Of a stretch of 64,000 nt of DNA, positions 1 through 64,000 are shown one piece after another. A model generated the notes under the pieces. The model was not told the origin of the DNA. It saw only the letters and a program-made list of their open reading frames with translations, and searched no databases. The translations under genes were made by a program, and so were the position numbers. Each line of letters begins with the position of its first letter. Within the stretch, counting starts at the first letter, position 1. This DNA is from Terriglobales bacterium (GTDB lineage Bacteria; Acidobacteriota; Terriglobia; Terriglobales; Acidobacteriaceae), in contig DASPRM010000068.1 of the NCBI GenBank assembly GCA_035624455.1, positions 1-64,000 of the forward strand, written 5' to 3'.

Positions 1-510
1 GAAGTTCTCGACAAAATCGACCGTGTCTTTCTCGATGTCGGCCATCATCTCTTCGGCGATGGCGGTGAGGCGGCACTCGGTATAACGGTAGGCCGCGGGA
101 GGATCGCCATCGACGGAGCCGAAATTGCCCTGGCCGTCGATGAGCGGATAGCGCATGTTCCAGGGCTGGGCCAGGCGGACGAGGGCGTCGTAGACAGCGC
201 TATCGCCGTGCGGGTGATATTTCTTCAGACACTCGCCGACCACACCGGCGCACTTCATGTGCTTGCGGTTATGCAGCACACCCATGTCGTACATGGCGTA
301 AAGAATGCGGCGATGGACGGGCTTCAGGCCGTCGCGAATGTCGGGCAGTGCGCGCCCGATGATGACCGACATTGAATAGTCGAGATACGAACGCCGCATC
401 TCTTCTTCAATGTTGATCGGCTGAATGTTGGCGGCGCCAGGGCCCATGCCGCCGCCGCTGCCATCACCCCCGAGGGGGAGTTGATCTTGGGGATTCTGTT
501 CGTCTGCCAT
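1..510 (-). CDS. gyrA: DNA gyrase subunit A, N-terminal part (truncated by window edge)
   Basis: This encodes the breakage-reunion subunit of DNA gyrase, which introduces negative supercoils with GyrB. The 170 codons in the window read from an ATG at 508-510 down to position 1 in one open frame. They contain the family's N-terminal hallmarks: a short acidic Gly-rich leader, then [34 protein letters not shown], the [18 protein letters not shown] stretch and the [14 protein letters not shown] segment. The catalytic tyrosine (in the AAMRYTE-like stretch, here PPAAYRYTE) lies inside the window near codon 140. The Gly/Met-rich insertion at residues 18-26 is a lineage-specific leader. A possible extended -10 promoter lies about 190 bases upstream. 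ParC is the only realistic alternative, and the motif order fits GyrA better. Confidence 0.95.
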
Positions 511-699
511 TGGTTAGCGTTCCTTCAAGAGCTCAGTTCGTGCTCAAAATCTCGGGCTGCGACTTTTCATTGCGGAGGTCGAGCCCGCGTCACAATCTGC
601 CGGAGCAGGGCTGCGGTGATCGATGTTGACAAAAACTCTGGGAGCGGCGAGATTCTGCGTAAATAATTGCATTTACAGGAAGTTACGGGTCGTTTGGGT

Positions 700-716
700 A
701 CAAAGAAATTATATCA
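700..716 (-). promoter_or_regulatory. Possible extended -10 promoter for gyrA
   Basis: On the minus strand this reads TGATATAAT, a TGn extended -10 with a perfect TATAAT hexamer at 708-713. No convincing -35 is seen, which is acceptable for extended -10 promoters. A start near 700 would give gyrA a leader of about 190 bases. The rest of the 511-888 gap holds no ORF I would support, only this site and the hairpin repeat at 819-870. Confidence 0.4.
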
Positions 717-818
717 CGGGGTACGAACGTAATATGGGTCGGAACTAACTGGAAGCAAGGGAGTTAATGGCTCAATTCTCGGGGGGGCCGAGCTGGGCTC
801 GGCTTGACCGGACGACCA

Positions 819-870
819 CCCCAGCAAACCAAAAGCGGGTTTGCCGGGGACCCCGGACGAGGATGTCCGG
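819..870. repeat. Double hairpin between histidine kinase and gyrA
   Basis: Two adjacent inverted repeats. The first has a 12-bp stem with one mismatch (819-830 against 838-849) around a 7-base loop. The second is CCGGAC-gaggat-GTCCGG at 853-870. It lies just beyond the 3' end of the kinase gene and could end its transcript, though there is no T-tract. It looks like a REP-type intergenic element. Confidence 0.5.
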
Positions 871-888
871 TCCTACGTAATTACTAAA

Positions 889-2700
889 TTAACTTGCGTC
901 AAGCAATTCGCGGACCTTGCGCACCAGGAACTCGGTGCGAAACGGCTTATCGATCACATTTTCCCCTTCCGGCAGGGTTCCCTCGCGAGTCATAGCCTCA
1001 GTTCCATATCCCGACATATAGAGGATTTTGATCTCCGGCCGCCGCTTGCGGATCCGCCCTGCTGCTTGCGGTCCGGAGAGTCCGGGCATGATGACGTCGG
1101 TGATCATGAGGTGAATTGGACCCTGGTGCGCAACGGACGCCGCCACGGCCTGCTCCCCGTCCTTCGCCAGCAGCACCTGGTAGCCCTTGGCTCGCAGGAT
1201 GTGATCGAGGAGAATGCGCAGGTCATCGGCATCTTCGGCGATCAGCAGTGTTTCCGCGGCCCGGGGGCCCTCGGCAGCCTGGGCGGCGAGAATCGGAACG
1301 GTTGCGGGTTTGGTTTCCAGTTTCTCCTCAGTTTTCGCCAGGTAAACCCGGAAGGTTGTTCCGCAGCCGAGTTCGCTTTCGACGGCAATGTGGCCACCAC
1401 TCTGGGTAACGATGCCGTAAGTGGTGGATAGTCCCAATCCGGTGCCTTCACCCACCAGCTTGGTAGTGAAGAAAGGCTCAAAGATGTGGGACATGGTTTC
1501 ATGGCTCATCCCGATACCGGTATCGGTGACCGCGAGCATCGTGTAGGAACCCGCTGTGACCTGGTGGGAGCGCGCGTAGTTTTCGTCGAGGTCGATGTTG
1601 GCAGTTTCGATGGTGAGGCTGCCACCGTCGGGCATTGCATCGCGCGCATTGACCACCAGGTTCATCAGGACTTGTTCCATCTGCGTGGGGTCGGCCTTGA
1701 TCGCCCACAGGGCAGGAGCGGGATGGATGTGCAGCCGGATCTTCTCCCCGAGAATTTGCCGGAAGATAGTTCCCATCTCCGCCAGAATGCTATTCAAATC
1801 GAGCGCCACCGGATTGAGCTCCTGGCGGCGGCTAAAGGCGAGCAGCTTGCGAACCAGCGCTGTGGCCTTCTCCCCGGCCTTGATCACCTGATGGGTTTTC
1901 AGGCGCAGAGGATCTTCTGCAGCGAGCCGTGCTTCGATCAGGCTGGTGTAGCCCATCATCACGTTCAGAAGGTTGTTGAAGTCGTGAGCCACGCCGCCGG
2001 CGAGTTGACCGATGGCCTGCAGCTTCTGCATCTGGCGAAGTTGTTCTTCCAGCTCATGGCGCTCGCGCTCGGCAGTTTTTAGAGCAGAGATGTCGAGCGC
2101 GTAGATCACGCCGATCTGAGGAGTGCCCTCCAGCATGGCGCCGCCAAAGATCGCGTGAACCCGCGATCCATCCTTGCGCAGGAACTCCTTCTCGGAATTC
2201 GGCACCAGGCCGGTCGTTTCCAACTGCTGCCGCGCCAGTTGGTCGCGTTCGTGGTCTTCCGGTGGAGAAATCCGCTGCCAGCGCAGCAGACCCGATTTGA
2301 GATCCTCGCGGGTGTAGCCCAACATATCGAGGAAAGCTTCGTTCGCGTAACGCAGCGAGCCATCTTTCTCCCAGAAGAAAGTTCCGATCAGGTTGGCCTG
2401 GATTATCCGCCGCACGGCAGATTCGGCGCGTCGTCGAGCGGTGTATTCCTTCACCTCCGCGGATTGGAAGGCAAGCAGCAGGCAAAGACCGGTAAGAAGT
2501 ACGAATATCAGCCCCTTGAGGCTTTCGAGCTTCCAAATAACCGGAGACGCGCCGAGGATCAGATGAAGGATGGCATCGGAGAACACCACCCAAAGCGCAG
2601 ATAAGAGAATATAGGCGATGGCTATGCGAGACGACGCGGGACCGAGCGAAAAACCACGAGAGGTTTTCTGCCGCGAGGAAGAGTTGTTTTCGCCTGCCAT
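889..2700 (-). CDS. Membrane hybrid histidine kinase (PAS-HisKA-HATPase-receiver)
   Basis: This is a 603-residue sensor kinase carrying its own receiver domain. In order: two hydrophobic segments at about 25-80; a PAS domain at about 90-210 (FFWEKDGSLRYANEAFLDML); a HisKA dimerisation domain with phospho-acceptor motif VAHDFNNLLN near 240; an HATPase domain with N box NLVVNARDAMPDGG, G1 box DTGIGM, F box IFEPFFTTK and G2 box GTGLGLS; and a C-terminal receiver with LLIAEDADD, acceptor Asp in MITDVIMPG and Lys in IDKPF. The HDFNN H-box is that of hybrid kinases related to NtrB-like enzymes. No partner regulator gene lies next to it, so the output is unknown. The ATG at 2698-2700 fits the start of the protein. 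Confidence 0.93.
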   Translation of the reverse strand: MAGENNSSSRQKTSRGFSLGPASSRIAIAYILLSALWVVFSDAILHLILGASPVIWKLESLKGLIFVLLTGLCLLLAFQSAEVKEYTARRRAESAVRRIIQANLIGTFFWEKDGSLRYANEAFLDMLGYTREDLKSGLLRWQRISPPEDHERDQLARQQLETTGLVPNSEKEFLRKDGSRVHAIFGGAMLEGTPQIGVIYALDISALKTAERERHELEEQLRQMQKLQAIGQLAGGVAHDFNNLLNVMMGYTSLIEARLAAEDPLRLKTHQVIKAGEKATALVRKLLAFSRRQELNPVALDLNSILAEMGTIFRQILGEKIRLHIHPAPALWAIKADPTQMEQVLMNLVVNARDAMPDGGSLTIETANIDLDENYARSHQVTAGSYTMLAVTDTGIGMSHETMSHIFEPFFTTKLVGEGTGLGLSTTYGIVTQSGGHIAVESELGCGTTFRVYLAKTEEKLETKPATVPILAAQAAEGPRAAETLLIAEDADDLRILLDHILRAKGYQVLLAKDGEQAVAASVAHQGPIHLMITDVIMPGLSGPQAAGRIRKRRPEIKILYMSGYGTEAMTREGTLPEGENVIDKPFRTEFLVRKVRELLDAS

Positions 2701-2870
2701 GGCTTTGAAGGCACAACCGCCTGTGCTTTTGAGGAAACAGAAAATCCGAGACGGTGAATGTTATCCGCTAAATGAGCGAGCCCCAAGTCTAACGCGACGT
2801 GGTTAAGGTTTTGTGAGGATTTGAAGTGTGTTGCCCGGGAAACCTATGTAGCCCGTGGTCGAGAAACAAA

Positions 2871-2925
2871 AGGTGTTTCGACTCGGGCCGGGAACTCTTG
2901 GCCCGGCCCTCGCTCAACATGACAG
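2871..2925. repeat. Dispersed palindromic repeat, TTCGACTCGG...CTCAACATGACA family
   Basis: This copy reads GTTTCGACTCGGGCCGGG, a short centre, then CCCGGCCC and CTCGCTCAACATGACA. Its GGGCCGGG/CCCGGCCC arms are inverted repeats. Related copies lie at 23282-23336, 24875-24922 and 37367-37420, each in an intergenic gap. The core is conserved while the loop varies, as in REP-like elements. Confidence 0.75.
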
Positions 2926-2933
2926 GATCAAGG

Positions 2934-3758
2934 TCAATTTTTGTACGACGCAGGCAGGCTGAACTCTACGCCGCGATCTTCATTCACCTTCGCCGTCTGG
3001 TCCAGATCCAGGTCGGCGAGTTTGATCCGGTGGGCAACGAACGTCCCCAGATCAAACAGGGTGTCGCCCACAATCGCGTAGTTGGTGACCTGCTGTTGGT
3101 GGCCGTCCTTGAAAACAAGCACAGTTGGGGTGAGAGACCTTGGTGGCGCGCTTGGAGGTTCGGAAACCTGGGCGTCAGCAGCGGCGTTGGCTGGAGGTTG
3201 GGGGTCAGCTAACTTAGCCCTCTGGTCATAGTACCGGGGTCCTTCATAGGGTCCACTCTGCATTGGCGCGTACGGTCCATTGCCATAACGGTCGTACACG
3301 GTTGGGCCGGGGGGCTCTTCCTGTGGCTGATCTTCGTCCTGGGCGGAGGAATCCACGGCTACCGGGTATGGATACGCATACGGAACATAGACCGGATACC
3401 CGCCGCGACGGTCGTGGTCTGGGCGCCCATTATGCGTGCCTCTGGTATTTATCTTCTGCCCCAACAGCACGCGCCCGTTGGTGAAATCGATTGTCGGAGT
3501 GAAAGCGGGATTGATGCATCCCACGGGAGAAGCACACGCAAATCCGGGCGTGTAGCCGCGAGGTCCAAGCGAGGTCACGCTGGGACGCGCGCCCGGCGCA
3601 ATATTTGTTCCGTTGTAGGAAGTGACGCTCGGCGCCGGGCCGTTGGCAAACTTTCCTGTAAACGAAGTGACCGATGGCGGTACGCCATAAATTTGCGCGA
3701 ACAGCGGGGCAGCCGTTAGCGCAATCACCAACAACCCGAATTGGAATACGCGTTTCAC
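2934..3758 (-). CDS. Secreted protein of unknown function with PSVTS repeats
   Basis: I do not recognise a named domain. The 274-residue product starts with a clear signal peptide (KRVFQFGLLVIALTAAPLFAQ). Three short repeats follow (PPSVTSFTG, APSVTSYNG, RPSVTSLGP) at about residues 26-65. A Pro/Tyr/Gly-rich low-complexity middle follows, with YPVYVPYAYPYPV. The compact C-terminus (VLVFKDGHQQQVTNYAIVG ... RGVEFSLP) resembles a tail I recall from many acidobacterial exported proteins, but that is memory and not checked. The start is GTG at 3756-3758, with AGAGG about a dozen bases upstream. It stands alone, so context gives no clue to its role. Confidence 0.75.
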   Translation of the reverse strand: MKRVFQFGLLVIALTAAPLFAQIYGVPPSVTSFTGKFANGPAPSVTSYNGTNIAPGARPSVTSLGPRGYTPGFACASPVGCINPAFTPTIDFTNGRVLLGQKINTRGTHNGRPDHDRRGGYPVYVPYAYPYPVAVDSSAQDEDQPQEEPPGPTVYDRYGNGPYAPMQSGPYEGPRYYDQRAKLADPQPPANAAADAQVSEPPSAPPRSLTPTVLVFKDGHQQQVTNYAIVGDTLFDLGTFVAHRIKLADLDLDQTAKVNEDRGVEFSLPASYKN

Positions 3759-3994
3759 AGTGGAATCGTACCTCTAAACGGGACCGGCGCAACTGGTTCC
3801 GTTAACTCTATACCTAATTAGAAACCTTTGTAGGACCAATGGTTGCGCAAAATCTGGGCCAGACGCGGAGTTCGCCGTCCTGGGACGAGCCTCAGTGGGC
3901 CAGCGAGAGCTGACAAAAAATGTCTCTCTGGCCCCAAGTACATGACCTCACGTGCGTTACTCCCGGTCAGGGCAACGCCTATCATGTCTGGGTG

Positions 3995-4690
3995 ATGGAA
4001 TTGCGCTCATTGCTGCTCAGTCGCGACGCCGAGATGACGGATGTGCTGAAGCGCGCCATGAGCGAGTTAGGCATCGGAGTATTCGTTTACACGATGCCGG
4101 AGTGGGCGGGCGAGGACCTACGCCGCCACAAGTTCGACGCGGTGATCATCGATTGTGACGACCTGCCGGAAGGCGTGGACGTGCTGCAGGCAGTAAAGAA
4201 TACGCCTTCCAACAGCGATTCCATGGCATTTGCCATTGTCAACGGCCGCACCAGTCTGCAGGCGGCACTTGATATGGGAGCTCATCTGGCGCTCGAGAAG
4301 CCGATCTCGGCGGAGCGCGCCAAGTCGAGTTTTCGAGCAGCCTACGGCCTGATGGTGAGCGAACGGCGCCGTTACTTCCGATATGACATTGAGGCACCCG
4401 TAGGAGTGAGTCTCGATGAGAAGACGGAGTATGCCGGAGTCGCAGTTAACATCAGCGAAGGCGGGATGGCGCTGAAAATGAACTGCGTGATTGCTCCCAA
4501 GTCAGTGGCCCAGCTGCGATTTACCTTGCCGGGAAGTTCACAGGTGCAGTTGCGGGCGGTTGTGGTCTGGTCCGATGAGCAGGGCCGCGCGGGAGTGCGA
4601 TTTGAACAGGTTCCTGCGGCCGCACGCAAGCATTTGGCTGAGTGGTTTGCGAAGCAGGAAGCGGCCATGGGACAAAAGCCCGCAGAGTAG
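3995..4690 (+). CDS. Degenerate receiver plus PilZ domain protein
   Basis: A 231-residue cytoplasmic regulator. Residues 1-120 resemble a response-regulator receiver: Asp in VIIDCDD and Lys in LEKPIS are kept, but the first acidic pair is reduced (LLSRDAEM). Residues about 122-225 are a PilZ domain, with the RRRYFRYDIEAPVGV start and NISEGGMAL motif that bind cyclic di-GMP in characterised members. It may couple a weak or absent phospho-signal to c-di-GMP. The frame is open from an ATG at 3920, but those extra 25 residues do not look like protein and the receiver fold begins at the ATG at 3995, so I chose that. No strong ribosome-binding site supports either start. Confidence 0.82.
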   Translation: MELRSLLLSRDAEMTDVLKRAMSELGIGVFVYTMPEWAGEDLRRHKFDAVIIDCDDLPEGVDVLQAVKNTPSNSDSMAFAIVNGRTSLQAALDMGAHLALEKPISAERAKSSFRAAYGLMVSERRRYFRYDIEAPVGVSLDEKTEYAGVAVNISEGGMALKMNCVIAPKSVAQLRFTLPGSSQVQLRAVVVWSDEQGRAGVRFEQVPAAARKHLAEWFAKQEAAMGQKPAE

Positions 4691-4771
4691 CCACTAAGCG
4701 GCACAGCTCTTCGGTAATAACTCAGAAAGCAACGCCAAGTTCACCGAAATTTTCCGATAGCTCTCGCAATC

Positions 4772-4800
4772 CTCGCGGGCAGGAGTGCCTGCGCCACACA
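4772..4800. repeat. Small palindromic element (CAGG...CCTG type) upstream of mfd
   Basis: A short hairpin with GGCAGG and GCCTGC arms around AGT, followed by GCCACACA. It resembles the elements at 29950-29973 and 63268-63281 in size, in arm sequence type and in its place between genes. Confidence 0.4.
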
Positions 4801-4823
4801 TCGTCCTGTAAAATTGAAGAGCG

Positions 4824-7800
4824 ATGATTCTGCCGTTCGTCCGCGAGCTGTTTGCGGACGTGGAGAAAACTTCCGCCTTTGCGCGCCTGACCTCCCACCT
4901 CAAGACGGGCGCGGGACGGATAGGTATGTCCGGGCTCGTTCCGACAGCTAAATCCCTGCTCATTCCGCTGCTGGCGCGCGCGGCGTCGCGGCCGCTGATC
5001 CTGGTAGTGGCCGATAACCGCGCCGCCGAAGAGATGCTCCCCCGGGTGCAAGGTTTTTGCGAGCTGACGGGAGCGCTTGCAGCGGATGCGATCGTCAGCG
5101 TTCCCGCCTATGACGTACTTCCCTTCGAAAATCTCTCGCCGCACGCTGAAATTCAGGAGGCACGAGCCAAGGCGCTGTGGCGGATTACCACCGGCGAAGC
5201 TCGCGTGGCGATCATTCCGGTAGCTGCCGCTGTCATGAAACTACAGTCGCCAGAGTATTACTTCGACTTGGGGCAGGTGTTCCACCGCGGCGAGGTCGTG
5301 GATATCGAGAAACTGGTGGCGCAGCTCAACCTGGTCGGCTATTCACGTACCGACGTGGTAGAGATGCCGGGTGAATACGCAATTCGCGGCGGAATTCTCG
5401 ATGTATATCCGCCAGAATTTGATCGCCCGCTACGTGTCGAGCTGTTCGGGGATGAGATCGAATCGATCCGCAAGTTTGATCCGGCAACGCAACGTTCTTC
5501 CAGCCCGGTCGACGATCTGGTGCTGATGCCGCTGACGGATACACCCGTACGCGAAGAAACCCTGGGAGCGATTCACGCACGGCTGACCGGGGCGCGGGTC
5601 AGCGGGCGTGAAGAAGTAATCGAGGACGCGATACGCGCGGGAGGTATCACAGTGTTTCCCGGGTGGGAGCTGTATGCGCCTGTGGCAGGAGCTGGAGAGA
5701 GCATCTTCGGACTGCTACCGCAGGCAAGCGTGCTGATCAACGAACCCTCGCTGGTCAAGAGCGAACTGGAGCATTGGTGGGAGAAAGTAGAGAGTGCTCA
5801 CGAACGCAGCGGGATTGGAAATCTGGTGCGACCGGAGGATCTCTATTTCGCTCCCGATGGTTGGTGGATGCGGGTCGATTCCATGACCGGCGCCGATTTG
5901 GAGCACCTCGGACTTGGCACTGATGAGGAAAGCCTGCACCTAAGTTTCAGCACGCAGCCGGCAATGAAATTTCATGGTTCCGTGGCGGCCATGGTGGAGG
6001 AGGTGAAAAAACTCGCTGCTGAGAATCAGCGCGTTGTCTTCGCTGCCGGCAATACAGGCGAAGTGGAGCGGTTGGCAGAAATTTTCAGTGAATACGGGGT
6101 CAGCTTCCGCCTGGGCAGCCGTACACCACGTCCAGGCGAGACGCACGTGGATGACGCCGCTTACCTGGCGGGCGAAGAAGTGCTGACGACGATCGTCAAA
6201 GGCTTCGTCCCAGATGGAGTGACGCTGCCCGAAGTCAACCTGGTGATCTTTGGCGCCAGTGACCTGTTTGATGAGTCGGAAGTGGCTGCGATTCGACCTC
6301 TGCGGCAAAAATCAAAGACTGCCGCCTTCGCATCCGATTTTCGCGATCTGGCCGTGGGCGACTACGTGGTTCATGTGGAGCATGGGATCGGGCAGTACGA
6401 CGGACTGAAGGAAATACCGCAGACGGATGGATCGAATGCGGAATTCATGGTGCTGGAGTACGCGGAGGCAGCGCGGCTGTATGTTCCTCTGACCCGGCTT
6501 GATCTCGTACAGAAATATCGCTCCGCCGAGGGAGCCCGGCCGGTGCTGAACCGGCTCGGCACCGCGCAGTGGCAGAAGACCAAGGCGCGGGTCAAGAAAG
6601 CCATGCGGGACATGGCGGAAGAGCTACTCAAGCTCTATGCCCAGCGCAAGCTGGCGGAGGGCCATGCGTATCCCGCCGATACCGAGTGGCAGCGGGAATT
6701 CGAGGACGCCTTCGAATTCAACGAGACCGAAGATCAGCTTACAGCCATCTCCGACGTGAAGCGCGACATGCAGTTGGGAACGCCTATGGACCGTCTGCTC
6801 TGCGGCGATGTCGGCTACGGCAAAACTGAGGTCGCCATGCGCGCGGCCTTCAAGGCGGTCAGCGACAATCGGCAGGTGGCGGTGCTCGCTCCTACCACGG
6901 TGCTCGCATTTCAACATTTCGGGACGTTCAAGCAGCGATTCGCCGCATTTCCCATTCGCGTGGAGATGCTAAGCCGCTTCCGCACACCAAAAGAGCAGAA
7001 AGAGATTGCACAAAAGGTGGAGCACGGGCAGGTGGATGTCGTGATCGGCACCCACCGGCTACTTTCAAAGGACGTGAATTTTGCCGACCTCGGGCTGGTG
7101 ATCATCGATGAAGAGCAGCGCTTTGGCGTACGCCACAAAGAACGGCTGAAGCAGCTGCGGAAGGAAGTGGACGTTCTGGCCATGTCGGCTACGCCCATCC
7201 CGCGGACTCTGCACATGTCACTCGTGGGTCTGCGCGACATGAGCGTGATCGAAACTCCACCCAAAGACCGGATTGCAATTCAGACCGTGGTCGCGCCGTA
7301 CGAAGAGAAGCTAGTGCGTTCGGCGCTTGAACATGAGTTGGAACGCGGCGGGCAGGTCTATTTCATCCACAATCGTGTGGAATCGATTTACGAGATCGCC
7401 TCCCACGTGCAGGAAATGGTGCCACGGGCGCGAGTGATCGCGGGGCACGGACAGATGTCGGAGGGCGAACTGGAAAAAGTGATGCTCAAATTCGTGCGCC
7501 ATGAAGCCGACATCCTGGTGGCCACGACCATTGTGGAGAACGGGCTGGACATTCCGCTGTGCAACACCATCATTATTAATCGTGCCGACCGCTACGGACT
7601 CTCGGAACTGTACCAGTTGCGCGGGCGGGTAGGACGCTCGAACCGCCGTGCTTATGCATACCTGCTGATCCCACCTGATACGGAACTGACGCCGCTGGCG
7701 CGGCGGCGGCTTGCCGCATTGAAGGAGTTTTCCGATCTGGGAGCTGGCTTCAAGATTGCCGCCCTCGATCTTGAGTTGCGCGGCGCCGGCAACATGTTGG

Positions 7801-8375
7801 GTGGTGAGCAGAGCGGCCACGTCGATGCTGTCGGATTCGAGCTGTACACATCAATGTTGGAGCGCACGGTTCGCGAGTTGAAGGGAGAGGTGGCCCCGCA
7901 GGAGGTGGAGACGCAGCTCAATCTCGGCATCAACATTCGCATTCCCGCGACTTACATTGCCGAAGAGAACCAGCGACTGCGCATGTACAAGCGCGTGGCG
8001 GGAGTAGAGAGCGAGAGCCAGCTGGCCGATGTCGCGGGTGAATTGGAAGATCGGTACGGGCCCCCGCCTGCGGCGGTGGGAAACCTGCTGGAGTATGCGA
8101 CGCTCAAACTGCTGTGCCAGCGCGTCGGCGTGATTGGCATCGACCGCCATCGCGATGTGGTAAATATCAAGTTCGCGGAAAACGCAGGAATCGACCCAGA
8201 ACGGCTGATGCGCTTCATCTCCCGGCAGAAGGGGGCGCAGTTCACACCGGCAGGCATTCTGAAATTCACCATGACAGCGACCGCGGCCGAAGAGGTGCTG
8301 GCCCGGCTCAAACGTTTATTGGAGGAATTGGCCGCGGAGCAGGTGGGAGCAACCGGAGATCAGGTGGTTCGGTAG
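4824..8375 (+). CDS. mfd: Transcription-repair coupling factor Mfd
   Basis: Mfd is a DNA translocase that removes RNA polymerase stalled at lesions and recruits UvrA. The 1183-residue length matches the family. Visible domains are: an N-terminal UvrB-homology region (VVEMPGEYAIRGGILDVYPP near 175); the RNA polymerase interaction domain (LAVGDYVVHVEHGIGQYDG near 512); a superfamily 2 helicase core with Walker A CGDVGYGKTEVAMR near 660, DEEQ box VIIDEEQRFGVRH and motif III MSATPIPRTL; motif VI region QLRGRVGRSNRRAYAYLL; and the C-terminal TRCF domain from about 1010. The start at 4824 follows GAAGAG. It stands alone, with the DUF885 gene 88 bases downstream on the same strand. Confidence 0.98.
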   Translation: MILPFVRELFADVEKTSAFARLTSHLKTGAGRIGMSGLVPTAKSLLIPLLARAASRPLILVVADNRAAEEMLPRVQGFCELTGALAADAIVSVPAYDVLPFENLSPHAEIQEARAKALWRITTGEARVAIIPVAAAVMKLQSPEYYFDLGQVFHRGEVVDIEKLVAQLNLVGYSRTDVVEMPGEYAIRGGILDVYPPEFDRPLRVELFGDEIESIRKFDPATQRSSSPVDDLVLMPLTDTPVREETLGAIHARLTGARVSGREEVIEDAIRAGGITVFPGWELYAPVAGAGESIFGLLPQASVLINEPSLVKSELEHWWEKVESAHERSGIGNLVRPEDLYFAPDGWWMRVDSMTGADLEHLGLGTDEESLHLSFSTQPAMKFHGSVAAMVEEVKKLAAENQRVVFAAGNTGEVERLAEIFSEYGVSFRLGSRTPRPGETHVDDAAYLAGEEVLTTIVKGFVPDGVTLPEVNLVIFGASDLFDESEVAAIRPLRQKSKTAAFASDFRDLAVGDYVVHVEHGIGQYDGLKEIPQTDGSNAEFMVLEYAEAARLYVPLTRLDLVQKYRSAEGARPVLNRLGTAQWQKTKARVKKAMRDMAEELLKLYAQRKLAEGHAYPADTEWQREFEDAFEFNETEDQLTAISDVKRDMQLGTPMDRLLCGDVGYGKTEVAMRAAFKAVSDNRQVAVLAPTTVLAFQHFGTFKQRFAAFPIRVEMLSRFRTPKEQKEIAQKVEHGQVDVVIGTHRLLSKDVNFADLGLVIIDEEQRFGVRHKERLKQLRKEVDVLAMSATPIPRTLHMSLVGLRDMSVIETPPKDRIAIQTVVAPYEEKLVRSALEHELERGGQVYFIHNRVESIYEIASHVQEMVPRARVIAGHGQMSEGELEKVMLKFVRHEADILVATTIVENGLDIPLCNTIIINRADRYGLSELYQLRGRVGRSNRRAYAYLLIPPDTELTPLARRRLAALKEFSDLGAGFKIAALDLELRGAGNMLGGEQSGHVDAVGFELYTSMLERTVRELKGEVAPQEVETQLNLGINIRIPATYIAEENQRLRMYKRVAGVESESQLADVAGELEDRYGPPPAAVGNLLEYATLKLLCQRVGVIGIDRHRDVVNIKFAENAGIDPERLMRFISRQKGAQFTPAGILKFTMTATAAEEVLARLKRLLEELAAEQVGATGDQVVR

Positions 8376-8463
8376 TTCCGCAGCACTTGCTTATATCTTC
8401 CGGTGTATACAAACCCGACAAATGTGCTTTCCTATGGTAAGTTGAATCGTCTACAGACTGTCT

Positions 8464-10260
8464 ATGCAAACTACAATTCGAGCCGTTCTCCTTGTGTTGA
8501 TCGCGTGTTCTTTTTTCACTCAAGCCCAAACTCAGCAAGGAAACCATAAGATGGCGCAGCAAGCCGTGGCTCCTCCCAGTTCTAGCGCGGCGCTCGAGTC
8601 GTGGAACAAGCTGGTGGATGAGTATTTTGACGGGTTTTTCGGTTACCACCCCAGCGAAGCTACCGCCACGGGTTTTCATCAATACGATACGCAGCTAGAG
8701 GACTATTCGCGGAAGAATATCGATCAGCAGATCGCCTTCAACCGCCAATTTCGCGCCCGGCTGGAGAAATTCGATGCCTCAAGTTTGCCCCTGGAAGCGC
8801 AGCAGGATTACCAGTTGATCGTAGCCAGCATCAACAGCACGCTGCTGAGTTTGGAGAGCATCCGGCCATGGGAGAAGAATCCGGACCGCTATTCCAGCGG
8901 GATCACCGGCAGCGCATTCGTGATCATGTCGCGCAAATTCGCGCCGCCGGAGGATCGCCTGCGATCTCTGATCGCGCGAGAGAAGCAGATGCCGGCGGTA
9001 TTTACGGCCGCCCGTGCCAACCTCAACAATCCACCCAAGGTGTACACCCAGGTGGCCATCGAGCAGATGCCGGGGCTTATCTCTTTTTTCCAAAAGGATG
9101 TGCCTGAAGCATTTGCCGGCGTGAAAGATCCGGCGTTGCTGGCGGAATTCAAAGAATCGAACCAGGGGGTGATCAGCGCGCTGGAAAAGTATCAGAACTT
9201 CCTGCAGGAAGATCTGCTACCCATTTCCCAGGGGGACTTCCGCATCGGTGCGGAGAACTACCGCAAGAAGCTGGAATACGACGAAATGGTCGATACGCCG
9301 CTCGACCGTCTGCTGGAGATCGGATACCAGGATCTGCGTAAGAACCAGCAGCATTTCAAGGAGGTAGCGGCGCAAATCGATCCCAAGAAGACGCCGCAGG
9401 AGATCCTGGACGATCTGGAAAAAGATCACCCGACCGGGGATAACCTGCTGCAGAGCTTTCGAGATGTCCTCAGCGGCCTGCGTCAGTACATCGAGAGAAA
9501 CCACATTGTGACCATTCCGTCGCAGGTGATGCCGATTGTGGAAGAGACGCCTCCATTTGCCAGGGCGCTGACCTCGGCTTCTATGGATACACCCGGTCCC
9601 TATGAAACCAAGGCTACCGAGGCGTACTTTAACGTAACCCTTCCCGATGCTCGCTGGTCCAAACAACAAACCGAAGAATGGCTGCAGGGATTCAATCGCG
9701 GCACCATCATCAGCACGGCGGTGCATGAGGCGTTTCCCGGTCACTATACGCAGTTCCTGTGGCTTTACCACGCTCCGTCCAAGGTGCGGAAACTGGCCGG
9801 GTGCGCTTCCAATGCGGAAGGTTGGGCGCATTACACCGAGCAGATGATGCTGGATGAGGGCTATGGGCGCCCCCCAGGCTCACCGGCGGACCCTCGTTTC
9901 CTGCAGTTACGCCTCGGGCAGTTGCAGGATGCCTTGCTGCGAGATGCGCGCTTTATTGTGGGCATCTCCATGCACACCGGCAAAATGACGCTGGAACAAG
10001 CAACCGATTTCTTTGTCAAAGACGGATATCAGACGCACGCCGTAGCCGAACGCGAGGCTAAGCGCGGCACTTCCGATCCCACTTACCTGGTGTACACGCT
10101 GGGTAAGCTGCAAATCATGAAGCTGCGCGAGGACTACAAGCAGATCAAAGGCGACAAATTCTCGCTGCAGGAATTCCACGATACTTTTCTCAAACAGGGC
10201 TTCCCTCCGGTGAAGCTCATCCGTGAAACCATGCTGGGAAACAACAGCCCAGTGCTCTAA
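8464..10260 (+). CDS. Exported DUF885 family protein, putative metallopeptidase
   Basis: A 598-residue exported protein. It begins with a signal peptide (QTTIRAVLLVLIACSFFTQAQ). The DUF885 signature HEAFPGHYTQ lies at about residues 421-430, followed by NAEGWAHYTEQMMLDEGYG. The first motif looks like a zinc-binding HExxxxH site, and the second adds acidic ligands, so peptidase activity is plausible, though DUF885 members are mostly uncharacterised. The body is helical, as expected for the family, and the length is normal. The ATG at 8464 gives a proper signal peptide even though the ribosome-binding site is weak. galU follows 64 bases downstream, and functional linkage is unlikely. Confidence 0.87.
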   Translation: MQTTIRAVLLVLIACSFFTQAQTQQGNHKMAQQAVAPPSSSAALESWNKLVDEYFDGFFGYHPSEATATGFHQYDTQLEDYSRKNIDQQIAFNRQFRARLEKFDASSLPLEAQQDYQLIVASINSTLLSLESIRPWEKNPDRYSSGITGSAFVIMSRKFAPPEDRLRSLIAREKQMPAVFTAARANLNNPPKVYTQVAIEQMPGLISFFQKDVPEAFAGVKDPALLAEFKESNQGVISALEKYQNFLQEDLLPISQGDFRIGAENYRKKLEYDEMVDTPLDRLLEIGYQDLRKNQQHFKEVAAQIDPKKTPQEILDDLEKDHPTGDNLLQSFRDVLSGLRQYIERNHIVTIPSQVMPIVEETPPFARALTSASMDTPGPYETKATEAYFNVTLPDARWSKQQTEEWLQGFNRGTIISTAVHEAFPGHYTQFLWLYHAPSKVRKLAGCASNAEGWAHYTEQMMLDEGYGRPPGSPADPRFLQLRLGQLQDALLRDARFIVGISMHTGKMTLEQATDFFVKDGYQTHAVAEREAKRGTSDPTYLVYTLGKLQIMKLREDYKQIKGDKFSLQEFHDTFLKQGFPPVKLIRETMLGNNSPVL

Positions 10261-10324
10261 GACAACTCTGTTAGGCAATCGGGGAATCAGAGCGTATGCT
10301 CGCCAGCCCGACTGAGCCGAGATT

Positions 10325-11200
10325 ATGAAAGTAAGGAAAGCAGTCTTCCCCGCAGCAGGATTAGGCACGCGCTTCCTGCCGGCCACCAAAGCCCAGCCCA
10401 AGGAAATGCTGCCGCTGGTCGACAAACCCATCATCCAGTATGGCGTGGAGGAGGCATTGGCGGCAGGCTGCGACCAGATCATCATCGTCACCGGACGCGG
10501 CAAGCAGGCCATCGAAGATCACTTCGACACCAGCTACGAACTGGAGAAGATGCTGGAAGAGCGAAAGAAATTCGATCTGCTAGCCATCGTGCGCCAGATC
10601 TCCGACATGATTCATGTCGCGTATGTGCGACAGAAGGAAGCCTTGGGCCTTGGACATGCCGTACTGACTGCGCGCGAGCTGGTGGGCGATGAACCTTTCG
10701 CCGTACTGCTTGCTGACGACGTCATCGATGCCCCCGTTCCCTGCCTGAAGCAGATGATGGAAGTATTCGAGCAGACTCAATGCTCAGTGATTGCCAATCA
10801 GGTAGTGGAAGGAGCCGCGATTTCTGCCTATGGCGTGATCGCCGCCAATCCTGTGGACGGGAAGTTCTCCGGAAGGCTGCATGAGATTACCAATCTGGTC
10901 GAGAAACCGCGACCTCAGGAAGCCCCATCGAAGTTCGCCATCATTGGGCGCTATATTCTGACCCCGCGCATCTTTGAGGCTTTGGAATCTACCGGTGTGG
11001 GCAGTGGCGGAGAGCTGCAACTCACCGATGGACTGCGCCAGCTGCTGAAGCACGAGAAAATCTACGGGTTCCTGTTTGAAGGCAAGCGTCACGACACGGG
11101 AGACAAACTGGGGTTTCTGAAGGCGACAGTGGAGTTCGCGCTGAAGCGCCCAGACCTGGGAAAAGAATTGAGGAGTTGGCTGAAGGATTTGCCGTTGTAG
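10325..11200 (+). CDS. galU: UTP-glucose-1-phosphate uridylyltransferase
   Basis: The enzyme makes UDP-glucose from UTP and glucose-1-phosphate, for envelope polysaccharides and galactose metabolism. The 291-residue product opens with the nucleotidyltransferase signature KAVFPAAGLGTRFLPATKAQPKEMLP. It continues with DKPIIQYGVEEALAAG, QKEALGLGHAVL, the metal-binding VLLADDVID, GVIAANP and VEKPRPQEAPS, and ends with the RHDTGDKLGFLKA motif near 257. Length and motif order match bacterial GalU closely. It converges on purD with only 16 bases between the stop codons, so the two transcripts probably overlap at their 3' ends. Confidence 0.97.
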   Translation: MKVRKAVFPAAGLGTRFLPATKAQPKEMLPLVDKPIIQYGVEEALAAGCDQIIIVTGRGKQAIEDHFDTSYELEKMLEERKKFDLLAIVRQISDMIHVAYVRQKEALGLGHAVLTARELVGDEPFAVLLADDVIDAPVPCLKQMMEVFEQTQCSVIANQVVEGAAISAYGVIAANPVDGKFSGRLHEITNLVEKPRPQEAPSKFAIIGRYILTPRIFEALESTGVGSGGELQLTDGLRQLLKHEKIYGFLFEGKRHDTGDKLGFLKATVEFALKRPDLGKELRSWLKDLPL

Positions 11201-11216
11201 AAGCCGGGCCTGTTCG

Positions 11217-12488
11217 TCATCGCTTCACCGCCCGGGCTGCAATGTCCTTGCGGTACTGCATGCCATCGAATTGGATTTTGCCCGCCGCTTCGTAAGCGCG
11301 TGAGACCGCGGTGGCGAGATCGGGAGCACGGGATGTGACTCCGAGCACGCGGCCGCCGGTGGTGTAGTAGGTGTTGCCTTCTTTTCGGGTTCCCGCGTGA
11401 AAGACCTTGACGCCTTCCACGCGCGCTGCGTCTTCGAGCCCGAAGATCGGTTTACCCACTTCCGGGGTGTCGGGATATCCCTTCGATGCCAGCACCACGC
11501 AGACCGTGGAATCGTCCGACCACTTGAAGTCTCCGTCACTCACTCGTCCTTCTGTGGAAGCCATGAAGGCACCGAACAGATCGCTTTCCAGGCGCATGAG
11601 AATGGGCTGGGTTTCGGGATCGCCGAAGCGAGCGTTGAACTCCAGCACCATAGGTCCGCGGGCGGTCATCATCAAGCCACAATAAAGGATGCCGCGATAT
11701 TCGATGCCCTCGGCTCGCATGTGGCTGATGGTGGGGCGCGCGATGTGCGTGACCAGCCAATCGCGCATCTTGTCGTCCACAATTGCAGGGCTGGAATAGG
11801 CGCCCATGCCGCCAGTGTTGGGACCGGTATCGCCGTCGCCGATGCGTTTGTAATCCTGTGCGGCGACCAAAGGAACTACGCGTTCGCCGTCACTCACCAC
11901 TAGAAATGAGAGCTCTTCGCCGCGGAGATATTCCTCGAGCACGACGGCTTTGCCGGCATCGCCTAGAAGCTGGCCACTGAGCATCTTCTGGGCGACCTCG
12001 GAGGCCTCCTCGCGGCTCTGCGCCAGAACGACTCCCTTTCCCGCCGCCAGCCCGTCAGCTTTGATCACGATGGGAGCGCTGAAGTGCGGGAGAGCGCTTT
12101 TCAGTTCCTGCAAGTTTGTGCAGATAACGAAATGCGAGGCCGGAATGCGATGCCGCAACATGAATTCTTTGGCGAAAATCTTGCTCGACTCCAGGCGGGC
12201 GGCGGAAGCGGTAGGGCCGAAGATGCGGAAGCCACTGCGGCGGAATTCATCCACAACGCCGTTGGCCAGTGGCAGCTCGGGTCCGACGATGGTGAGGTCG
12301 GGTTCGATGCGGCGCGCAATCTGCAGCAGGGAAGGCACATCTTTGACCTCTGCGGGAATGCATTCAGCTTCGTCGCAGATACCACCGTTTCCCGGTACGC
12401 AATAAAGCTGTGAAATGCGAGGCGATTGGCGCAGTTTCCAGACAATCGCGTGTTCCCTGCCCCCACTGCCGATGACCAGGACTTTCAT
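11217..12488 (-). CDS. purD: Phosphoribosylamine-glycine ligase
   Basis: PurD joins glycine to 5-phosphoribosylamine using ATP, the second step of purine synthesis. The 423-residue ATP-grasp enzyme opens with MKVLVIGSGGREHAIVWKL. It has the GPELPLANGVVDEF segment, the ATP-grasp lysine region IVIKADGLAAGKGVVLA, EEYLRGEELSFLV, the PURD signature FNARFGDPETQPILMRL near 285, and YTTGGRVLGVT near the C-terminus. Length is normal. The start ATG at 12486-12488 is well defined by the glycine-rich loop immediately after it. No other purine genes lie beside it. Confidence 0.97.
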   Translation of the reverse strand: MKVLVIGSGGREHAIVWKLRQSPRISQLYCVPGNGGICDEAECIPAEVKDVPSLLQIARRIEPDLTIVGPELPLANGVVDEFRRSGFRIFGPTASAARLESSKIFAKEFMLRHRIPASHFVICTNLQELKSALPHFSAPIVIKADGLAAGKGVVLAQSREEASEVAQKMLSGQLLGDAGKAVVLEEYLRGEELSFLVVSDGERVVPLVAAQDYKRIGDGDTGPNTGGMGAYSSPAIVDDKMRDWLVTHIARPTISHMRAEGIEYRGILYCGLMMTARGPMVLEFNARFGDPETQPILMRLESDLFGAFMASTEGRVSDGDFKWSDDSTVCVVLASKGYPDTPEVGKPIFGLEDAARVEGVKVFHAGTRKEGNTYYTTGGRVLGVTSRAPDLATAVSRAYEAAGKIQFDGMQYRKDIAARAVKR

Positions 12489-12633
12489 GTGTCTCCCGCG
12501 ACCAAGGTTAGGGAAGTAACGCCTGCCGTGTCAAACGCTTAACCAGGCTTCGGCGGGGGCGTTTGCGATTCGATTTGAGGGTCGCGCCTGTACCGAAGTA
12601 ACCGGGTTTTACCGCAGGAATTGATATTCTTGT

Positions 12634-12663
12634 GTTAATCGTAGTTAACCCATAGCGTATAAT
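12634..12663 (+). promoter_or_regulatory. mntR promoter with palindromic candidate operator
   Basis: A perfect TATAAT sits at 12658-12663, only 10 bases before the mntR ATG at 12674. Transcription would therefore begin about 3-5 bases from the start codon, making the mRNA nearly leaderless. Upstream, GTTAA (12634-12638) and TTAAC (12645-12649) form a 16-base interrupted palindrome overlapping the -35 position. This is a reasonable operator for autoregulation by the DtxR-family product. Binding is inferred. Confidence 0.5.
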
Positions 12664-12673
12664 TGTAATTTGC

Positions 12674-13366
12674 ATGATCACGGTATCCAAAGAGGACTAC
12701 ATCAAGGCCATTATGGAAGCCGAGAGCGAGGGCACGGATGTGATCTCGGCGACCCTGGCGCACTGGCTTTCGGTATCGGCGCCGGCCGTAACTATGGCGC
12801 TACGCCGCTTGAAGAAGGATGGTCTAGTGACGGTGCACGCCGATGGGCGGGTTCGTCTGACGGCGGCGGGGCGCGAGATCGCTCGCCATCTGATGGTGCG
12901 CCACCACCTGATCGAGCGGATGCTCCACGAAGTGTTTGGCATGGAATGGTACAAAACCCACGACGAGGCAGAGCGGCTGGAACACGCGGTTTCAGCGGAT
13001 TTCGAGGCTCGCTTGGTGGAAAAACTGGGACGCGGGAGGGCCTGTCCGCACGGCAATCTGACCACGCCGGAGAGCCCCGCATCGCGCCGACGGCGGGGTC
13101 TGGTGCTGCTGTCCAGCGCCGAACCAGGAAAGACATACACCGTAGCTGCGCTGTACGAGCGCGACCGCAAGCTGCTGGAGTTTCTCGACAGCCGCGGCGT
13201 GCGTCCCGGGGCCAAGATTCATGTGGTGAACCGTAACTACGACCAAACCCTCACACTGGAAGGCGAGGCTGGGGTTGTGCCGCTGGGTGGAGCAGCGGCG
13301 GAGAGGGTTTGGGTTTCGGCAGACAAAAATCATCGCCATGGCGGGCGCTCAGAAACACGGGGTTAA
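12674..13366 (+). CDS. mntR: DtxR/MntR family metal-dependent repressor
   Basis: A 230-residue metal-sensing transcriptional repressor. An N-terminal winged helix (residues about 5-65, ATLAHWLSVSAPAVTMALRR) is followed by the metal-binding dimerisation helices. Asp8, His77, Glu100, Glu103 and His104 line up, within one residue, with the Mn-binding Asp8, His77, Glu99, Glu102 and His103 of Bacillus MntR. Position 11 is Lys in place of Glu, so the second metal site may differ. Residues about 155-222 form a C-terminal SH3/FeoA-like domain, as in the longer DtxR/IdeR type. The mntH-like gene follows at 13439 on the same strand, which supports a manganese (or iron) role. No ribosome-binding site precedes the ATG, which fits the leaderless promoter. 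Confidence 0.88.
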   Translation: MITVSKEDYIKAIMEAESEGTDVISATLAHWLSVSAPAVTMALRRLKKDGLVTVHADGRVRLTAAGREIARHLMVRHHLIERMLHEVFGMEWYKTHDEAERLEHAVSADFEARLVEKLGRGRACPHGNLTTPESPASRRRRGLVLLSSAEPGKTYTVAALYERDRKLLEFLDSRGVRPGAKIHVVNRNYDQTLTLEGEAGVVPLGGAAAERVWVSADKNHRHGGRSETRG

Positions 13367-13438
13367 CTCCGGTTCACCTTTCTAAATTTGCTCCTGCTAA
13401 AGGGCAACAGCGGATCGATTGGCAAGGTCTTAGGCACT

Positions 13439-14770
13439 ATGGCGAGCGATAGCAAAACCTGGAACCTGGAGCGAGAACAGCAGAGCCTGCCAGAGGTGCA
13501 CCGCACGCTTCCCATACCTGACTCGCCGGCATTTCTGCGCAAACTAATCGCCTTCGCCGGTCCCGGCTTCCTGGTAGCAGTGGGATACATGGATCCCGGA
13601 AATTGGGCCACCGACCTGGCTGGCGGCTCCATGTACAACTACAAGCTGCTGTCGGTGATCATGATCTCCAACCTCATGGCCATTTTGCTGCAGAGCCTGG
13701 CGTTGAAGTTGGGAATCGTTTCCGGACGCGACCTGGCGCAGGCCTGCCGCGACTCGTTCAGCCGGCGAACCACAATTCTGCTGTGGGTGTTTGCCGAAGT
13801 TGCGATTGCCGCCTGCGATTTGGCGGAGGTGATTGGCTCGGCCATTGCTCTCAATCTTCTATTTCACATCCCCCTGCTGTGGGGCGTGTGCATTACCGCT
13901 CTGGACGTCCTGGTGATTCTTTTCCTGCAGCAGAAAGGATTTCGCTACATTGAGGCGGTTGTCATCACTCTTATCGCGGTGATCGGGGTGTGCTTCGGGC
14001 TGGAGATCTTGTTCTCGCGACCGAGCATGTTAGGAATCGCCCAGGGGTTCATTCCTTCGGCGCAAATCCTGAAAGATCCGGGCATGTTGTATATCGCCAT
14101 CGGAATCCTCGGCGCGACGGTGATGCCACATAACTTGTATCTGCACTCGGCGATCGTGCAGACGCGTGATTTTGCCCGCACCCGCGAAGGCATGAGGGAA
14201 GCGATCAAGTATTCGCAGATCGATTCGGCGGGGGCGCTGACGATCGCGCTGCTTGTGAACGCCGCCATCTTGATCGTTTCAGCGGCCACGTTCTACCAGG
14301 CTGGATACAACCACATAGCCGAAATTCAGGACGCTTACAAGCTACTTTCCCCGTTGCTGGGAGTGACGGGTGCGAGCACGATCTTTGCCCTGGCTTTGCT
14401 GGCTTCAGGGCAGAACTCCACGCTGACCGGAACCCTGGCCGGTCAGGTGGTGATGGAGGGATTTCTGAATATCCGTTTGCGGCCCTGGCTGCGGCGGCTG
14501 ATTACGCGTGCGCTGGCCATCATACCCGCAGTGATAGTCACGGCGATTGCCGGCGCCAGCGGTACTGCCAGGCTGCTCGTCCTCAGCCAGGTCGTGCTGA
14601 GCATGCAATTGAGTTTCGCCGTAGTTCCCCTCGTTATGTTCACCAGCGATCGCCGCAAAATGGGCGAGTTCGTCAATCCGGCGTGGTTGAAAGCACTGGC
14701 GTGGGTGACGGCTGTGTTCATTGCGGTGTTGAATGCGTGGCTGCTGGTGCAGGCCGTGCATACTGTTTAG
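13439..14770 (+). CDS. mntH: NRAMP family divalent metal transporter
   Basis: A proton-coupled manganese/iron importer of the inner membrane. The 443-residue product has about eleven hydrophobic segments and both NRAMP metal-site motifs: DPGNW in TM1 (VGYMDPGNWATD, near residue 45) and MPHNLYLHS in TM6 (near 225). The transport signature region GQNSTLTGTLAGQ is also clear. The frame is open from a TTG at 13388, but the ATG at 13439 (ASDSKTWNLEREQQ) with AAGG upstream is the better start. It lies 72 bases after the mntR-like gene and is probably co-regulated with it. Confidence 0.94.
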   Translation: MASDSKTWNLEREQQSLPEVHRTLPIPDSPAFLRKLIAFAGPGFLVAVGYMDPGNWATDLAGGSMYNYKLLSVIMISNLMAILLQSLALKLGIVSGRDLAQACRDSFSRRTTILLWVFAEVAIAACDLAEVIGSAIALNLLFHIPLLWGVCITALDVLVILFLQQKGFRYIEAVVITLIAVIGVCFGLEILFSRPSMLGIAQGFIPSAQILKDPGMLYIAIGILGATVMPHNLYLHSAIVQTRDFARTREGMREAIKYSQIDSAGALTIALLVNAAILIVSAATFYQAGYNHIAEIQDAYKLLSPLLGVTGASTIFALALLASGQNSTLTGTLAGQVVMEGFLNIRLRPWLRRLITRALAIIPAVIVTAIAGASGTARLLVLSQVVLSMQLSFAVVPLVMFTSDRRKMGEFVNPAWLKALAWVTAVFIAVLNAWLLVQAVHTV

Positions 14771-14891
14771 CTGAAGAGTACAAAAAGCATTCCCGAGAGA
14801 TTACACTAATCTGTTTGGGAGACGGGTCTCCGGCGTCCTGTTTGCATCGCACTCCCGAACCCTACATCCAACCTAATTGAAGGTACTTCAC

Positions 14892-17591
14892 ATGAATAGT
14901 TTTGGCAGCCGCTCCGTGTTTCGCGTCGGAGGCCGGGAATTCGAGATCTATGGTCTCGACGCTCTGGATAAACAGGGAATCGCCACCCGGCATTTGCCTT
15001 ATTCGCTGCGAATCCTGCTCGAAAACCTGCTCCGCAATGAGAACGGCACGGTCAAGAAAGACGACATCCTCACGCTCGCGAAATGGGATGGTAAGAAGCC
15101 TTCGAGCCAGGAGATCGCGTTCATGCCGGCCCGCGTCTTGATGCAGGATTTCACCGGCGTGCCTGCGGTCGTGGACCTGGCGGCGATGCGCGATGCCATG
15201 GCGCGGCTGGGAGGCGATCCCTCCAGAATCAATCCCATTCAGCCGGCGGAATTGGTGATCGATCATTCAGTGCAGGTGGATGAGTTTGGAACCCCGGCGT
15301 CATTTCAGCTCAATGCGGAGATGGAATTCCAGCGCAACAAGGAGCGTTATGCCTTCCTGCGGTGGGGACAAACGGCGTTCAAGAACTTCGCCATTGTGCC
15401 ACCCGACACCGGCATCGTTCACCAGGTGAATTTGGAATATCTGGCGCGGGTGGTGTTTATCGGGCCAAAAGGACAGAGCGGCCATCCGATGGCATATCCC
15501 GACACGCTTGTCGGCACGGATTCGCACACTACCATGATTAACGGGCTCGGCGTGCTGGGTTGGGGCGTGGGTGGAATTGAAGCCGAAGCCGCCATGCTGA
15601 ATCAGCCGGTTTCAATGCTGATTCCGGAAGTCGTCGGGGTGCGGTTGACTGGCAATCTGCGGGAGGGGTCGACCGCTACCGACCTGGTACTCACGATTAC
15701 GGAGATGCTCCGCAAGGAAGGCGTGGTAGGCAAATTCGTGGAGTACTTCGGTCCGGGTCTAGCGAATTTGCCGCTCGCTGACCGCGCCACTATCGGCAAC
15801 ATGTCGCCGGAATACGGGGCTACGTGCGGTATCTTCCCAGTGGACCAGGAGACGCTGCGCTTTCTGGCTTTTAGCGGCCGGTCCAAAGAGCAGATCGAAC
15901 TGGTCGAAGCCTATTGCAAAGAGCAGGGGCTGTTCCACACACCTGATTTTCCAGAAGCGACCTACTCCAAGGTTCTGCGTCTGGATCTGGCGAGTGTGGA
16001 GCCCAGCGTTTCCGGACCTAAGCGCCCGCAGGACCGGGTTGCGCTCAGCCACATCAACCAGTCGTTTAGCGATGCTCTGCCTTCGTTGCTGAAGCCTAAT
16101 GCCAAGACTCCGGCGAATGCGGCAAAAGTATCCGGCAATGGCGATCTGCGGTCCAATTTGCACCACGGGAGCGTAGTGATCGCGGCTATCACCAGCTGCA
16201 CCAATACTTCGAATCCATCGGTCATGCTGGCCGCAGGTTTGCTGGCCAAGAAGGCGGTCGAGAAGGGGCTGAAGCGGCCCGCATGGGTGAAAACATCGCT
16301 GGCGCCCGGCTCGAAAGTCGTGACCGAGTATTACAAGACTGCGGGACTGACGAAGTACCTCGATGAACTGGGCTTCAACCTGGTGGGATACGGTTGTACG
16401 ACGTGCATCGGGAATTCCGGACCGTTGCCCCAGGAAGTGTCGGAGTTGGTGAACGAACAAGATTTGGTGGTGGCCTCGGTGCTGTCCGGTAACCGCAACT
16501 TCGAAGGGCGCATTAACTCCGAAGTGAGGGCCAACTACCTGATGTCACCGCCATTGGTGGTGGCGTTCGCGCTGGCTGGACGCATCGACTTCGATCCCGT
16601 GAATGATCCGCTGGGCAAAGGCAAGGATGGCAAGCCGGTCTATCTGCGCGACGTCTGGCCCACGCAGAAAGAAGTGGATGAGACGATCCGCCGGTGTGTG
16701 AAGGCGGAACAGTTCAGCAAGACCTATAGCGAAGTCTTTGAAGGAGACGAGCGCTGGCGGTCGCTGAATGTGCCGCAAGGCCAGACATTCCGCTGGGACG
16801 ACAAATCCACCTACATCCGGCAGGCCCCATACTTTGACGGCATGAGTACGACCGTGCCGCCGGTTCAGGAGATCACAGGAGCGCGCGTACTGGCAAAGCT
16901 GGGCCATAGCGTGACTACCGATCACGTCTCGCCCGCGGGATCGATAAAGCCGGACAGCCCGGCAGGAAAGTACCTGATCGAGCGTGGCGTGGCAGTGAAG
17001 GATTTCAATTCATATGGCTCACGCCGCGGCAATCATGAAGTGATGGTGCGCGGCACCTTCGCCAATACGCGGATTCGCAACAAGCTCGTTCCCAGCCGCG
17101 AGGGCGGCTACACGCGTCATCTTACTGATGGTCAGGAGATGAGCATCTACGATGCCGCGATGAAGTACAAAGCTGAAGGCGTGCCGCTGATTGTTCTGGC
17201 AGGTAAAGAGTACGGTTCGGGATCGTCGCGCGATTGGGCGGCGAAAGGACCGGCGCTGCAGGGTGTGCGCTGCGTGATCGCCGAGAGCTTCGAGCGTATC
17301 CACCGTTCGAATCTGGTGGGCATGGGCATTCTGCCGCTGCAGTTCCTTCCCGACCAGGACGGGGACAAGCTCGGGCTCACCGGCGAGGAGGTGTTCGACA
17401 TCATCGGACTGCGGGCAATGCTCGACAACTTTAAGCCCGGCAGCACGGTGAAAGTGCGGACGAAAAAGAGCGACGGCAGTACGTCAGAGTTTGCCTGCAC
17501 GCTGCGCATCGATACACCGCAGGAAGTGCTGTACTACAAGCACGGCGGAATTTTGCAGTATGTGCTTAGGCAACTGCTGGGAGGCAAGTAG
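14892..17591 (+). CDS. acnA: Aconitate hydratase, AcnA/IRP type
   Basis: Aconitase interconverts citrate and isocitrate through a [4Fe-4S] cluster. The 899-residue product matches the AcnA/IRP class in length. Motifs seen are [42 protein letters not shown] near 205, the cluster cysteine in [13 protein letters not shown] near 435, the cysteine pair in [14 protein letters not shown] near 505, and the swivelling C-terminal domain with [16 protein letters not shown] near 775. The frame extends upstream to a TTG at 14877, but the ATG at 14892 has AAGG nine bases before it and is preferred. It stands alone; the malate synthase far downstream may share its pathway. Confidence 0.97.
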
Positions 17592-17630
17592 GGCCACGGA
17601 TCAAGACGGATAACACCGATCCTGAATTTC

Positions 17631-17695
17631 CCTCAGGGGCTAAGGCCCGATCGATTTTTGCAGCTTTTAGGGACGGCCTGAAGGCCGTCCCTTCA
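17631..17695. terminator. Convergent hairpin made of a dispersed repeat
   Basis: The part at 17631-17651 is CTCAGGGGCTAAGGCCC. It is followed at 17670-17691 by a perfect 9-bp stem, GGGACGGCC/GGCCGTCCC with loop TGAA, flanked by TTTTA before and TTCAAAA after, so it is U-rich on both strands. It sits between the convergent acnA and membrane-protein genes and could terminate both. The same two-part element, degraded, recurs at 24803-24869, and its first half at 23210-23230. Confidence 0.6.
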
Positions 17696-17731
17696 AAACC
17701 CTTCGCCACAAGTGAGTCTTTCCGCAACTTT

Positions 17732-18865
17732 TTACAGGCGCAGCAAACCGCTGAGGCTGAAGATCACGTGTCCCAGGCATACTCCCAGAACAACGCCCAG
17801 CGCCACTCCCGCGTAGCGTGACTCCAGCAGATCAGAAAAAACTCCAGCGATGAAAACGTATGCGAAGGGCAATGCGATCGGGTAGAAAACGAATCCGCCT
17901 TGATGGGGGAGCAAGAACCCCATCCCCAGCAGCAGAAGGAACACCAGCAAGGGTGCGATCACGCCGAAATAACGGGGGCGGGGCCAGGCAGCGAAGGTCG
18001 CGAGGGCAATCACCAGCAACAGAGCGACCGCTGGGACCTCCCAAAAGAACGCGGCCAACAGGTTGTAGGTGATCTTTATGCCAAGCATCTGGGTTTGGAA
18101 TTGCAGCGCGCGCGAGCTGCTTACCGCCTGCACCAGTGTGGCGAGGTGGAATCCGTACGAGGCGAGCAGCAGGAGCACTCCAATCGCGCAACCCGCAGCC
18201 AGGATGGCGATTGCGGCTCCCCGCCGTTCCGGAACCAGATAGAGCATGAACGCAGCGGCTAGCGGCAGCAGGACGATGAGCGAACACTGCGAGGCCACGG
18301 CCACGCCCAAAGCCACGCCCAGAAGCAGGATGCGCCGCCAGTTCCAGAGCACTACCTCGCGCTGGGCATAGAGCGTATGGGCTACAGCAATTGAAGTAAA
18401 GATCAGCCCAAAGGCTCCCCAGGCAGCGCCCGATCCGGGCTGAACCGTGGAACTGCGGATCACATCCACAGGCGAAAAGGCAAAGAGCACCAGGGACAGG
18501 TAACCGCCGCGGTTTCCAAACAACCGCCGGGAGACGTACCACAGGGAGGCTCCCAAAGCGACTCCCATGAACATGAATGGCAGCCGCGCGAGCCAGCGCC
18601 AGTAACCGGGCGGCTCGTCTCCGCTCAGCACGTGACGCACAACTGGCGCGGCGGCAAGCAGGCCAGTCAGGGGCGAAGCCTGTTCCGTCTGCGGGACTTC
18701 GCCAGCCTTCCATTGCCGCAGCCCCTGATCAATCGTATTCAGTTCCCGGTCGCGCAGCGGAACCCTGCCAGCAAACCACAGGCACTGAACAAAGAACGCC
18801 AACAGCAAGATTCCGGCGATGAATTGGGGAGTGCCGAAGCGCCCACGTGTGAAGTAGGAAGCCAT
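17732..18865 (-). CDS. Polytopic membrane protein, possibly GT-C glycosyltransferase-like
   Basis: The 377-residue product has about nine to ten hydrophobic segments across its whole length and no recognisable soluble domain. The first loop after TM1 (GRVPLRDRELNTIDQGLRQWKAGEVPQ) followed by a conserved-looking PPGYWRWLARLPF segment resembles ArnT/PMT-type GT-C transferases, where the first periplasmic loop carries acidic catalytic residues. This is weak evidence. The frame starts at a GTG at 18910, but the ATG at 18865 (ASYFTRGRFGTPQ) leads directly into TM1 and is preferred. The start of the longer version would overlap the heptamer repeat region. Downstream it faces acnA. Confidence 0.7.
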   Translation of the reverse strand: MASYFTRGRFGTPQFIAGILLLAFFVQCLWFAGRVPLRDRELNTIDQGLRQWKAGEVPQTEQASPLTGLLAAAPVVRHVLSGDEPPGYWRWLARLPFMFMGVALGASLWYVSRRLFGNRGGYLSLVLFAFSPVDVIRSSTVQPGSGAAWGAFGLIFTSIAVAHTLYAQREVVLWNWRRILLLGVALGVAVASQCSLIVLLPLAAAFMLYLVPERRGAAIAILAAGCAIGVLLLLASYGFHLATLVQAVSSSRALQFQTQMLGIKITYNLLAAFFWEVPAVALLLVIALATFAAWPRPRYFGVIAPLLVFLLLLGMGFLLPHQGGFVFYPIALPFAYVFIAGVFSDLLESRYAGVALGVVLGVCLGHVIFSLSGLLRL

Positions 18866-18919
18866 GCAGGACGAAGCAAATGTTGTATCACGGAGAGAAG
18901 CAGTCAGCACTTCAGCAGT

Positions 18920-18948
18920 CAGTAATCAGTAATCAGTAATCAGTAATC
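18920..18948. repeat. Tandem heptanucleotide repeat (AGTAATC)4
   Basis: Four exact copies of the 7-mer AGTAATC occupy 18921-18948. They are flanked by related CAGTCAGC and TTCAGCAGTC words on both sides. It lies in the short gap between the membrane-protein gene and the HEAT-repeat gene. Copy number may vary by slippage. Confidence 0.9.
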
Positions 18949-18987
18949 AGCAGTCAGCAAAGCAAATCTCGCGAGTGTGCCTGAAGA

Positions 18988-19947
18988 CTACGGGTGCGGG
19001 CTGGTACCTGGCTCCGTTTTCGGCTGATTCAGGCGCTGGTCCCACCATCCTTGCCACGCCCAGGTATCGTCTTGCAGGTCGGTTCTGCCAGTGATCTCGC
19101 GCAGTGCGTCGAAGACGTTATGCCGATCGGGATCTGTGAGACGTCCGGATAACTCGATCAATTCCGGTACGGCGTGCCAGCGCTGCTCCTCGGTGAGCAT
19201 GCCGGTGCGGGCGGTGCTGTGGGAGGCCTGGGCGCGCACCTGCGGGTCGGAATCGTCGCGGATGATCTTCAGCAGATCGGAGGCGGAATCCTCGCTGCCA
19301 ATCATGGCCAAGGCCTGCACCGCCGCTACACGCACCTTGGGGTCGGGGTCGTGCAGCCAGGTGAGAAGCCATTCGCGCACGCGCTGCGGCTGCACTCCGC
19401 GGTTGGCCAGCATGCCGAGCAGACTAGTGACTTTGACCCGCCTCGATGGATCAACCTGGGCTTCGTTGATGAGCCTGCTGACGGTTTCAGGCGTCTTCTC
19501 CAGGTCGAGAATCGCCAGCCGAACTTCAATGGCTGCGGCGCGCACGCGCACGTCATTGGCCGCCATGGCTTCATTCTCAAAGGTGGTCAGCGATTCTGTG
19601 CGGGCAATGTGCCCGTACCAGGTGGGCGCCAGCTTCTCTATGACCTCGGTAGCGCCCTCATCGTGGTTGACCGCGGCTTGCAAGAGCCGCTCCGCTTGCT
19701 CTTGTGGAGGACGGCTCGGGATGTATTCGGTTTCATGCTCCGAATATTTGGAGTGAGTTGCCGGCAAAACCGGCCCTGTGACACTGGCATTGTGTCCCGT
19801 GATGTAGTGCCACGCGGCCTGGGCCACACCCGAACTCACGCCAAGTACGCCTATGAAGATGACCACACACGCGGCTGCGAGCGTCCATTGCAAGCGACGG
19901 CGGCTGATGGAGATGGTGAACAGGGCGGGTTCGGGATCGCCGATCAT
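18988..19947 (-). CDS. Membrane-anchored HEAT-repeat protein (copy 1)
   Basis: A 319-residue protein with one N-terminal membrane segment at about residues 20-45 (LAAACVVIFIGVLGVSSG) and a helical-repeat body outside it. HEAT-like helix pairs are clear at about 175-260, for example PDPKVRVAAVQALAMIGSED and DSDPQVRAQASHSTARTG. It is a paralogue of the next gene: both have a QAAW motif right after the membrane segment, the PQEQAERLLQAA stretch, an NDVRVRAAA segment, a LGMLANRGVQ segment and an ALREIT ending. Such proteins usually act as scaffolds; no partner can be named. The gap to the second copy is 54 bases, so they are probably co-transcribed. Confidence 0.78.
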   Translation of the reverse strand: MIGDPEPALFTISISRRRLQWTLAAACVVIFIGVLGVSSGVAQAAWHYITGHNASVTGPVLPATHSKYSEHETEYIPSRPPQEQAERLLQAAVNHDEGATEVIEKLAPTWYGHIARTESLTTFENEAMAANDVRVRAAAIEVRLAILDLEKTPETVSRLINEAQVDPSRRVKVTSLLGMLANRGVQPQRVREWLLTWLHDPDPKVRVAAVQALAMIGSEDSASDLLKIIRDDSDPQVRAQASHSTARTGMLTEEQRWHAVPELIELSGRLTDPDRHNVFDALREITGRTDLQDDTWAWQGWWDQRLNQPKTEPGTSPHP

Positions 19948-20001
19948 TTTTTTCTGCGCTTCGTTTTCTCGCGCCGTCCGGTTAGCCCTTGCTCTCGGCG
20001 G

Positions 20002-20985
20002 CTAGCTGTTGCCGCGCACTGTCCAGGTTTCCGGACCGTAGGGCTTGGCATGACCGTCTTCGTTCAGCCACTTCCGCCACGCACTGGCATCATTGGGAAG
20101 GCTCACATTGGTGATCTCGCGCAGCGCCTGGAAGAACCAGGTGCGAGTTTCCGGATCGACATCGTTGCGCTCCACATACTCCACCAGCGTGGAAACGGCC
20201 AGCATGCGTTCCTCCTGCGTGTAGGCACCGGATTTCGCCAGGCCACAGCCTGCGCGCTCACGCTGCGTGCGGGTTTTGCCGTCATGAAAGATCCGCAGCA
20301 GAATTGGTATGGTTTCCTTGGTGCCGACGATCGCGATCGATTCCACCGCCCAGAACTGAGTCTTGTCGTCAGGATCGTCGACATAGCGCTCGAGGGCATC
20401 GATGACGCGCTCCGTCTGCACGCCACGATTGCCCAGCATTCCCAGCGCCCAGGTGGCGTGCGGGCGAGCAGAAGGATTTTCCGCTGCCATGCTTACCAGC
20501 CGGTCGACGGTCTCGCCATCTTTGGGGTAGTTGAAGGTCGCAAGCAGGAGCTCAGTGGTGGCAGCGCGGACGCGCAGGTCATTGCTGTAGCGGGCAGTCA
20601 GATCGAGATCGTTGAGCTTCTGGGTGAACTCGAGGTGGCCGCGCCATTCATCCACGTGCTGCTCGATGAGATCGGTGGCGCCCTCGTAATGGTTGGTGGC
20701 GGCCTGCAAGAGCTGCTCGGCCTGCTGCTGCGGAGGAAGGCCGAGGATGCGGTCGATCTCGCGCTGATCAAGCTTACGGCCGGTGGCTTCAACCGGCGGC
20801 CCCGCCACACGGATGCGCTCGCCCGTAAGCTGCTTCCATGCCGCCTGCACGGCGCCTGACTGCGCCAGGGCTCCCGCCGCTGCCAGCAGGGCTACCAGCA
20901 AGATGATCCGGCGCAGGCTGGATCGAGTTATCCCGACCGTGACGACGTCCCTGGCATTCTCTTCTGCAGACGTGGTTAGCGGCAT
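20002..20985 (-). CDS. Membrane-anchored HEAT-repeat protein (copy 2)
   Basis: A 327-residue paralogue of the downstream gene. It has a membrane segment at about residues 25-45 (IILLVALLAAAGALAQSG), the shared QAAWKQLTGE motif, PQQQAEQLLQAATNHYEGAT, and HEAT-like repeats from about 110 to 260. The C-terminus ends in ALREITNVSLPNDASAWRKW, like copy 1. The frame starts at 21084, but the ATG at 20985 has GGAGG three bases upstream and begins the conserved part, so I chose it. The pair arose by tandem duplication followed by strong divergence (inferred). Function is unknown. Confidence 0.78.
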   Translation of the reverse strand: MPLTTSAEENARDVVTVGITRSSLRRIILLVALLAAAGALAQSGAVQAAWKQLTGERIRVAGPPVEATGRKLDQREIDRILGLPPQQQAEQLLQAATNHYEGATDLIEQHVDEWRGHLEFTQKLNDLDLTARYSNDLRVRAATTELLLATFNYPKDGETVDRLVSMAAENPSARPHATWALGMLGNRGVQTERVIDALERYVDDPDDKTQFWAVESIAIVGTKETIPILLRIFHDGKTRTQRERAGCGLAKSGAYTQEERMLAVSTLVEYVERNDVDPETRTWFFQALREITNVSLPNDASAWRKWLNEDGHAKPYGPETWTVRGNS

Positions 20986-21150
20986 AGTCCTCCGCCGTCC
21001 GAGTTCTGGGGAGGAGCGCGGCAAGCTCAGACCTCCATCATCCGCATTATTTAGGAAAACGCACTCTTTGGTGGGCACCTGCACGTTCCCAAAGTAACTT
21101 GCAGGGACAAGGGGAGGTGAAGCTGAGGCTGCGGAATAAGCCGGTGCCTG

Positions 21151-21570
21151 TCAAATTGCGTGAGCAAACAGCGGAACAAACGGCTGAAACAGCGATTCCA
21201 ACTCGGCACTCAGGTGCAGGCGCTCACTCTCGGTCTTAAGCAGCGCACGCGGATCAGGCGCCGTCTTCAGCGCATAACGCAGGTAGGACAACCGCATGAG
21301 CCAGATGGCATGCTCGAGATCCTCTTCTTTGCGCACATGAAATGTCGCCCAGCCGGAATTTGGGACCCAGTGGTGCTCCTCGGCCAACCCCTTCGCCAAC
21401 AGGGCATCACGCACCGGCCGCGGAAAGGGAATGTCCACAGTCCCATTCGTGTGCAGGTGTCCGACTTCCGCATTGCCATAGCGGAATTCCCTGCCTCCAA
21501 AGCGGTGGGGATGAACTGAGATGTGCGGCCAGGAAGAAACAGTGTCTTCGAGCTTCTTAAGATCATTCAT
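21151..21570 (-). CDS. DUF5519 (luciferase-like) family protein
   Basis: A 139-residue soluble protein. It matches what I recall of DUF5519, sometimes annotated luciferase domain-containing: VSVHPHRFGGREFRYG-like start (here ISVHPHRFGGREFRYGNAEV), then GHLHTNGTVDIPFPRPVRDALLAKGLAEEHH, PNSGWATFHVRKEEDLEHAIWLMRLSY. The small His-rich beta core with a helical tail is typical. No light-producing role should be assumed. The start ATG at 21568-21570 is clear, and it has no operon partner. Confidence 0.75.
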   Translation of the reverse strand: MNDLKKLEDTVSSWPHISVHPHRFGGREFRYGNAEVGHLHTNGTVDIPFPRPVRDALLAKGLAEEHHWVPNSGWATFHVRKEEDLEHAIWLMRLSYLRYALKTAPDPRALLKTESERLHLSAELESLFQPFVPLFAHAI

Positions 21571-21710
21571 GGTTGCACGCCTGTCTTATCTATCTGTTCG
21601 ATGACTAGACGCGATCGCTCGATTCAGTCCGGTTGTGGCGTATTGGGAGGTCGCCTGAATCGTGGCAACATCTCGCAGGCTAGAATACGATCCTCTCGCG
21701 AGGAAGCACT

Positions 21711-22788
21711 ATGGGCAGGGTGTCGGCCGTCATGTTCCTGGTACTCTCAGCAGGTACGTGGTTCATATCGGCGGTGCCAGCTCGACTACCGAACGAAACC
21801 CTGCTGTCTTCTGAAAATGCCTATAACCCGATACCGAGTCCTGATGGGAAATATATTGCCTTCGTCCGCATCGGATGGAATAAGCGGACAGCCGGACTGG
21901 GGCGTTCCAGTCTTATTTCGCAAACCGCTCTGATGGATCCGGGCGGCAACCTGGTTGCGAAGCAATCGTTAGCAGATTCTTTCTTGTCTGGCTGGACGCC
22001 GGACGGCAGTCTCCTGATTTGTTATCGCGACGGCGAGTATTCCCTCGTGCGGGTTGACGGAAGTAACTCAATCAAAGAACAACTCCCCGCCGCGCCAGAT
22101 GTGCTTGGCACAGAGCGAGTCTCCTATTTTGCTCGTTCAAGAGCTGCGATCTGGAGTCATTCAGTCGGGAATATTACCGTGCTTGAGACTCCATACGGCG
22201 TTCTCGCACAGCAGGATGGTTGGAAGGGAAATCTGATCGCTCCATCGCCGAACGGAAGGTACCTCGCAATTGCGGGCGACTGGCCCGGTTCTCGTCTATG
22301 GATTTACGATCTTGAACTGGACAGCTGGACGTGTTTAGGCGATATCAGCATTCACCCGGACGAGAATTGGGACTACATCAAGCCAAGCTGGAATCCCTGG
22401 TTTGCTGATGGTTCGCGACTTACATTCTTCGCCCGTAAGAATTCGGTTCTTGTTATCACCTTGCCTGATGGCAAGCAACGGCGTGATGTCCAGATTTGGG
22501 GCACCTGCAGCTCTAGCGACACCATCACCTGATGGTCAATTCGTAGCTTACGTCACATTCGAGCCACGGCCTAGGAAACTGCGTCCGGACCTTCAGTTCT
22601 GGGGAGGAACACGCATCTGGGTTGCGCCAGCCAATGGAGACTTCAAATCGCTGGCGGTCACCGCCAAGAGTGCGGACGAAACTTACGACTTACGATGGCT
22701 TGACGACCACACATTGGTTTTTGATCGTGTTGCGGATGTTCAGTTCTATATGCAGGCGCAGGTCTGGAAGGCGGACGTCAGGCGCTAA
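21711..22788 (+). pseudogene. TolB-like beta-propeller protein broken by a one-base insertion
   Basis: The first frame (21711-22532) begins with ATG after GAGGAAG, has a signal peptide (VMFLVLSAGTWFISAVPA) and propeller blades such as NPIPSPDGKYIAFVRIG and IAPSPNGRYLAIAGD. It then stops soon after a GGGG run at 22498-22501. Removing one G continues the protein smoothly in the next frame (WAPAALATPSPDGQFVAYV) to a stop at 22786-22788, giving about 358 residues with another blade (VTAKSADETYDLRWLDD). So the gene is either a recent pseudogene, a slippage-expressed gene or carries a sequencing error at the G run. The family is TolB/WD40-like periplasmic propellers; the specific role is unknown. 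Confidence 0.8.
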
Positions 22789-22801
22789 GGGGTGAAAACC
22801 C

Positions 22802-23170
22802 ATGTCGACAAACTCCAAATCCATTCTCCTCGACCGCCTCTCCCGTTATAACCAGATCGACCTTAGCGTGACCGGCAGAAAGTCGGGGCGCACGATCTCC
22901 AATCCAGTTTGGTTTGTCCTGGAAGGCAAGACGCTCTACCTCTTGCCGGTACAGGGATCGAATACGCAGTGGTATAAGAACGTACTTACGAACCCTAGCA
23001 TTGGGATCGCGGCTCGCGATGCAAAAGGCGAGTTCCGTGCTGTTCCCATCAAGGACGCGAAGACGGTGAAGTCAGTGGTCGAGAAATTTCGCGAGAAGTA
23101 CGGCGCCGGTGACGTGAAGAAGTACTATTCCAAGCCCAACGTCGCGGTTCAGGTCGAGCTGGGGATGTAA
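22802..23170 (+). CDS. Deazaflavin-dependent (DDN-type) nitroreductase family protein
   Basis: A 122-residue protein of the split-barrel flavin/F420-binding family. It has DLSVTGRKSGRTISNPVWFVLEGKTLYLLPV, the usual GRKSG cofactor-phosphate loop, followed by NTQWYKNVLTNPSIGIA and a C-terminal VQVEL strand. Members bind F420 or FMN and often act on quinones or nitro compounds; here the substrate is unknown. The ATG at 22802 follows AAGGGG. It is 13 bases from the broken propeller gene and probably shares its transcript. Confidence 0.82.
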   Translation: MSTNSKSILLDRLSRYNQIDLSVTGRKSGRTISNPVWFVLEGKTLYLLPVQGSNTQWYKNVLTNPSIGIAARDAKGEFRAVPIKDAKTVKSVVEKFREKYGAGDVKKYYSKPNVAVQVELGM

Positions 23171-23209
23171 GTTTCCTGCTGCGAACCGTGTGTGATCCTC
23201 ACCAGACTC

Positions 23210-23336
23210 CCTCAGGGGCTGAAGCCCGGAATTATTAGGCGCATAGCAAGGAAGCTGAGTCGCGCGGAAAAGCAAAACGCAAGGTCCTTCGACTCGGACG
23301 CGGATTGGTATACCGCGTCCTCGCTCAGGATGACAG
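23210..23336. repeat. Two dispersed palindromic elements side by side
   Basis: The first, at 23210-23230, is CTCAGGGGCTGAAGCCC, the half-element also seen at 17631-17651. The second, at 23282-23336, is TTCGACTCGGACGCGG...CCGCGTCCTCGCTCAGGATGACA, a member of the family at 2871-2925. The GGACGCGG/CCGCGTCC arms are inverted. The rest of this 259-base gap holds no gene I can support. Confidence 0.7.
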
Positions 23337-23429
23337 CGGGAAGACAGCTATCGGAGCGAGGGTCTCTTGTGAGGTCGGCAGGGCCCGCTGAACTCAGTCC
23401 ACATCTGGTGTCGGCACCGCAGGAATCCG

Positions 23430-24611
23430 TTACTCGATCGCGTACACGCAATCGTCCTCGCCGCCGAAGTAGAGTACGCCATTGCTGACCACGGCCGATG
23501 AGACGATCCGCTCATCGGTCGCAAAGACGCCCAAAAGCCTTCCGGTATCGGCATTCAACCACAGCATGGTGCCGTAGAAATCGCCAACGTAAAGAGTGTT
23601 GCCTACGACGACGGGAGAGGCGAAGACATTCGCTGGCTCGGGCGATTTGGCCTGCCATTTCACCTGGCCGGTCTTGGCGTCGTAAGCCTTGATGTCCTGC
23701 GCATCGGACGTGCCCACGATCACCATGGCTTTGTAGATCGCCGGCCCGCCGATCACCCAGGAGAAGTTTTCCTGGTCGGCTCTCCAGCGCAGCTTCCCGG
23801 TCGCTACTTCGACCGCATAAAGCGCGCCGTCACGTGCCCCAAAGAACACCGCGCCCTCGCCGACGGCGGGTGTGGACTGTACTTCCCCGAGAGGAAAGTA
23901 CTGGTTGCCGGCAGTTTTGAACTTCCACTTCAACGCGCCGCTTGCGGCGTCGAGGGCATACAGGTTTCCGTCCATGCTCCCGGCATATACCACGGCATCC
24001 GCTACAGCTGGGGTTGCCCGCACTCGGCCGGCCGTTTTGAATACCCACTTCCGCTTTCCGGTCGCAGGATCGAGGGCATAGATGTTGCCGTCGGCGCTGC
24101 CGATATAGAGCGTTGCATCAGCAATCACTGGTGACGAATGCTCGAATTCCCACTTGCCATTCGACATCAGTTTCGGATCGGGTGGGATTGGCATACCTGT
24201 TTTCACCGTCCACCTCTCACGACCAGTACGGGCGTCCACTGCGTGGATAGCGGCGTCGCCGGCCTCGAAGAACACGGTGTCACGATAAACCGCAGGCGAC
24301 GAAGCCACTGCGCCCGCGGCCTGGCATTTCCATTTCGGCTTGCCGGTTTGGGCATCAAGAGCGTAGAGGTGGCCGTCGTTGCTACCGATGTACAGCGTGC
24401 CGGCATGGAGCACGGGAGCCGAGCGAATTTTGTTTCCCGTCTCGAAGCTCCACTTCAATTTGCCAGCAGGAATTTTGCTATCGGGATAGACACCCGTGTG
24501 CTGCGGGTCTCCGCGGAACATGACAGCATCGCTCGCGTTCTGCGCGGTTGTTGAAATGCTAGAACAGGAGATCAGCAGGGAAACGGCCAGCAGCGCTGAT
24601 GCAGTTTTCAT
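23430..24611 (-). CDS. PQQ-type beta-propeller lipoprotein (BamB-like)
   Basis: A 393-residue exported protein built from PQQ/quinoprotein-like propeller repeats. A signal peptide ends in a plausible lipobox (LLISC near residue 15). The body holds at least seven blades with the usual alternation of LYALDA-type strands and GKLKWSFET-type strands, for example HLYALDAQTGKPKWKCQ and NIYALDPATGKRKWVFKT. No dehydrogenase catalytic residues are recognised, so a scaffold or assembly role, as for BamB, is more likely than alcohol oxidation. The frame opens at 24635, but the ATG at 24611 begins the signal peptide and is preferred. Confidence 0.85.
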   Translation of the reverse strand: MKTASALLAVSLLISCSSISTTAQNASDAVMFRGDPQHTGVYPDSKIPAGKLKWSFETGNKIRSAPVLHAGTLYIGSNDGHLYALDAQTGKPKWKCQAAGAVASSPAVYRDTVFFEAGDAAIHAVDARTGRERWTVKTGMPIPPDPKLMSNGKWEFEHSSPVIADATLYIGSADGNIYALDPATGKRKWVFKTAGRVRATPAVADAVVYAGSMDGNLYALDAASGALKWKFKTAGNQYFPLGEVQSTPAVGEGAVFFGARDGALYAVEVATGKLRWRADQENFSWVIGGPAIYKAMVIVGTSDAQDIKAYDAKTGQVKWQAKSPEPANVFASPVVVGNTLYVGDFYGTMLWLNADTGRLLGVFATDERIVSSAVVSNGVLYFGGEDDCVYAIE

Positions 24612-24802
24612 GCGTGTCTGTATACGACACCCCATATGGGATGGCGCAAGGACTCTTGACTCCGGGGGATGTGATGTTCGGTTGGCGGGATGTGTACTCA
24701 GCGCCGCAAGGCAGTTCGTTCTGGACCGCTGCTGAATTCGGCGAGGGCGTCGGCGAGACTGTCGGCGAGACTTATCACTGTGTAAGGCCGGGGAATGAAT
24801 TT

Positions 24803-24922
24803 TCTTCGGGGGCTAAAGCCCAATTGACTTTGAAGTCCTCAGGGAGGGCCTGAAGGCCGTACCCTTCAAAGCATACGACTCGGGCCGGGTTTGGTGAGCC
24901 CGGCCCTTGCTCAGAATGACAG
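24803..24922. repeat. Composite of two dispersed palindromic families
   Basis: From 24803 to 24869 it carries GGGGGCTAAAGCCC, then GGAGGGCCTGAAGGCCGTACCC, a degraded copy of the element at 17631-17695. From 24875 to 24922 it carries ACGACTCGGGCCGGG...CCCGGCCCTTGCTCAGAATGACA, a copy of the family at 2871-2925. Both lie in the gap between the propeller gene and rpoD, with no gene in between. Confidence 0.7.
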
Positions 24923-24949
24923 GTCAACAGGTTGGAGTTTTGAAGCGCC

Positions 24950-26671
<1,722 letters not shown>

Positions 26672-26930
26672 GGTTAGGAAGGAATAACCCTTCCGACAGT
26701 TTGGAACTTCGGCGGGAACTCTTCGGAACTATAACGTGAGCGGAAACCTACAGATTTTAGCATGGCCGCACGGCTTGGTGAAGCCAGAGCTACCACAAAA
26801 TCAGCCGTCGTTCGCCTGCCCAGCGCCGTCAATAACTTAGATGTCAGCCAGCCCTATCAGGGTTCCCAAAATCCGCCGAATTCCCGCCTTGCAAGCCTCT
26901 AAAATTGCAAGAATTCTGCAAAAATCGAGG

Positions 26931-28787
26931 TTACGTCCCGGTAACCCTGTTCCCCAGGTGCCCGGCGCTGAGTTCCCGGTCGATCTCCAGCTTCTTTTTC
27001 AGCAGTGTAGTCAAGCCCGCCGTGTCCTGCTTTCGCTCCGCTTCCGCGATCTCAGCCCGCACCTGTCGCTGCGAGCGCTCCAGTTTCCGGCGCTTCAGGG
27101 CCAGGATGGCTCCCTCCAGAAGCTCGGGAGTGAGTTCTTCTTCCTCGCTCATCAGGCATTCGGCCATTAACTGCCGATCGCCTTCTCCCAGTTCCAGGGA
27201 ACCCGGAGATGCATCTTCAGCCTCCAGCAGCGCGGAAATCAGGGACTCGGCCGCAAGCCCTTCGTGCAGGGGCTCGATCTTGAGGGCGAAACGCGCCTGT
27301 CGTGCGGGATCGAACTCCTCTTCCGCTCCATCCCGTGATGAAACATGCCCATCGGCTCCGCCCAGCATTCCACGAAATGAGAGAGCGCGAATCAGAATGC
27401 GCTCTGCCTCGGTGACCTGCGCCACGGGCGGCGCCTTCACCTGCCTGGTTCCCCGCGCGGTAGCGGCATGCCGAAGCTCCTGCCGCAGAACGGTGGAGTC
27501 AATTGCCAGTTTCTGCGCAATTTCGCCTGCGATCTCGTCGCGAGCTATGCGACTCGGCGCCCGCTGCACGTGAGGCAACAGGAAATTCAGGGCCTTTACT
27601 TTGCCCTCGGGAGTCCGTACCGGAAATTTCATGCGTGCCCGTGCGATCAGATAATCGAAGTAGCGTGGTGCGGACTTGAGCGCTGCCGCATAGGCTTCCC
27701 GGCCTTTCTTGCGGATGTAGAGATCAGGATCAAAACCTGCCTCCAATTGGACGACCTTGATGTCGAAATCTTCCTCCACCAGAAGAGCCAGCGAGCGCTC
27801 GGCCGCCGCCGCTCCGGCGAGGTCGGGATCAAAACTGACCACGATATTGCGGCTGAAGCGTGCCAGCAGCCGTGCCTGCGATTCCGTAAAGGCTGTGCCG
27901 GAGCTGGCCACCACGTTGTGAAATCCAGCCGCAAACACCGAGATGCAGTCCATCTGCCCTTCGACCAGGATCGCGTAGCCCAGCGCGCGGATCGCCTCCT
28001 TGGCGCGGTCGAGATTGAACAGGATCCGAGACTTGGAATAGATCGGGGTCTCGGGGGAGTTCAGGTACTTCGGCCCCGCCTTTTCGTCGGCGGAAAGCGT
28101 ACGGCCCGTGAATGCGATCACCCGCCCCGACTCGTTGGTGATGGGAAAGGTTACTCGGTTGCGGAACTTGCTGTAGATAGGATCAGCGGATTTATGTGCA
28201 GTATCGGCGGAATCGTGTTTCCACGAAAACAGACCCGAGGTCCGCAGGATTTCTTCGTCAAAGTCGCCGCGCAGCCGGTCGCGAAGCAGGAATCCCGACT
28301 CCGGGGCGTAGCCAATTCGGAAGCGCGCAATCATCTCTTCATTCAGGCCGCGCCCGGCGAGATATTCACGGGCATGCGCTGCCTCTGGTTTACGCAGCTG
28401 CTCCTGGAACCAGGCGCAGGCGCGCTCCTGGACGTCCATGAGCTGCATGCGCAGCCGCGCGTCCCGCTCTTCAGTGGGACTATCGAACTGCATTTTGGGA
28501 AGCGGGATATCCAGCTTTTGTGCGATCAGCCGCAGCGCTTCGGGAAACGTGATGTTCTCTATTTTCTGAACGAAGCTGAAGACATCGCCAGACGCGCCGC
28601 AGCCGAAGCAGTGATAGAACTGCCGAGTAGCGTGCACGGAAAAAGACGGCGTCTTTTCGTTATGGAAAGGGCAGAGCCCCTGATAATTCTGCGCCCCCGA
28701 TTTGCGCAGCTTTACGTAATCACCCACGATGCGGACGATGTCCGCCTGCTGCCGGAGGGTCTCCTTGAAGTCGTGCGGGGTGGGCAT
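26931..28787 (-). CDS. dnaG: DNA primase
   Basis: DnaG makes RNA primers for replication. The 618-residue product has an N-terminal CHC2 zinc ribbon with Cys39, His42, Cys60 and Cys63 (CPFHNEKTPSFSV and HCFGCGASGD), then the RNA polymerase domain with the GRTL motif, VEGQMDCISVFAAG (TOPRIM acidic motif), SFDPDLAGAAAAERSL and the C-terminal helical helicase-binding region from about 430. ATG at 28785-28787 fits the conserved N-terminus. It is followed by rpoD on the same strand. Confidence 0.96.
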   Translation of the reverse strand: MPTPHDFKETLRQQADIVRIVGDYVKLRKSGAQNYQGLCPFHNEKTPSFSVHATRQFYHCFGCGASGDVFSFVQKIENITFPEALRLIAQKLDIPLPKMQFDSPTEERDARLRMQLMDVQERACAWFQEQLRKPEAAHAREYLAGRGLNEEMIARFRIGYAPESGFLLRDRLRGDFDEEILRTSGLFSWKHDSADTAHKSADPIYSKFRNRVTFPITNESGRVIAFTGRTLSADEKAGPKYLNSPETPIYSKSRILFNLDRAKEAIRALGYAILVEGQMDCISVFAAGFHNVVASSGTAFTESQARLLARFSRNIVVSFDPDLAGAAAAERSLALLVEEDFDIKVVQLEAGFDPDLYIRKKGREAYAAALKSAPRYFDYLIARARMKFPVRTPEGKVKALNFLLPHVQRAPSRIARDEIAGEIAQKLAIDSTVLRQELRHAATARGTRQVKAPPVAQVTEAERILIRALSFRGMLGGADGHVSSRDGAEEEFDPARQARFALKIEPLHEGLAAESLISALLEAEDASPGSLELGEGDRQLMAECLMSEEEELTPELLEGAILALKRRKLERSQRQVRAEIAEAERKQDTAGLTTLLKKKLEIDRELSAGHLGNRVTGT

Positions 28788-28941
28788 TAGGTCAGTATTG
28801 GCGCGGAATGGTCAGCCAGAAAATAACTATCCTATCAATGCTGTGCAAAAGCTGTGGGAAACGGATCTTTCCGTTCAATATGTGAGGAAAATTCTAACCG
28901 CTCGCTGTTGGGCAGAGGAGCGGCGTCAGAACCGGTGCGGT

Positions 28942-29011
28942 GGCGAAGAATCTCTGCGACTCTCCGACCAAATGCACAGATTCTTCGCTCCCTGCGTTCG
29001 CCCAGAATGAC
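28942..29011. repeat. Hairpin repeat ending in CGCCCAGAATGACC
   Basis: GCGAAGAATCTCTGC (from 28942) and GCACAGATTCTTCGC form inverted arms about 50 bases apart, followed by TCCCTGCGTTCGCCCAGAATGACC. The end resembles that of the TTCGACTCGG...ATGACA family, so it is probably a distant relative. It lies between dnaG and the NmrA-like gene. The remainder of the 254-base gap holds nothing I can assign. Confidence 0.5.
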
Positions 29012-29041
29012 CCCGAAAACCTCTTGCTTGAGCGCCTACGC

Positions 29042-29914
29042 TTACGCGCTGGCGGCCTGCGGCTGGGTAAAGGCGGCCAGGTTCTCGCGCAGATATTGAT
29101 CCAAAGTGATGGGGGCGCGGCCGATCAGGTTGCGGACCAGCGAATCCGTCTTACCGTCGCCGCCCTCGCGGTAGTAGCGCTGCAACTCCAGGAGCGCATC
29201 CACCTGCCACTCCGGCATGCCGAGCCCGAGCATGCTCTTCTTCATCTCCGCTGGAGGCAGGTCGACATAGCGCACCTGTTTGCCAATTTTCTTCGAGATC
29301 GCTGCCGCGACCTGGTCGCAGGTCAAAGCCTCCGGCCCATTGAGTTCGTAGGTCTTGCCCAAGTGCTCGCCGCCAGAAATGGCAGCCGCGATGACCGCTG
29401 CGATATCGCGCACGTCGATATAGGCAATGGGCGCCTGGCCGTATGATCCGTAGAATGCGCCCTGCTGCCGGATGGTGCCAGAGTAATAGGTAGCGATATT
29501 CTGCAGGAACGTGTTCGGACGGATGATGGTGTACGAAACGCCGGAGCGCTTTAGCATCTCTTCCACTTTGGCGTGCCAGCTGGGAAAAGAGGAGTTGAAT
29601 TCTCCTGCGCCCATCGCGGAGTTCAGGACGATTTGGCTGATGCGGCGCTCCCGGCAGACTTCAATCGCGTTGGTTTCGAGCTCGACGAGTTGTGGTATCG
29701 GGCCGCACACAAGAAGGACCCGGTCGATTCCCTCAAGCGCGGCCGCGAACGAAGCTCGATCTGCGAAGTCGGCGATCGCGACAGGCACTCCTGCCGGCGC
29801 GGCGGCTGCGTCGGACTTGGAACGATAGAGCGCTTTCACCGGTTGCTTGTCCGCAATCAGCTGTTTGAGGACGGCACCTCCGACATTTCCCGAAGCTCCG
29901 GTAACCAGAATCAT
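29042..29914 (-). CDS. NmrA-like NAD(P)-binding oxidoreductase
   Basis: A 290-residue atypical short-chain dehydrogenase. The Rossmann start MILVTGASGNVGGAVLKQLI carries the GASGNVG nucleotide loop of the NmrA/QOR2 group, followed by VKALYRSK, VAIADFADRASFAAALEGID and DRVLLVCGPIPQLVELE. There is no standard YxxxK catalytic pair, which fits NmrA/quinone-oxidoreductase-like members that bind NAD(P) or reduce quinones. IDVRDIAAVIAAAI near 165 is the usual position of the C-terminal-domain start. It is isolated, so no substrate can be named. Confidence 0.85.
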   Translation of the reverse strand: MILVTGASGNVGGAVLKQLIADKQPVKALYRSKSDAAAAPAGVPVAIADFADRASFAAALEGIDRVLLVCGPIPQLVELETNAIEVCRERRISQIVLNSAMGAGEFNSSFPSWHAKVEEMLKRSGVSYTIIRPNTFLQNIATYYSGTIRQQGAFYGSYGQAPIAYIDVRDIAAVIAAAISGGEHLGKTYELNGPEALTCDQVAAAISKKIGKQVRYVDLPPAEMKKSMLGLGMPEWQVDALLELQRYYREGGDGKTDSLVRNLIGRAPITLDQYLRENLAAFTQPQAASA

Positions 29915-29949
29915 TGGACACCTCCCCCTGCGGAGTTTGTAGCTCAGTG

Positions 29950-29973
29950 AGGACAGGCAAGATTGCCTATCCT
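29950..29973. repeat. Small palindrome AGGACAGGCAA/TTGCCTATCCT
   Basis: An 11-base arm on each side (29950-29960 and 29963-29973) with one mismatch and a 2-base loop. Upstream of the NmrA-like gene and downstream of mutS2. Related in sequence and position to the elements at 4772-4800 and 63268-63281. Confidence 0.5.
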
Positions 29974-30036
29974 ACACAAATTAGAACAATGGATGGGCCG
30001 GGTAGTCGGGTGGTTGCGCTATTTCTTAAGTGCAGC

Positions 30037-32490
30037 TCAGAGCCTCAAATCCACCACCGTGGCCCCGCCTCCGCCCTCATTCTGCGGCGGTTCGCTGACA
30101 GACGCCACGTGCGGATGCGACTGCAGATACTGGCGCAAAGCCTTGCGCAGAATGCCCATGCCGCTGCCGTGCACGATGCGTACCCGCGGCATACCTGCCA
30201 AGAACGCTCGATCTACGAACTTCTCCACTTCGCGGGTGGCATCGTCCACTGTCTGCCCGATCACATTGATCTCCGCAGGCACGCTCTCGTCTCGATCAAG
30301 TTGAACATTGACACCATGCGCGCGCGCCACTTTCACTGGACTGTCCGAGGCTCGGGCAACCACAGCAGCAATATCGGCGCGTGGGATCTTCATCTTCATG
30401 ATTCCCGCTTCCACCTCGAACATGTCACCGTCCAGCTTCCGCCTCACCACTGCGTTTCGTCCGAGAGAGCGCAATTGCACGGTGTCGCCTTCCGAGACAT
30501 GCTGCACGAGTTGTGGGCGCGCATTTGGATCGCCCACGTCGGCACCGGAAGTATGTGCTACCACCGTCTGATCGAACTGCTCGCGCAGCTCGCGGCGCAT
30601 TTTGGCAATGCGGCGCTCCGCGTCTTTGGAGAGCTTCATCGACATGGCCCGGTCCTGCACCGCGTTGACCGTTTCGCGCACGCGGTACTCGAAATCCTGC
30701 ATTACATTCTCAAGCTTCTTCTCCATTTCACGCAGCTTCGCCTTTTGCTCTTTCAGGCCTTCAGCGGCAAGCCGCTGCTTTTCGCGCTCCAATTCCTGCT
30801 CGCGAGCATGGAGTCGAGTCCGCTCTCCTTCTGCTTGGCGTAACTCAGCGTGCAGCTTATCCAGAAAACGAGCGACGTCCTGTGTTTGGGTGCCCAGCCG
30901 AGCGCGAGCTGCTTCAACGATCGCCGAGTTCAATCCCAGTCTTCCGGCGATATTGATTCCTGCTGAAGCCCCAGGAACTCCCATGCGCAACTCATAAGTA
31001 GGTTGCAGAGTCCGCTCGTCGAAGCCAACTGCCGCGTTGAGCACGCCCGCGGTATTCGCGCCATAGACTTTCAGGGAAGTGTGGTGGGTCGAAATGATGC
31101 TGATTGCTCCCAGGCGGCGAAAGTGATCGGCGATCGCCACCGCGAGCGCCGCACCTTCCTCGGGGTCGGTAGCCGAACCCAATTCATCCAGCAGCACCAG
31201 CGAATCCGGGGTAGCCGTGCGGGAAATGGAATCAATGTTGGTGACGTGAGCAGAAAAAGTTGAAAGGTTCTGCTCGATCGACTGGTAATCGCCGATATCG
31301 GCCAGTACGTTGTCAAAAACCGGCAGTTCTGCTTTTTCGGCGGGCACCGGCACTCCCGACTGCGCCATCAGCGCGAGCAGGCCAATGGTCTTCAGCGAGA
31401 CGGTCTTACCGCCCGTATTAGGACCGGTGATTACCAGTTGGCGAGCTTCGCCGGAGAGTTCCACGCTGATCGGAACCACCGAACCGTGCTTGGCCTTCAG
31501 GTTGCGTTCCAGGAGTGGATGGCGGGCATTGTGCAGGAACAACGCGTTCTCGCCCAAAGTCACAGTCGTGCAGTTGTACTCCTCCGCAAAGCGTGCTTTA
31601 GCGAACTGTAGCTCAACTTCAGCGAGAATCTCAGTCGCCAGGGCGATCGCAGGAGCCTGCTCCCCCAGGCGGCGAGTCATCTCCAGCAAGATGCGGTGAA
31701 TCTCTGTCTGCTCTTCTTCGAGCAGCCGAACCAATTCGTTGTTTTGCTCGATGGTTTCCAGAGGCTCGATGAACACCGTCTGGCCGCTGGAGCTCATCCC
31801 GTGCACCACGCCCTGCACGCGCTTCTTCTGCTCGATTTTCACGGGAATGACGAAGCGCTCGCCGCGAATGGTGATCAAGTCTTCCTGTACCGCTCCCTCT
31901 TCCGACAACCGCCGGAGATAACTTTGCAGGGACTGCGAGATCAACCGCCGCTGCTTGTCGATGTCCCGACGGATCTGCGCCAGCGCCGGCGAGGCGTGAT
32001 CATCGAGGGTACCGTCGGGGAGAATTTTGTGGCGAAACGCCCGAAGGAGTTCAGTGAAATCGACGAGGCCGGATGAGAGCTGCGCAATCGCAGGCCACGG
32101 TTTTTCTAAACCTGACTCATTGGGGCGCAACTTCGAGGGCGGATTCGCGATAATTGCGCTCCACTCGTCCGCCCGGTCGGCAACCAGCAGGATCTCGCGG
32201 ATCTGGCTGGGCTCCAGCGCAGCGCCCTCGATCGTAGCTTGCTCCAGCAGTTGCTTGGGATCCCGCAGGTCGCAAAAATCAAAGCTGCCGCCGGCGCGCA
32301 GAAGTTGCCGGATCTCGGCAGCCATTTGCTGCTGATTCTGGATCCAGCCACGATCGTGGGTGGGAAATAGGGAATCCACCCGACCCTTGCCCAATGAAGA
32401 CCAGGCATGACCGCGCAGCACATCGCGCAGCACGTCAAATTCGAGAACGCGGGAGCTAGTGTGGGAAAGAGGCTGTGGCAATTCAGACAT
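30037..32490 (-). CDS. mutS2: Endonuclease MutS2
   Basis: MutS2 is a MutS-family ATPase tied to recombination control and ribosome-collision rescue, not mismatch repair. The 817-residue product has no mismatch-binding domain. It starts with a core domain (LEFDVLRDVLRGHAW), a clamp with long coiled coil, the ATPase with Walker A ITGPNTGGKTVSLK near residue 355, Walker B VLLDELGSATDPEEG, then a KOW-like linker. The C-terminal Smr nuclease domain spans about 735-817 (HGSGMGILRKALR). The length and domain order are typical. The small DUF2905 gene starts 95 bases away on the other strand. Confidence 0.96.
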   Translation of the reverse strand: MSELPQPLSHTSSRVLEFDVLRDVLRGHAWSSLGKGRVDSLFPTHDRGWIQNQQQMAAEIRQLLRAGGSFDFCDLRDPKQLLEQATIEGAALEPSQIREILLVADRADEWSAIIANPPSKLRPNESGLEKPWPAIAQLSSGLVDFTELLRAFRHKILPDGTLDDHASPALAQIRRDIDKQRRLISQSLQSYLRRLSEEGAVQEDLITIRGERFVIPVKIEQKKRVQGVVHGMSSSGQTVFIEPLETIEQNNELVRLLEEEQTEIHRILLEMTRRLGEQAPAIALATEILAEVELQFAKARFAEEYNCTTVTLGENALFLHNARHPLLERNLKAKHGSVVPISVELSGEARQLVITGPNTGGKTVSLKTIGLLALMAQSGVPVPAEKAELPVFDNVLADIGDYQSIEQNLSTFSAHVTNIDSISRTATPDSLVLLDELGSATDPEEGAALAVAIADHFRRLGAISIISTHHTSLKVYGANTAGVLNAAVGFDERTLQPTYELRMGVPGASAGINIAGRLGLNSAIVEAARARLGTQTQDVARFLDKLHAELRQAEGERTRLHAREQELEREKQRLAAEGLKEQKAKLREMEKKLENVMQDFEYRVRETVNAVQDRAMSMKLSKDAERRIAKMRRELREQFDQTVVAHTSGADVGDPNARPQLVQHVSEGDTVQLRSLGRNAVVRRKLDGDMFEVEAGIMKMKIPRADIAAVVARASDSPVKVARAHGVNVQLDRDESVPAEINVIGQTVDDATREVEKFVDRAFLAGMPRVRIVHGSGMGILRKALRQYLQSHPHVASVSEPPQNEGGGGATVVDLRL

Positions 32491-32585
32491 GTGCCTGGTT
32501 CATCTTAACGCAGGCGAAAAGCGGGTGGGCGAGGGTGATCGCGCTTGCGGCACGCCAGCCCACCGGGAGGCGATAAAATTGCGGT

Positions 32586-32810
32586 ATGGGTGGTTTAGGC
32601 AAGCTTCTGATCCTTGCAGGCGGGTTGCTGATCCTGCTGGGACTGCTATTCGTGGTAGCTGGCCGCTGGAATCTTCCGCTCGGCCGCCTTCCGGGCGACA
32701 TCTCTTATCGGGGCAAGCACACCGTCTTTTACTTTCCACTAACCAGCTCGATCCTTGTAAGCATTGTGCTCTCATTGCTGTTTTACCTGATCAGCCGTAT
32801 CAGCAAGTAA
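32586..32810 (+). CDS. DUF2905 family small membrane protein
   Basis: A 74-residue protein with two hydrophobic helices separated by GRWNLPLGRLPGDISYRGKHTVFYFPL, the conserved loop of DUF2905. Members are common small inner-membrane proteins without assigned role. Its short length and whole pattern match the family. It sits divergently from mutS2, and xseA starts 82 bases downstream on the same strand. Confidence 0.88.
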   Translation: MGGLGKLLILAGGLLILLGLLFVVAGRWNLPLGRLPGDISYRGKHTVFYFPLTSSILVSIVLSLLFYLISRISK

Positions 32811-32892
32811 GCCGAAGTTTCAGCGCCTGCCCACCGTGTCCACATTACCCCGGCTTGGTCTTAGCGCCCTGCGTGAATGTAAACTGGGCGCA

Positions 32893-34260
32893 ATGTCCCT
32901 GGGCGACCAGTTAGGCTTCACCTTCCAAACCGCGCGTCGGGTGTGGACCGTAGCCGAACTGATGTCGGCCGTCCGCACGCAACTGGAGCGTGAGTACACC
33001 GACGTCTGGGTGGAAGGAGAGATTTCCAATTTCCGTCCAGCCGAGTCCGGACACATCTACTTCACGCTTAAGGATGACAACTCGCAATTGCGGGCGGTGA
33101 TCTTCCGCTCCCAGGCACGACTGCTTCGCTTCCGTCCGGAAAATGGGCTGCAAGTAATCGCGCGAGGACGAATTACCGTCTACGAAGCCCGCGGCGAGAT
33201 GCAGTTGACTGCCGAGTATCTGGAACCGAAAGGAGCGGGCGCGCTGCAGGTCGCCTTCGAGCAATTGAAGGCCAAGCTGGCGGCCGAAGGACTGTTTGAG
33301 GCATCCCGAAAGAAGCCGATTCCAGCCCTGCCCCGACGTATTGGAATTGTTACCTCGCCGCGAGGAGCGGCTATCCAGGACATCCTGAATGTTCTCCGCC
33401 GCCGTCACGAATCGGTTTCCGTGTTGATTTACCCGGCGCAGGTTCAGGGGGAGGCGGCGCCCTCAGAAATCAGCGCAGGAATTCGTTACTTCAACCGCAC
33501 CCGCAACGTGGACGTCATCCTGGTTGCCCGTGGTGGCGGATCGCTGGAGGACCTTGCGGCTTTCAATCACGAAGGTCTGGCGCGCGTGGCGGCGGCATCG
33601 ACTCTTCCCGTAATCTCGGCGATCGGGCACGAGACGGATTTCACGATCCTTGATTTTGCCGCTGATCTGCGGGCTCCAACCCCATCCGCGGCTGCGGAAT
33701 TGGTGGTGCAATCGAAACATGAGATTGAGAATCGAGTATTAAACCTGCGCCAGCGGCTGGGTCGCGCGGCTCGGTATCGAGTCTTGCAGATGCGCCAGCG
33801 GCTTACGGAATTGGCGCAGCACGGCGCCTTCCGCGGGATGGTGGATGCAATTCGACGCCGTCAACAGCGCCTTGACGAGCTCGCTTTCCGCCTGACCACC
33901 GTACAGGCAAACCATCTGCGGAAGAATCATCGACGGCTTGATGTCGCGGCCGCCAGGCTGCGGCATCACGATCTGGGGCGCAGACTGCTATACATCTCCC
34001 GCGAACTGGCGAGCCGGCTGGGCGCGCTCTCCGGCGCCACCCGTTCGCAATTGCAACGCAAGCGGGCCAGGCTGGAACAACTGAGCGCTCAACTCCAGGC
34101 GCTCTCCCCTACGAACATTCTGGAGCGCGGATACGCGCTCGTGTTCAATGCTGCCGGCGAACTAGTGAAAGACGCAGAACAGGTAAGAGCAGGCGAAGAA
34201 ATTACCGCTCAGGTCGCGAAAGGGAAAATCGGCGCGGTGGTCCGTGATCGCAAACCCTAA
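32893..34260 (+). CDS. xseA: Exodeoxyribonuclease VII large subunit
   Basis: XseA is the catalytic subunit that degrades single-stranded DNA in both directions. The 455-residue product has an N-terminal OB fold (VWVEGEISNFRPAESGHIYFTLKD), then the catalytic domain with RIGIVTSPRGAAIQD, ILVARGGGSLEDLAAFN, PVISAIGHETDFTILDFAADLRAPTPSAAAEL, and a long coiled-coil arm plus C-terminal beta segment (LERGYALVFN). The frame is open from a GTG at 32836, but the ATG at 32893 starts the conserved part. The small subunit gene xseB, often next door, is not visible here. Confidence 0.95.
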   Translation: MSLGDQLGFTFQTARRVWTVAELMSAVRTQLEREYTDVWVEGEISNFRPAESGHIYFTLKDDNSQLRAVIFRSQARLLRFRPENGLQVIARGRITVYEARGEMQLTAEYLEPKGAGALQVAFEQLKAKLAAEGLFEASRKKPIPALPRRIGIVTSPRGAAIQDILNVLRRRHESVSVLIYPAQVQGEAAPSEISAGIRYFNRTRNVDVILVARGGGSLEDLAAFNHEGLARVAAASTLPVISAIGHETDFTILDFAADLRAPTPSAAAELVVQSKHEIENRVLNLRQRLGRAARYRVLQMRQRLTELAQHGAFRGMVDAIRRRQQRLDELAFRLTTVQANHLRKNHRRLDVAAARLRHHDLGRRLLYISRELASRLGALSGATRSQLQRKRARLEQLSAQLQALSPTNILERGYALVFNAAGELVKDAEQVRAGEEITAQVAKGKIGAVVRDRKP

Positions 34261-34387
34261 CCCGGCAAGGGCCACAGTTTTTTCTTATCGGGAGTGCCCG
34301 GGCACGCACCCTTGGAACCTAACTCGCTGATTTAAAATAGGAATGTAAATCTCACTCCCTCCGGATCACATTGGGAAAGGATGCCGG

Positions 34388-35269
34388 ATGCCGCACATTT
34401 TTGGGCACTTACCGCACATGTCTCTCACTTCGGTGATCGACATCCTGCTGGTTACAGTGCTCATTTACGAATTCCTCGCGCTGATCAAGGGCACACGCGC
34501 CGTACCAGTGCTTGTCGGAGTGGGATTCGTGGCGCTGGCGTTCTACGTGGCTCACGTTGCCGAGCTGCGGGCGGTGAATTTCCTGATGGGCAATCTGCTG
34601 CCCTACGCCATCTTTGCGCTCATCGTTGTATTCCAGAACGAAATTCGGCACGCCTTGGCGAAGATCGGGCGCAAGCTGACTTTCTCCCGTAGCAATCATG
34701 GCATGGCCGAGGCCTACGATGACATAGTGCTCGCCGCCAACCTGTTCTCCCAGAGCCAGACGGGGGCCTTGGTGGTGATCGAGCGTGAAATCGGCCTGCG
34801 TACTTACATTGAGAGCGGAGTTCCACTCGACGCCAAGCTCTCCTATGATCTGCTGGCGACGATTTTCCGTCCCAGCGCACCCTTGCACGACGGCGCGGTC
34901 ATCGTGCAGAAGGACCGTATCGCGGCTGCGGCGTGCTTTTTGCCGCTCTCGATGAATCCGGTGCTTTCTACTCAGCTGGGCACTCGTCATCGCGCAGGAA
35001 TTGGAATTACCGAGGAAACAGATGCGGTGGCGGTGATCGTTTCCGAAGAAACCGGCGCGATAAGCCTCGCGGTAGCTGGCAATGTCGAGCGCGATCTCAC
35101 CGTAGAATATCTGCGCGAGCGGCTGGGAGAACTTCTCCGCCGCTACGTTCCGCCCATGGCCCTTCCGGCTCCTTTGGGGAGGCCGGAACCAGAAGAACCT
35201 ACCGAGGAGAGCCGCGATTCTTCCCAAAGCCGTGCCGGCTCGGCAGGCGAAGGCACCCATGGAGTCTGA
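34388..35269 (+). CDS. cdaA: Diadenylate cyclase CdaA
   Basis: CdaA makes cyclic di-AMP from two ATP. The 293-residue product has three N-terminal transmembrane helices (to about residue 85), then the DAC domain with both signature motifs: LHDGAVIV (DGA) near 175 and GTRHRAGIGITEETDA (RHR) near 205. A disordered, Pro/Glu-rich tail follows about residue 265. ATG at 34388 is preceded by GGGAAAGG with good spacing, and a second ATG at 34418 is possible. It is the first gene of a cdaA-cdaR-glmM operon, with a gap of 2 bases to the next gene. The order matches that known from Firmicutes. Confidence 0.95.
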   Translation: MPHIFGHLPHMSLTSVIDILLVTVLIYEFLALIKGTRAVPVLVGVGFVALAFYVAHVAELRAVNFLMGNLLPYAIFALIVVFQNEIRHALAKIGRKLTFSRSNHGMAEAYDDIVLAANLFSQSQTGALVVIEREIGLRTYIESGVPLDAKLSYDLLATIFRPSAPLHDGAVIVQKDRIAAAACFLPLSMNPVLSTQLGTRHRAGIGITEETDAVAVIVSEETGAISLAVAGNVERDLTVEYLRERLGELLRRYVPPMALPAPLGRPEPEEPTEESRDSSQSRAGSAGEGTHGV

Positions 35270-35271
35270 GC

Positions 35272-35931
35272 ATGGTGGAATTTATCCATCGTTATGTGCT
35301 GCACAACATCGGACTGAAGCTGATCTCCCTTGTGGCGGCAACGCTGTTGTGGATGGCCATCGCCCGTGAGCCGATGGAGGAAGTCACGCTCAGCGTTCCT
35401 ATTGAATACCAGAATGCTCCAACGAACCTCGAGATCAGCACTGATGCACTGCCCCAGCTGCAGGTGCGGGTAAGTGGGCCCTCCAGCCGGATACACTCCT
35501 TGCGTCCCGCCGAGGTGCACGCGGTAATCGATTTGGTGGGAGCAAAGCCCGGCGAACGCACTTACGATCTCAGCACCTCGCGGGTTCGCGTACCCCGAGA
35601 TATGCAGGTTGTGCAGGTGATTCCCAGCCAATTCCGCGTCAGCTTCGATAATCGCGCCACTCGAAGAGTGCGGGTCGAACCACGAGTGGTGGGAAGCTCA
35701 GCCCCGGGATTCAATCTGGAGCAAGTCGTGCCGGATCCCGATGCTGTTACCATCGTCGGCCCGGAGAAGCACGTTGCTGAAGTTGATTCTGTTGTTACCG
35801 ATCCCGTCGATGCCAGCGGATTGATGGGGAAAGCAACTTTCACTACTCACGTGTACATTTCCGATCCCCTGGTGCGATTGGCTAGTCCGTCGACGGTACA
35901 TGTTACTGTGACAACCGGGCGGGGACATTAG
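35272..35931 (+). CDS. cdaR: YbbR-domain regulator CdaR
   Basis: The 219-residue product starts with an N-terminal membrane helix (IGLKLISLVAATLLWMAI near 10-30) and carries YbbR repeats, seen as VPIEYQNAPTNLEI, VRVSGPSSRIHSL, VQVIPSQFRVSFDN and VRVEPRVVG. CdaR proteins bind and modulate CdaA at the membrane in Gram-positive bacteria. The frame is open much further upstream, inside cdaA, but those extra residues are an out-of-frame shadow; the ATG at 35272 is the real start. glmM follows 22 bases later. Confidence 0.9.
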   Translation: MVEFIHRYVLHNIGLKLISLVAATLLWMAIAREPMEEVTLSVPIEYQNAPTNLEISTDALPQLQVRVSGPSSRIHSLRPAEVHAVIDLVGAKPGERTYDLSTSRVRVPRDMQVVQVIPSQFRVSFDNRATRRVRVEPRVVGSSAPGFNLEQVVPDPDAVTIVGPEKHVAEVDSVVTDPVDASGLMGKATFTTHVYISDPLVRLASPSTVHVTVTTGRGH

Positions 35932-35953
35932 GACTCAGGAGAACGTACTGCAC

Positions 35954-37330
35954 ATGAGGATGCTTTTTGGAACCGACGGAATCCGTGGTGTGGCGGGAGA
36001 GCCGCCCCTGGACTGCAACACAGTTTTCGCTGTTGGGGTTGCGCTTGGCCAGCATCTGACGCGGAGCCATCGAAATCCACGTGCGGTAATCGGGCAGGAC
36101 ACTCGCGAATCAAGTTGCTGGATCGCGGAGGTCGTCACCAAAGGTCTGGAATCCGCCGGGGTGCGGGTGACTAGCGCTGGCATCATCACTACCCCCGGGG
36201 TGGCATTTTTGGCGCGCCAGGCCTTTGAGGCGGGGATCGTTATTTCGGCGTCGCACAATCCGTGGACTGACAATGGCATCAAGGTATTCGGGCACGACGG
36301 CTACAAGCTGTCCGATGAGGTTGAAGAGCAGATCGAAGAGAGCATCTTCAAGCTGTTGCATGGCCGCAGCCAGGAATCGACTGTGGCCAGCGCGGCGATG
36401 TCCAAGGCTCCGGAGTCGGTCGGCACTCATCCTGAGCTGCTTTCGCAGTATGTCGATTGGCTCAGCCAGCAGGTGAGGGGGGCAGACTTATCAGGACTCA
36501 CTGTGCTCGTTGATTGCGCCAACGGAGCGGCGACCCCGGTAGCGCATCGTGTTTTTCAAGCTTGCCGAATTCGAGCGGACTATCTGCACGACACGCCGAA
36601 CGGCCGCAACATCAACGAAGCCAGCGGAGCGCTGCATCCTGAAGTTGTGGCCGCAGTTGTTTCTGCGGCGAATGGCAAGTACGACCTGGGTGTTACCTTC
36701 GACGGCGATGCAGATCGTGCCTTATTCTGTGATGCCGCAGGAAGAGTCGTGAATGGTGACGCGGTGCTTTTGCTGGCAGGACGCGAGATGCAATCCCGGG
36801 GCACACTCAAGGGAAACGCAATTGTGGCGACCACGATGTCCAACATGGGCCTGGAGGTTGCACTCAAGCACTCTGGCATCCGCATGCTGCGCGCTCCCGT
36901 GGGCGACAAGTACGTCCTCGAGCAGATGCATAGCACCGGCGCGACTCTGGGCGGCGAGCAGTCCGGCCACATCATCTTTCGCGACGGCGACGCCACGACT
37001 GGCGATGGCCTACTGACAGCTTTGCGGGTGATGCGAGCCGTGGCTGCTTGCGGCAAGCCGCTAAGCGAGTTGGTCGCTGACCTAAGAGTGTTTCCACAAG
37101 TGATCCGTAACGTGCGGGTGCGCGAAAAGAAGCCGCTGGATCAGCTTTCGGAGGTGAGCACCGTGATCCGGCAGGCGGAATCTGAACTCAACGGTAGTGG
37201 CCGCGTAGTCGTTCGCTACTCGGGGACGGAGGCGCTGGCGCGGGTGATGGTGGAAGCAGAGTCGGAAGAGAAGATGAAGCGGCTCACGGAAGCCATTGCG
37301 GGGGCGATTCAGAAAGCGATCGGAGTGTGA
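35954..37330 (+). CDS. glmM: Phosphoglucosamine mutase
   Basis: GlmM converts glucosamine-6-phosphate to glucosamine-1-phosphate for peptidoglycan and lipid A precursors. The 458-residue product has the FGTDGIRGVAGE start, phosphoserine loop VISASHNPWTDNGIK with Ser100 as the acceptor, metal-binding loop FDGDADRALF near 245, sugar loop GGEQSGHI near 335, and the C-terminal phosphate loop VRYSGTEALARVM near 415. Length is normal. It completes the cdaA-cdaR-glmM operon. In Firmicutes GlmM also restrains CdaA, so the clustering suggests the same control here. Confidence 0.96.
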   Translation: MRMLFGTDGIRGVAGEPPLDCNTVFAVGVALGQHLTRSHRNPRAVIGQDTRESSCWIAEVVTKGLESAGVRVTSAGIITTPGVAFLARQAFEAGIVISASHNPWTDNGIKVFGHDGYKLSDEVEEQIEESIFKLLHGRSQESTVASAAMSKAPESVGTHPELLSQYVDWLSQQVRGADLSGLTVLVDCANGAATPVAHRVFQACRIRADYLHDTPNGRNINEASGALHPEVVAAVVSAANGKYDLGVTFDGDADRALFCDAAGRVVNGDAVLLLAGREMQSRGTLKGNAIVATTMSNMGLEVALKHSGIRMLRAPVGDKYVLEQMHSTGATLGGEQSGHIIFRDGDATTGDGLLTALRVMRAVAACGKPLSELVADLRVFPQVIRNVRVREKKPLDQLSEVSTVIRQAESELNGSGRVVVRYSGTEALARVMVEAESEEKMKRLTEAIAGAIQKAIGV

Positions 37331-37366
37331 GATTTCCCTTCCGACGCTGTCTATCGCGGAACCGCG

Positions 37367-37420
37367 AGGTGTTTCGACTCGGGTCGGGGCTGGTTAACCC
37401 GGCCCTCGCTCAACATGACA
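37367..37420. repeat. Dispersed palindromic repeat, TTCGACTCGG...ATGACA family
   Basis: GAGGTGTTTCGACTCGGGTCGGGGC...CCCGGCCCTCGCTCAACATGACA. It differs from the copy at 2871-2925 mainly in the central bases. It occupies the gap between the convergent glmM and polA genes and could form a terminator-like hairpin for either. Confidence 0.75.
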
Positions 37421-37449
37421 AGTAGTAGGAGAACGGCGGCACGGCAGGA

Positions 37450-40281
37450 TCATTCTAAATCCCGCCAGTTCGGCCCTACTCCCAATTCCACCAGTAACGG
37501 CACTCGCAATGGATGGACATTCTCCATCTTTTCGCGGACGAGGCGGCGCATGATCTCCACCTCGTCTTCGGGCACTTCGAAGACCAGCTCGTCGTGGACC
37601 TGCAGCGTCATTCGCGATTTCAGCTTCCGTTCCCGCAACTCGGCGTCGATCTGGATCATCGCCAGCTTGATGAGGTCAGCGGCCGTGCCTTGCAGAGGCG
37701 TGTTCACCGCCGTGCGTTCGGCGAAGCCGCGCTGGTTGGCGTTCTTGCTGTTGATGTCGGGGATGGGACGGATCCGGCCAAAGAGCGTTCGCACTCTCTG
37801 ATCGCGCCGCGCTGCATCGAGCGTGCGATCGATGAACGCCCGCACCCCGTAGTATTTCTCGAAGTAGGCATCAATGAACTGCTTGGCTTCCTTGGGCTCG
37901 ATGCTGAGCTGCTGTGAGAGACCGAATGCCGATAATCCGTAGACGATGCCGAAATTCACGACCTTGGCGCGCCGGCGGTGCTCGGCGTTCACCATCAGCG
38001 GAGGGACGCCGAACACCTGCGCTGCGGTGAGCGTGTGAATGTCGTCGCCGCGGCGGAAGGCATCCACCAGCAGCTTGTCTTCCGAAAAGTGAGCCAGCAG
38101 GCGAAGCTCGATCTGCGAATAGTCCGCCGACATCAGCACGCAGCCGGGTTCAGCGATGAATGCAGCACGAATCTCGCGACCCAGTTCGGTGCGAATGGGA
38201 ATGTTCTGCAGGTTGGGATTTTTGGAAGACAGGCGTCCCGTCGCGGTGTTGGTCTGATCGAACGTAGTGTGCAACCGCTGAGTGCATTGGTTCAACAACG
38301 CAGGCAGGGCATCCACGTAGGTGGATTTCAACTTGGACAGCTGGCGATATTCGAGCACCAGCTTCGGCACTTCGTGTTGCAGAGCCAACGCTTCGAGGAC
38401 GTCCACCGCCGTAGAAATCATCTTGCCCTTGCCATATTTCACGGGCTTGGGCAGATTGAGCTGATTGAAGAGCACATCCCCGAGCTTCCGCGGAGAATTG
38501 ATGTTGAACTCCGTGCCAGCCGCGTCATAGATCTTTCGCGCGACCGCACCGATCTCGCGGTCCAGGCGCCTGGACATCTCCGCCAGCACATCGCAGTCAA
38601 TCTTGACTCCGGTTTTTTCCATGCCGGCGAGCACGGGAAGCAGAGGGAGATCGATGTCGCGATAGACCGCAGCCAGTCCAGCCTGCTCTATTTCTTTGCG
38701 CAAGGATTCGGCAAAGCGATACGTAACATCAGCTGATTCGGCCAGCGATCCTGAGAGATTAAGATTGAATTTCCGCAGCGCAATTTCCGGCAGGCGATGG
38801 CTGGAGTACGTTGGATCGAGAAGATAGGAGTAGAGCATGGGCTCATCGCGCACACCGGCAAGCGCAATCCCGCGCTGCTCCAGGGCCTGCATGGCGCTCT
38901 TGTAGTCGTGCACCGACTTGGGAATCCCGGGATCTGAGAGAATGGATTTCAACTTGGCTGCGGTGGGTGCATCATCCCAGTTGATGACCCACGCTTTGCC
39001 AGACGTTGGTGAGACGGCAATATTCCTAACCGTGGGCGGTGCCGCCATTGTGGCGGCTACCAGCAGCGGGGCTTGTTCCTCGTCGGATTCGGTCAAAGAC
39101 TCGTCCGGCGTTCCAGTCTCGCCGCCGTCCGCCGTGAAGTCTAATGCCACTGCCAGCGCAGCACCGGCAGGTAGCGCAGACAGTGCATCCGCAACTTCCT
39201 TCGGCGATTTAGCATCGCGATAGTCGGTCTGGCTCAGGTCGATACCGGAGACCAGATCTTTCAGCAGAGAAGTAAACTCCAGTTCTGTGAACAGGGCCCT
39301 CAGCTCTCCGATTTTGGGATCGGCCGAGCGCATGGGCTCGAGATCGAGCGTGATCGGTACGTTGCAATCGATCGTCGCCAGCTGCTTGCTCCACAGAATG
39401 TTCTCGCGATTCTGCAGCAACGACTCGCGATATGTTTTCCGCTCGACCTCCTGGGCACGATCCAGCGCCGCTTCGACCGTGCCAAAGCGCTGGATGAGAT
39501 CGACCGAGCCTTTATCACCAATGCCCGGAGCGCCAGGAATGTTGTCGATCGAATCTCCGCGTAGCGCCATCACGTCTATCACACGCTCCGGTGGCACGCC
39601 CAGGATTTCCTCTACCTTGGCGCGGTCGGCGATCAGGTTGTCCTTGGGCGGGTTCAGAACGAGGACTTTTTCATTGACCAGCTGCAGCATGTCTTTGTCG
39701 CTGGACACGACATAAACCGGATAAGAGAGCTCCGCAGCCTGGCATGCCAGTGTACCGATGACGTCATCGGCTTCGAAGCCCGCCACTTCGAGTATCGGAA
39801 TGCGATATGCCTCCAGTGCCCGCCGGATGTAGGGAATCTGCTGCGCCAGGTCGCCGGGCATCTCTTTGCGATTGGCCTTGTAGCCCTTGTACTCGATTTC
39901 CTGAAAGGTCTGTGTCTTCAGATCAAACTTGCGGACCGCGGTGACTGTTGCGGCCTGGGTGTCCCGAAAAGTAGGGCCGGCAGGATCGAAGATGGCCGCC
40001 AGGTACTCGGGATGGAAGTCGTCCCGAAGCTTGCGCAGCATATTGATGAACACGTAGCTGGCGCTGGTGGGAATGCCGGTCTTGGTAGACATTCCCCGCG
40101 CACGGGCCATGGCGTGGTAGGCGCGGAAGATGAACGAAAAGGCGTCAATGAGAAAGACGCGGCCTTTGGCCTCGGGGGTGAGCGCGGCTGGCGGGCTTGC
40201 ATCAAGCTTTTCGTCGGTTAGCTGCGGCACTGCGAGCGCCTGGGCCAAGCTCGAATGAACGGATTTTCTTTTTGCGGGCAA
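37450..40281 (-). CDS. polA: DNA polymerase I
   Basis: Pol I fills gaps and removes primers. The 943-residue product has a 5'-3' exonuclease domain at about 20-330 (VFLIDAFSFIFRAYHAMARA, VSSDKDMLQLV, MALRGDSIDNIPGAPGIGDK), a 3'-5' exonuclease-like domain, and the polymerase with motif A (MSADYSQIELRLLAHFSED), motif B (RRRAKVVNFGIVYGLSAFG) and motif C (QVHDELVFEVPE). Key proofreading residues look lost: the usual DxE is DFT, and Asp424 of the E. coli enzyme aligns with Ala in KSVHDYKSAM. So a polymerase lacking proofreading is likely. It converges on glmM. Confidence 0.97.
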   Translation of the reverse strand: MPAKRKSVHSSLAQALAVPQLTDEKLDASPPAALTPEAKGRVFLIDAFSFIFRAYHAMARARGMSTKTGIPTSASYVFINMLRKLRDDFHPEYLAAIFDPAGPTFRDTQAATVTAVRKFDLKTQTFQEIEYKGYKANRKEMPGDLAQQIPYIRRALEAYRIPILEVAGFEADDVIGTLACQAAELSYPVYVVSSDKDMLQLVNEKVLVLNPPKDNLIADRAKVEEILGVPPERVIDVMALRGDSIDNIPGAPGIGDKGSVDLIQRFGTVEAALDRAQEVERKTYRESLLQNRENILWSKQLATIDCNVPITLDLEPMRSADPKIGELRALFTELEFTSLLKDLVSGIDLSQTDYRDAKSPKEVADALSALPAGAALAVALDFTADGGETGTPDESLTESDEEQAPLLVAATMAAPPTVRNIAVSPTSGKAWVINWDDAPTAAKLKSILSDPGIPKSVHDYKSAMQALEQRGIALAGVRDEPMLYSYLLDPTYSSHRLPEIALRKFNLNLSGSLAESADVTYRFAESLRKEIEQAGLAAVYRDIDLPLLPVLAGMEKTGVKIDCDVLAEMSRRLDREIGAVARKIYDAAGTEFNINSPRKLGDVLFNQLNLPKPVKYGKGKMISTAVDVLEALALQHEVPKLVLEYRQLSKLKSTYVDALPALLNQCTQRLHTTFDQTNTATGRLSSKNPNLQNIPIRTELGREIRAAFIAEPGCVLMSADYSQIELRLLAHFSEDKLLVDAFRRGDDIHTLTAAQVFGVPPLMVNAEHRRRAKVVNFGIVYGLSAFGLSQQLSIEPKEAKQFIDAYFEKYYGVRAFIDRTLDAARRDQRVRTLFGRIRPIPDINSKNANQRGFAERTAVNTPLQGTAADLIKLAMIQIDAELRERKLKSRMTLQVHDELVFEVPEDEVEIMRRLVREKMENVHPLRVPLLVELGVGPNWRDLE

Positions 40282-40347
40282 CTAATCAAGTTTAGCAGGG
40301 GGTGAGAGGTAGAAAGGCCGGGCCAAGAGTGTCCGCGTCATATATGG

Positions 40348-40578
40348 TTATTTGCGGAACTCCGAGCGAGTCGCGCGGCGTTTCAGGATCAGCTCGATCA
40401 CTCCGTAGACGACCACGCAAACCCAAAAATCGATGACCAAGCCGAGGTCGATACGAGGCACTCCCAGAGACACGCCATGGCGGGCGGCAGGCGGGAGTAC
40501 CGGCATAAGAATGAGGAAATAGATGGCATTCCCGATCAGGACCGCGGCCAGCGACTTATAGAAATTACGGAAAACCAT
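40348..40578 (-). CDS. Small membrane protein of unknown function
   Basis: A 76-residue product with two hydrophobic segments (SLAAVLIGNAIYFLILMPVLP and GLVIDFWVCVVVYGVIEL), a short loop GVSLGVPRIDLGL and a basic tail RRATRSEFRK. No named family recognised. The frame starts at 40617, but the ATG at 40576-40578 with AGAGAG-type sequence upstream is preferred. It lies between divergent polA and recG, possibly in its own transcript. Confidence 0.55.
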   Translation of the reverse strand: MVFRNFYKSLAAVLIGNAIYFLILMPVLPPAARHGVSLGVPRIDLGLVIDFWVCVVVYGVIELILKRRATRSEFRK

Positions 40579-40718
40579 CCACTCTCTTTGACACCGCAGC
40601 CGCCTTCCGGGCTGCACAGAATGGCGAAAGAAACTCTGGGCAGTTCCCAGTTACGAACAGCGGGCTTCCGAGCCTCATCCACGCGAAAGCTCCGGCAACC
40701 CTGCTAACATCGCAGACA

Positions 40719-42905
40719 ATGCTGGAGTTAGACAGCCAGGTGCAGTACGTAAAAGGCGTCGGCCCGGCGCGTGCGGTGGCGCTCGCCGCCAAGGGTATCA
40801 CCACTGTCGAAGATCTGCTCTATTACCTGCCGTTTCGCTACGAGGACCGCTCCAACCCGCGCCGAATTGCCGACTTGCGCCCCGGGGAGATGGCAACCCT
40901 GGTTGCCGAAGTCCGCACTTCGGCGCTGTTTCGCACCCGGCGCATGCCCATCTTTGAGATGACGGTAGGCGAGTTGGGGGATCATCGGCCTCCCGAGTTT
41001 GGCAAATCGCCTCCCGCCACTATCAAGTGCATGTGGTTTAACGCGACCTATCTCAAAGATCGCTTCAAGCCGGGGCAGGTCCTTGCCCTCTACGGCAAAG
41101 TGGAGGAAGACAAGCGGCATCCTGGACGTCTGCAACTGATGCAGCCGCAGATCGAAGTGCTGAGCGAGGACCCCGAAGAGAACGAAGAAGCGCTGCCCGA
41201 ATCCCTAGAGATCGGCCGCATCGTGCCCATCTACGAAGGCATGGGGAAGGGGATGCTGACCTCGCGGGGTTTGCGGCGCGTGATTCGCAGTGCTCTGGAA
41301 AGCGTGAATCCTGAGCTGCCTGAAACTATTCCTGAGCCGGTCCGTAAGCGCATGGGGCTAATTCCCCGCATGCAGGCGTTCTGGCGCGCGCACTGGCCCG
41401 AGCCGGATGAACCCCTGCGCAATTTGCAGGCTTCGCGCAGTGCAGCGCATATCCGCCTCATCTTCGAAGAGCTCTTTTTCCTGCAACTCGGGCTGGAACT
41501 TAAGCGCCGCAGTCTCCGGGAACGCCCCGGGATCTCGTTCCGCCTCGACGAATCCATCCGTGAGGCTCTCAAGCGAATCTTGCCTTTCAAGCCCACCGCC
41601 GCACAAAAGAAGGTCCTGGGAGAAATTGCCGCCGACATGCGCCAGGCGATCCCGATGCGACGGTTGCTGCAGGGCGACGTAGGATCGGGGAAAACCATCG
41701 TTGCGTTCCAAGCGGCCATCATTGCCATCGAAAATGGCTACCAGGTCGCACTGATGGCGCCCACGGAAATCCTGGCTACGCAGCATTACTTTTCTGCCCG
41801 CAGCATCCTCGAAAAAGCGGGGTACCGGATCGTGCTGCTCACCGGATCGCTCGAACAGGACCGCAAACGCGACATCCGCCGCCACCTCGCCCAGGGCAAT
41901 GCTCAGCTGGTCATCGGGACACACGCCTTGATCGAGGAGAAAGTCGAATTCGCCCGCCCGGGGCTGATCATCGTGGACGAGCAGCACCGATTCGGCGTGA
42001 TGCAGCGCCTGAAAATAATGAAAAAGAGCAGAGATGACGCCGAGAATACTCCGGAACCAGACGTTCTCGTCATGACCGCCACTCCGATTCCCCGAACACT
42101 GGCTCTCACCATTTATGGCGAACTCGACGTGAGCATCATCGACGAGTTGCCACCGGGCCGCACGCCGACCATTACCCGCCGCGTAGCAGACACGCGCTCG
42201 GATGAGGTCTTCGACTTCGTCCGCAAGCAGGTTGCAGCCGGTCACCAGGCGTATGTGGTCTATCCGGTGATCGAGGAAGGCGCAATGGAAGGGGAATTGA
42301 AAGCCGCGATCCAGATGTATGACGAGCTGCGCAAACACATACTTCCCGATCTGCGAATCGGCCTGCTGCACGGGCGCATGGAGGCCGACGAAAAAGATTC
42401 CGTCATGCGGCGCTTTCAGAGGCGCGAGCTGGACATCCTGGTATCAACCACAGTGATTGAAGTCGGGGTGGACGTTCCCAATGCCACCGTGATGGTGATC
42501 GAGCATGCCGAGCGCTTCGGGCTCTCGCAACTTCATCAGCTGCGCGGACGCATAGGGCGCGGCGCTGCCAAGTCTTATTGCATACTGATGACCGGCAGCA
42601 AGATTTCCGAGGAGGGCGAGCAACGTTTGGCTACCATGGTCCGCACCCAGGATGGCTTCGAGATCGCCGAGACGGACCTGCAACTGCGTGGGCCCGGAGA
42701 ATTCTTCGGAACCAGGCAATCCGGGATTCCCAGCTTTCGAGTCGCCAACCTGGTGCGCGATAGGGAGCTTATGGAGGCCGCGAGACGCGAAGCGGCGTTC
42801 GTCCTCAGCGGCAGCGCGGAGGTGCCTCAGTCGGAGGTCAGCCGCGCCCTGGTGCACCTGCGGGCCAGTTGGCAAAGGCGCTACGGCCTGGTGGAGGTAG
42901 GGTGA
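40719..42905 (+). CDS. recG: ATP-dependent DNA helicase RecG
   Basis: RecG remodels replication forks and branched DNA. The 728-residue product has a wedge/OB domain (LDSQVQYVKGVGPARAVAL, LYYLPFRYEDRS), then the superfamily 2 helicase with Walker A LLQGDVGSGKTIVAFQ near residue 320, DEQH box LIIVDEQHRFGVMQR, MTATPIPRTLALTIYG, QAYVVYPVIEE, HGRMEADEKD, STTVIEVGVDVPNAT and QLRGRIGRG. Length is typical. It is divergent from the small membrane protein, and the STAS gene follows 126 bases downstream. Confidence 0.97.
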   Translation: MLELDSQVQYVKGVGPARAVALAAKGITTVEDLLYYLPFRYEDRSNPRRIADLRPGEMATLVAEVRTSALFRTRRMPIFEMTVGELGDHRPPEFGKSPPATIKCMWFNATYLKDRFKPGQVLALYGKVEEDKRHPGRLQLMQPQIEVLSEDPEENEEALPESLEIGRIVPIYEGMGKGMLTSRGLRRVIRSALESVNPELPETIPEPVRKRMGLIPRMQAFWRAHWPEPDEPLRNLQASRSAAHIRLIFEELFFLQLGLELKRRSLRERPGISFRLDESIREALKRILPFKPTAAQKKVLGEIAADMRQAIPMRRLLQGDVGSGKTIVAFQAAIIAIENGYQVALMAPTEILATQHYFSARSILEKAGYRIVLLTGSLEQDRKRDIRRHLAQGNAQLVIGTHALIEEKVEFARPGLIIVDEQHRFGVMQRLKIMKKSRDDAENTPEPDVLVMTATPIPRTLALTIYGELDVSIIDELPPGRTPTITRRVADTRSDEVFDFVRKQVAAGHQAYVVYPVIEEGAMEGELKAAIQMYDELRKHILPDLRIGLLHGRMEADEKDSVMRRFQRRELDILVSTTVIEVGVDVPNATVMVIEHAERFGLSQLHQLRGRIGRGAAKSYCILMTGSKISEEGEQRLATMVRTQDGFEIAETDLQLRGPGEFFGTRQSGIPSFRVANLVRDRELMEAARREAAFVLSGSAEVPQSEVSRALVHLRASWQRRYGLVEVG

Positions 42906-43031
42906 AATCGCAGAATTCTTGACACGATTCGAGAAACACCAGAACATTAGCCGTGCAGCAGCGCAGCCTGCGTGTCTTCAAGGACACACAGTGAGCTTAT
43001 TCGGCACTCCCGCTCAAGGAGGTCTTCCATT

Positions 43032-43388
43032 ATGGCTGTGAATCCGGTCGCTCCCACTCCCGAATTGCAGCTCGACACTGAAGAGACCCAGGCAGAAACG
43101 ATTATCCACTGCAGTGGCAGAGTTACCTCATCCACCTCGCCGCTACTGCAGGCCACGGTTAAGAAAGTGATTCCCGAGAAGAAGACCATCGTTCTAGACC
43201 TGTCGAAGGTAAGCTATCTGGACAGTTCTGGTATCGGTGCGCTGGTCAGCGTATGGGTTTCGGCGAAGAGGAACGGGTGCGAGCTGAAGCTGGTCAGCCT
43301 GAGCGATCGCGTGAAGGAACTGCTTCACCTGACCAATTTGGACAAGCTGCTTGCCACATCAAGATTTCCTGATAAGCCGAGTTTTTAG
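43032..43388 (+). CDS. STAS domain anti-sigma factor antagonist
   Basis: A 118-residue single-domain STAS protein of the SpoIIAA/RsbV type. The core is VLDLSKVSYLDSSGIGALVSVWV, with the phosphorylatable serine in DSSG at about residues 65-66. Such proteins sequester an anti-sigma kinase when unphosphorylated. The start ATG at 43032 has AAGGAGG at 43016-43022. The frame extends upstream to 42972, but the strong ribosome-binding site fixes the shorter start. No RsbW-like kinase or sigma gene is adjacent, so its partner is elsewhere. Confidence 0.9.
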   Translation: MAVNPVAPTPELQLDTEETQAETIIHCSGRVTSSTSPLLQATVKKVIPEKKTIVLDLSKVSYLDSSGIGALVSVWVSAKRNGCELKLVSLSDRVKELLHLTNLDKLLATSRFPDKPSF

Positions 43389-43661
43389 CCGGGAAACCTC
43401 CAGCACGTTCACGCGCGGCTTCGGTCGGTCGCGTACTCCGGGGTTGTCTGAAAATTCCGGTTGTGTGCCAGCGTTCAGCGTGCTGCTCGATGATTGATCG
43501 TCGTCGTGGTGTTCAGGCTTCACTAGTCGATTCAGGACTTTGATTCCCTTCATCAATATTTCTAATTTAGCCGCCCAGCGAGCTCCGAATACAATCCGGC
43601 AGTTCAAACGATCTTCTGTCGCCAAGGCGCAGAGCTCGGTATCTTTCACTCGGAGGGGACG

Positions 43662-44102
43662 ATGGAAATCAGCGCCGCAACAGAAAAGCTGCTCGCCGCC
43701 AAGAAAGCCAAAGGACTGAGTTTCGGCGAACTCGGCAAAGTTATTGGGCACGACGAAGTATGGGTAGCTGCTCTGTTGTACGGACAAGCCAAGGCCAGTG
43801 AGGAAGAAGCCAAGAAACTGGGCTTAGCCCTCGGCGTTTCAGCCGAACTCGCTGAGCCTCTTATGGAATTTCCCAGCAAGGGCTTGGGCCCGGTGGTGCC
43901 AACTGACCCCCTGATCTATCGCTTCTATGAAATTATGCAGGTGTACGGAATGCCCATCAAGGCTGTGATCCATGAGAAGTTTGGCGACGGCATCATGAGC
44001 GCCATCGATTTCAGCATGCACGTCGAAAAGGAAGCCGACCCCAAGGGCGATCGCGTAAAGATCACGATGTCAGGAAAATTTCTCCCGTATAAGAAGTTCT
44101 AG
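43662..44102 (+). CDS. cynS: Cyanate hydratase (cyanase)
   Basis: Cyanase converts cyanate and bicarbonate to ammonia and carbon dioxide. The 146-residue product has the N-terminal helix-turn-helix-like region and the catalytic residues Arg87 and Glu90 ([14 protein letters not shown]) and Ser113 ([10 protein letters not shown]). These correspond to the E. coli Arg96, Glu99 and Ser122, all offset by nine. The ATG has GGAGGGG just upstream. No cynT carbonic anhydrase or cynX transporter is near, so it appears as a stand-alone detoxification or nitrogen-scavenging gene. Confidence 0.94.
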
Positions 44103-44150
44103 GGATGCGAGCTAAAATAAGTTGTCATCCGTTTCCATGCGGAGATCGAT

Positions 44151-44342
44151 ATGTGCAGCAACTTCGGCTTCAACCACCATCCCGGGAGACCCCCGGCGGC
44201 ACTGGAATCGAGCTGGTATTCCTTCTTAGTGCGATTGCTGGCTCGTCTCCGGAGAAGGCTCCAAAAGCAGGCGGCACTGCCTCTGCAGGCGGACGATTCC
44301 GCGAAAGATAAAGAGGCCGACGAGTTCTGCATTCACCGCTGA
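44151..44342 (+). CDS. Possible small basic protein
   Basis: A 63-residue open frame starting ATG at 44151 with GGAG six bases upstream. The product is Arg-rich (LLARLRRRLQKQAAL) with a charged C-terminal tail and has no family I recognise. It occupies most of the gap between cynS and the penicillin-binding protein gene on the other strand. Its small size means chance cannot be excluded. Confidence 0.3.
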   Translation: MCSNFGFNHHPGRPPAALESSWYSFLVRLLARLRRRLQKQAALPLQADDSAKDKEADEFCIHR

Positions 44343-44363
44343 TAGACGATTGCAGCCAGCAGG

Positions 44364-46604
44364 CTAGTGAGTCTCCCCGTCCCCAGGATGGAAATCGGGA
44401 GTGTCCAGTTGCTGGGCCACAGATTTGGAAGGCAATACCGGAGGTTCGGGAAACTGCTCCTGATCTTTTCCTTTCAGTGCCACCTTCATGAAATCGACCC
44501 AGATGGGCAGAGCCGCCTGGGCGCCGGTTTCCTTATTCCCCAGTGACTTTTTCTCATCGAAACCCACCCAAACGCCGCAGGTCATCGAAGGAGAAAAGCC
44601 GATAAACCAGGCGTCGGTGAAGTCGTTCGTCGTGCCGGTCTTGCCTGCCAGTGGATGATTCAGTTTGCTGGCAGAGTAGGCGGTGCCGTGGAGCACCACT
44701 TCGCGCAACATTGCAGTCATGATGCGTGCCGTACGCGAGCTGACCACATCGTGCACTTCCGGATAGTCCTCCTCCAGAACATGGGCGCCGTAATCCTCAA
44801 CTTTCCGGATATATCGTGGAACGACGCGAACGCCGTCGCCGGGAAAAGTCGTAAACGCGCTGGTCTGCTCCATCAGGGTAAGGTCCGCGGAGCCCAGCGC
44901 CACTGGCAGATACGGAGGAATAGGCGAGGTTACGCCAAATTTCCGCGCGTATTCGATCACGTTCTTAATTCCCACACGATCGGCGATCTTTACCGCTGGA
45001 ATGTTGCGTGATTGCGCCAATGCCCGGCGCAAGGTGATGGTGCCTTCGAACTTCCCGTCGTAGTTGTGAGGCACCCACGGTCCGGAAAGAGTGTCAAAGC
45101 TCACCGGGGAATCCACGACGGTGTCGTCGGGAGTCATTCCATCCTCGTCGATGGCTGCGGTGTATACATACGGCTTAAAAGACGATCCAACCTGCCGCTG
45201 CGCCTGGGTAGCACGATTGAACTTGGAGAGGTCGAAGTCGCGGCCGCCGACCATGGCCTTGATGTCCCCGTTTACGTTATCGATCGCCAACAACGCCCCC
45301 TGAGTTCCGGAATCCTGCTCGAGCGTGACCTGCGCGCTATTGTCGGGTGAGATAGCCGTCACTCTTACGTAGACCACGTCGCCGTTGGCCAGGATCTCGT
45401 CAACTCGCTTGTGGTGGGTCCAGGCGATCAGCGCGGGGGTAATCTCGCTGGTGTATTTTCCCAGTTTCACTTCCGCCCGAGCCGGCGAGATCGAAGTCAC
45501 CAGCGCGTGCACGTAGGATCCGGCCTGAATGGGCTTGCTCCAATCAGGGTGATCGAATTTGTTCAGCTCGGTCCCTTCGGCAATTGCGTTTTCCAGCTTG
45601 CCTTTCCAGCCATGGCGGCGCTCGTAGGCGGCCAAACCGTCCAACACTGCCTGATTGGCGGTGGCCTGCAGCTCGGAGCTGAGGGAGGTATAGACGCGCA
45701 GGCCACCCTGGTGAACTTCATCACTGCCGTATTTCTTTTCCAGATAACGGCGGATTTCTTCGACAAAATAAGGCGCCAGATAATTCGGATCTGCCTGGAG
45801 ATGCAGCCGCAGAGGAGAGTTCTTGGCGCGTGCGGCTTCCGAAGCGGTGATCTTTCCATCCTCCAGCATGGAGTTGATTACCAGGTTGCGCCGGCGCAAG
45901 GCGCGGTCCGGATTGTTGATGGGCGAGTATGCATTCGGCGCCTTGGGCAGACCTGCCAACAGAGCGGCCTCTTCCAGCGTGAGATCTCGCGCCCGCTTAC
46001 TGAAGTAATACTGGGCTCCCGCTTCGAATCCATACACGCCATGCCCAAGAAAAATCTGATTGGCGTAGAGCGTGAAGATTTGCGGCTTGGTAAAACGCCG
46101 TTCAATCTGGATGGAGAGCAATACCTCCTGCACCTTGCGGTTGAAGGTGCGCTCAGGGGACAAGAACAAGTTTCGAGCCAGCTGCATGGTTAAGGTCGAA
46201 GCGCCTTGTGCGCGCGTGCCCGACGTCAGGTCACGATAGGCAGCGCCAATGCCGCGCCACAGATTGATTCCCCAGTGCTTTTCGAAATCCTTGTCTTCGA
46301 TGGAGATGATGGCGTCGCGCAGGAGCTTGGGGAAATCATCGTAGGAGACCACGATGCGGCGCTGCAGCGCAAACGAACCAATCACCTTGCCCTGATCATC
46401 GTAGAGTTCCGTGACCGAGCTGGGGCGATAGTGCTCCAGTTCACCAATCTCGGGCAGATCGGTGGAGTAGACCAGCAGCAGCCCGCCCAGTGCGCCGACC
46501 ATGGCGGAGGCCAGCACCAGAAGGCCAAAGATCATCCACCGGACAAGCCGTTTTCGCCGGGGCTGGTGAGCCGCAAGCTCTTCAACCGGTGTCTTGGTCG
46601 CCAT
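44364..46604 (-). CDS. Class A penicillin-binding protein (PBP1A-like)
   Basis: A bifunctional peptidoglycan synthase. The 746-residue product has an N-terminal membrane anchor (residues about 23-47), a GT51 transglycosylase domain with EDKDFEKHWGIN, QGASTLTMQLARNLFL, RKVQEVLLSIQIE and IFLGHGVYGFEAGA, and a transpeptidase with SSFK near residue 471 (QVGSSFKPYVY), SRN (ALAQSRNIPAVK) and KTGT near 652 (LAGKTGTTNDFTDAWF). A Gly/Asp-poor C-terminal tail follows. The S41-family gene lies 123 bases upstream on the same strand, so the two may be co-transcribed. Confidence 0.95.
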   Translation of the reverse strand: MATKTPVEELAAHQPRRKRLVRWMIFGLLVLASAMVGALGGLLLVYSTDLPEIGELEHYRPSSVTELYDDQGKVIGSFALQRRIVVSYDDFPKLLRDAIISIEDKDFEKHWGINLWRGIGAAYRDLTSGTRAQGASTLTMQLARNLFLSPERTFNRKVQEVLLSIQIERRFTKPQIFTLYANQIFLGHGVYGFEAGAQYYFSKRARDLTLEEAALLAGLPKAPNAYSPINNPDRALRRRNLVINSMLEDGKITASEAARAKNSPLRLHLQADPNYLAPYFVEEIRRYLEKKYGSDEVHQGGLRVYTSLSSELQATANQAVLDGLAAYERRHGWKGKLENAIAEGTELNKFDHPDWSKPIQAGSYVHALVTSISPARAEVKLGKYTSEITPALIAWTHHKRVDEILANGDVVYVRVTAISPDNSAQVTLEQDSGTQGALLAIDNVNGDIKAMVGGRDFDLSKFNRATQAQRQVGSSFKPYVYTAAIDEDGMTPDDTVVDSPVSFDTLSGPWVPHNYDGKFEGTITLRRALAQSRNIPAVKIADRVGIKNVIEYARKFGVTSPIPPYLPVALGSADLTLMEQTSAFTTFPGDGVRVVPRYIRKVEDYGAHVLEEDYPEVHDVVSSRTARIMTAMLREVVLHGTAYSASKLNHPLAGKTGTTNDFTDAWFIGFSPSMTCGVWVGFDEKKSLGNKETGAQAALPIWVDFMKVALKGKDQEQFPEPPVLPSKSVAQQLDTPDFHPGDGETH

Positions 46605-46727
46605 AGCTCTCGTTGAGGCTCAGAATAGCACGTTCAGATGACGGCATTCGGGATTAGCAGCGAGGGTCCGATAAAGCAAAATGGCGGGCTCAAGCGGCCC
46701 GCCATTAGCTCAAGATGTGCACAAACG

Positions 46728-47945
46728 TTAGCTCTTGTTTACGCGTTTGTTGAGCACTTCGATCGCGCGTTTGAGCTGATCGTCGTTCTGCTGTGTCCGC
46801 GGCTTCTTCTCCGGTTCGGAGGGATTGTTTTCGTCTTCGTCCGGAAGGATGAAGTCGTCGTTGTTGTCGGCGACCATAACGGTGGGGGTCACCGCGGTGT
46901 CCTGAATGGCTTTGCCATTGGGACTGTAATATTTGGCGACTGTAAGAATCAGAGCCGAACCATCGGGAATATCGATGACCTTCTGGATGGATCCCGCCCC
47001 AAAGGTCTTATCGCCCACCACATCGGCGCGCGCATTGTCCAGCAGCGCAGCGGCCACGATTTCGGCAGCGCCGGCGGTGCCGCGATTCACCAGAACTACT
47101 ATGGGCAGACTGGTAATGTCTTTTTGGGGATCAGCATTGAAAGTCTCGCGCGGGTACTTTTGTCCCTGCAGATAGGCGATCGTTCCATGGTTCAGGAACA
47201 GATTGGCAACCGCAATGCCTTCCGACTCATCGCCCTCGGCACAATTACGAAGATCGAGCACGAGCTTGCGCGCTCCGTGGTCCTGGAGGTCTTTGATTTT
47301 GGACGCCAGTTCCTGAGCTTTGCCTTTGGTCAGAGCATCAACCTTCAGATATCCAATTCCGTCGTCCAGGGTCTTTTCGGATACGGGAGGAATCTTCTCG
47401 ACATCGCGAACAATGGTGAGGCGCAGCGGCTCGGCGCGACGGGCGCGCACGATGGAGACATTCACATTCGAGCCCTGCGGACCGGAAAGCATGGTAAGGA
47501 TCTCGGCCAGCGACAAGTCGCGCGTGCTCTTTGACTCGATCGATTCAATGATGTCGCCGGAATCAATGCCCGCTTTATCGGCTGGGCCTCCGGGGATAAC
47601 GGAAACCACCGCCGCATAGCCGAAGCGCTTCGAAACTGTAGCTCCGATGGCAGCCCTTCCTTCAGTCTTATGGCTCTTGTATTCCTTGTACTCAGCGGGG
47701 CTGAGATAGCTGGAATTGGCATCCAGTGATTCCAGCAATCCATGCAAGGCCCCGTCAGTTACCTGGGGAATATTGGGCTCTTCCACGTACTCCGTGCGCA
47801 CGCGCGAGAGGACTTCGCTGTAAACACCCAGCTGCCGATAGGCGCCATCATTGGAGGCAGCGCGTACCCGCAAACCACCCATAACTGTGAAGAGCACTAA
47901 AGCCAGGGAAAGGACGAGAAAGCAGGCTTTCAATCTCTTGGACAT
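46728..47945 (-). CDS. S41/CtpA-like PDZ protein lacking the Ser-Lys dyad
   Basis: A 405-residue exported or membrane-anchored protein (signal anchor at about 8-30) with a PDZ domain near 100-180 and a C-terminal-processing-peptidase fold. The catalytic Ser-Lys pair is gone: in the usual GSASASE motif the product reads GTAGAAE, with Gly where Ser sits, and 25 residues later GAGSIQ has Ala where the Lys of the GKGTVQ motif sits. The glutamine is kept. So it is probably a non-catalytic PDZ/S41 scaffold. The ATG at 47945 has AAAAGG five bases upstream. It precedes the PBP1A gene. Confidence 0.85.
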   Translation of the reverse strand: MSKRLKACFLVLSLALVLFTVMGGLRVRAASNDGAYRQLGVYSEVLSRVRTEYVEEPNIPQVTDGALHGLLESLDANSSYLSPAEYKEYKSHKTEGRAAIGATVSKRFGYAAVVSVIPGGPADKAGIDSGDIIESIESKSTRDLSLAEILTMLSGPQGSNVNVSIVRARRAEPLRLTIVRDVEKIPPVSEKTLDDGIGYLKVDALTKGKAQELASKIKDLQDHGARKLVLDLRNCAEGDESEGIAVANLFLNHGTIAYLQGQKYPRETFNADPQKDITSLPIVVLVNRGTAGAAEIVAAALLDNARADVVGDKTFGAGSIQKVIDIPDGSALILTVAKYYSPNGKAIQDTAVTPTVMVADNNDDFILPDEDENNPSEPEKKPRTQQNDDQLKRAIEVLNKRVNKS

Positions 47946-48180
47946 GAACACCTTTTGAGAGGAGCAAATCCCAGCTGGAACTTACTTCCTTATTATAAGG
48001 CCCTATCTGCTCATTATAGAACGGTTCGGTTATCCCAATGGCTGCTCTCCTCTGGGCTGAACCCTTGGGAGCATCCATCCGTACCAGCACTCTCGTTTAG
48101 ATGTGCTGCACTGCTTATTTGGACGCCATGCCGGGGAAAATGTTGCTGAAAATTACCGATGATCCTGCGAAATTTGGAAC

Positions 48181-48206
48181 AAAAAAGGGCCGCTGGCGGC
48201 GGTCCC
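48181..48206 (-). terminator. Rho-independent terminator on the minus strand
   Basis: Read on the minus strand: GGGACCGC, a 5-base loop and GCGGCCC (48206-48187, one bulged base), then six T (48186-48181). It stops transcripts running leftward from the HD-GYP gene, before they enter the S41 gene. The 48528-48366 stretch between them contains the tRNA on the opposite strand. Confidence 0.55.
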
Positions 48207-48261
48207 GGAATTGCTGAGTTGGCGCCTGCGGAGTTTCGCATTGGTGCTCGTTGCCTGCGGT

Positions 48262-48291
48262 TTGACACTCCTGCGCAGCGACTCATAGAAT
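48262..48291 (+). promoter_or_regulatory. Sigma-70-type promoter of the tRNA-Met gene
   Basis: A perfect TTGACA at 48262-48267, 18 bases, then TAGAAT at 48286-48291. Start of transcription would be near 48298, about 70 bases before the tRNA. The strongest housekeeping promoter I can see in the window. The rest of the 47946-48365 gap holds two minus-strand TATAAT hexamers (47992-47997 and 48013-48018) suited to the S41 gene and the terminator above. Confidence 0.7.
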
Positions 48292-48365
48292 CAATGTGGA
48301 CGCACTACGATGTGCCCAGTGCGGCGCAATCCTTCCGGTTTTTCGTTAAGGATTCCCTTCAGTCT

Positions 48366-48442
48366 GGCGGTGTAGCTCAGGTGGCTAGAGCGAGGGTCTC
48401 ATAATCCCTAGGTCGTTGGTTCGAGTCCAACCGCCGCCACCA
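48366..48442 (+). tRNA. tRNA-Met (anticodon CAT), elongator type
   Basis: A 77-base cloverleaf with the CCA tail encoded. Acceptor stem GGCGGTG pairs with CGCCGCC (one G-U), the D arm is GCTC...GAGC, the anticodon loop CTCATAA gives CAT, and the T arm is GTTGG-TTCGAGT-CCAAC. The first pair is G1-C72, which excludes the initiator tRNA. A T-T mismatch closes the anticodon stem. The overall sequence, including the acceptor stem, is like elongator tRNA-Met of other bacteria, but tRNA-Ile2 with a lysidine-modified C34 cannot be excluded from sequence alone. Confidence 0.92.
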
Positions 48443-48527
48443 GAAACAACTGGTTTCGCCTCGGCTTGCTCAACAGCGAGGGTCTCGGCTTCTCCCACGC
48501 TTGGGGGACGCCCGCAAGCGGGCTCAA

Positions 48528-49205
48528 CTAGAGTGCGGCGGCGGTACTAGTGCCGGCGGCGGCGAAAACATCGGCGGCTTCATTTTCTGCGATGGGAATA
48601 AAAGCCTGCACCACGTTGGAATCGAACTGGGTTGCGCTGCTCGCCAGCAGCCGGCGGACCGCCTCTTCATGTGGCAGCCCCTTGCGGTAACAACGGTTGG
48701 AAACCATCGCGTCGTAGGCATCGATGACAGAAATGATGCGTGAGACGGTGGGGATATCCTCTCCCTTCAAACCTGCCGGGTAGCCTGTGCCGTCCATGTT
48801 CTCGTGGTGATGCAGCGCGTACAGGCTGGCGTCTTCGAGGCCTGGAAACAAGCGCAGGATGGACCAGCTGTACTCGGGATGGCGATTGATGAGCGCGCGC
48901 TCCTCTGTGGTCAACGGTCCTGCTTTTTTCAGGATGGCATCGGGCACGCCGATCTTGCCGATATCGTGCAGCAAGGCGGCAACCTCGACCTGATAAAAGT
49001 GCTCTTCAGGAATGTTCATCTTGCGCGCGACCCGGAGTGCCCACTCTGCCAGTCGTGTGCTGTGGACACCGGTGTTGATGTCCTTTAAGTCCAGCAGTTG
49101 GTTGAAGGCGCAGATCACCGAATTGCGAAGCGCCAGCTGCTGCTCCTCCAATTCTTTGACTCGAAGCAGCAGCTCCAGTGAATCGGCGAAAGGAGTCGTG
49201 ATCAT
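48528..49205 (-). CDS. HD-GYP domain cyclic di-GMP phosphodiesterase
   Basis: A 225-residue single-domain protein with the HD-GYP core: HSTRLAEWALRVARKM, ALLHDIGKIGVPDAIL, HPEYSWSIL, LHHHENMDGTGYPAGLKG and ISVIDAYDAM. The metal ligands and GYP motif are intact, so c-di-GMP hydrolysis is likely. An N-terminal helix region (LELLLRVKELEEQQLALRN) may dimerise. I chose the ATG at 49203-49205; 15 bases upstream in frame an ATC has AGGAGG with ideal spacing and could be an unusual start. It is the last gene of the minus-strand train that begins with the peptide importer. Confidence 0.92.
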   Translation of the reverse strand: MITTPFADSLELLLRVKELEEQQLALRNSVICAFNQLLDLKDINTGVHSTRLAEWALRVARKMNIPEEHFYQVEVAALLHDIGKIGVPDAILKKAGPLTTEERALINRHPEYSWSILRLFPGLEDASLYALHHHENMDGTGYPAGLKGEDIPTVSRIISVIDAYDAMVSNRCYRKGLPHEEAVRRLLASSATQFDSNVVQAFIPIAENEAADVFAAAGTSTAAAL

Positions 49206-49289
49206 CGCCGAGTTATTGATGGTCGCCTCCTGCCGCCACAGCAGCGAGTGAGATGTGTGATCTGCCACTGGCAAACCCCTCTGCGTTCC

Positions 49290-50606
49290 TCACCGCAAGA
49301 CGTAACAGGCTGTAACGGCCTGGAAGGTGTCCAGACGTCCCCAGCCCATATCGGGATCGCCAATGTAGTGAGCCAGCGCCAGCCCCCAGGGCACACTCGA
49401 ACTGCTGCAGCCCCCGCCGTTGTTCCCGAGCATTACGGCCGCAGTGCCGGCAACAAAGGGCGTGCTGAACGACGTGCCCCATCCTGCCGCATAGGTACCC
49501 CAAGGATATGTGGTCATGATGCCTTCCCCGGGCGCAGCCATCCACACCGGTGGCGCTCCGTAATTGGTAAAGCTGGACTGGACATCGGAGTTGGAGGTGG
49601 AGGCGACATCAATTACTCCCGGCAGCCCGGCGGGATAGACGACCGTCCGAAGACCATCGTTTCCGGCCGAGGCCACCGAAACCACTCCCTGGCTGTTGGC
49701 GTAACGAATGGCGCGGGCGAGTTCCGTGGAATAACTGGTGTAGTCGAAGCTCATATTGATCACGTCAGCCCCATTCTTGACCGCGTAATAAATCGCCCGC
49801 AGGACGTCGGAATCGTAACCGGTGCCATCGGCGTGGAATGCCTTCAAAGGCATGATTTTTGCCTGTGGCGCCACCAGGTGCACCACCCCGGCCGTCATCG
49901 TGCCGTGTCCGAAGGCGGAATATTGGCTGCCATCAAGAACCGCGACGGTCCTCTGATCCAGCACCGCCACAGTGCGCTGGTTGACCTCGGCGGTTTGCGC
50001 CGAGCTGCTGTCAGGACTGGCATTCACGTCGGCTTTTTCCGAGCCGCCGCTGACGTTGCGGGTGAAGTCGTATCCGCTCACAAGCACGGGCATCAATACC
50101 GGGTGTGTAGGATCGACGCCGGTATCAATTACCGCCACGGTCACACCTGCGCCTGCAGCATTGAGGACGGAATGAGTCTGGTCGGTGCGAATAAGCTGAT
50201 TACCGGGCTGGGTCACGTAACCGCGCCACACGGTCGCGCCGTAATACGAAACCGGCGTTTTGTCGCTCAGGTAGGAAGGCGGGGAATCTGCGTACGCTGG
50301 CTGGGTGTTTACCACCTGATCAATTTCAACTGAAAGCACCCCAGCCTGAAGGCTCAGGCGGAGGATTCCGGTGATGGGATCAAGAATCGCCGGGAGGGTC
50401 ACCAGGAACAACTGCCCGTCAGGATCGCCTAGTCCGGTAACTACATGGCAGCCGGTCAAAAGGCAGGTGAGATTGATACCGGGCAATCCCAGCGAGTCCC
50501 GCACAATCAGACGCGTCTGCGCTTGCAGTGCGGGAGCGCCCAGCGAAATCAGCAGCAAAAAAACCACCAGGCAGTGAAAACCGGCCCTTGCTCGAATACC
50601 CTTCAT
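49290..50606 (-). CDS. Secreted S8 family serine protease (subtilase)
   Basis: A 438-residue exported protease. A signal peptide (ARAGFHCLVVFLLLISLGAPALQAQ) leads into a prodomain-like stretch of about 100 residues. The catalytic triad is intact: Asp in VAVIDTGVDPTHPV near 157, His in FGHGTMTAGVV near 231, and Ser in GTSFSTPFVAGTAA near 376. A direct repeat QRTVAVLDQRTVAVLD precedes the His motif, in a non-catalytic loop. The C-terminus has a short Gly/Cys-rich tail. It lies in the minus-strand train, 84 bases upstream of the HD-GYP gene and 124 bases downstream of the zinc-finger protein gene. Confidence 0.94.
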   Translation of the reverse strand: MKGIRARAGFHCLVVFLLLISLGAPALQAQTRLIVRDSLGLPGINLTCLLTGCHVVTGLGDPDGQLFLVTLPAILDPITGILRLSLQAGVLSVEIDQVVNTQPAYADSPPSYLSDKTPVSYYGATVWRGYVTQPGNQLIRTDQTHSVLNAAGAGVTVAVIDTGVDPTHPVLMPVLVSGYDFTRNVSGGSEKADVNASPDSSSAQTAEVNQRTVAVLDQRTVAVLDGSQYSAFGHGTMTAGVVHLVAPQAKIMPLKAFHADGTGYDSDVLRAIYYAVKNGADVINMSFDYTSYSTELARAIRYANSQGVVSVASAGNDGLRTVVYPAGLPGVIDVASTSNSDVQSSFTNYGAPPVWMAAPGEGIMTTYPWGTYAAGWGTSFSTPFVAGTAAVMLGNNGGGCSSSSVPWGLALAHYIGDPDMGWGRLDTFQAVTACYVLR

Positions 50607-50730
50607 AAGCTCAATCCCCTCTCATCGGGCGCTTGGCGGCGGGGGATGAGCGCGAGTCTAAGATCTGGCTTGGCAGCGCGCTACTTACAGCCGTAACCCG
50701 GTTCTGGTCTCTTACGTAATTGGTAAACAT

Positions 50731-51336
50731 TTAGTCCAGGCTCCCCAATGGGATCCACAGCGTCTTGCGGTCTATAGTTGCGATCGAGACTCGCAAGTCA
50801 CGTGTTGCTTCAAATTCGAACTGAAACTCGCCGTATTTATTGGCTTCAGCCGCGGTTACTTTCTCTTTGCCCATCCACAAAACTACGGTGGCGTTTCCCG
50901 GCCAGCAGAGCGGCGCCTGCTTGTCGAGCACTTGACCAGATGCATAAATGCGGCTTGACTGCGGCTGCCGCTCAAAGCGCAAATCCACGGTGAGGCCTTC
51001 AACCTCGAATACGAGTTGGCGGGTGCTGACTGAGCCAGTGCGCACGCCCGCCGCGAGCGGCTGCAGCAGGCTGTCGTAGACAAGGCTGGCGATAGCAGAC
51101 TCTGACTCATTCGCTTCGGTGCCGGCGAAGCCTAACTTCACCAGCCGCACAAGATTCTCGGGAGGTGTGTATTCGCTTTCACCGGTGGCGAAACGTTCCA
51201 TTCCTCTCCAAAGATCAAAATCAGCTTTGCATTCTGGACAGCCTGCCGTGAGATGGGCTTGGAGTTCGTGCGTACGGTCGACGACTCCGACACCGCGGAC
51301 AAAATCGGCCCAAGCTTCTTCGGAAAAATGCGGCAT
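50731..51336 (-). CDS. Soluble protein with anti-sigma-type zinc finger
   Basis: A 201-residue protein. Its N-terminus has the sequence HLTAGCPEC (His28, Cys33, Cys36) after a short helix, similar to the HxxxCxxC finger of zinc-binding anti-sigma factors. No transmembrane helix is visible. The C-terminal half is beta-rich (LTVDLRFERQ ... GEFQFEFEATRDLRVSI) and resembles an Ig-like/CnaB-type fold, without a named family. Its place beside a TPR-CHAT protease and an ECF sigma factor suggests it is an anti-sigma factor or a CHAT substrate. Both ideas are inferences. The ATG at 51334-51336 is the only good start. Confidence 0.68.
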   Translation of the reverse strand: MPHFSEEAWADFVRGVGVVDRTHELQAHLTAGCPECKADFDLWRGMERFATGESEYTPPENLVRLVKLGFAGTEANESESAIASLVYDSLLQPLAAGVRTGSVSTRQLVFEVEGLTVDLRFERQPQSSRIYASGQVLDKQAPLCWPGNATVVLWMGKEKVTAAEANKYGEFQFEFEATRDLRVSIATIDRKTLWIPLGSLD

Positions 51337-51452
51337 TCAAGTCCTCGTGTTTTTTGGGGATGTCGCCCAACCAATGGGGCGTTTCTTTCATTGAATAAGG
51401 GAGGGCAAGCGCTCAAGAAATATAGCTATTAAGAAAAAAATACTTGGGCTCA

Positions 51453-54311
51453 TTACCCCTTTCCTATCAATAAGAAAGGCGCCCAGTGATAGGGATGGGG
51501 GTAGCGCTCCCGTAACTCCAGCATGGTTCCCTGCATAGCTGCGGGAAGGGAAAAACCCTGCCCGAGCCGGGTGTAAAAGCCGATCATGAAATCTTTGGTG
51601 CTTTCGTCATGAACGTCCCACAGGCTAAGGCTGAGGGTATGCGCTCCAGCCTGAAGGAGACCTCGTACCAACCCGAGAAGCTCATCGCCCTCGGTGACCA
51701 CGTTCAGTCCGGTGGCGCAGCCACTCAGCACGATCAGTTCGGCGGGCAGTTGCAGGTGATAAATGTCATATAAACTCAGGTGCGAGCCTGCCAGACGAAT
51801 GGCCGAAAACATTGGATTGTCCTGGCGAAAATAGCCATGAGTGGCGATATGTATGACGCGGCTGTTGCGTCCATGGGCCCGCAAGACCTCTTCGGTGGCG
51901 GCCTTTCCGACAAAGAGCCGCGAATTTGACAGAATCCGGCTGAGAGCCTCGACCTCAGTTTGAATCGAGGGAGCCTGTGCATCGGGAATTCCCAGGATCA
52001 GCGAATCGCTGGCTGCAGTAGCTTGCCTGTTCTGACATAGGGCATGAATGCTGGCGCTGGGGGCATAGGAAGTGGTGTAGCGGTCTACCAAGTAGGAGTC
52101 GCCATCGTGCAGGGCATGAAATGGAATGTAGTGCAGGAGCCCGTGTGGTACGAAAACCAGATGTCGCGCATCGAGGAGATGGCGAATAGGTGCAACCAGT
52201 TCCTGGTAGAGGCCTTGAAGATGCGCCTGTGTGGCGTGCAACAGGGATTCGCCGAAGGTAGCCACGTACTGGGGATCGAGGCGGAATTTTGATAACTGAA
52301 ACTGCAATAACTGCGATAGCTTTTGAATCCGCGAATGCACCGTGACTGGCGTGATGCGAAGCTGGTCGCGACTCAACACGCAGGCGATGATCCTGTCCTG
52401 GATGCGAAAGTACTCAACCAGCGCTGTATCGGGTGCGAGGGCGGCGCGAATCTGCTCCAGCGGCATCGCAGAGGCGACCTGCAGACCCGCTTCGCAGGCT
52501 TCCGCAATCGTGGCTTCCTTGAGGGCGCGAGCCAGATCGGACTCGCGCGCACTCGCCTGCTGCTCTAACTGTCTGATCCTTTCGGGTGAACGCTCTTCCG
52601 GCCGCAGCTGTTCGCGCTCGATCAGGTTGTAGTACCAGTTCAGTTCCTCGCGCAGATTTCGAATCGATCGCACCAATTCGCTTTGGCCCGCGTCGGATGC
52701 GCTGCTCACATGCAGTGATTGGCTGAGCAGGTCCATCAAGGTCCGCGATTTTGCCAGCTCGATGTAAGCAAATGCCTCCTCAAAGCCGCCGGGACGCCGC
52801 AGGCACAGGTCCACCAGGTTTTCGTACACTTCCAGCTTGTTCTGGAAGAAAGCGATTTTCAGTTCCTCGCCGCGAAGGTTGCTGCGCAATCGTTCTACGG
52901 ACTGGCGGGCGCGGACATAGGATTGATAGGCCTTCTGCTCTTCTCCGAGGGCGCGCTCAACCTCACCCATCAGGAACTCGGCCTGATACTTCAGAATCGG
53001 CGAGTCGAATTTCTCCAACCCGGACAGCGCCGCCTGGCAATGTTGCTGGGCCGCAAGAGAATCGTTCATGCGCAGCGAGATTCGAGCCATCAGTAGTTGA
53101 GCAAGTACCGCCTTTCCGCGCATCAACGACGTTCGAAAGAACTCGTGCGCGCTAAGGCAGAGACGGCGTGCCTCGAACAGTCGCCCCTCGTTAAACAACA
53201 CTAAGGCTTCGTAGAGATCGATGAGGGAAGGCCAAACCTGGTTTTGATCGCGGACAAACATCTGCCGGGATTGTGCGAACAGCTTCACTGCCTCAAAGGC
53301 CTGGCCAGTTCGGCTTACGGCTATCGCGGTGAAGGCAAGTGCCTTGGCGGCCTCATAGCCAAATCCCAGTTGTTGAAAGCCTTCGTATGCATCCCTGCCC
53401 AGTTCAGCGGCCTCGGTATTGAGGTTCAATTCCAGGTAAATTTCCGACAGGTCCAGATTGCAGAGCGCAGACTGATAGGAGTCATCAGCTTTCTTTGCGC
53501 TTCTTGAGGTGTCCCCAAGCATATGGATCGCCCGTCCATACTCGCCGCGCAGAAAGTAGAGGTAGGCGATGTTGTAGTCGGCGTAGGCCACCAGGATTGG
53601 CATGCCCTTCTGCTCACAGTGCTGGCGCGCAATCCGGTGAAACTCCAAAGCTCTGGGAAAATCGTTCAGGCTGATGTGGCAGAGGGAGATGTTGCTGAGC
53701 ACGGCGGCGAGGCCTTCCGCATCGTCGTGCTGCAGCAACTCATCATAGGCTTGCCCGTAGAAGGCGAGCGCTTCCGAGAATCGATCCTGGCGGTGATAGA
53801 TGTTTCCAACATTGATTTCCAGCCGCGCCAGGCGGTGCGTGTTTCCTTGCCGGCGGAAGATTTCGCGTGCCCGTTCCGCGTGCGCCAGGGCCTGATCGTG
53901 ACGGCCAAGCAGCAGCAGGGGCTGGATAGAGCCGCTCAGCGTGCGAGCAAGCTCGGTGTCGGCCTGGGCTCGCTCAAAGAGCAGGATCGCCCGCTCATGC
54001 AAAGCGATCGCGGTCGCGTGCCGATCGAGGGCATACATGGCATTGGCTTTAGCGCGGAGACCCTTGGCGAGCGAAATGGTGTCACCGCATGCCTCGGCAA
54101 TATTGATTGCGGTATCTGCCAGACGCTCCGCGCGGTGGGTATCGACTCGCACTTCCTGCCAGACACGCTCAGTAAGAAGCCGTACGACTTGCGCCCAGTC
54201 GATCGCCGGCTGCTGGACAACTAACCTTTGTTGGCTTGCGGAATCCTCCAACCTGAGGAGCTGGTCAATGGTCGCGTCCATTTCGGTCTTCGGGGCCGCC
54301 TGGACGCTCAT
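51453..54311 (-). CDS. TPR-CHAT domain putative caspase-like protease
   Basis: A 952-residue protein. Residues about 45-480 are a long series of tetratricopeptide repeats (for example NTHRLARLEINVGNIYHRQDRFSEALAFYGQA). A coiled-coil region follows, and a CHAT domain at about 640-952 with VFVPHGLLHYIPFHAL, catalytic His825 in HIATHGYF and Cys865 in VLSGCATGLN. CHAT domains are caspase-like cysteine proteases. The start ATG overlaps the stop codon of the sigma gene (TAATG), so the two are translated in a coupled way. In the Craspase system a TPR-CHAT protease cleaves a protein that binds an ECF sigma factor; here sigma and finger genes flank it, but no CRISPR component is present. Confidence 0.93.
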   Translation of the reverse strand: MSVQAAPKTEMDATIDQLLRLEDSASQQRLVVQQPAIDWAQVVRLLTERVWQEVRVDTHRAERLADTAINIAEACGDTISLAKGLRAKANAMYALDRHATAIALHERAILLFERAQADTELARTLSGSIQPLLLLGRHDQALAHAERAREIFRRQGNTHRLARLEINVGNIYHRQDRFSEALAFYGQAYDELLQHDDAEGLAAVLSNISLCHISLNDFPRALEFHRIARQHCEQKGMPILVAYADYNIAYLYFLRGEYGRAIHMLGDTSRSAKKADDSYQSALCNLDLSEIYLELNLNTEAAELGRDAYEGFQQLGFGYEAAKALAFTAIAVSRTGQAFEAVKLFAQSRQMFVRDQNQVWPSLIDLYEALVLFNEGRLFEARRLCLSAHEFFRTSLMRGKAVLAQLLMARISLRMNDSLAAQQHCQAALSGLEKFDSPILKYQAEFLMGEVERALGEEQKAYQSYVRARQSVERLRSNLRGEELKIAFFQNKLEVYENLVDLCLRRPGGFEEAFAYIELAKSRTLMDLLSQSLHVSSASDAGQSELVRSIRNLREELNWYYNLIEREQLRPEERSPERIRQLEQQASARESDLARALKEATIAEACEAGLQVASAMPLEQIRAALAPDTALVEYFRIQDRIIACVLSRDQLRITPVTVHSRIQKLSQLLQFQLSKFRLDPQYVATFGESLLHATQAHLQGLYQELVAPIRHLLDARHLVFVPHGLLHYIPFHALHDGDSYLVDRYTTSYAPSASIHALCQNRQATAASDSLILGIPDAQAPSIQTEVEALSRILSNSRLFVGKAATEEVLRAHGRNSRVIHIATHGYFRQDNPMFSAIRLAGSHLSLYDIYHLQLPAELIVLSGCATGLNVVTEGDELLGLVRGLLQAGAHTLSLSLWDVHDESTKDFMIGFYTRLGQGFSLPAAMQGTMLELRERYPHPYHWAPFLLIGKG

Positions 54312-54898
54312 TAAAATCCCTTCTTCTCTAAATGCTTTCTCAGGCGCGCCAGACAGCGCCCGCGAATAAAGCCGATGGAACCAGTCGCCAGCCCGAGTTC
54401 CTGAGCGATCTCTTCATAGGGCCGGGCGGGAATTTCGAAGAAGAGCATGTGAATCAGCTGGCGGCAGCGCGCCGGCATCTCGGAGATGGTGTCCCGCAAG
54501 GTCTGCTCCTTTTGCAGTTGAACCAGCAGCTCCTCGGGAAGCATCTCAGGGCTTTCCTGTGCTTCTGTCGCCGACGGCTCGAGCTGCACTTGCCGGCCTT
54601 CGGCGCGCTGGTGGTGCAGACACTTGTGATAGCAGGTTTGTATCAGCCACTTCGGCAAAGCACGGTGGTCGCGAAGCTGCGGCAGCTCCGAAAGCAGGTC
54701 CACACAAACCGCCTGAAAGACGTCGGCGGCTTCCTGATACATTCCCAGCTTGATAGGAATCGAGTAAATAAGATTCTTGTACTTATCAATCAGCGCTGCC
54801 CAGGCCTGCGGGTCGCCGTTCAGGCATTGCCTGATGAGCCGCTCATCGGCTGCGCCGGGCGTTCGCTGGGCCTGTATTGTGGATGCAGCAGTGGTCAC
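54311..54898 (-). CDS. ECF-like sigma factor
   Basis: A 195-residue sigma-70 family protein. Region 2 is seen as WAALIDKYKNLIYSIPIKLGM and DVFQAVCVDLLSELPQLRD (about 30-90), a short linker with few conserved residues, then region 4 as DTISEMPARCRQLIHMLFFE and RPYEEIAQELGLATGSIGFIRGRCLARLRKHL. The frame extends further upstream to 54952, but the GTG at 54896-54898 overlaps the importer-component stop (GTGA), so this start is preferred. The stop overlaps the CHAT start. The extracytoplasmic-function class is likely from size and domain layout. Its target promoters are not visible here. Confidence 0.9.
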   Translation of the reverse strand: MTTAASTIQAQRTPGAADERLIRQCLNGDPQAWAALIDKYKNLIYSIPIKLGMYQEAADVFQAVCVDLLSELPQLRDHRALPKWLIQTCYHKCLHHQRAEGRQVQLEPSATEAQESPEMLPEELLVQLQKEQTLRDTISEMPARCRQLIHMLFFEIPARPYEEIAQELGLATGSIGFIRGRCLARLRKHLEKKGF

Positions 54899-56667
54899 GG
54901 CGCCCCCGCATTTCCCTGGGGCGCGCCGACGTAGAGTTGCTCTACGTTCCACAAGGTGTACGGATCGAGCACCGCGGGATGAAAGTTGCCCACGCGAGAA
55001 TCCGCTGCGGCCAGAATGTTGGGAGTCGCCAGGAAAATGAAGGGGAGGTTTTCTGCGATCAATTGTTGAACCCGGTCATAAAGCTGCTTGCGCCGGTTGT
55101 AGTCGAGGGTGACCAGTTGCTGCTGCATGAGCTGATCGGTTTCCCGCTCCCAGGCAGTAGCGGGTTGGGTCTCGCCGAGATGCCATAGATGCGATGTGCC
55201 GTTAGACATCCACACATTCATCTCCGGATTGGGGTCGGCGTCGCCTCCACCTAATCCCATAATCGCGGCTTCATAATCGAAACTCTGAAAGACGCGATCA
55301 ATGAGGGAGCGGAACTCCAGGGGCACCACGTGTACCTGCATGCCAAGGTGTGACAAATCGTCTTGCAGGATGGTCGCCATCTTCATGCGCTGACTGTTAG
55401 AGGAGCTGGTGACGATCGAAAACTCCACCCTCTGCCCAGAGGCATCCTGCAGCTGTCCTGCCTGATTCCAAGAAAAGCCTGCGGCCTTTAGCAGCTCGCG
55501 CGCGCGATCAAGCGAATGCTGGGGGTGCGGAATGGTGTTGTTGACCCATAGCTTGTTGCCCGGCCCCACATTTCCCCACAGCGGTGCTCCGCGGGTTCCG
55601 TAGACCAGGCGAACAATGGCCTCGCGGTCGATGGCTACTGATACCGCCTGACGGAATTTCAGATCGCGAAACCACATCTGCTTGCGCGCAATGAGATCCA
55701 GTTTTTTCGCGCTTAAATCGTTCTGATTGAAAACCAGGAAGTTGTATTCCAGGCTGGGCCCGAGATCGGCAAGCCGGAACCCGGTGCGGGAGCGCTCGCG
55801 TCCCAGCAGGTTGTAGTTGTCCGAACTCAGCCGGCTGATTACATCGGTTTCGCCCGCCTCAAAGCGCATGACCTGGGCGTCTTCCGTGCCCACGAAGAGA
55901 AATACCAGTTCGTCAAGGTAGGGCAGACGATGGTTTTCCTGATCGATTTTCCAGTAATAAGGATTTCGTTCCAGAACCAACCGCTGCCCGGGCACATATT
56001 GCTTCAGCCGAAACGGTCCCAGCCCAGCGATATCGCTCGGCGAGACATTCAAAGACCATGCCTGGATGAACTTCCCCTCGCGATACGGCCGTTCCAGCAG
56101 ATGCCTGGGCAACATTGCCAGCCCATCAAAGAGCCGCTCAGCCGCGGCATAAGGACGCGGCAAGGTGAAGCGCACGGTGTACTGGTCGAGTCTGGTAACC
56201 GTGATGGGCTTGCCATCGATGATCAGGAGATCGCGCTGCGGCGAATCAACTCTCTCATCCATGTAAACGGCGAATGAGAACACGACATCGTCAGCATCGA
56301 AGGGGTGCCCATCCGAAAAGCGAATTCCTTTACGTAGAGACAGGGTGAAGGTCCGGCCATCAGGGGAAATCTTCCAGGACTTGGCCAGCGCGGGTTGGGT
56401 CTGCTGGGAGGCGCGGTTAATCTCGATGAGGTCCGTCATCATTCGCCCAATAACTTCCCGCGAAACCGCATCGGTGGCGAGCACAGGATTCAGTGTTTTG
56501 GGCTCGGCGCGCTCACCAACGGTGAGATGTCCGCCATAGTGACCGGAAAGACCCTGCGCTCGCTCGAGTTCTTCAAGCGCATTGAGTTTTTGGGGAACCG
56601 GCGCCGCTGCATGACACAGGCAAGCGAGCAGACACACCATCAACATCAGGCTTGTGACTTGCTTCAT
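54895..56667 (-). CDS. Peptide ABC transporter substrate-binding protein (OppA/DppA type)
   Basis: A 590-residue family-5 extracellular solute-binding protein. The N-terminus is a signal peptide with a possible lipobox (LMVCLLAC). The SBP_bac_5 pattern is clear: EPKTLNPVLATDAVSREVIG, ALAKSWKISPDGRTFTLSLRKGIRFSDGHPFDADDVVFSF, a long ligand-binding lobe, KFRQAVSVAIDREAIVRLVYGTRG and LVTLDYNRRKQLYDRVQQLI near the end. It binds peptides or small cations outside the membrane. It lies 30 bases after oppC, and its TGA overlaps the GTG start of the sigma factor gene. Confidence 0.92.
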   Translation of the reverse strand: MKQVTSLMLMVCLLACLCHAAAPVPQKLNALEELERAQGLSGHYGGHLTVGERAEPKTLNPVLATDAVSREVIGRMMTDLIEINRASQQTQPALAKSWKISPDGRTFTLSLRKGIRFSDGHPFDADDVVFSFAVYMDERVDSPQRDLLIIDGKPITVTRLDQYTVRFTLPRPYAAAERLFDGLAMLPRHLLERPYREGKFIQAWSLNVSPSDIAGLGPFRLKQYVPGQRLVLERNPYYWKIDQENHRLPYLDELVFLFVGTEDAQVMRFEAGETDVISRLSSDNYNLLGRERSRTGFRLADLGPSLEYNFLVFNQNDLSAKKLDLIARKQMWFRDLKFRQAVSVAIDREAIVRLVYGTRGAPLWGNVGPGNKLWVNNTIPHPQHSLDRARELLKAAGFSWNQAGQLQDASGQRVEFSIVTSSSNSQRMKMATILQDDLSHLGMQVHVVPLEFRSLIDRVFQSFDYEAAIMGLGGGDADPNPEMNVWMSNGTSHLWHLGETQPATAWERETDQLMQQQLVTLDYNRRKQLYDRVQQLIAENLPFIFLATPNILAAADSRVGNFHPAVLDPYTLWNVEQLYVGAPQGNAGAP

Positions 56668-56697
56668 GACACCCCTATCCCCACAGAACTCAGATTT

Positions 56698-57711
56698 CTA
56701 GGTTGGTTGAAATTCTAGCCGGGAATGCAGGTCATCCGCGAGCAGGCTGTAGATTACGGAAGTAATGACGAGCGCCGCTGCAGGCGCCAGCAGCCATGCG
56801 TAGGAAACAAGAACGCTGTATTGCTGCAGCGTGCTGAGCATGTTGCCCCAACTGGCCACCGGTTCATTGACTCCCAGTCCGAAGAATGACAACGTGACTT
56901 CTGCCGCAATGTATCGCGGCGCGAGCAGAATAGCCTGGGTCAGCAGGACCCCAGTGACGGCAGGAAAGATGTGTCGCCGCAAGATATAGAAATCCGATCC
57001 GCCGAAGCCGCGAGCGGCTAGAACATAGTTTCGTGATCGTGCACTGGTAACAATGCCTCGCACCAGACGGGCGGGACGCGCCCAGCCGATCAGTCCGATC
57101 ACACACGTGAGGAGGAAGAAGGTTCGGCCGGGGCTCAGGTGCAGGGGCAAAAATGCCCGCACGCCCAGTAGAAAATAGAGCCACGGCAAAGAAAGAAACA
57201 GTTCCGTTGCGCCCATCAGCGACTCGTCCGCCCAGCGGCCGTAGTATCCGGCCAGCATACCGAGAATGGTCCCTGCCAGCAGCGCGATGAGGGTAGCGGT
57301 GAGGCCGGCCGCCACCGAGATTTGTCCCCCGTAGAGGACGCGAGAAAATTCGTCACGCCCAAAACCATCAGTGCCGAGAAGCGCGATCCTTCCTGGCTCC
57401 TCCACCCCAAACAGGTGCCAATCACTGGCGAAGAGGCCAAGCAATTTGTAACTGGAGGCCTTTGCGAAGATGTGAACCGGGAAAGAGCGGCTGGTGTCCT
57501 CCTCATATCCATCGGGGCCCGTTTTGTAGGCATAGACAAAGGGCCGCCAGTGCAAACCGGAGGAATCGCGAAAATGCAGTCGTGTGGGAGGCGCGTAGGG
57601 AAGCTCCCGATCCTGAGCAGCCGGATCATCAGGCGCTACGAAGCCCGCGAACAGCAGCGGCAGATGGATCGCCGCGAGCAGGGCGATCAGGAGCCTGGTC
57701 TTAAAGCGCAT
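56698..57711 (-). CDS. Peptide ABC transporter permease (OppC/DppC type)
   Basis: A 337-residue inner-membrane permease. It has about six membrane segments and a periplasmic loop after TM1. The ABC permease signature is GIVTSARSRNYVLAARGFGGSDFYILRRHIFP, followed by EVTLSFFGLGVNEPVASWGNML. The EAA-like loop contacts the ATPases. The ATG at 57711 overlaps the oppB stop codon by 11 bases, so translation is coupled; the longer frame from 57765 is not needed. It pairs with the OppB-type permease. Confidence 0.92.
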   Translation of the reverse strand: MRFKTRLLIALLAAIHLPLLFAGFVAPDDPAAQDRELPYAPPTRLHFRDSSGLHWRPFVYAYKTGPDGYEEDTSRSFPVHIFAKASSYKLLGLFASDWHLFGVEEPGRIALLGTDGFGRDEFSRVLYGGQISVAAGLTATLIALLAGTILGMLAGYYGRWADESLMGATELFLSLPWLYFLLGVRAFLPLHLSPGRTFFLLTCVIGLIGWARPARLVRGIVTSARSRNYVLAARGFGGSDFYILRRHIFPAVTGVLLTQAILLAPRYIAAEVTLSFFGLGVNEPVASWGNMLSTLQQYSVLVSYAWLLAPAAALVITSVIYSLLADDLHSRLEFQPT

Positions 57712-58678
57712 CAGGGGCTCCACTCCTGATCCGTGGATCAAGGGCGACCAGCAGCACATCGGCAATCAGGTTTCCGCCCGTTATGAAGAGCGTCGAAATC
57801 ATGATTCCGCCAATCACTAGATAAAAGTCGTGGGAGAGCGTGGCTTCCAGAATCAGTGGACCCAAACCTGGCCAACCGCAGATCACTTCAACTATCAGCG
57901 AGCCGCTGACCAAGCCTGCCAGGGAGAATCCGAAGAGCGAGATTGCTGGATTTGCGGCAGCCGGCAGAAGGTGGCGGAAAAGCATACGGGCTGGGGCGAT
58001 TCCGAATCCGCGAGTTGCTTGCACAAACGGCGCCGCAAGGACCTCCAGGACGCTGGCGCGGATGTGCCGCACAATAATCGCACTATCCAGCAACGCGAGA
58101 ACGATCATGGGCAGCAGCATATGTCGGGCGAGGTCCAAGGCGCGGCTCCAGAAGGGAAGTCCCTCGAACTCGACGGACTTCATTCCGCCAATGGGGAACA
58201 GTCGCCAGCGCACGACGATCGCCAGCAGAGCAACGGCAAGCACAACTTCTGGAATGGCAATCAGCAGCGAACTGATTACGGTGCTGGCGCTGTCCAGCAT
58301 GTGGCCGCGGCGCGCGGCCGCCCAAACGCCCACGGGAACCGAGATCATCCAAGCCAGAAGCATGGCGCTGCTGGTGAGCAGCAGGGTGTTGGCGGCGCGG
58401 CTCCGAAGCAGCGGCCCCACCTCGAGGTTGTAGGCGACGGAGTATCCGAAATCCGCATGCGCTGCGGACTTCAGCCAACGTCCGTAGCGCACGATCAATG
58501 GCTGATCCAGCCCATAGCGGGAGCGCAGCAAGGCTATAGTCTCAGGAGAAATCTGAGGATTAAGCCGCATCTCATCAAAAAAGCTGCCGGGAGCCATTTC
58601 CGTGAATAGAAAACACAGCGCCGAAACCGCGATAAGCAGCACGATCGCGCGGGCCAATCTGCGTGCCAGGTAGTTCAT
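57701..58678 (-). CDS. Peptide ABC transporter permease (OppB/DppB type)
   Basis: A 325-residue inner-membrane permease with about six membrane segments. It starts MNYLARRLARAIVLLIAVSA, the OppB/DppB-type N-terminus. The family region GDPQISPETIALLRSRYGLDQPLIVRYG and the EAA-like loop RASVLEVLAAPFVQATRGFGIAPARMLFRHLL are present, followed by GPLILEATLSHDFYLVIGG. The ATG overlaps the ATPase gene's TGA (ATGA). The frame opens at 58729, but the overlap fixes the start. Confidence 0.92.
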   Translation of the reverse strand: MNYLARRLARAIVLLIAVSALCFLFTEMAPGSFFDEMRLNPQISPETIALLRSRYGLDQPLIVRYGRWLKSAAHADFGYSVAYNLEVGPLLRSRAANTLLLTSSAMLLAWMISVPVGVWAAARRGHMLDSASTVISSLLIAIPEVVLAVALLAIVVRWRLFPIGGMKSVEFEGLPFWSRALDLARHMLLPMIVLALLDSAIIVRHIRASVLEVLAAPFVQATRGFGIAPARMLFRHLLPAAANPAISLFGFSLAGLVSGSLIVEVICGWPGLGPLILEATLSHDFYLVIGGIMISTLFITGGNLIADVLLVALDPRIRSGAPDAL

Positions 58679-59520
58679 ACGCAGGCCACCGTTGATGACG
58701 TAAGGTTCAACTCCGCCGTTTTGGCGCACGCTAACAGTCTCTTTGTTTCCTCGTGTGTGGGGCTAGCCAGGATCTGCCGCGTCTGGCCCTGCTCCACAAT
58801 CTGGCCCGCGGCCATAACTGCAACTGCATCTGCCATCTGCGCGACCAGCGCGAGATCGTGCGAGATCAATAAGAAAGTCAGCGAGTAAGTCGCCTGGAGG
58901 TGGAGCAGCAAGTTGGCAATCTGCGCCTGCGTGGACAAATCGAGCCCGGAAAGGGCCTCATCCAGAACCAGCAGCTTCGGCCGAACGGCGAGTGCACGCG
59001 CAATGGCGAGTCTCTGCCGCTGTCCCCCGCTGAACTCCATCACCGGGTGGTTCAGCCACTCCGAAGGAAGCGCAACATCCCGCATCAGAGCCTGCAGGAT
59101 CTCCAGGCGTACCGGCCGGCTACATCCTTGGATCAACAAGGGCTCCGCAATGACCTCAGCCGCCGAGAACCGCGGGTTCATGGCGGTTGCCGCATCCTGG
59201 AAGATCATCTGAATTCTGGGGCGGAATGGCAGCAATTCACGTGAACTCAGCCGTGCGATGTCGGTTCCTTCGAACCAGATTTGTCCCGAGTCCGGCCGCT
59301 CCAGACGCGTCACACAGCGAGCCACGGTTGACTTTCCGGAACCGGAGGCCCCAACCAACGCCAGCGTACGCGCCGGAAGAAGTTCAACATCCACCCCGCG
59401 CACCGCTTCGACTGGTGCGTATCTCGGCAAGAGCCCGCCGCGGACATACCGTTTCGCTAACCCCTGCACACGCAGTAGCGGGTTGTCGCCGAACTCGCGG
59501 CCTGAGAAATCACTCTGCAT
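58675..59520 (-). CDS. Peptide ABC transporter ATPase (OppF/DppF type)
   Basis: A 281-residue ATP-binding protein. Walker A is GASGSGKSTVARC, the signature is FSGGQRQRLAIARALA, Walker B is LLVLDEALSGLD and the switch is LISHDLALV. It lacks the C-terminal oligopeptide Cys-motif domain seen in its partner, so it is the shorter of the two ATPases. The ATG at 59518-59520 overlaps the stop of the OppD gene by 11 bases. Confidence 0.94.
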   Translation of the reverse strand: MQSDFSGREFGDNPLLRVQGLAKRYVRGGLLPRYAPVEAVRGVDVELLPARTLALVGASGSGKSTVARCVTRLERPDSGQIWFEGTDIARLSSRELLPFRPRIQMIFQDAATAMNPRFSAAEVIAEPLLIQGCSRPVRLEILQALMRDVALPSEWLNHPVMEFSGGQRQRLAIARALAVRPKLLVLDEALSGLDLSTQAQIANLLLHLQATYSLTFLLISHDLALVAQMADAVAVMAAGQIVEQGQTRQILASPTHEETKRLLACAKTAELNLTSSTVACV

Positions 59521-60490
59521 ATTTGAAACAGCTCACAGATCTCGCATTTTCGGGCGCGACTTCAGGCGGGAACTGGCAGGCACAGATTTCCATCCGCTCG
59601 GAGCAGCGCGGCTCAAAACGGCAGCCAGCGACAACAACGGCCGGATCGGGAGAGTCGCCTTCAATGACTGAAAAGCGAGCCCTCGCCGCCGCGTTTAGAC
59701 TCATGGACCTAGCAATTGCCACCAGGCCCTGAGTGTAAGGGTGCAGTGGTCGTGCAAGAGTCTCTGCGCAGTCGCCGGATTCCACGATGCGCCCCGCATA
59801 CATCACGGCCACGCGGTCGGCATATCCCGCCAGCAGTGCGGGATCGTGACTGATGAGGAGAATCGCGGTGCGATATTGGCGGCGGATTTCGGACAGAAGC
59901 TTCCCTATATCTGCCCGCACAGCGGGATCCAGCTTGCTGGTAGGTTCGTCGGCAATAATCAGTGCTGGCCTGCATGCCACCGCTTGCGCAATCACCACCC
60001 GCTGACGTTGTCCTCCGCTGAGCTGATGGGGATAGGCGCGCTGAATTTCCTCCGGAGAATCAAAACCAACCTGCGCAAGCAGCTCTCTAACACGCTGGCA
60101 GCGCTCTGCTGTTCCACATGGCGCATGCGATCGCAATACCTCAGCGATCTGGCTTCCCACGGTCATTACTGGATTCAAAGAGAGTGCGGGATCTTGCGGT
60201 ACGAGCGAAAGCTCACGGCCACGTATGCGGCGTAAATCCGCTTCGGGAAGTTCCAGCAGATTGCGACCACGAAATCGAATTTCTCCGCCATCGCAGCGCG
60301 CATTCGGAGGCAACAGTCTGAGCAAGGCGCATGCGAGCGTGCTTTTGCCGGATCCGGATTCGCCAAGGATTCCCAGAACCTCGCCATCACCGATCTCGAG
60401 ACCAATACCGTCGAGAGCGCGAACTGCATGTCCGCCGGCTGAAGAATATGTGACCTTCAGTCCCTGAATAATGAGCAGCGTTTCTCCCAC
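59510..60490 (-). CDS. Peptide ABC transporter ATPase (OppD/DppD type)
   Basis: A 326-residue ATP-binding protein and first gene of the minus-strand train. Walker A is GESGSGKSTLAC, the signature is LSGGQRQRVVIAQAVA, Walker B is ALIIADEPTSKLD and the switch LLISHDPALL. The C-terminus has the Cys motif of oligopeptide ATPases (GCRFEPRCSERMEICACQ). I chose the GTG at 60488-60490 with GGAG eight bases upstream over the longer TTG frame at 60514. Upstream is a 381-base divergent gap shared with the malate synthase gene. Confidence 0.93.
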   Translation of the reverse strand: MGETLLIIQGLKVTYSSAGGHAVRALDGIGLEIGDGEVLGILGESGSGKSTLACALLRLLPPNARCDGGEIRFRGRNLLELPEADLRRIRGRELSLVPQDPALSLNPVMTVGSQIAEVLRSHAPCGTAERCQRVRELLAQVGFDSPEEIQRAYPHQLSGGQRQRVVIAQAVACRPALIIADEPTSKLDPAVRADIGKLLSEIRRQYRTAILLISHDPALLAGYADRVAVMYAGRIVESGDCAETLARPLHPYTQGLVAIARSMSLNAAARARFSVIEGDSPDPAVVVAGCRFEPRCSERMEICACQFPPEVAPENARSVSCFKYAE

Positions 60491-60871
60491 CGGACGGTCT
60501 CCACCCCTTGGCAAGTCTTACGCAATCATCCATCTGGAACAAAGGGACGAAGGTGCTTGGACTGCTGATTTGCGGGAAGAACAGCCCGGCCCGGAGCGAG
60601 AGAGCAAGGGAATTGGAGTGCGGCGTGACGAACTGATCGGCGAGTACGCCCCCCGATCTTCCCAAAATGTGTGCAGCTGAAATCTTGCAGCGGAGCGAAC
60701 GTTGCTTTATCAACGACTTAGCGATATCTTGCGTAAGCTAGCCGTTTGGTGCGCTAAGTGTCTCTCATTGGCGGTGTTCGTTGTGTCGAAACCGAGCCGC
60801 CGGATCGCGCGCCAACCGCCGCCATCAGGTTCTCTATTTCTGCATCGCGTTCCAGCCGGAGAGTAAAAGTC
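60491..60871. other. Divergent gap between importer operon and malate synthase
   Basis: This 381-base region drives two operons in opposite directions. I see no gene in it and no perfect promoter, though GATATC-type -10-like sequence occurs near 60720. A weak inverted repeat, CTTA...TAAG, lies at 60716-60736. Regulation of the importer train cannot be read from it. Confidence 0.4.
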
Positions 60872-63196
60872 ATGCCGATCAAAGAAGCTGCCAGCATCCG
60901 CGAGGACATCGTGAATAGGTTCCCGGAGCTGTTCGGGAGCAAAAAGGTGAATGGCCGGGAAATCAACCTCGAACAGGCAATCGATACACTTAGCGAAGAG
61001 TTGCGGCCCGCAATTGCCGACGCACTCAGCGCGCGGCGGAAGCTGCTGCAGTCTTCGGAAGCGGTTCAGCAACGCTATGCGTGGCCACAGTGGGAGGAAA
61101 AATTTGAAGATCCCGTGAGCGGGAAATCCTGGTCTTATCGTCAGATCGTTCAGGGCATGATCGACAATTTTGTCGGCCGCGAAAGCGAATGGCGCTGGCG
61201 GCTCAACGATCAGGTGCCCATCCCGAAAGATGTTCACCCGCTCGACAATCCCGGCCTGGAGCTGACCGGGCCGTGGCATCCGCTGGACATGGCGTTCAAT
61301 GCCCTGAACAGTTCGGCGCCCATGAACATGCCGGATTTTGAGGACGCTTCGCCGCCGCACTTCCAGCCCGACGGCACCTCCAGTAACGAGCCAGTGGGAG
61401 TCTTCGCGGCGATGCAAAACGCCAAAGAAATTTTCGAGGGCCGCTGGACCGGCCGCGCCTACGAAGTGCTGAAGAAGGGCAAGACGCGCAAATATCTAAT
61501 CAACAATCCGACCTCGAAGTGGCCTACGCGGCTCGTCCGGCCACCCAGTATCCACGTGCTCTACGATCATGTGATAGTAGGTGGAAGGCCTGCGCCGGGG
61601 CTGATTCCTGTGGTCCTGCTGTGGGTCCTGAACAACTACGACGCGCTCAAGAAGCTCGGCACCGGCGTGTATTTTTACATTCCGAAAATTCAGACGCCGC
61701 AGGAAGCGCTCATATTCGAAAAGCTGCTGGCGCGCGTGGAGGACATGATCGGTGTGTCGGCCGGCACTTTCAAGATCAAGATGCTGTATGAGGAGGGCAA
61801 TGCCGGCCGCTTCCTTCCCGCCATCGCGTGGGTGCTGCGCCGCCGATTGCTGGGAACGAACGTCGGACGCTGGGACTATCTGGGCAGCCTGATCGAGATC
61901 TGGAAAGACGATCCTAAGGGTATCTTCCCCGATCCGCAGACAGTTGGCATGGCCACTCCGAACATGATTGCCTATCAGCGCTACAACGCGCTGGTGATGC
62001 TCATGGCGGGCATGAAGAATGGCGAGCTGCGCAATTCGGCGCCCATTGGCGGCATGGCTGCGGTGATGATCTATCAACCCAGTGATCCCTATGGCCGTTC
62101 GCGCTACAACCCTCTGGCGCTTCGTGCCATGGCGATCGACAAGCTGCGCGAGCGCATACTGGGGCTCATGTTTGTGCCCGAAGGGCCGCTACCCCAGCCG
62201 CCCAGCCTGGAAGAGATTCTCGCAGGCCGGGTGAAAGGCAAGCTGTACGACGCGTATCGTCAGAGCTGGGTCGCCAGTCCGGAACCGGCTTACGTGGAGG
62301 CGGGGAATGCGCCGCTGCGCATTGCGATTGAAAAACTGCAGTCGGTTGTCGAGGCCCCGCAGGAGATAGTGGAGGTAAATGGCAAGCCGCTGCCCACTGT
62401 CGCCAGCGGCCTGACTGACTCCGAGCGCAGCTTGTTCCAGGCGCGCGGGCTGCTGAACGCCCAGGGCAAGATCACACCATCAGTCATCGCCAAAGAAATG
62501 CTGGACACGCCGGAGAAAATCTTGAGCCAGGAACGCTGGGATGGGGTATACGGTGTGCCCAAAGGCGAGGTCACGATCGAGCACATTCAGCACTCGTTCT
62601 ACATGGCGGCGAACTACGGCTACCAGATCCTGAACGGCAACTTTGCCGCCGCCATCGACGATTACGAGCTCAAGCTGCGCTTCATGAACGACCTGGCCAC
62701 CTATCGGATTTATGTTTCGTGGCTGTGGAGCCTTGCCCATCACCAGGCAGTCATTACCAAAGACGGCTACATCAAGGCGCCCGAGCTTACTGAGGATGGC
62801 GTGGTTCCGGCAGTAGACTCGTACCCGGTGAAGGCCGGCACCCGCTTCACCCCTGACCTGTTCAACAGAGTATGGGATCTCCACAACCAGTGGACGAACG
62901 CGTTCTTCGCCGAACAGGACCGCCACAGCGATCCCGGTCGGTTTGATCGCAGCAAGGCGCCGGTAATCATGGAGCTGTTGAAGCGGCAATTGCTTTCGCC
63001 GCGCTACATCCAGCACAGCGCGCGCGTATTGTTCGTGGTCGGCCAGGCCAACGATCGCCTGCGTGCGCAGCTTCTGGATGCTTTATTTGATCTCTCACGC
63101 GAGGAAGTCGTGAAGCGAGTCAATGCGGGCAAGATGGACAGGGCTGCTCTGGCCGCGCACGACTACGCTTACGATATTTTCCCGGGCAGTGCGTAG
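60872..63196 (+). CDS. Large malate synthase-like protein
   Basis: Malate synthase condenses glyoxylate and acetyl-CoA in the glyoxylate cycle. The 774-residue product is longer than AceB (about 530) or GlcB (about 720), with about 250 extra N-terminal residues. Core motifs are present: Arg in RLVRPPSIHVLYDHV, Glu in GTFKIKMLYEEGNAG, GRWDYLGSLIEIWK, GGMAAVMIYQPSDP, and the catalytic-base Asp in FMNDLATYRIYVSWLW. These match the R, E, D, D residues of E. coli enzymes in order. The ATG at 60872 has GGAG about ten bases before it. No isocitrate lyase gene lies nearby. Confidence 0.83.
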   Translation: MPIKEAASIREDIVNRFPELFGSKKVNGREINLEQAIDTLSEELRPAIADALSARRKLLQSSEAVQQRYAWPQWEEKFEDPVSGKSWSYRQIVQGMIDNFVGRESEWRWRLNDQVPIPKDVHPLDNPGLELTGPWHPLDMAFNALNSSAPMNMPDFEDASPPHFQPDGTSSNEPVGVFAAMQNAKEIFEGRWTGRAYEVLKKGKTRKYLINNPTSKWPTRLVRPPSIHVLYDHVIVGGRPAPGLIPVVLLWVLNNYDALKKLGTGVYFYIPKIQTPQEALIFEKLLARVEDMIGVSAGTFKIKMLYEEGNAGRFLPAIAWVLRRRLLGTNVGRWDYLGSLIEIWKDDPKGIFPDPQTVGMATPNMIAYQRYNALVMLMAGMKNGELRNSAPIGGMAAVMIYQPSDPYGRSRYNPLALRAMAIDKLRERILGLMFVPEGPLPQPPSLEEILAGRVKGKLYDAYRQSWVASPEPAYVEAGNAPLRIAIEKLQSVVEAPQEIVEVNGKPLPTVASGLTDSERSLFQARGLLNAQGKITPSVIAKEMLDTPEKILSQERWDGVYGVPKGEVTIEHIQHSFYMAANYGYQILNGNFAAAIDDYELKLRFMNDLATYRIYVSWLWSLAHHQAVITKDGYIKAPELTEDGVVPAVDSYPVKAGTRFTPDLFNRVWDLHNQWTNAFFAEQDRHSDPGRFDRSKAPVIMELLKRQLLSPRYIQHSARVLFVVGQANDRLRAQLLDALFDLSREEVVKRVNAGKMDRAALAAHDYAYDIFPGSA

Positions 63197-63267
63197 GAAT
63201 AGCGCTCGATCGAAGCAGGCTGCACTTAAGAAAGTCGAAGTCGGCGGGGAGCCCCAAGGCCCGGACA

Positions 63268-63281
63268 AGACAAGCTTGTCT
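63268..63281. repeat. Perfect 14-base palindrome AGACAAGCTTGTCT
   Basis: A perfect palindrome in the short gap between malate synthase and glnS. It lies within the wider sequence GGACAAGACAAGCTTGTCTAACC. The GGACA...TGTC shape matches the elements at 29950-29973 and, less well, 4772-4800, so they may form one family. It could also act as a terminator or operator. Confidence 0.5.
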
Positions 63282-63337
63282 AACCTGCAACCATCCTCAT
63301 CTCAGGTAAACTGGATTGAGAAGCTTTTAACAAAACC

Positions 63338-64000
63338 ATGAGCACAATCAATCCTGAGACCGCTGCAGCCAGTGCCCCGGCTGAGTCTCGCCCGTCTAAC
63401 TTTCTGCGCGACAAAATTATCGAGGACCTTAAGGCCGGCAAGTACAAGAGCGTGCAGACTCGATTTCCTCCGGAGCCGAATGGCTATCTGCACATTGGTC
63501 ATGCCAAAGCCATCTGCATCGACTTCGGCTTAGCCGACGAATTCGGCGGCCGCACTAACCTGCGCTTTGACGACACCAATCCCGAGAAAGAAGAGACCGA
63601 GTACGTCGAGTCCATTATGGAGGACGTCAGGTGGCTCGGCTTCGAGTGGGAGGGCCTGTATTACGCCTCCGATTATTTCGATCAACTCTACGAGTGGGCG
63701 GTTCAGTTGATCAAGGCCGGGAAGGCGTACGTGGACGACCTAGCGGCCGACGAAGTGCGCGAATACCGCGGCACTCTAACCCAGCGGGGAAAAGAATCGC
63801 CGTATCGCAACCGTACGATCGAAGAGAACCTCGAGCTATTCGAGCGCATGCGCAACGGCGAGTTTCCAGACGGCTCGCGAACACTGCGGGCCAAAATCGA
63901 TATGGCGTCGCCGAACCTGAACCTGCGCGATCCCGTGCTCTACCGGATCCTGCACTCCGAGCATCATCGCACGGGCAATGAATGGTGCATTTATCCGATG
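63338..64000 (+). CDS. glnS: Glutaminyl-tRNA synthetase, N-terminal part (truncated by window edge)
   Basis: The first 221 codons of a class I aminoacyl-tRNA synthetase. The ATP-binding HIGH motif is seen in [57 protein letters not shown] and the [38 protein letters not shown] stretch match GlnRS rather than GluRS, which has a shorter insert there. The open frame reaches position 64000 in phase. The presence of GlnRS suggests this organism charges tRNA-Gln directly, unlike many bacteria that use the amidotransferase route. Confidence 0.92.

Follow-up and report, generated by a model that had tools for sequence, protein, structure and literature searches.

An Ancient, Catalytically Dead Relative of CtpA in Acidobacteriota, Probably a Non-Proteolytic Hub for Peptidoglycan Enzymes

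An S41/PDZ protein without catalytic residues, to which we will refer as "pseudo-CtpA", is encoded on the minus strand of the window (the whole stretch of 64,000 nucleotides of Terriglobales DNA analyzed here), and proteins of the same type occur in most of the acidobacterial families examined. Judged by its sequence, pseudo-CtpA is almost certainly devoid of the proteolytic activity of C-terminal processing peptidases (CTPs), and it is moderately probable that this ancient protein serves peptidoglycan enzymes as an oligomeric, non-proteolytic hub. Wall growth in bacteria is under the control of CTPs, which degrade peptidoglycan hydrolases. Pseudoproteases and S41-fold non-peptidases, such as the interphotoreceptor retinoid-binding protein (IRBP), are already known kinds of protein; no published description of pseudo-CtpA, or of a phylum-wide, single-origin dead CtpA, was found in open-licence papers.

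Gene, Domain Architecture and Fold

The gene and its product comprise the following features (basis of each assignment in parentheses):

46728-47951, minus strand: pseudo-CtpA, S41/PDZ protein without catalytic residues (GTG start at 47951; ATG at 47945 likelier)
47859-47951, minus strand: N-terminal hydrophobic export segment, residues 1-31 (sequence; positive charge, end VRA-AS)
47724-47840, minus strand: N-terminal dimerization-type helices, residues 38-76 (model and conservation)
47715-47717, minus strand: Asn79, replacing the triad His (H84/H85) (alignment)
47391-47663, minus strand: PDZ domain, residues 97-187 (Pfam, model, alignment)
46875-47357, minus strand: S41 protease core (PF03572), residues 199-359 (Pfam)
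47229-47246, minus strand: NCAEGD, residues 236-241, replacing the N-P-G-G loop of active CTPs (alignment)
47070-47072, minus strand: Gly294 at the position of the nucleophile Ser (alignment)
46995-46997, minus strand: Ala319 at the position of the general-base Lys (alignment)
46983-46985, minus strand: Gln323, retained (alignment)
46734-46781, minus strand: C-terminal helix, residues 391-406 (model and conservation; an oligomerization helix in CtpA)

The reading frame is intact down to its stop at 46728 and encodes 407 residues from the GTG at 47951 or 405 from the ATG at 47945, just 5' of which lies a Shine-Dalgarno-like AAAGGTG. Pfam scores reach 141 bits for Peptidase_S41 and 47 bits for PDZ_6, and the NCBIfam cut-off for TIGR00225, "C-terminal processing peptidase", is also passed (234.7 vs. 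218.6 bits), so that automatic annotation makes the protein a peptidase. In the export segment, A31 is conserved at 94% within the order and an AlphaFold2 model places a helix at residues 3-25; the sequence suggests that the segment is cleaved, and the protein would be located in the periplasm. In the pseudo clade, the N-terminal helices stand out by strong conservation (Y38, V47, Y55, V56, G67, G71), with a value of 0.63 for pseudo-CtpA in the window's order vs. 0.37 in active CTPs; the corresponding helices make the dimer and bind LbcA in Pseudomonas aeruginosa CtpA (PMC11021448). The PDZ domain has retained the hydrophobic-Gly-hydrophobic peptide-binding motif and lost the first Gly of G-L-G, and L393, A396 and L400 of the C-terminal helix are conserved phylum-wide. 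At the family level, pseudo-CtpA thus belongs to S41A, with S41 and PDZ in CtpA order and oligomerization-type helices at both ends.

The AlphaFold2 model, obtained with 55 aligned homologs as input (pLDDT 85.5, pTM 0.79), found its best solved structure in Helicobacter pylori CtpA (Z 38.5, rmsd 3.5, 344 aligned), and P. aeruginosa CtpA scored Z 37.1; domain architecture and fold are those of both MEROPS S41A enzymes (Z 37-38, 32-36% identity). The initial annotation, made from the sequence alone, had judged fold and PDZ intact; the fold in the model is the complete CtpA fold.

Loss of the Catalytic Site

The loss of both catalytic residues, claimed in the initial annotation, was confirmed by alignment: G294 stands against Ser300 and A319 against Lys325 of H. 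pylori CtpA, 25 residues apart, and the Gln reported as kept, Q323, aligns with Gln329. In P. aeruginosa CtpA, S302A and K327A abolished activity in vivo (PMC11021448). The effect of Q331A was only minor in vivo (PMC11021448), and the retained Gln is therefore weak evidence of anything. Two further losses were found beyond that annotation, since the triad His (H84 in P. aeruginosa, H85 in H. pylori) has become Asn79, and N-P-G-G has become C-A-E-G. Of what defines an active S41A enzyme, the Ser-Lys dyad is replaced by G294/A319, and the triad His and NPGG loop by N79 and CAEG. Compared with CtpA, the protein thus lacks Ser, Lys, His and the NPGG loop, and cleavage is impossible by known CTP chemistry.

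Column conservation across the phylum revealed no replacement Ser/Lys, Ser/His or Cys/His pair and no conserved His or Cys; the polar residues conserved phylum-wide are Y38, Y55, D77, Y82, D133, D233, R235, T292, E297 and T316. A relocated Ser/Lys pair, which had been named beforehand as one observation that would overturn the pseudoenzyme claim, was looked for on this phylum-wide scale and rejected, as no such pair is conserved. In pseudo-CtpA, a degenerate active site is combined with an intact fold that selection has preserved, as expected of a pseudoprotease, and the term "pseudoenzyme" is strongly supported by the order- and phylum-wide loss, the lack of a conserved substitute dyad and purifying selection.

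Distribution in the Order and the Phylum

The gene was matched in all 150 genomes searched in the order, with an intact reading frame in nearly all. In the searches of the order and the phylum, two pseudo-CtpA copies (G091:C2 and G408:C2) showed a single TAG in frame within the matched stretch, probably a matter of assembly or alignment ends. Among the Terriglobales copies retrieved and inspected at the site, Gly is invariant at the nucleophile position and Lys is absent from the base position. A search of 396 genomes covered the phylum, and the loci retrieved in three rounds contained 221 pseudo loci that could be read, including near-duplicate records of some genomes. At the nucleophile position the 221 loci have G in 211, S, N, Q and R in two each, and A and H in one each; a Lys at the base position occurs in a single locus (L275, with Asn at its nucleophile position). 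Given 211 Gly nucleophiles and one Lys base among 221 loci, chance is excluded. As regards the Gly/Ala pair as the mark of a conserved subgroup, Gly stood and Ala did not, the base position being free (D, E, V, S, A, R, L, and others) and Ala a minority: within the order it is mostly Asp or Glu, and elsewhere Arg, Ala, Leu, Met or Gln.

A second S41 protein of about 400 residues and of the pseudo type was present in about 50 of the 54 acidobacterial families examined, alongside normal active CTPs. Four families (f4, f5, f8, f29) have active-type or fragmentary S41 proteins only, which may reflect true loss or assembly gaps. Active-type acidobacterial CTPs keep Ser, Lys, Gln and Asn237 in 25/25, the Asn and Gly of the NPGG loop also in 25/25, and the triad His in the 24/24 aligned there. 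In a single scan of genome contigs, the best 80 matches were all acidobacterial; six plasmid S41 records from other phyla are of the active type, the Bacillus one as judged outside the nucleophile position.

Three S41 matches were obtained in the source genome (4.39 Mb, 166 contigs): pseudo-CtpA, a canonical active CTP (L001; TASAAE / FGKGLVQ) and a distant one. In the latter (L003 820-2679, contig C74), a simple alignment shows that TWSAAE keeps the Ser and that the FGKG motif reads GGAGCG, with the Lys missing; from its sequence, it is possibly another divergent or inactive S41. Within the window, a minus-strand run at 49290-54952 was also noted by eye, with an ECF-type sigma factor (54311-54952), a TPR/CHAT-like protein (51453-54311) whose gene overlaps that of the sigma factor, a small HxxxC..C anti-sigma-like protein (50731-51336) and a subtilisin-like S8 protease (49290-50606) with an apparently intact Asp/His/Ser triad; the run looks like a regulated protease cluster.

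Origin and Selection

Trees were built without the catalytic columns from 79 and then 76 pseudo rows, together with active rows of Acidobacteriota, Pseudomonadota, Campylobacterota, Bacillota and Bacteroidota. A single branch divides all pseudo from all active rows (SH-aLRT 99 and 98; root not fixed), several inner forks being weak and some deep rows long-branched. The proteobacterial EnvC-linked CtpA falls with all other actives, on the opposite side of this one branch from the pseudo clade (root not fixed). A topology joining the Terriglobales pseudo forms with acidobacterial active CTPs was rejected (p-AU 0.019), which rules out recent descent of pseudo-CtpA from the local active CTP. The median NG86 dN/dS is 0.079 (320 pairs). 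Pseudo-CtpA would then have a single origin, at the base of Acidobacteriota or close to it, with joint loss of the catalytic Ser, Lys and His and of the NPGG loop, and would have been inherited vertically since, under purifying selection and alongside a separate active CTP.

Genomic Neighborhood

Two further features lie downstream of the gene:

46680-46706, minus strand: terminator-like hairpin between pseudo-CtpA and PBP1A (strong hairpin, then a U-containing tail)
44364-46604, minus strand: PBP1A, bifunctional glycosyltransferase/transpeptidase (downstream neighbor conserved in the family)

The location upstream of PBP1A had been described correctly, and the linkage is conserved in the window's family: PBP1A is the next same-strand gene downstream in about 53/69 loci, the next commonest neighbor reaching 14/67. 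The link is confined to this family and absent from a second family of the order. About half of the 53 loci, most of them from the window's subclade, have a comparable hairpin of different sequence at this site; in the sister subclade, both genes are separated by a short gap that has no hairpin. Co-transcription is consequently doubtful in the window and many close relatives, where the terminator-like hairpin separates the genes, and is likely in only part of the family. Conserved hydrophobic PDZ-ligand C-termini were sought in the PBP1A proteins of the family and not found; PBP1A tails as PDZ ligands were rejected, as they are conserved only as an acidic tail and only in the window's subclade. 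This tail (...DTPDxxPGDGExH) is missing from the sister subclade. Beside PBP1A and a STAS-domain gene, 43662-44102 holds a cyanate hydratase gene.

Other lineages have other peptidoglycan-related neighbors. In other classes, 13-18 of 38 loci have RuvX and MltG, the latter a peptidoglycan lytic transglycosylase, divergently upstream of pseudo-CtpA. In 11/17 loci of deep lineages, pseudo-CtpA is directly preceded on the same strand by an abutting M23/LytM gene. Its products are without the H-x-H zinc motif, and mostly without H-x-x-x-D, and end in the EnvC-like form (L/Y)YFE(L/I)R..G.P.(D/N)P..WL, so they look like EnvC-type activators. Loci of this kind include L221, L225, L230, L238, L242, L266, L269-L271, L281 and L284, among others, and two catalytically dead proteins (EnvC-like M23 and pseudo-CtpA) would here share one apparent operon. 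An FtsE-FtsX-EnvC-CtpA operon considered for L221 was discarded, the upstream genes being a thiolase and a hydroxyacyl-CoA dehydrogenase. P. aeruginosa ctpA is part of an envC-ctpA-PA5135 operon (PMC12569750), the deep acidobacterial pseudo form likewise sitting after an envC-type gene, and plasmid records of Sinorhizobium, Ruegeria and Piscirickettsia have M23/EnvC immediately before an active S41. From this shared order, the pseudo form appears to hold the place of CtpA. The envC-ctpA order is found in the deep lineages and not in the window's own family; no EnvC-like M23 was found in the window's genome, where both M23 genes retain zinc motifs, and the EnvC-like partner therefore seems lost there.

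Possible Function

Read as a hub, pseudo-CtpA would combine the complete CtpA architecture, in an exported periplasmic protein, with the absence of any means of cleaving peptide bonds. Peptidoglycan enzymes or their activators would be held either by the PDZ domain together with the vacant substrate channel or by the N-terminal helices, and pseudo-CtpA would set where or when they act. The partner would ancestrally have been an EnvC-like LytM factor, and in the window's family probably PBP1A, the support from gene order being indirect. Oligomerization and partner binding are presumed; a scaffold role in the cell wall, also suggested in the initial annotation, is in our opinion an even call. 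The more detailed proposal that, in Acidobacteriota, the cutting of wall enzymes by CtpA-type proteases gave way to, or was supplemented by, a dedicated non-proteolytic hub derived from CtpA, ancestrally with an EnvC-like amidase activator as partner and later as a PBP1A cofactor in Terriglobales, is put forward tentatively, as conceivable rather than probable.

The main competing explanation, which we regard as unlikely, ties pseudo-CtpA to the active CTP in its own cell, as a decoy or as a regulatory subunit, either in a hetero-oligomer or as a competitor for substrates or adaptor. An active CTP is also present in most genomes examined, the oligomerization segments at both ends are conserved, and there are precedents in MamO, which activates MamE-dependent proteolysis (PMC4794232), and in CspC, which activates CspB (PMC4619724). 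However, active acidobacterial CTPs are longer (about 540 residues) and form a deeply separate lineage, their grouping with the Terriglobales pseudo forms being the one rejected above (p-AU 0.019), and in the loci seen pseudo-CtpA never adjoins an active CTP gene but peptidoglycan genes.

It is rather improbable that, instead of a protein scaffold, the vacated S41 core has become a module that binds small molecules, lipids or metal. The S41-fold modules of IRBP do resemble the model (Z 17.7-19.7), and MamO binds metal in its dead protease domain (PMC4794232); yet the old active site of pseudo-CtpA is conserved only at Gly294, Glu297 and Gly240, with a near-free Lys position, unlike a specific ligand pocket, no His or Cys is conserved, and the PDZ and oligomerization parts were retained. 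That the protein still is a protease by means of residues moved elsewhere is very improbable: a conserved Thr292 and, in Terriglobales, Lys324 are close to the old site, but active CTPs also have Thr or Ser at 292, not as nucleophile, other classes have Glu, Gln or Arg in place of Lys324, and His and the NPGG loop were lost too, with none of the possible catalytic pairs conserved. A decaying duplicate, which the loss of catalytic residues might suggest, can practically be dismissed in view of a dN/dS of about 0.08, intact frames in nearly all genomes of the order, one origin and phylum-wide retention.

The hub reading has partial parallels among known dead proteases. Both MamO of magnetotactic bacteria and pseudo-CtpA (the latter by prediction) are periplasmic PDZ serine-protease relatives whose site is dead and whose functions are non-catalytic (PMC4794232); MamO differs in its trypsin-like family, its restriction to magnetosome islands and its metal-binding di-His, whereas no His is conserved in pseudo-CtpA. 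The CspC/Csp proteins of Clostridioides difficile represent a conserved dead protease with a signaling or regulatory role in peptidoglycan physiology (PMC4619724), although they have a subtilisin fold and belong to spores. IRBP has an S41 core without proteolysis, its similarity to pseudo-CtpA being only distant, and differs as a eukaryotic ligand carrier without PDZ.

Significance

PRK/TIGR00225 annotation lets pseudo-CtpA pass but does not check the catalytic residues, which are absent here, and hundreds of genomes carry the annotation "S41 family peptidase" for a protein that is not a peptidase by known chemistry. A dead CtpA that has one origin, occurs phylum-wide, is strongly selected and lies in the envC-ctpA position or next to PBP1A separates the binding of CTPs from their cutting and makes this separation testable. 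If the proposed replacement or complementing of CtpA-type proteolysis by a hub were true, control of the peptidoglycan machinery throughout a phylum would depend on holding, not on cutting.
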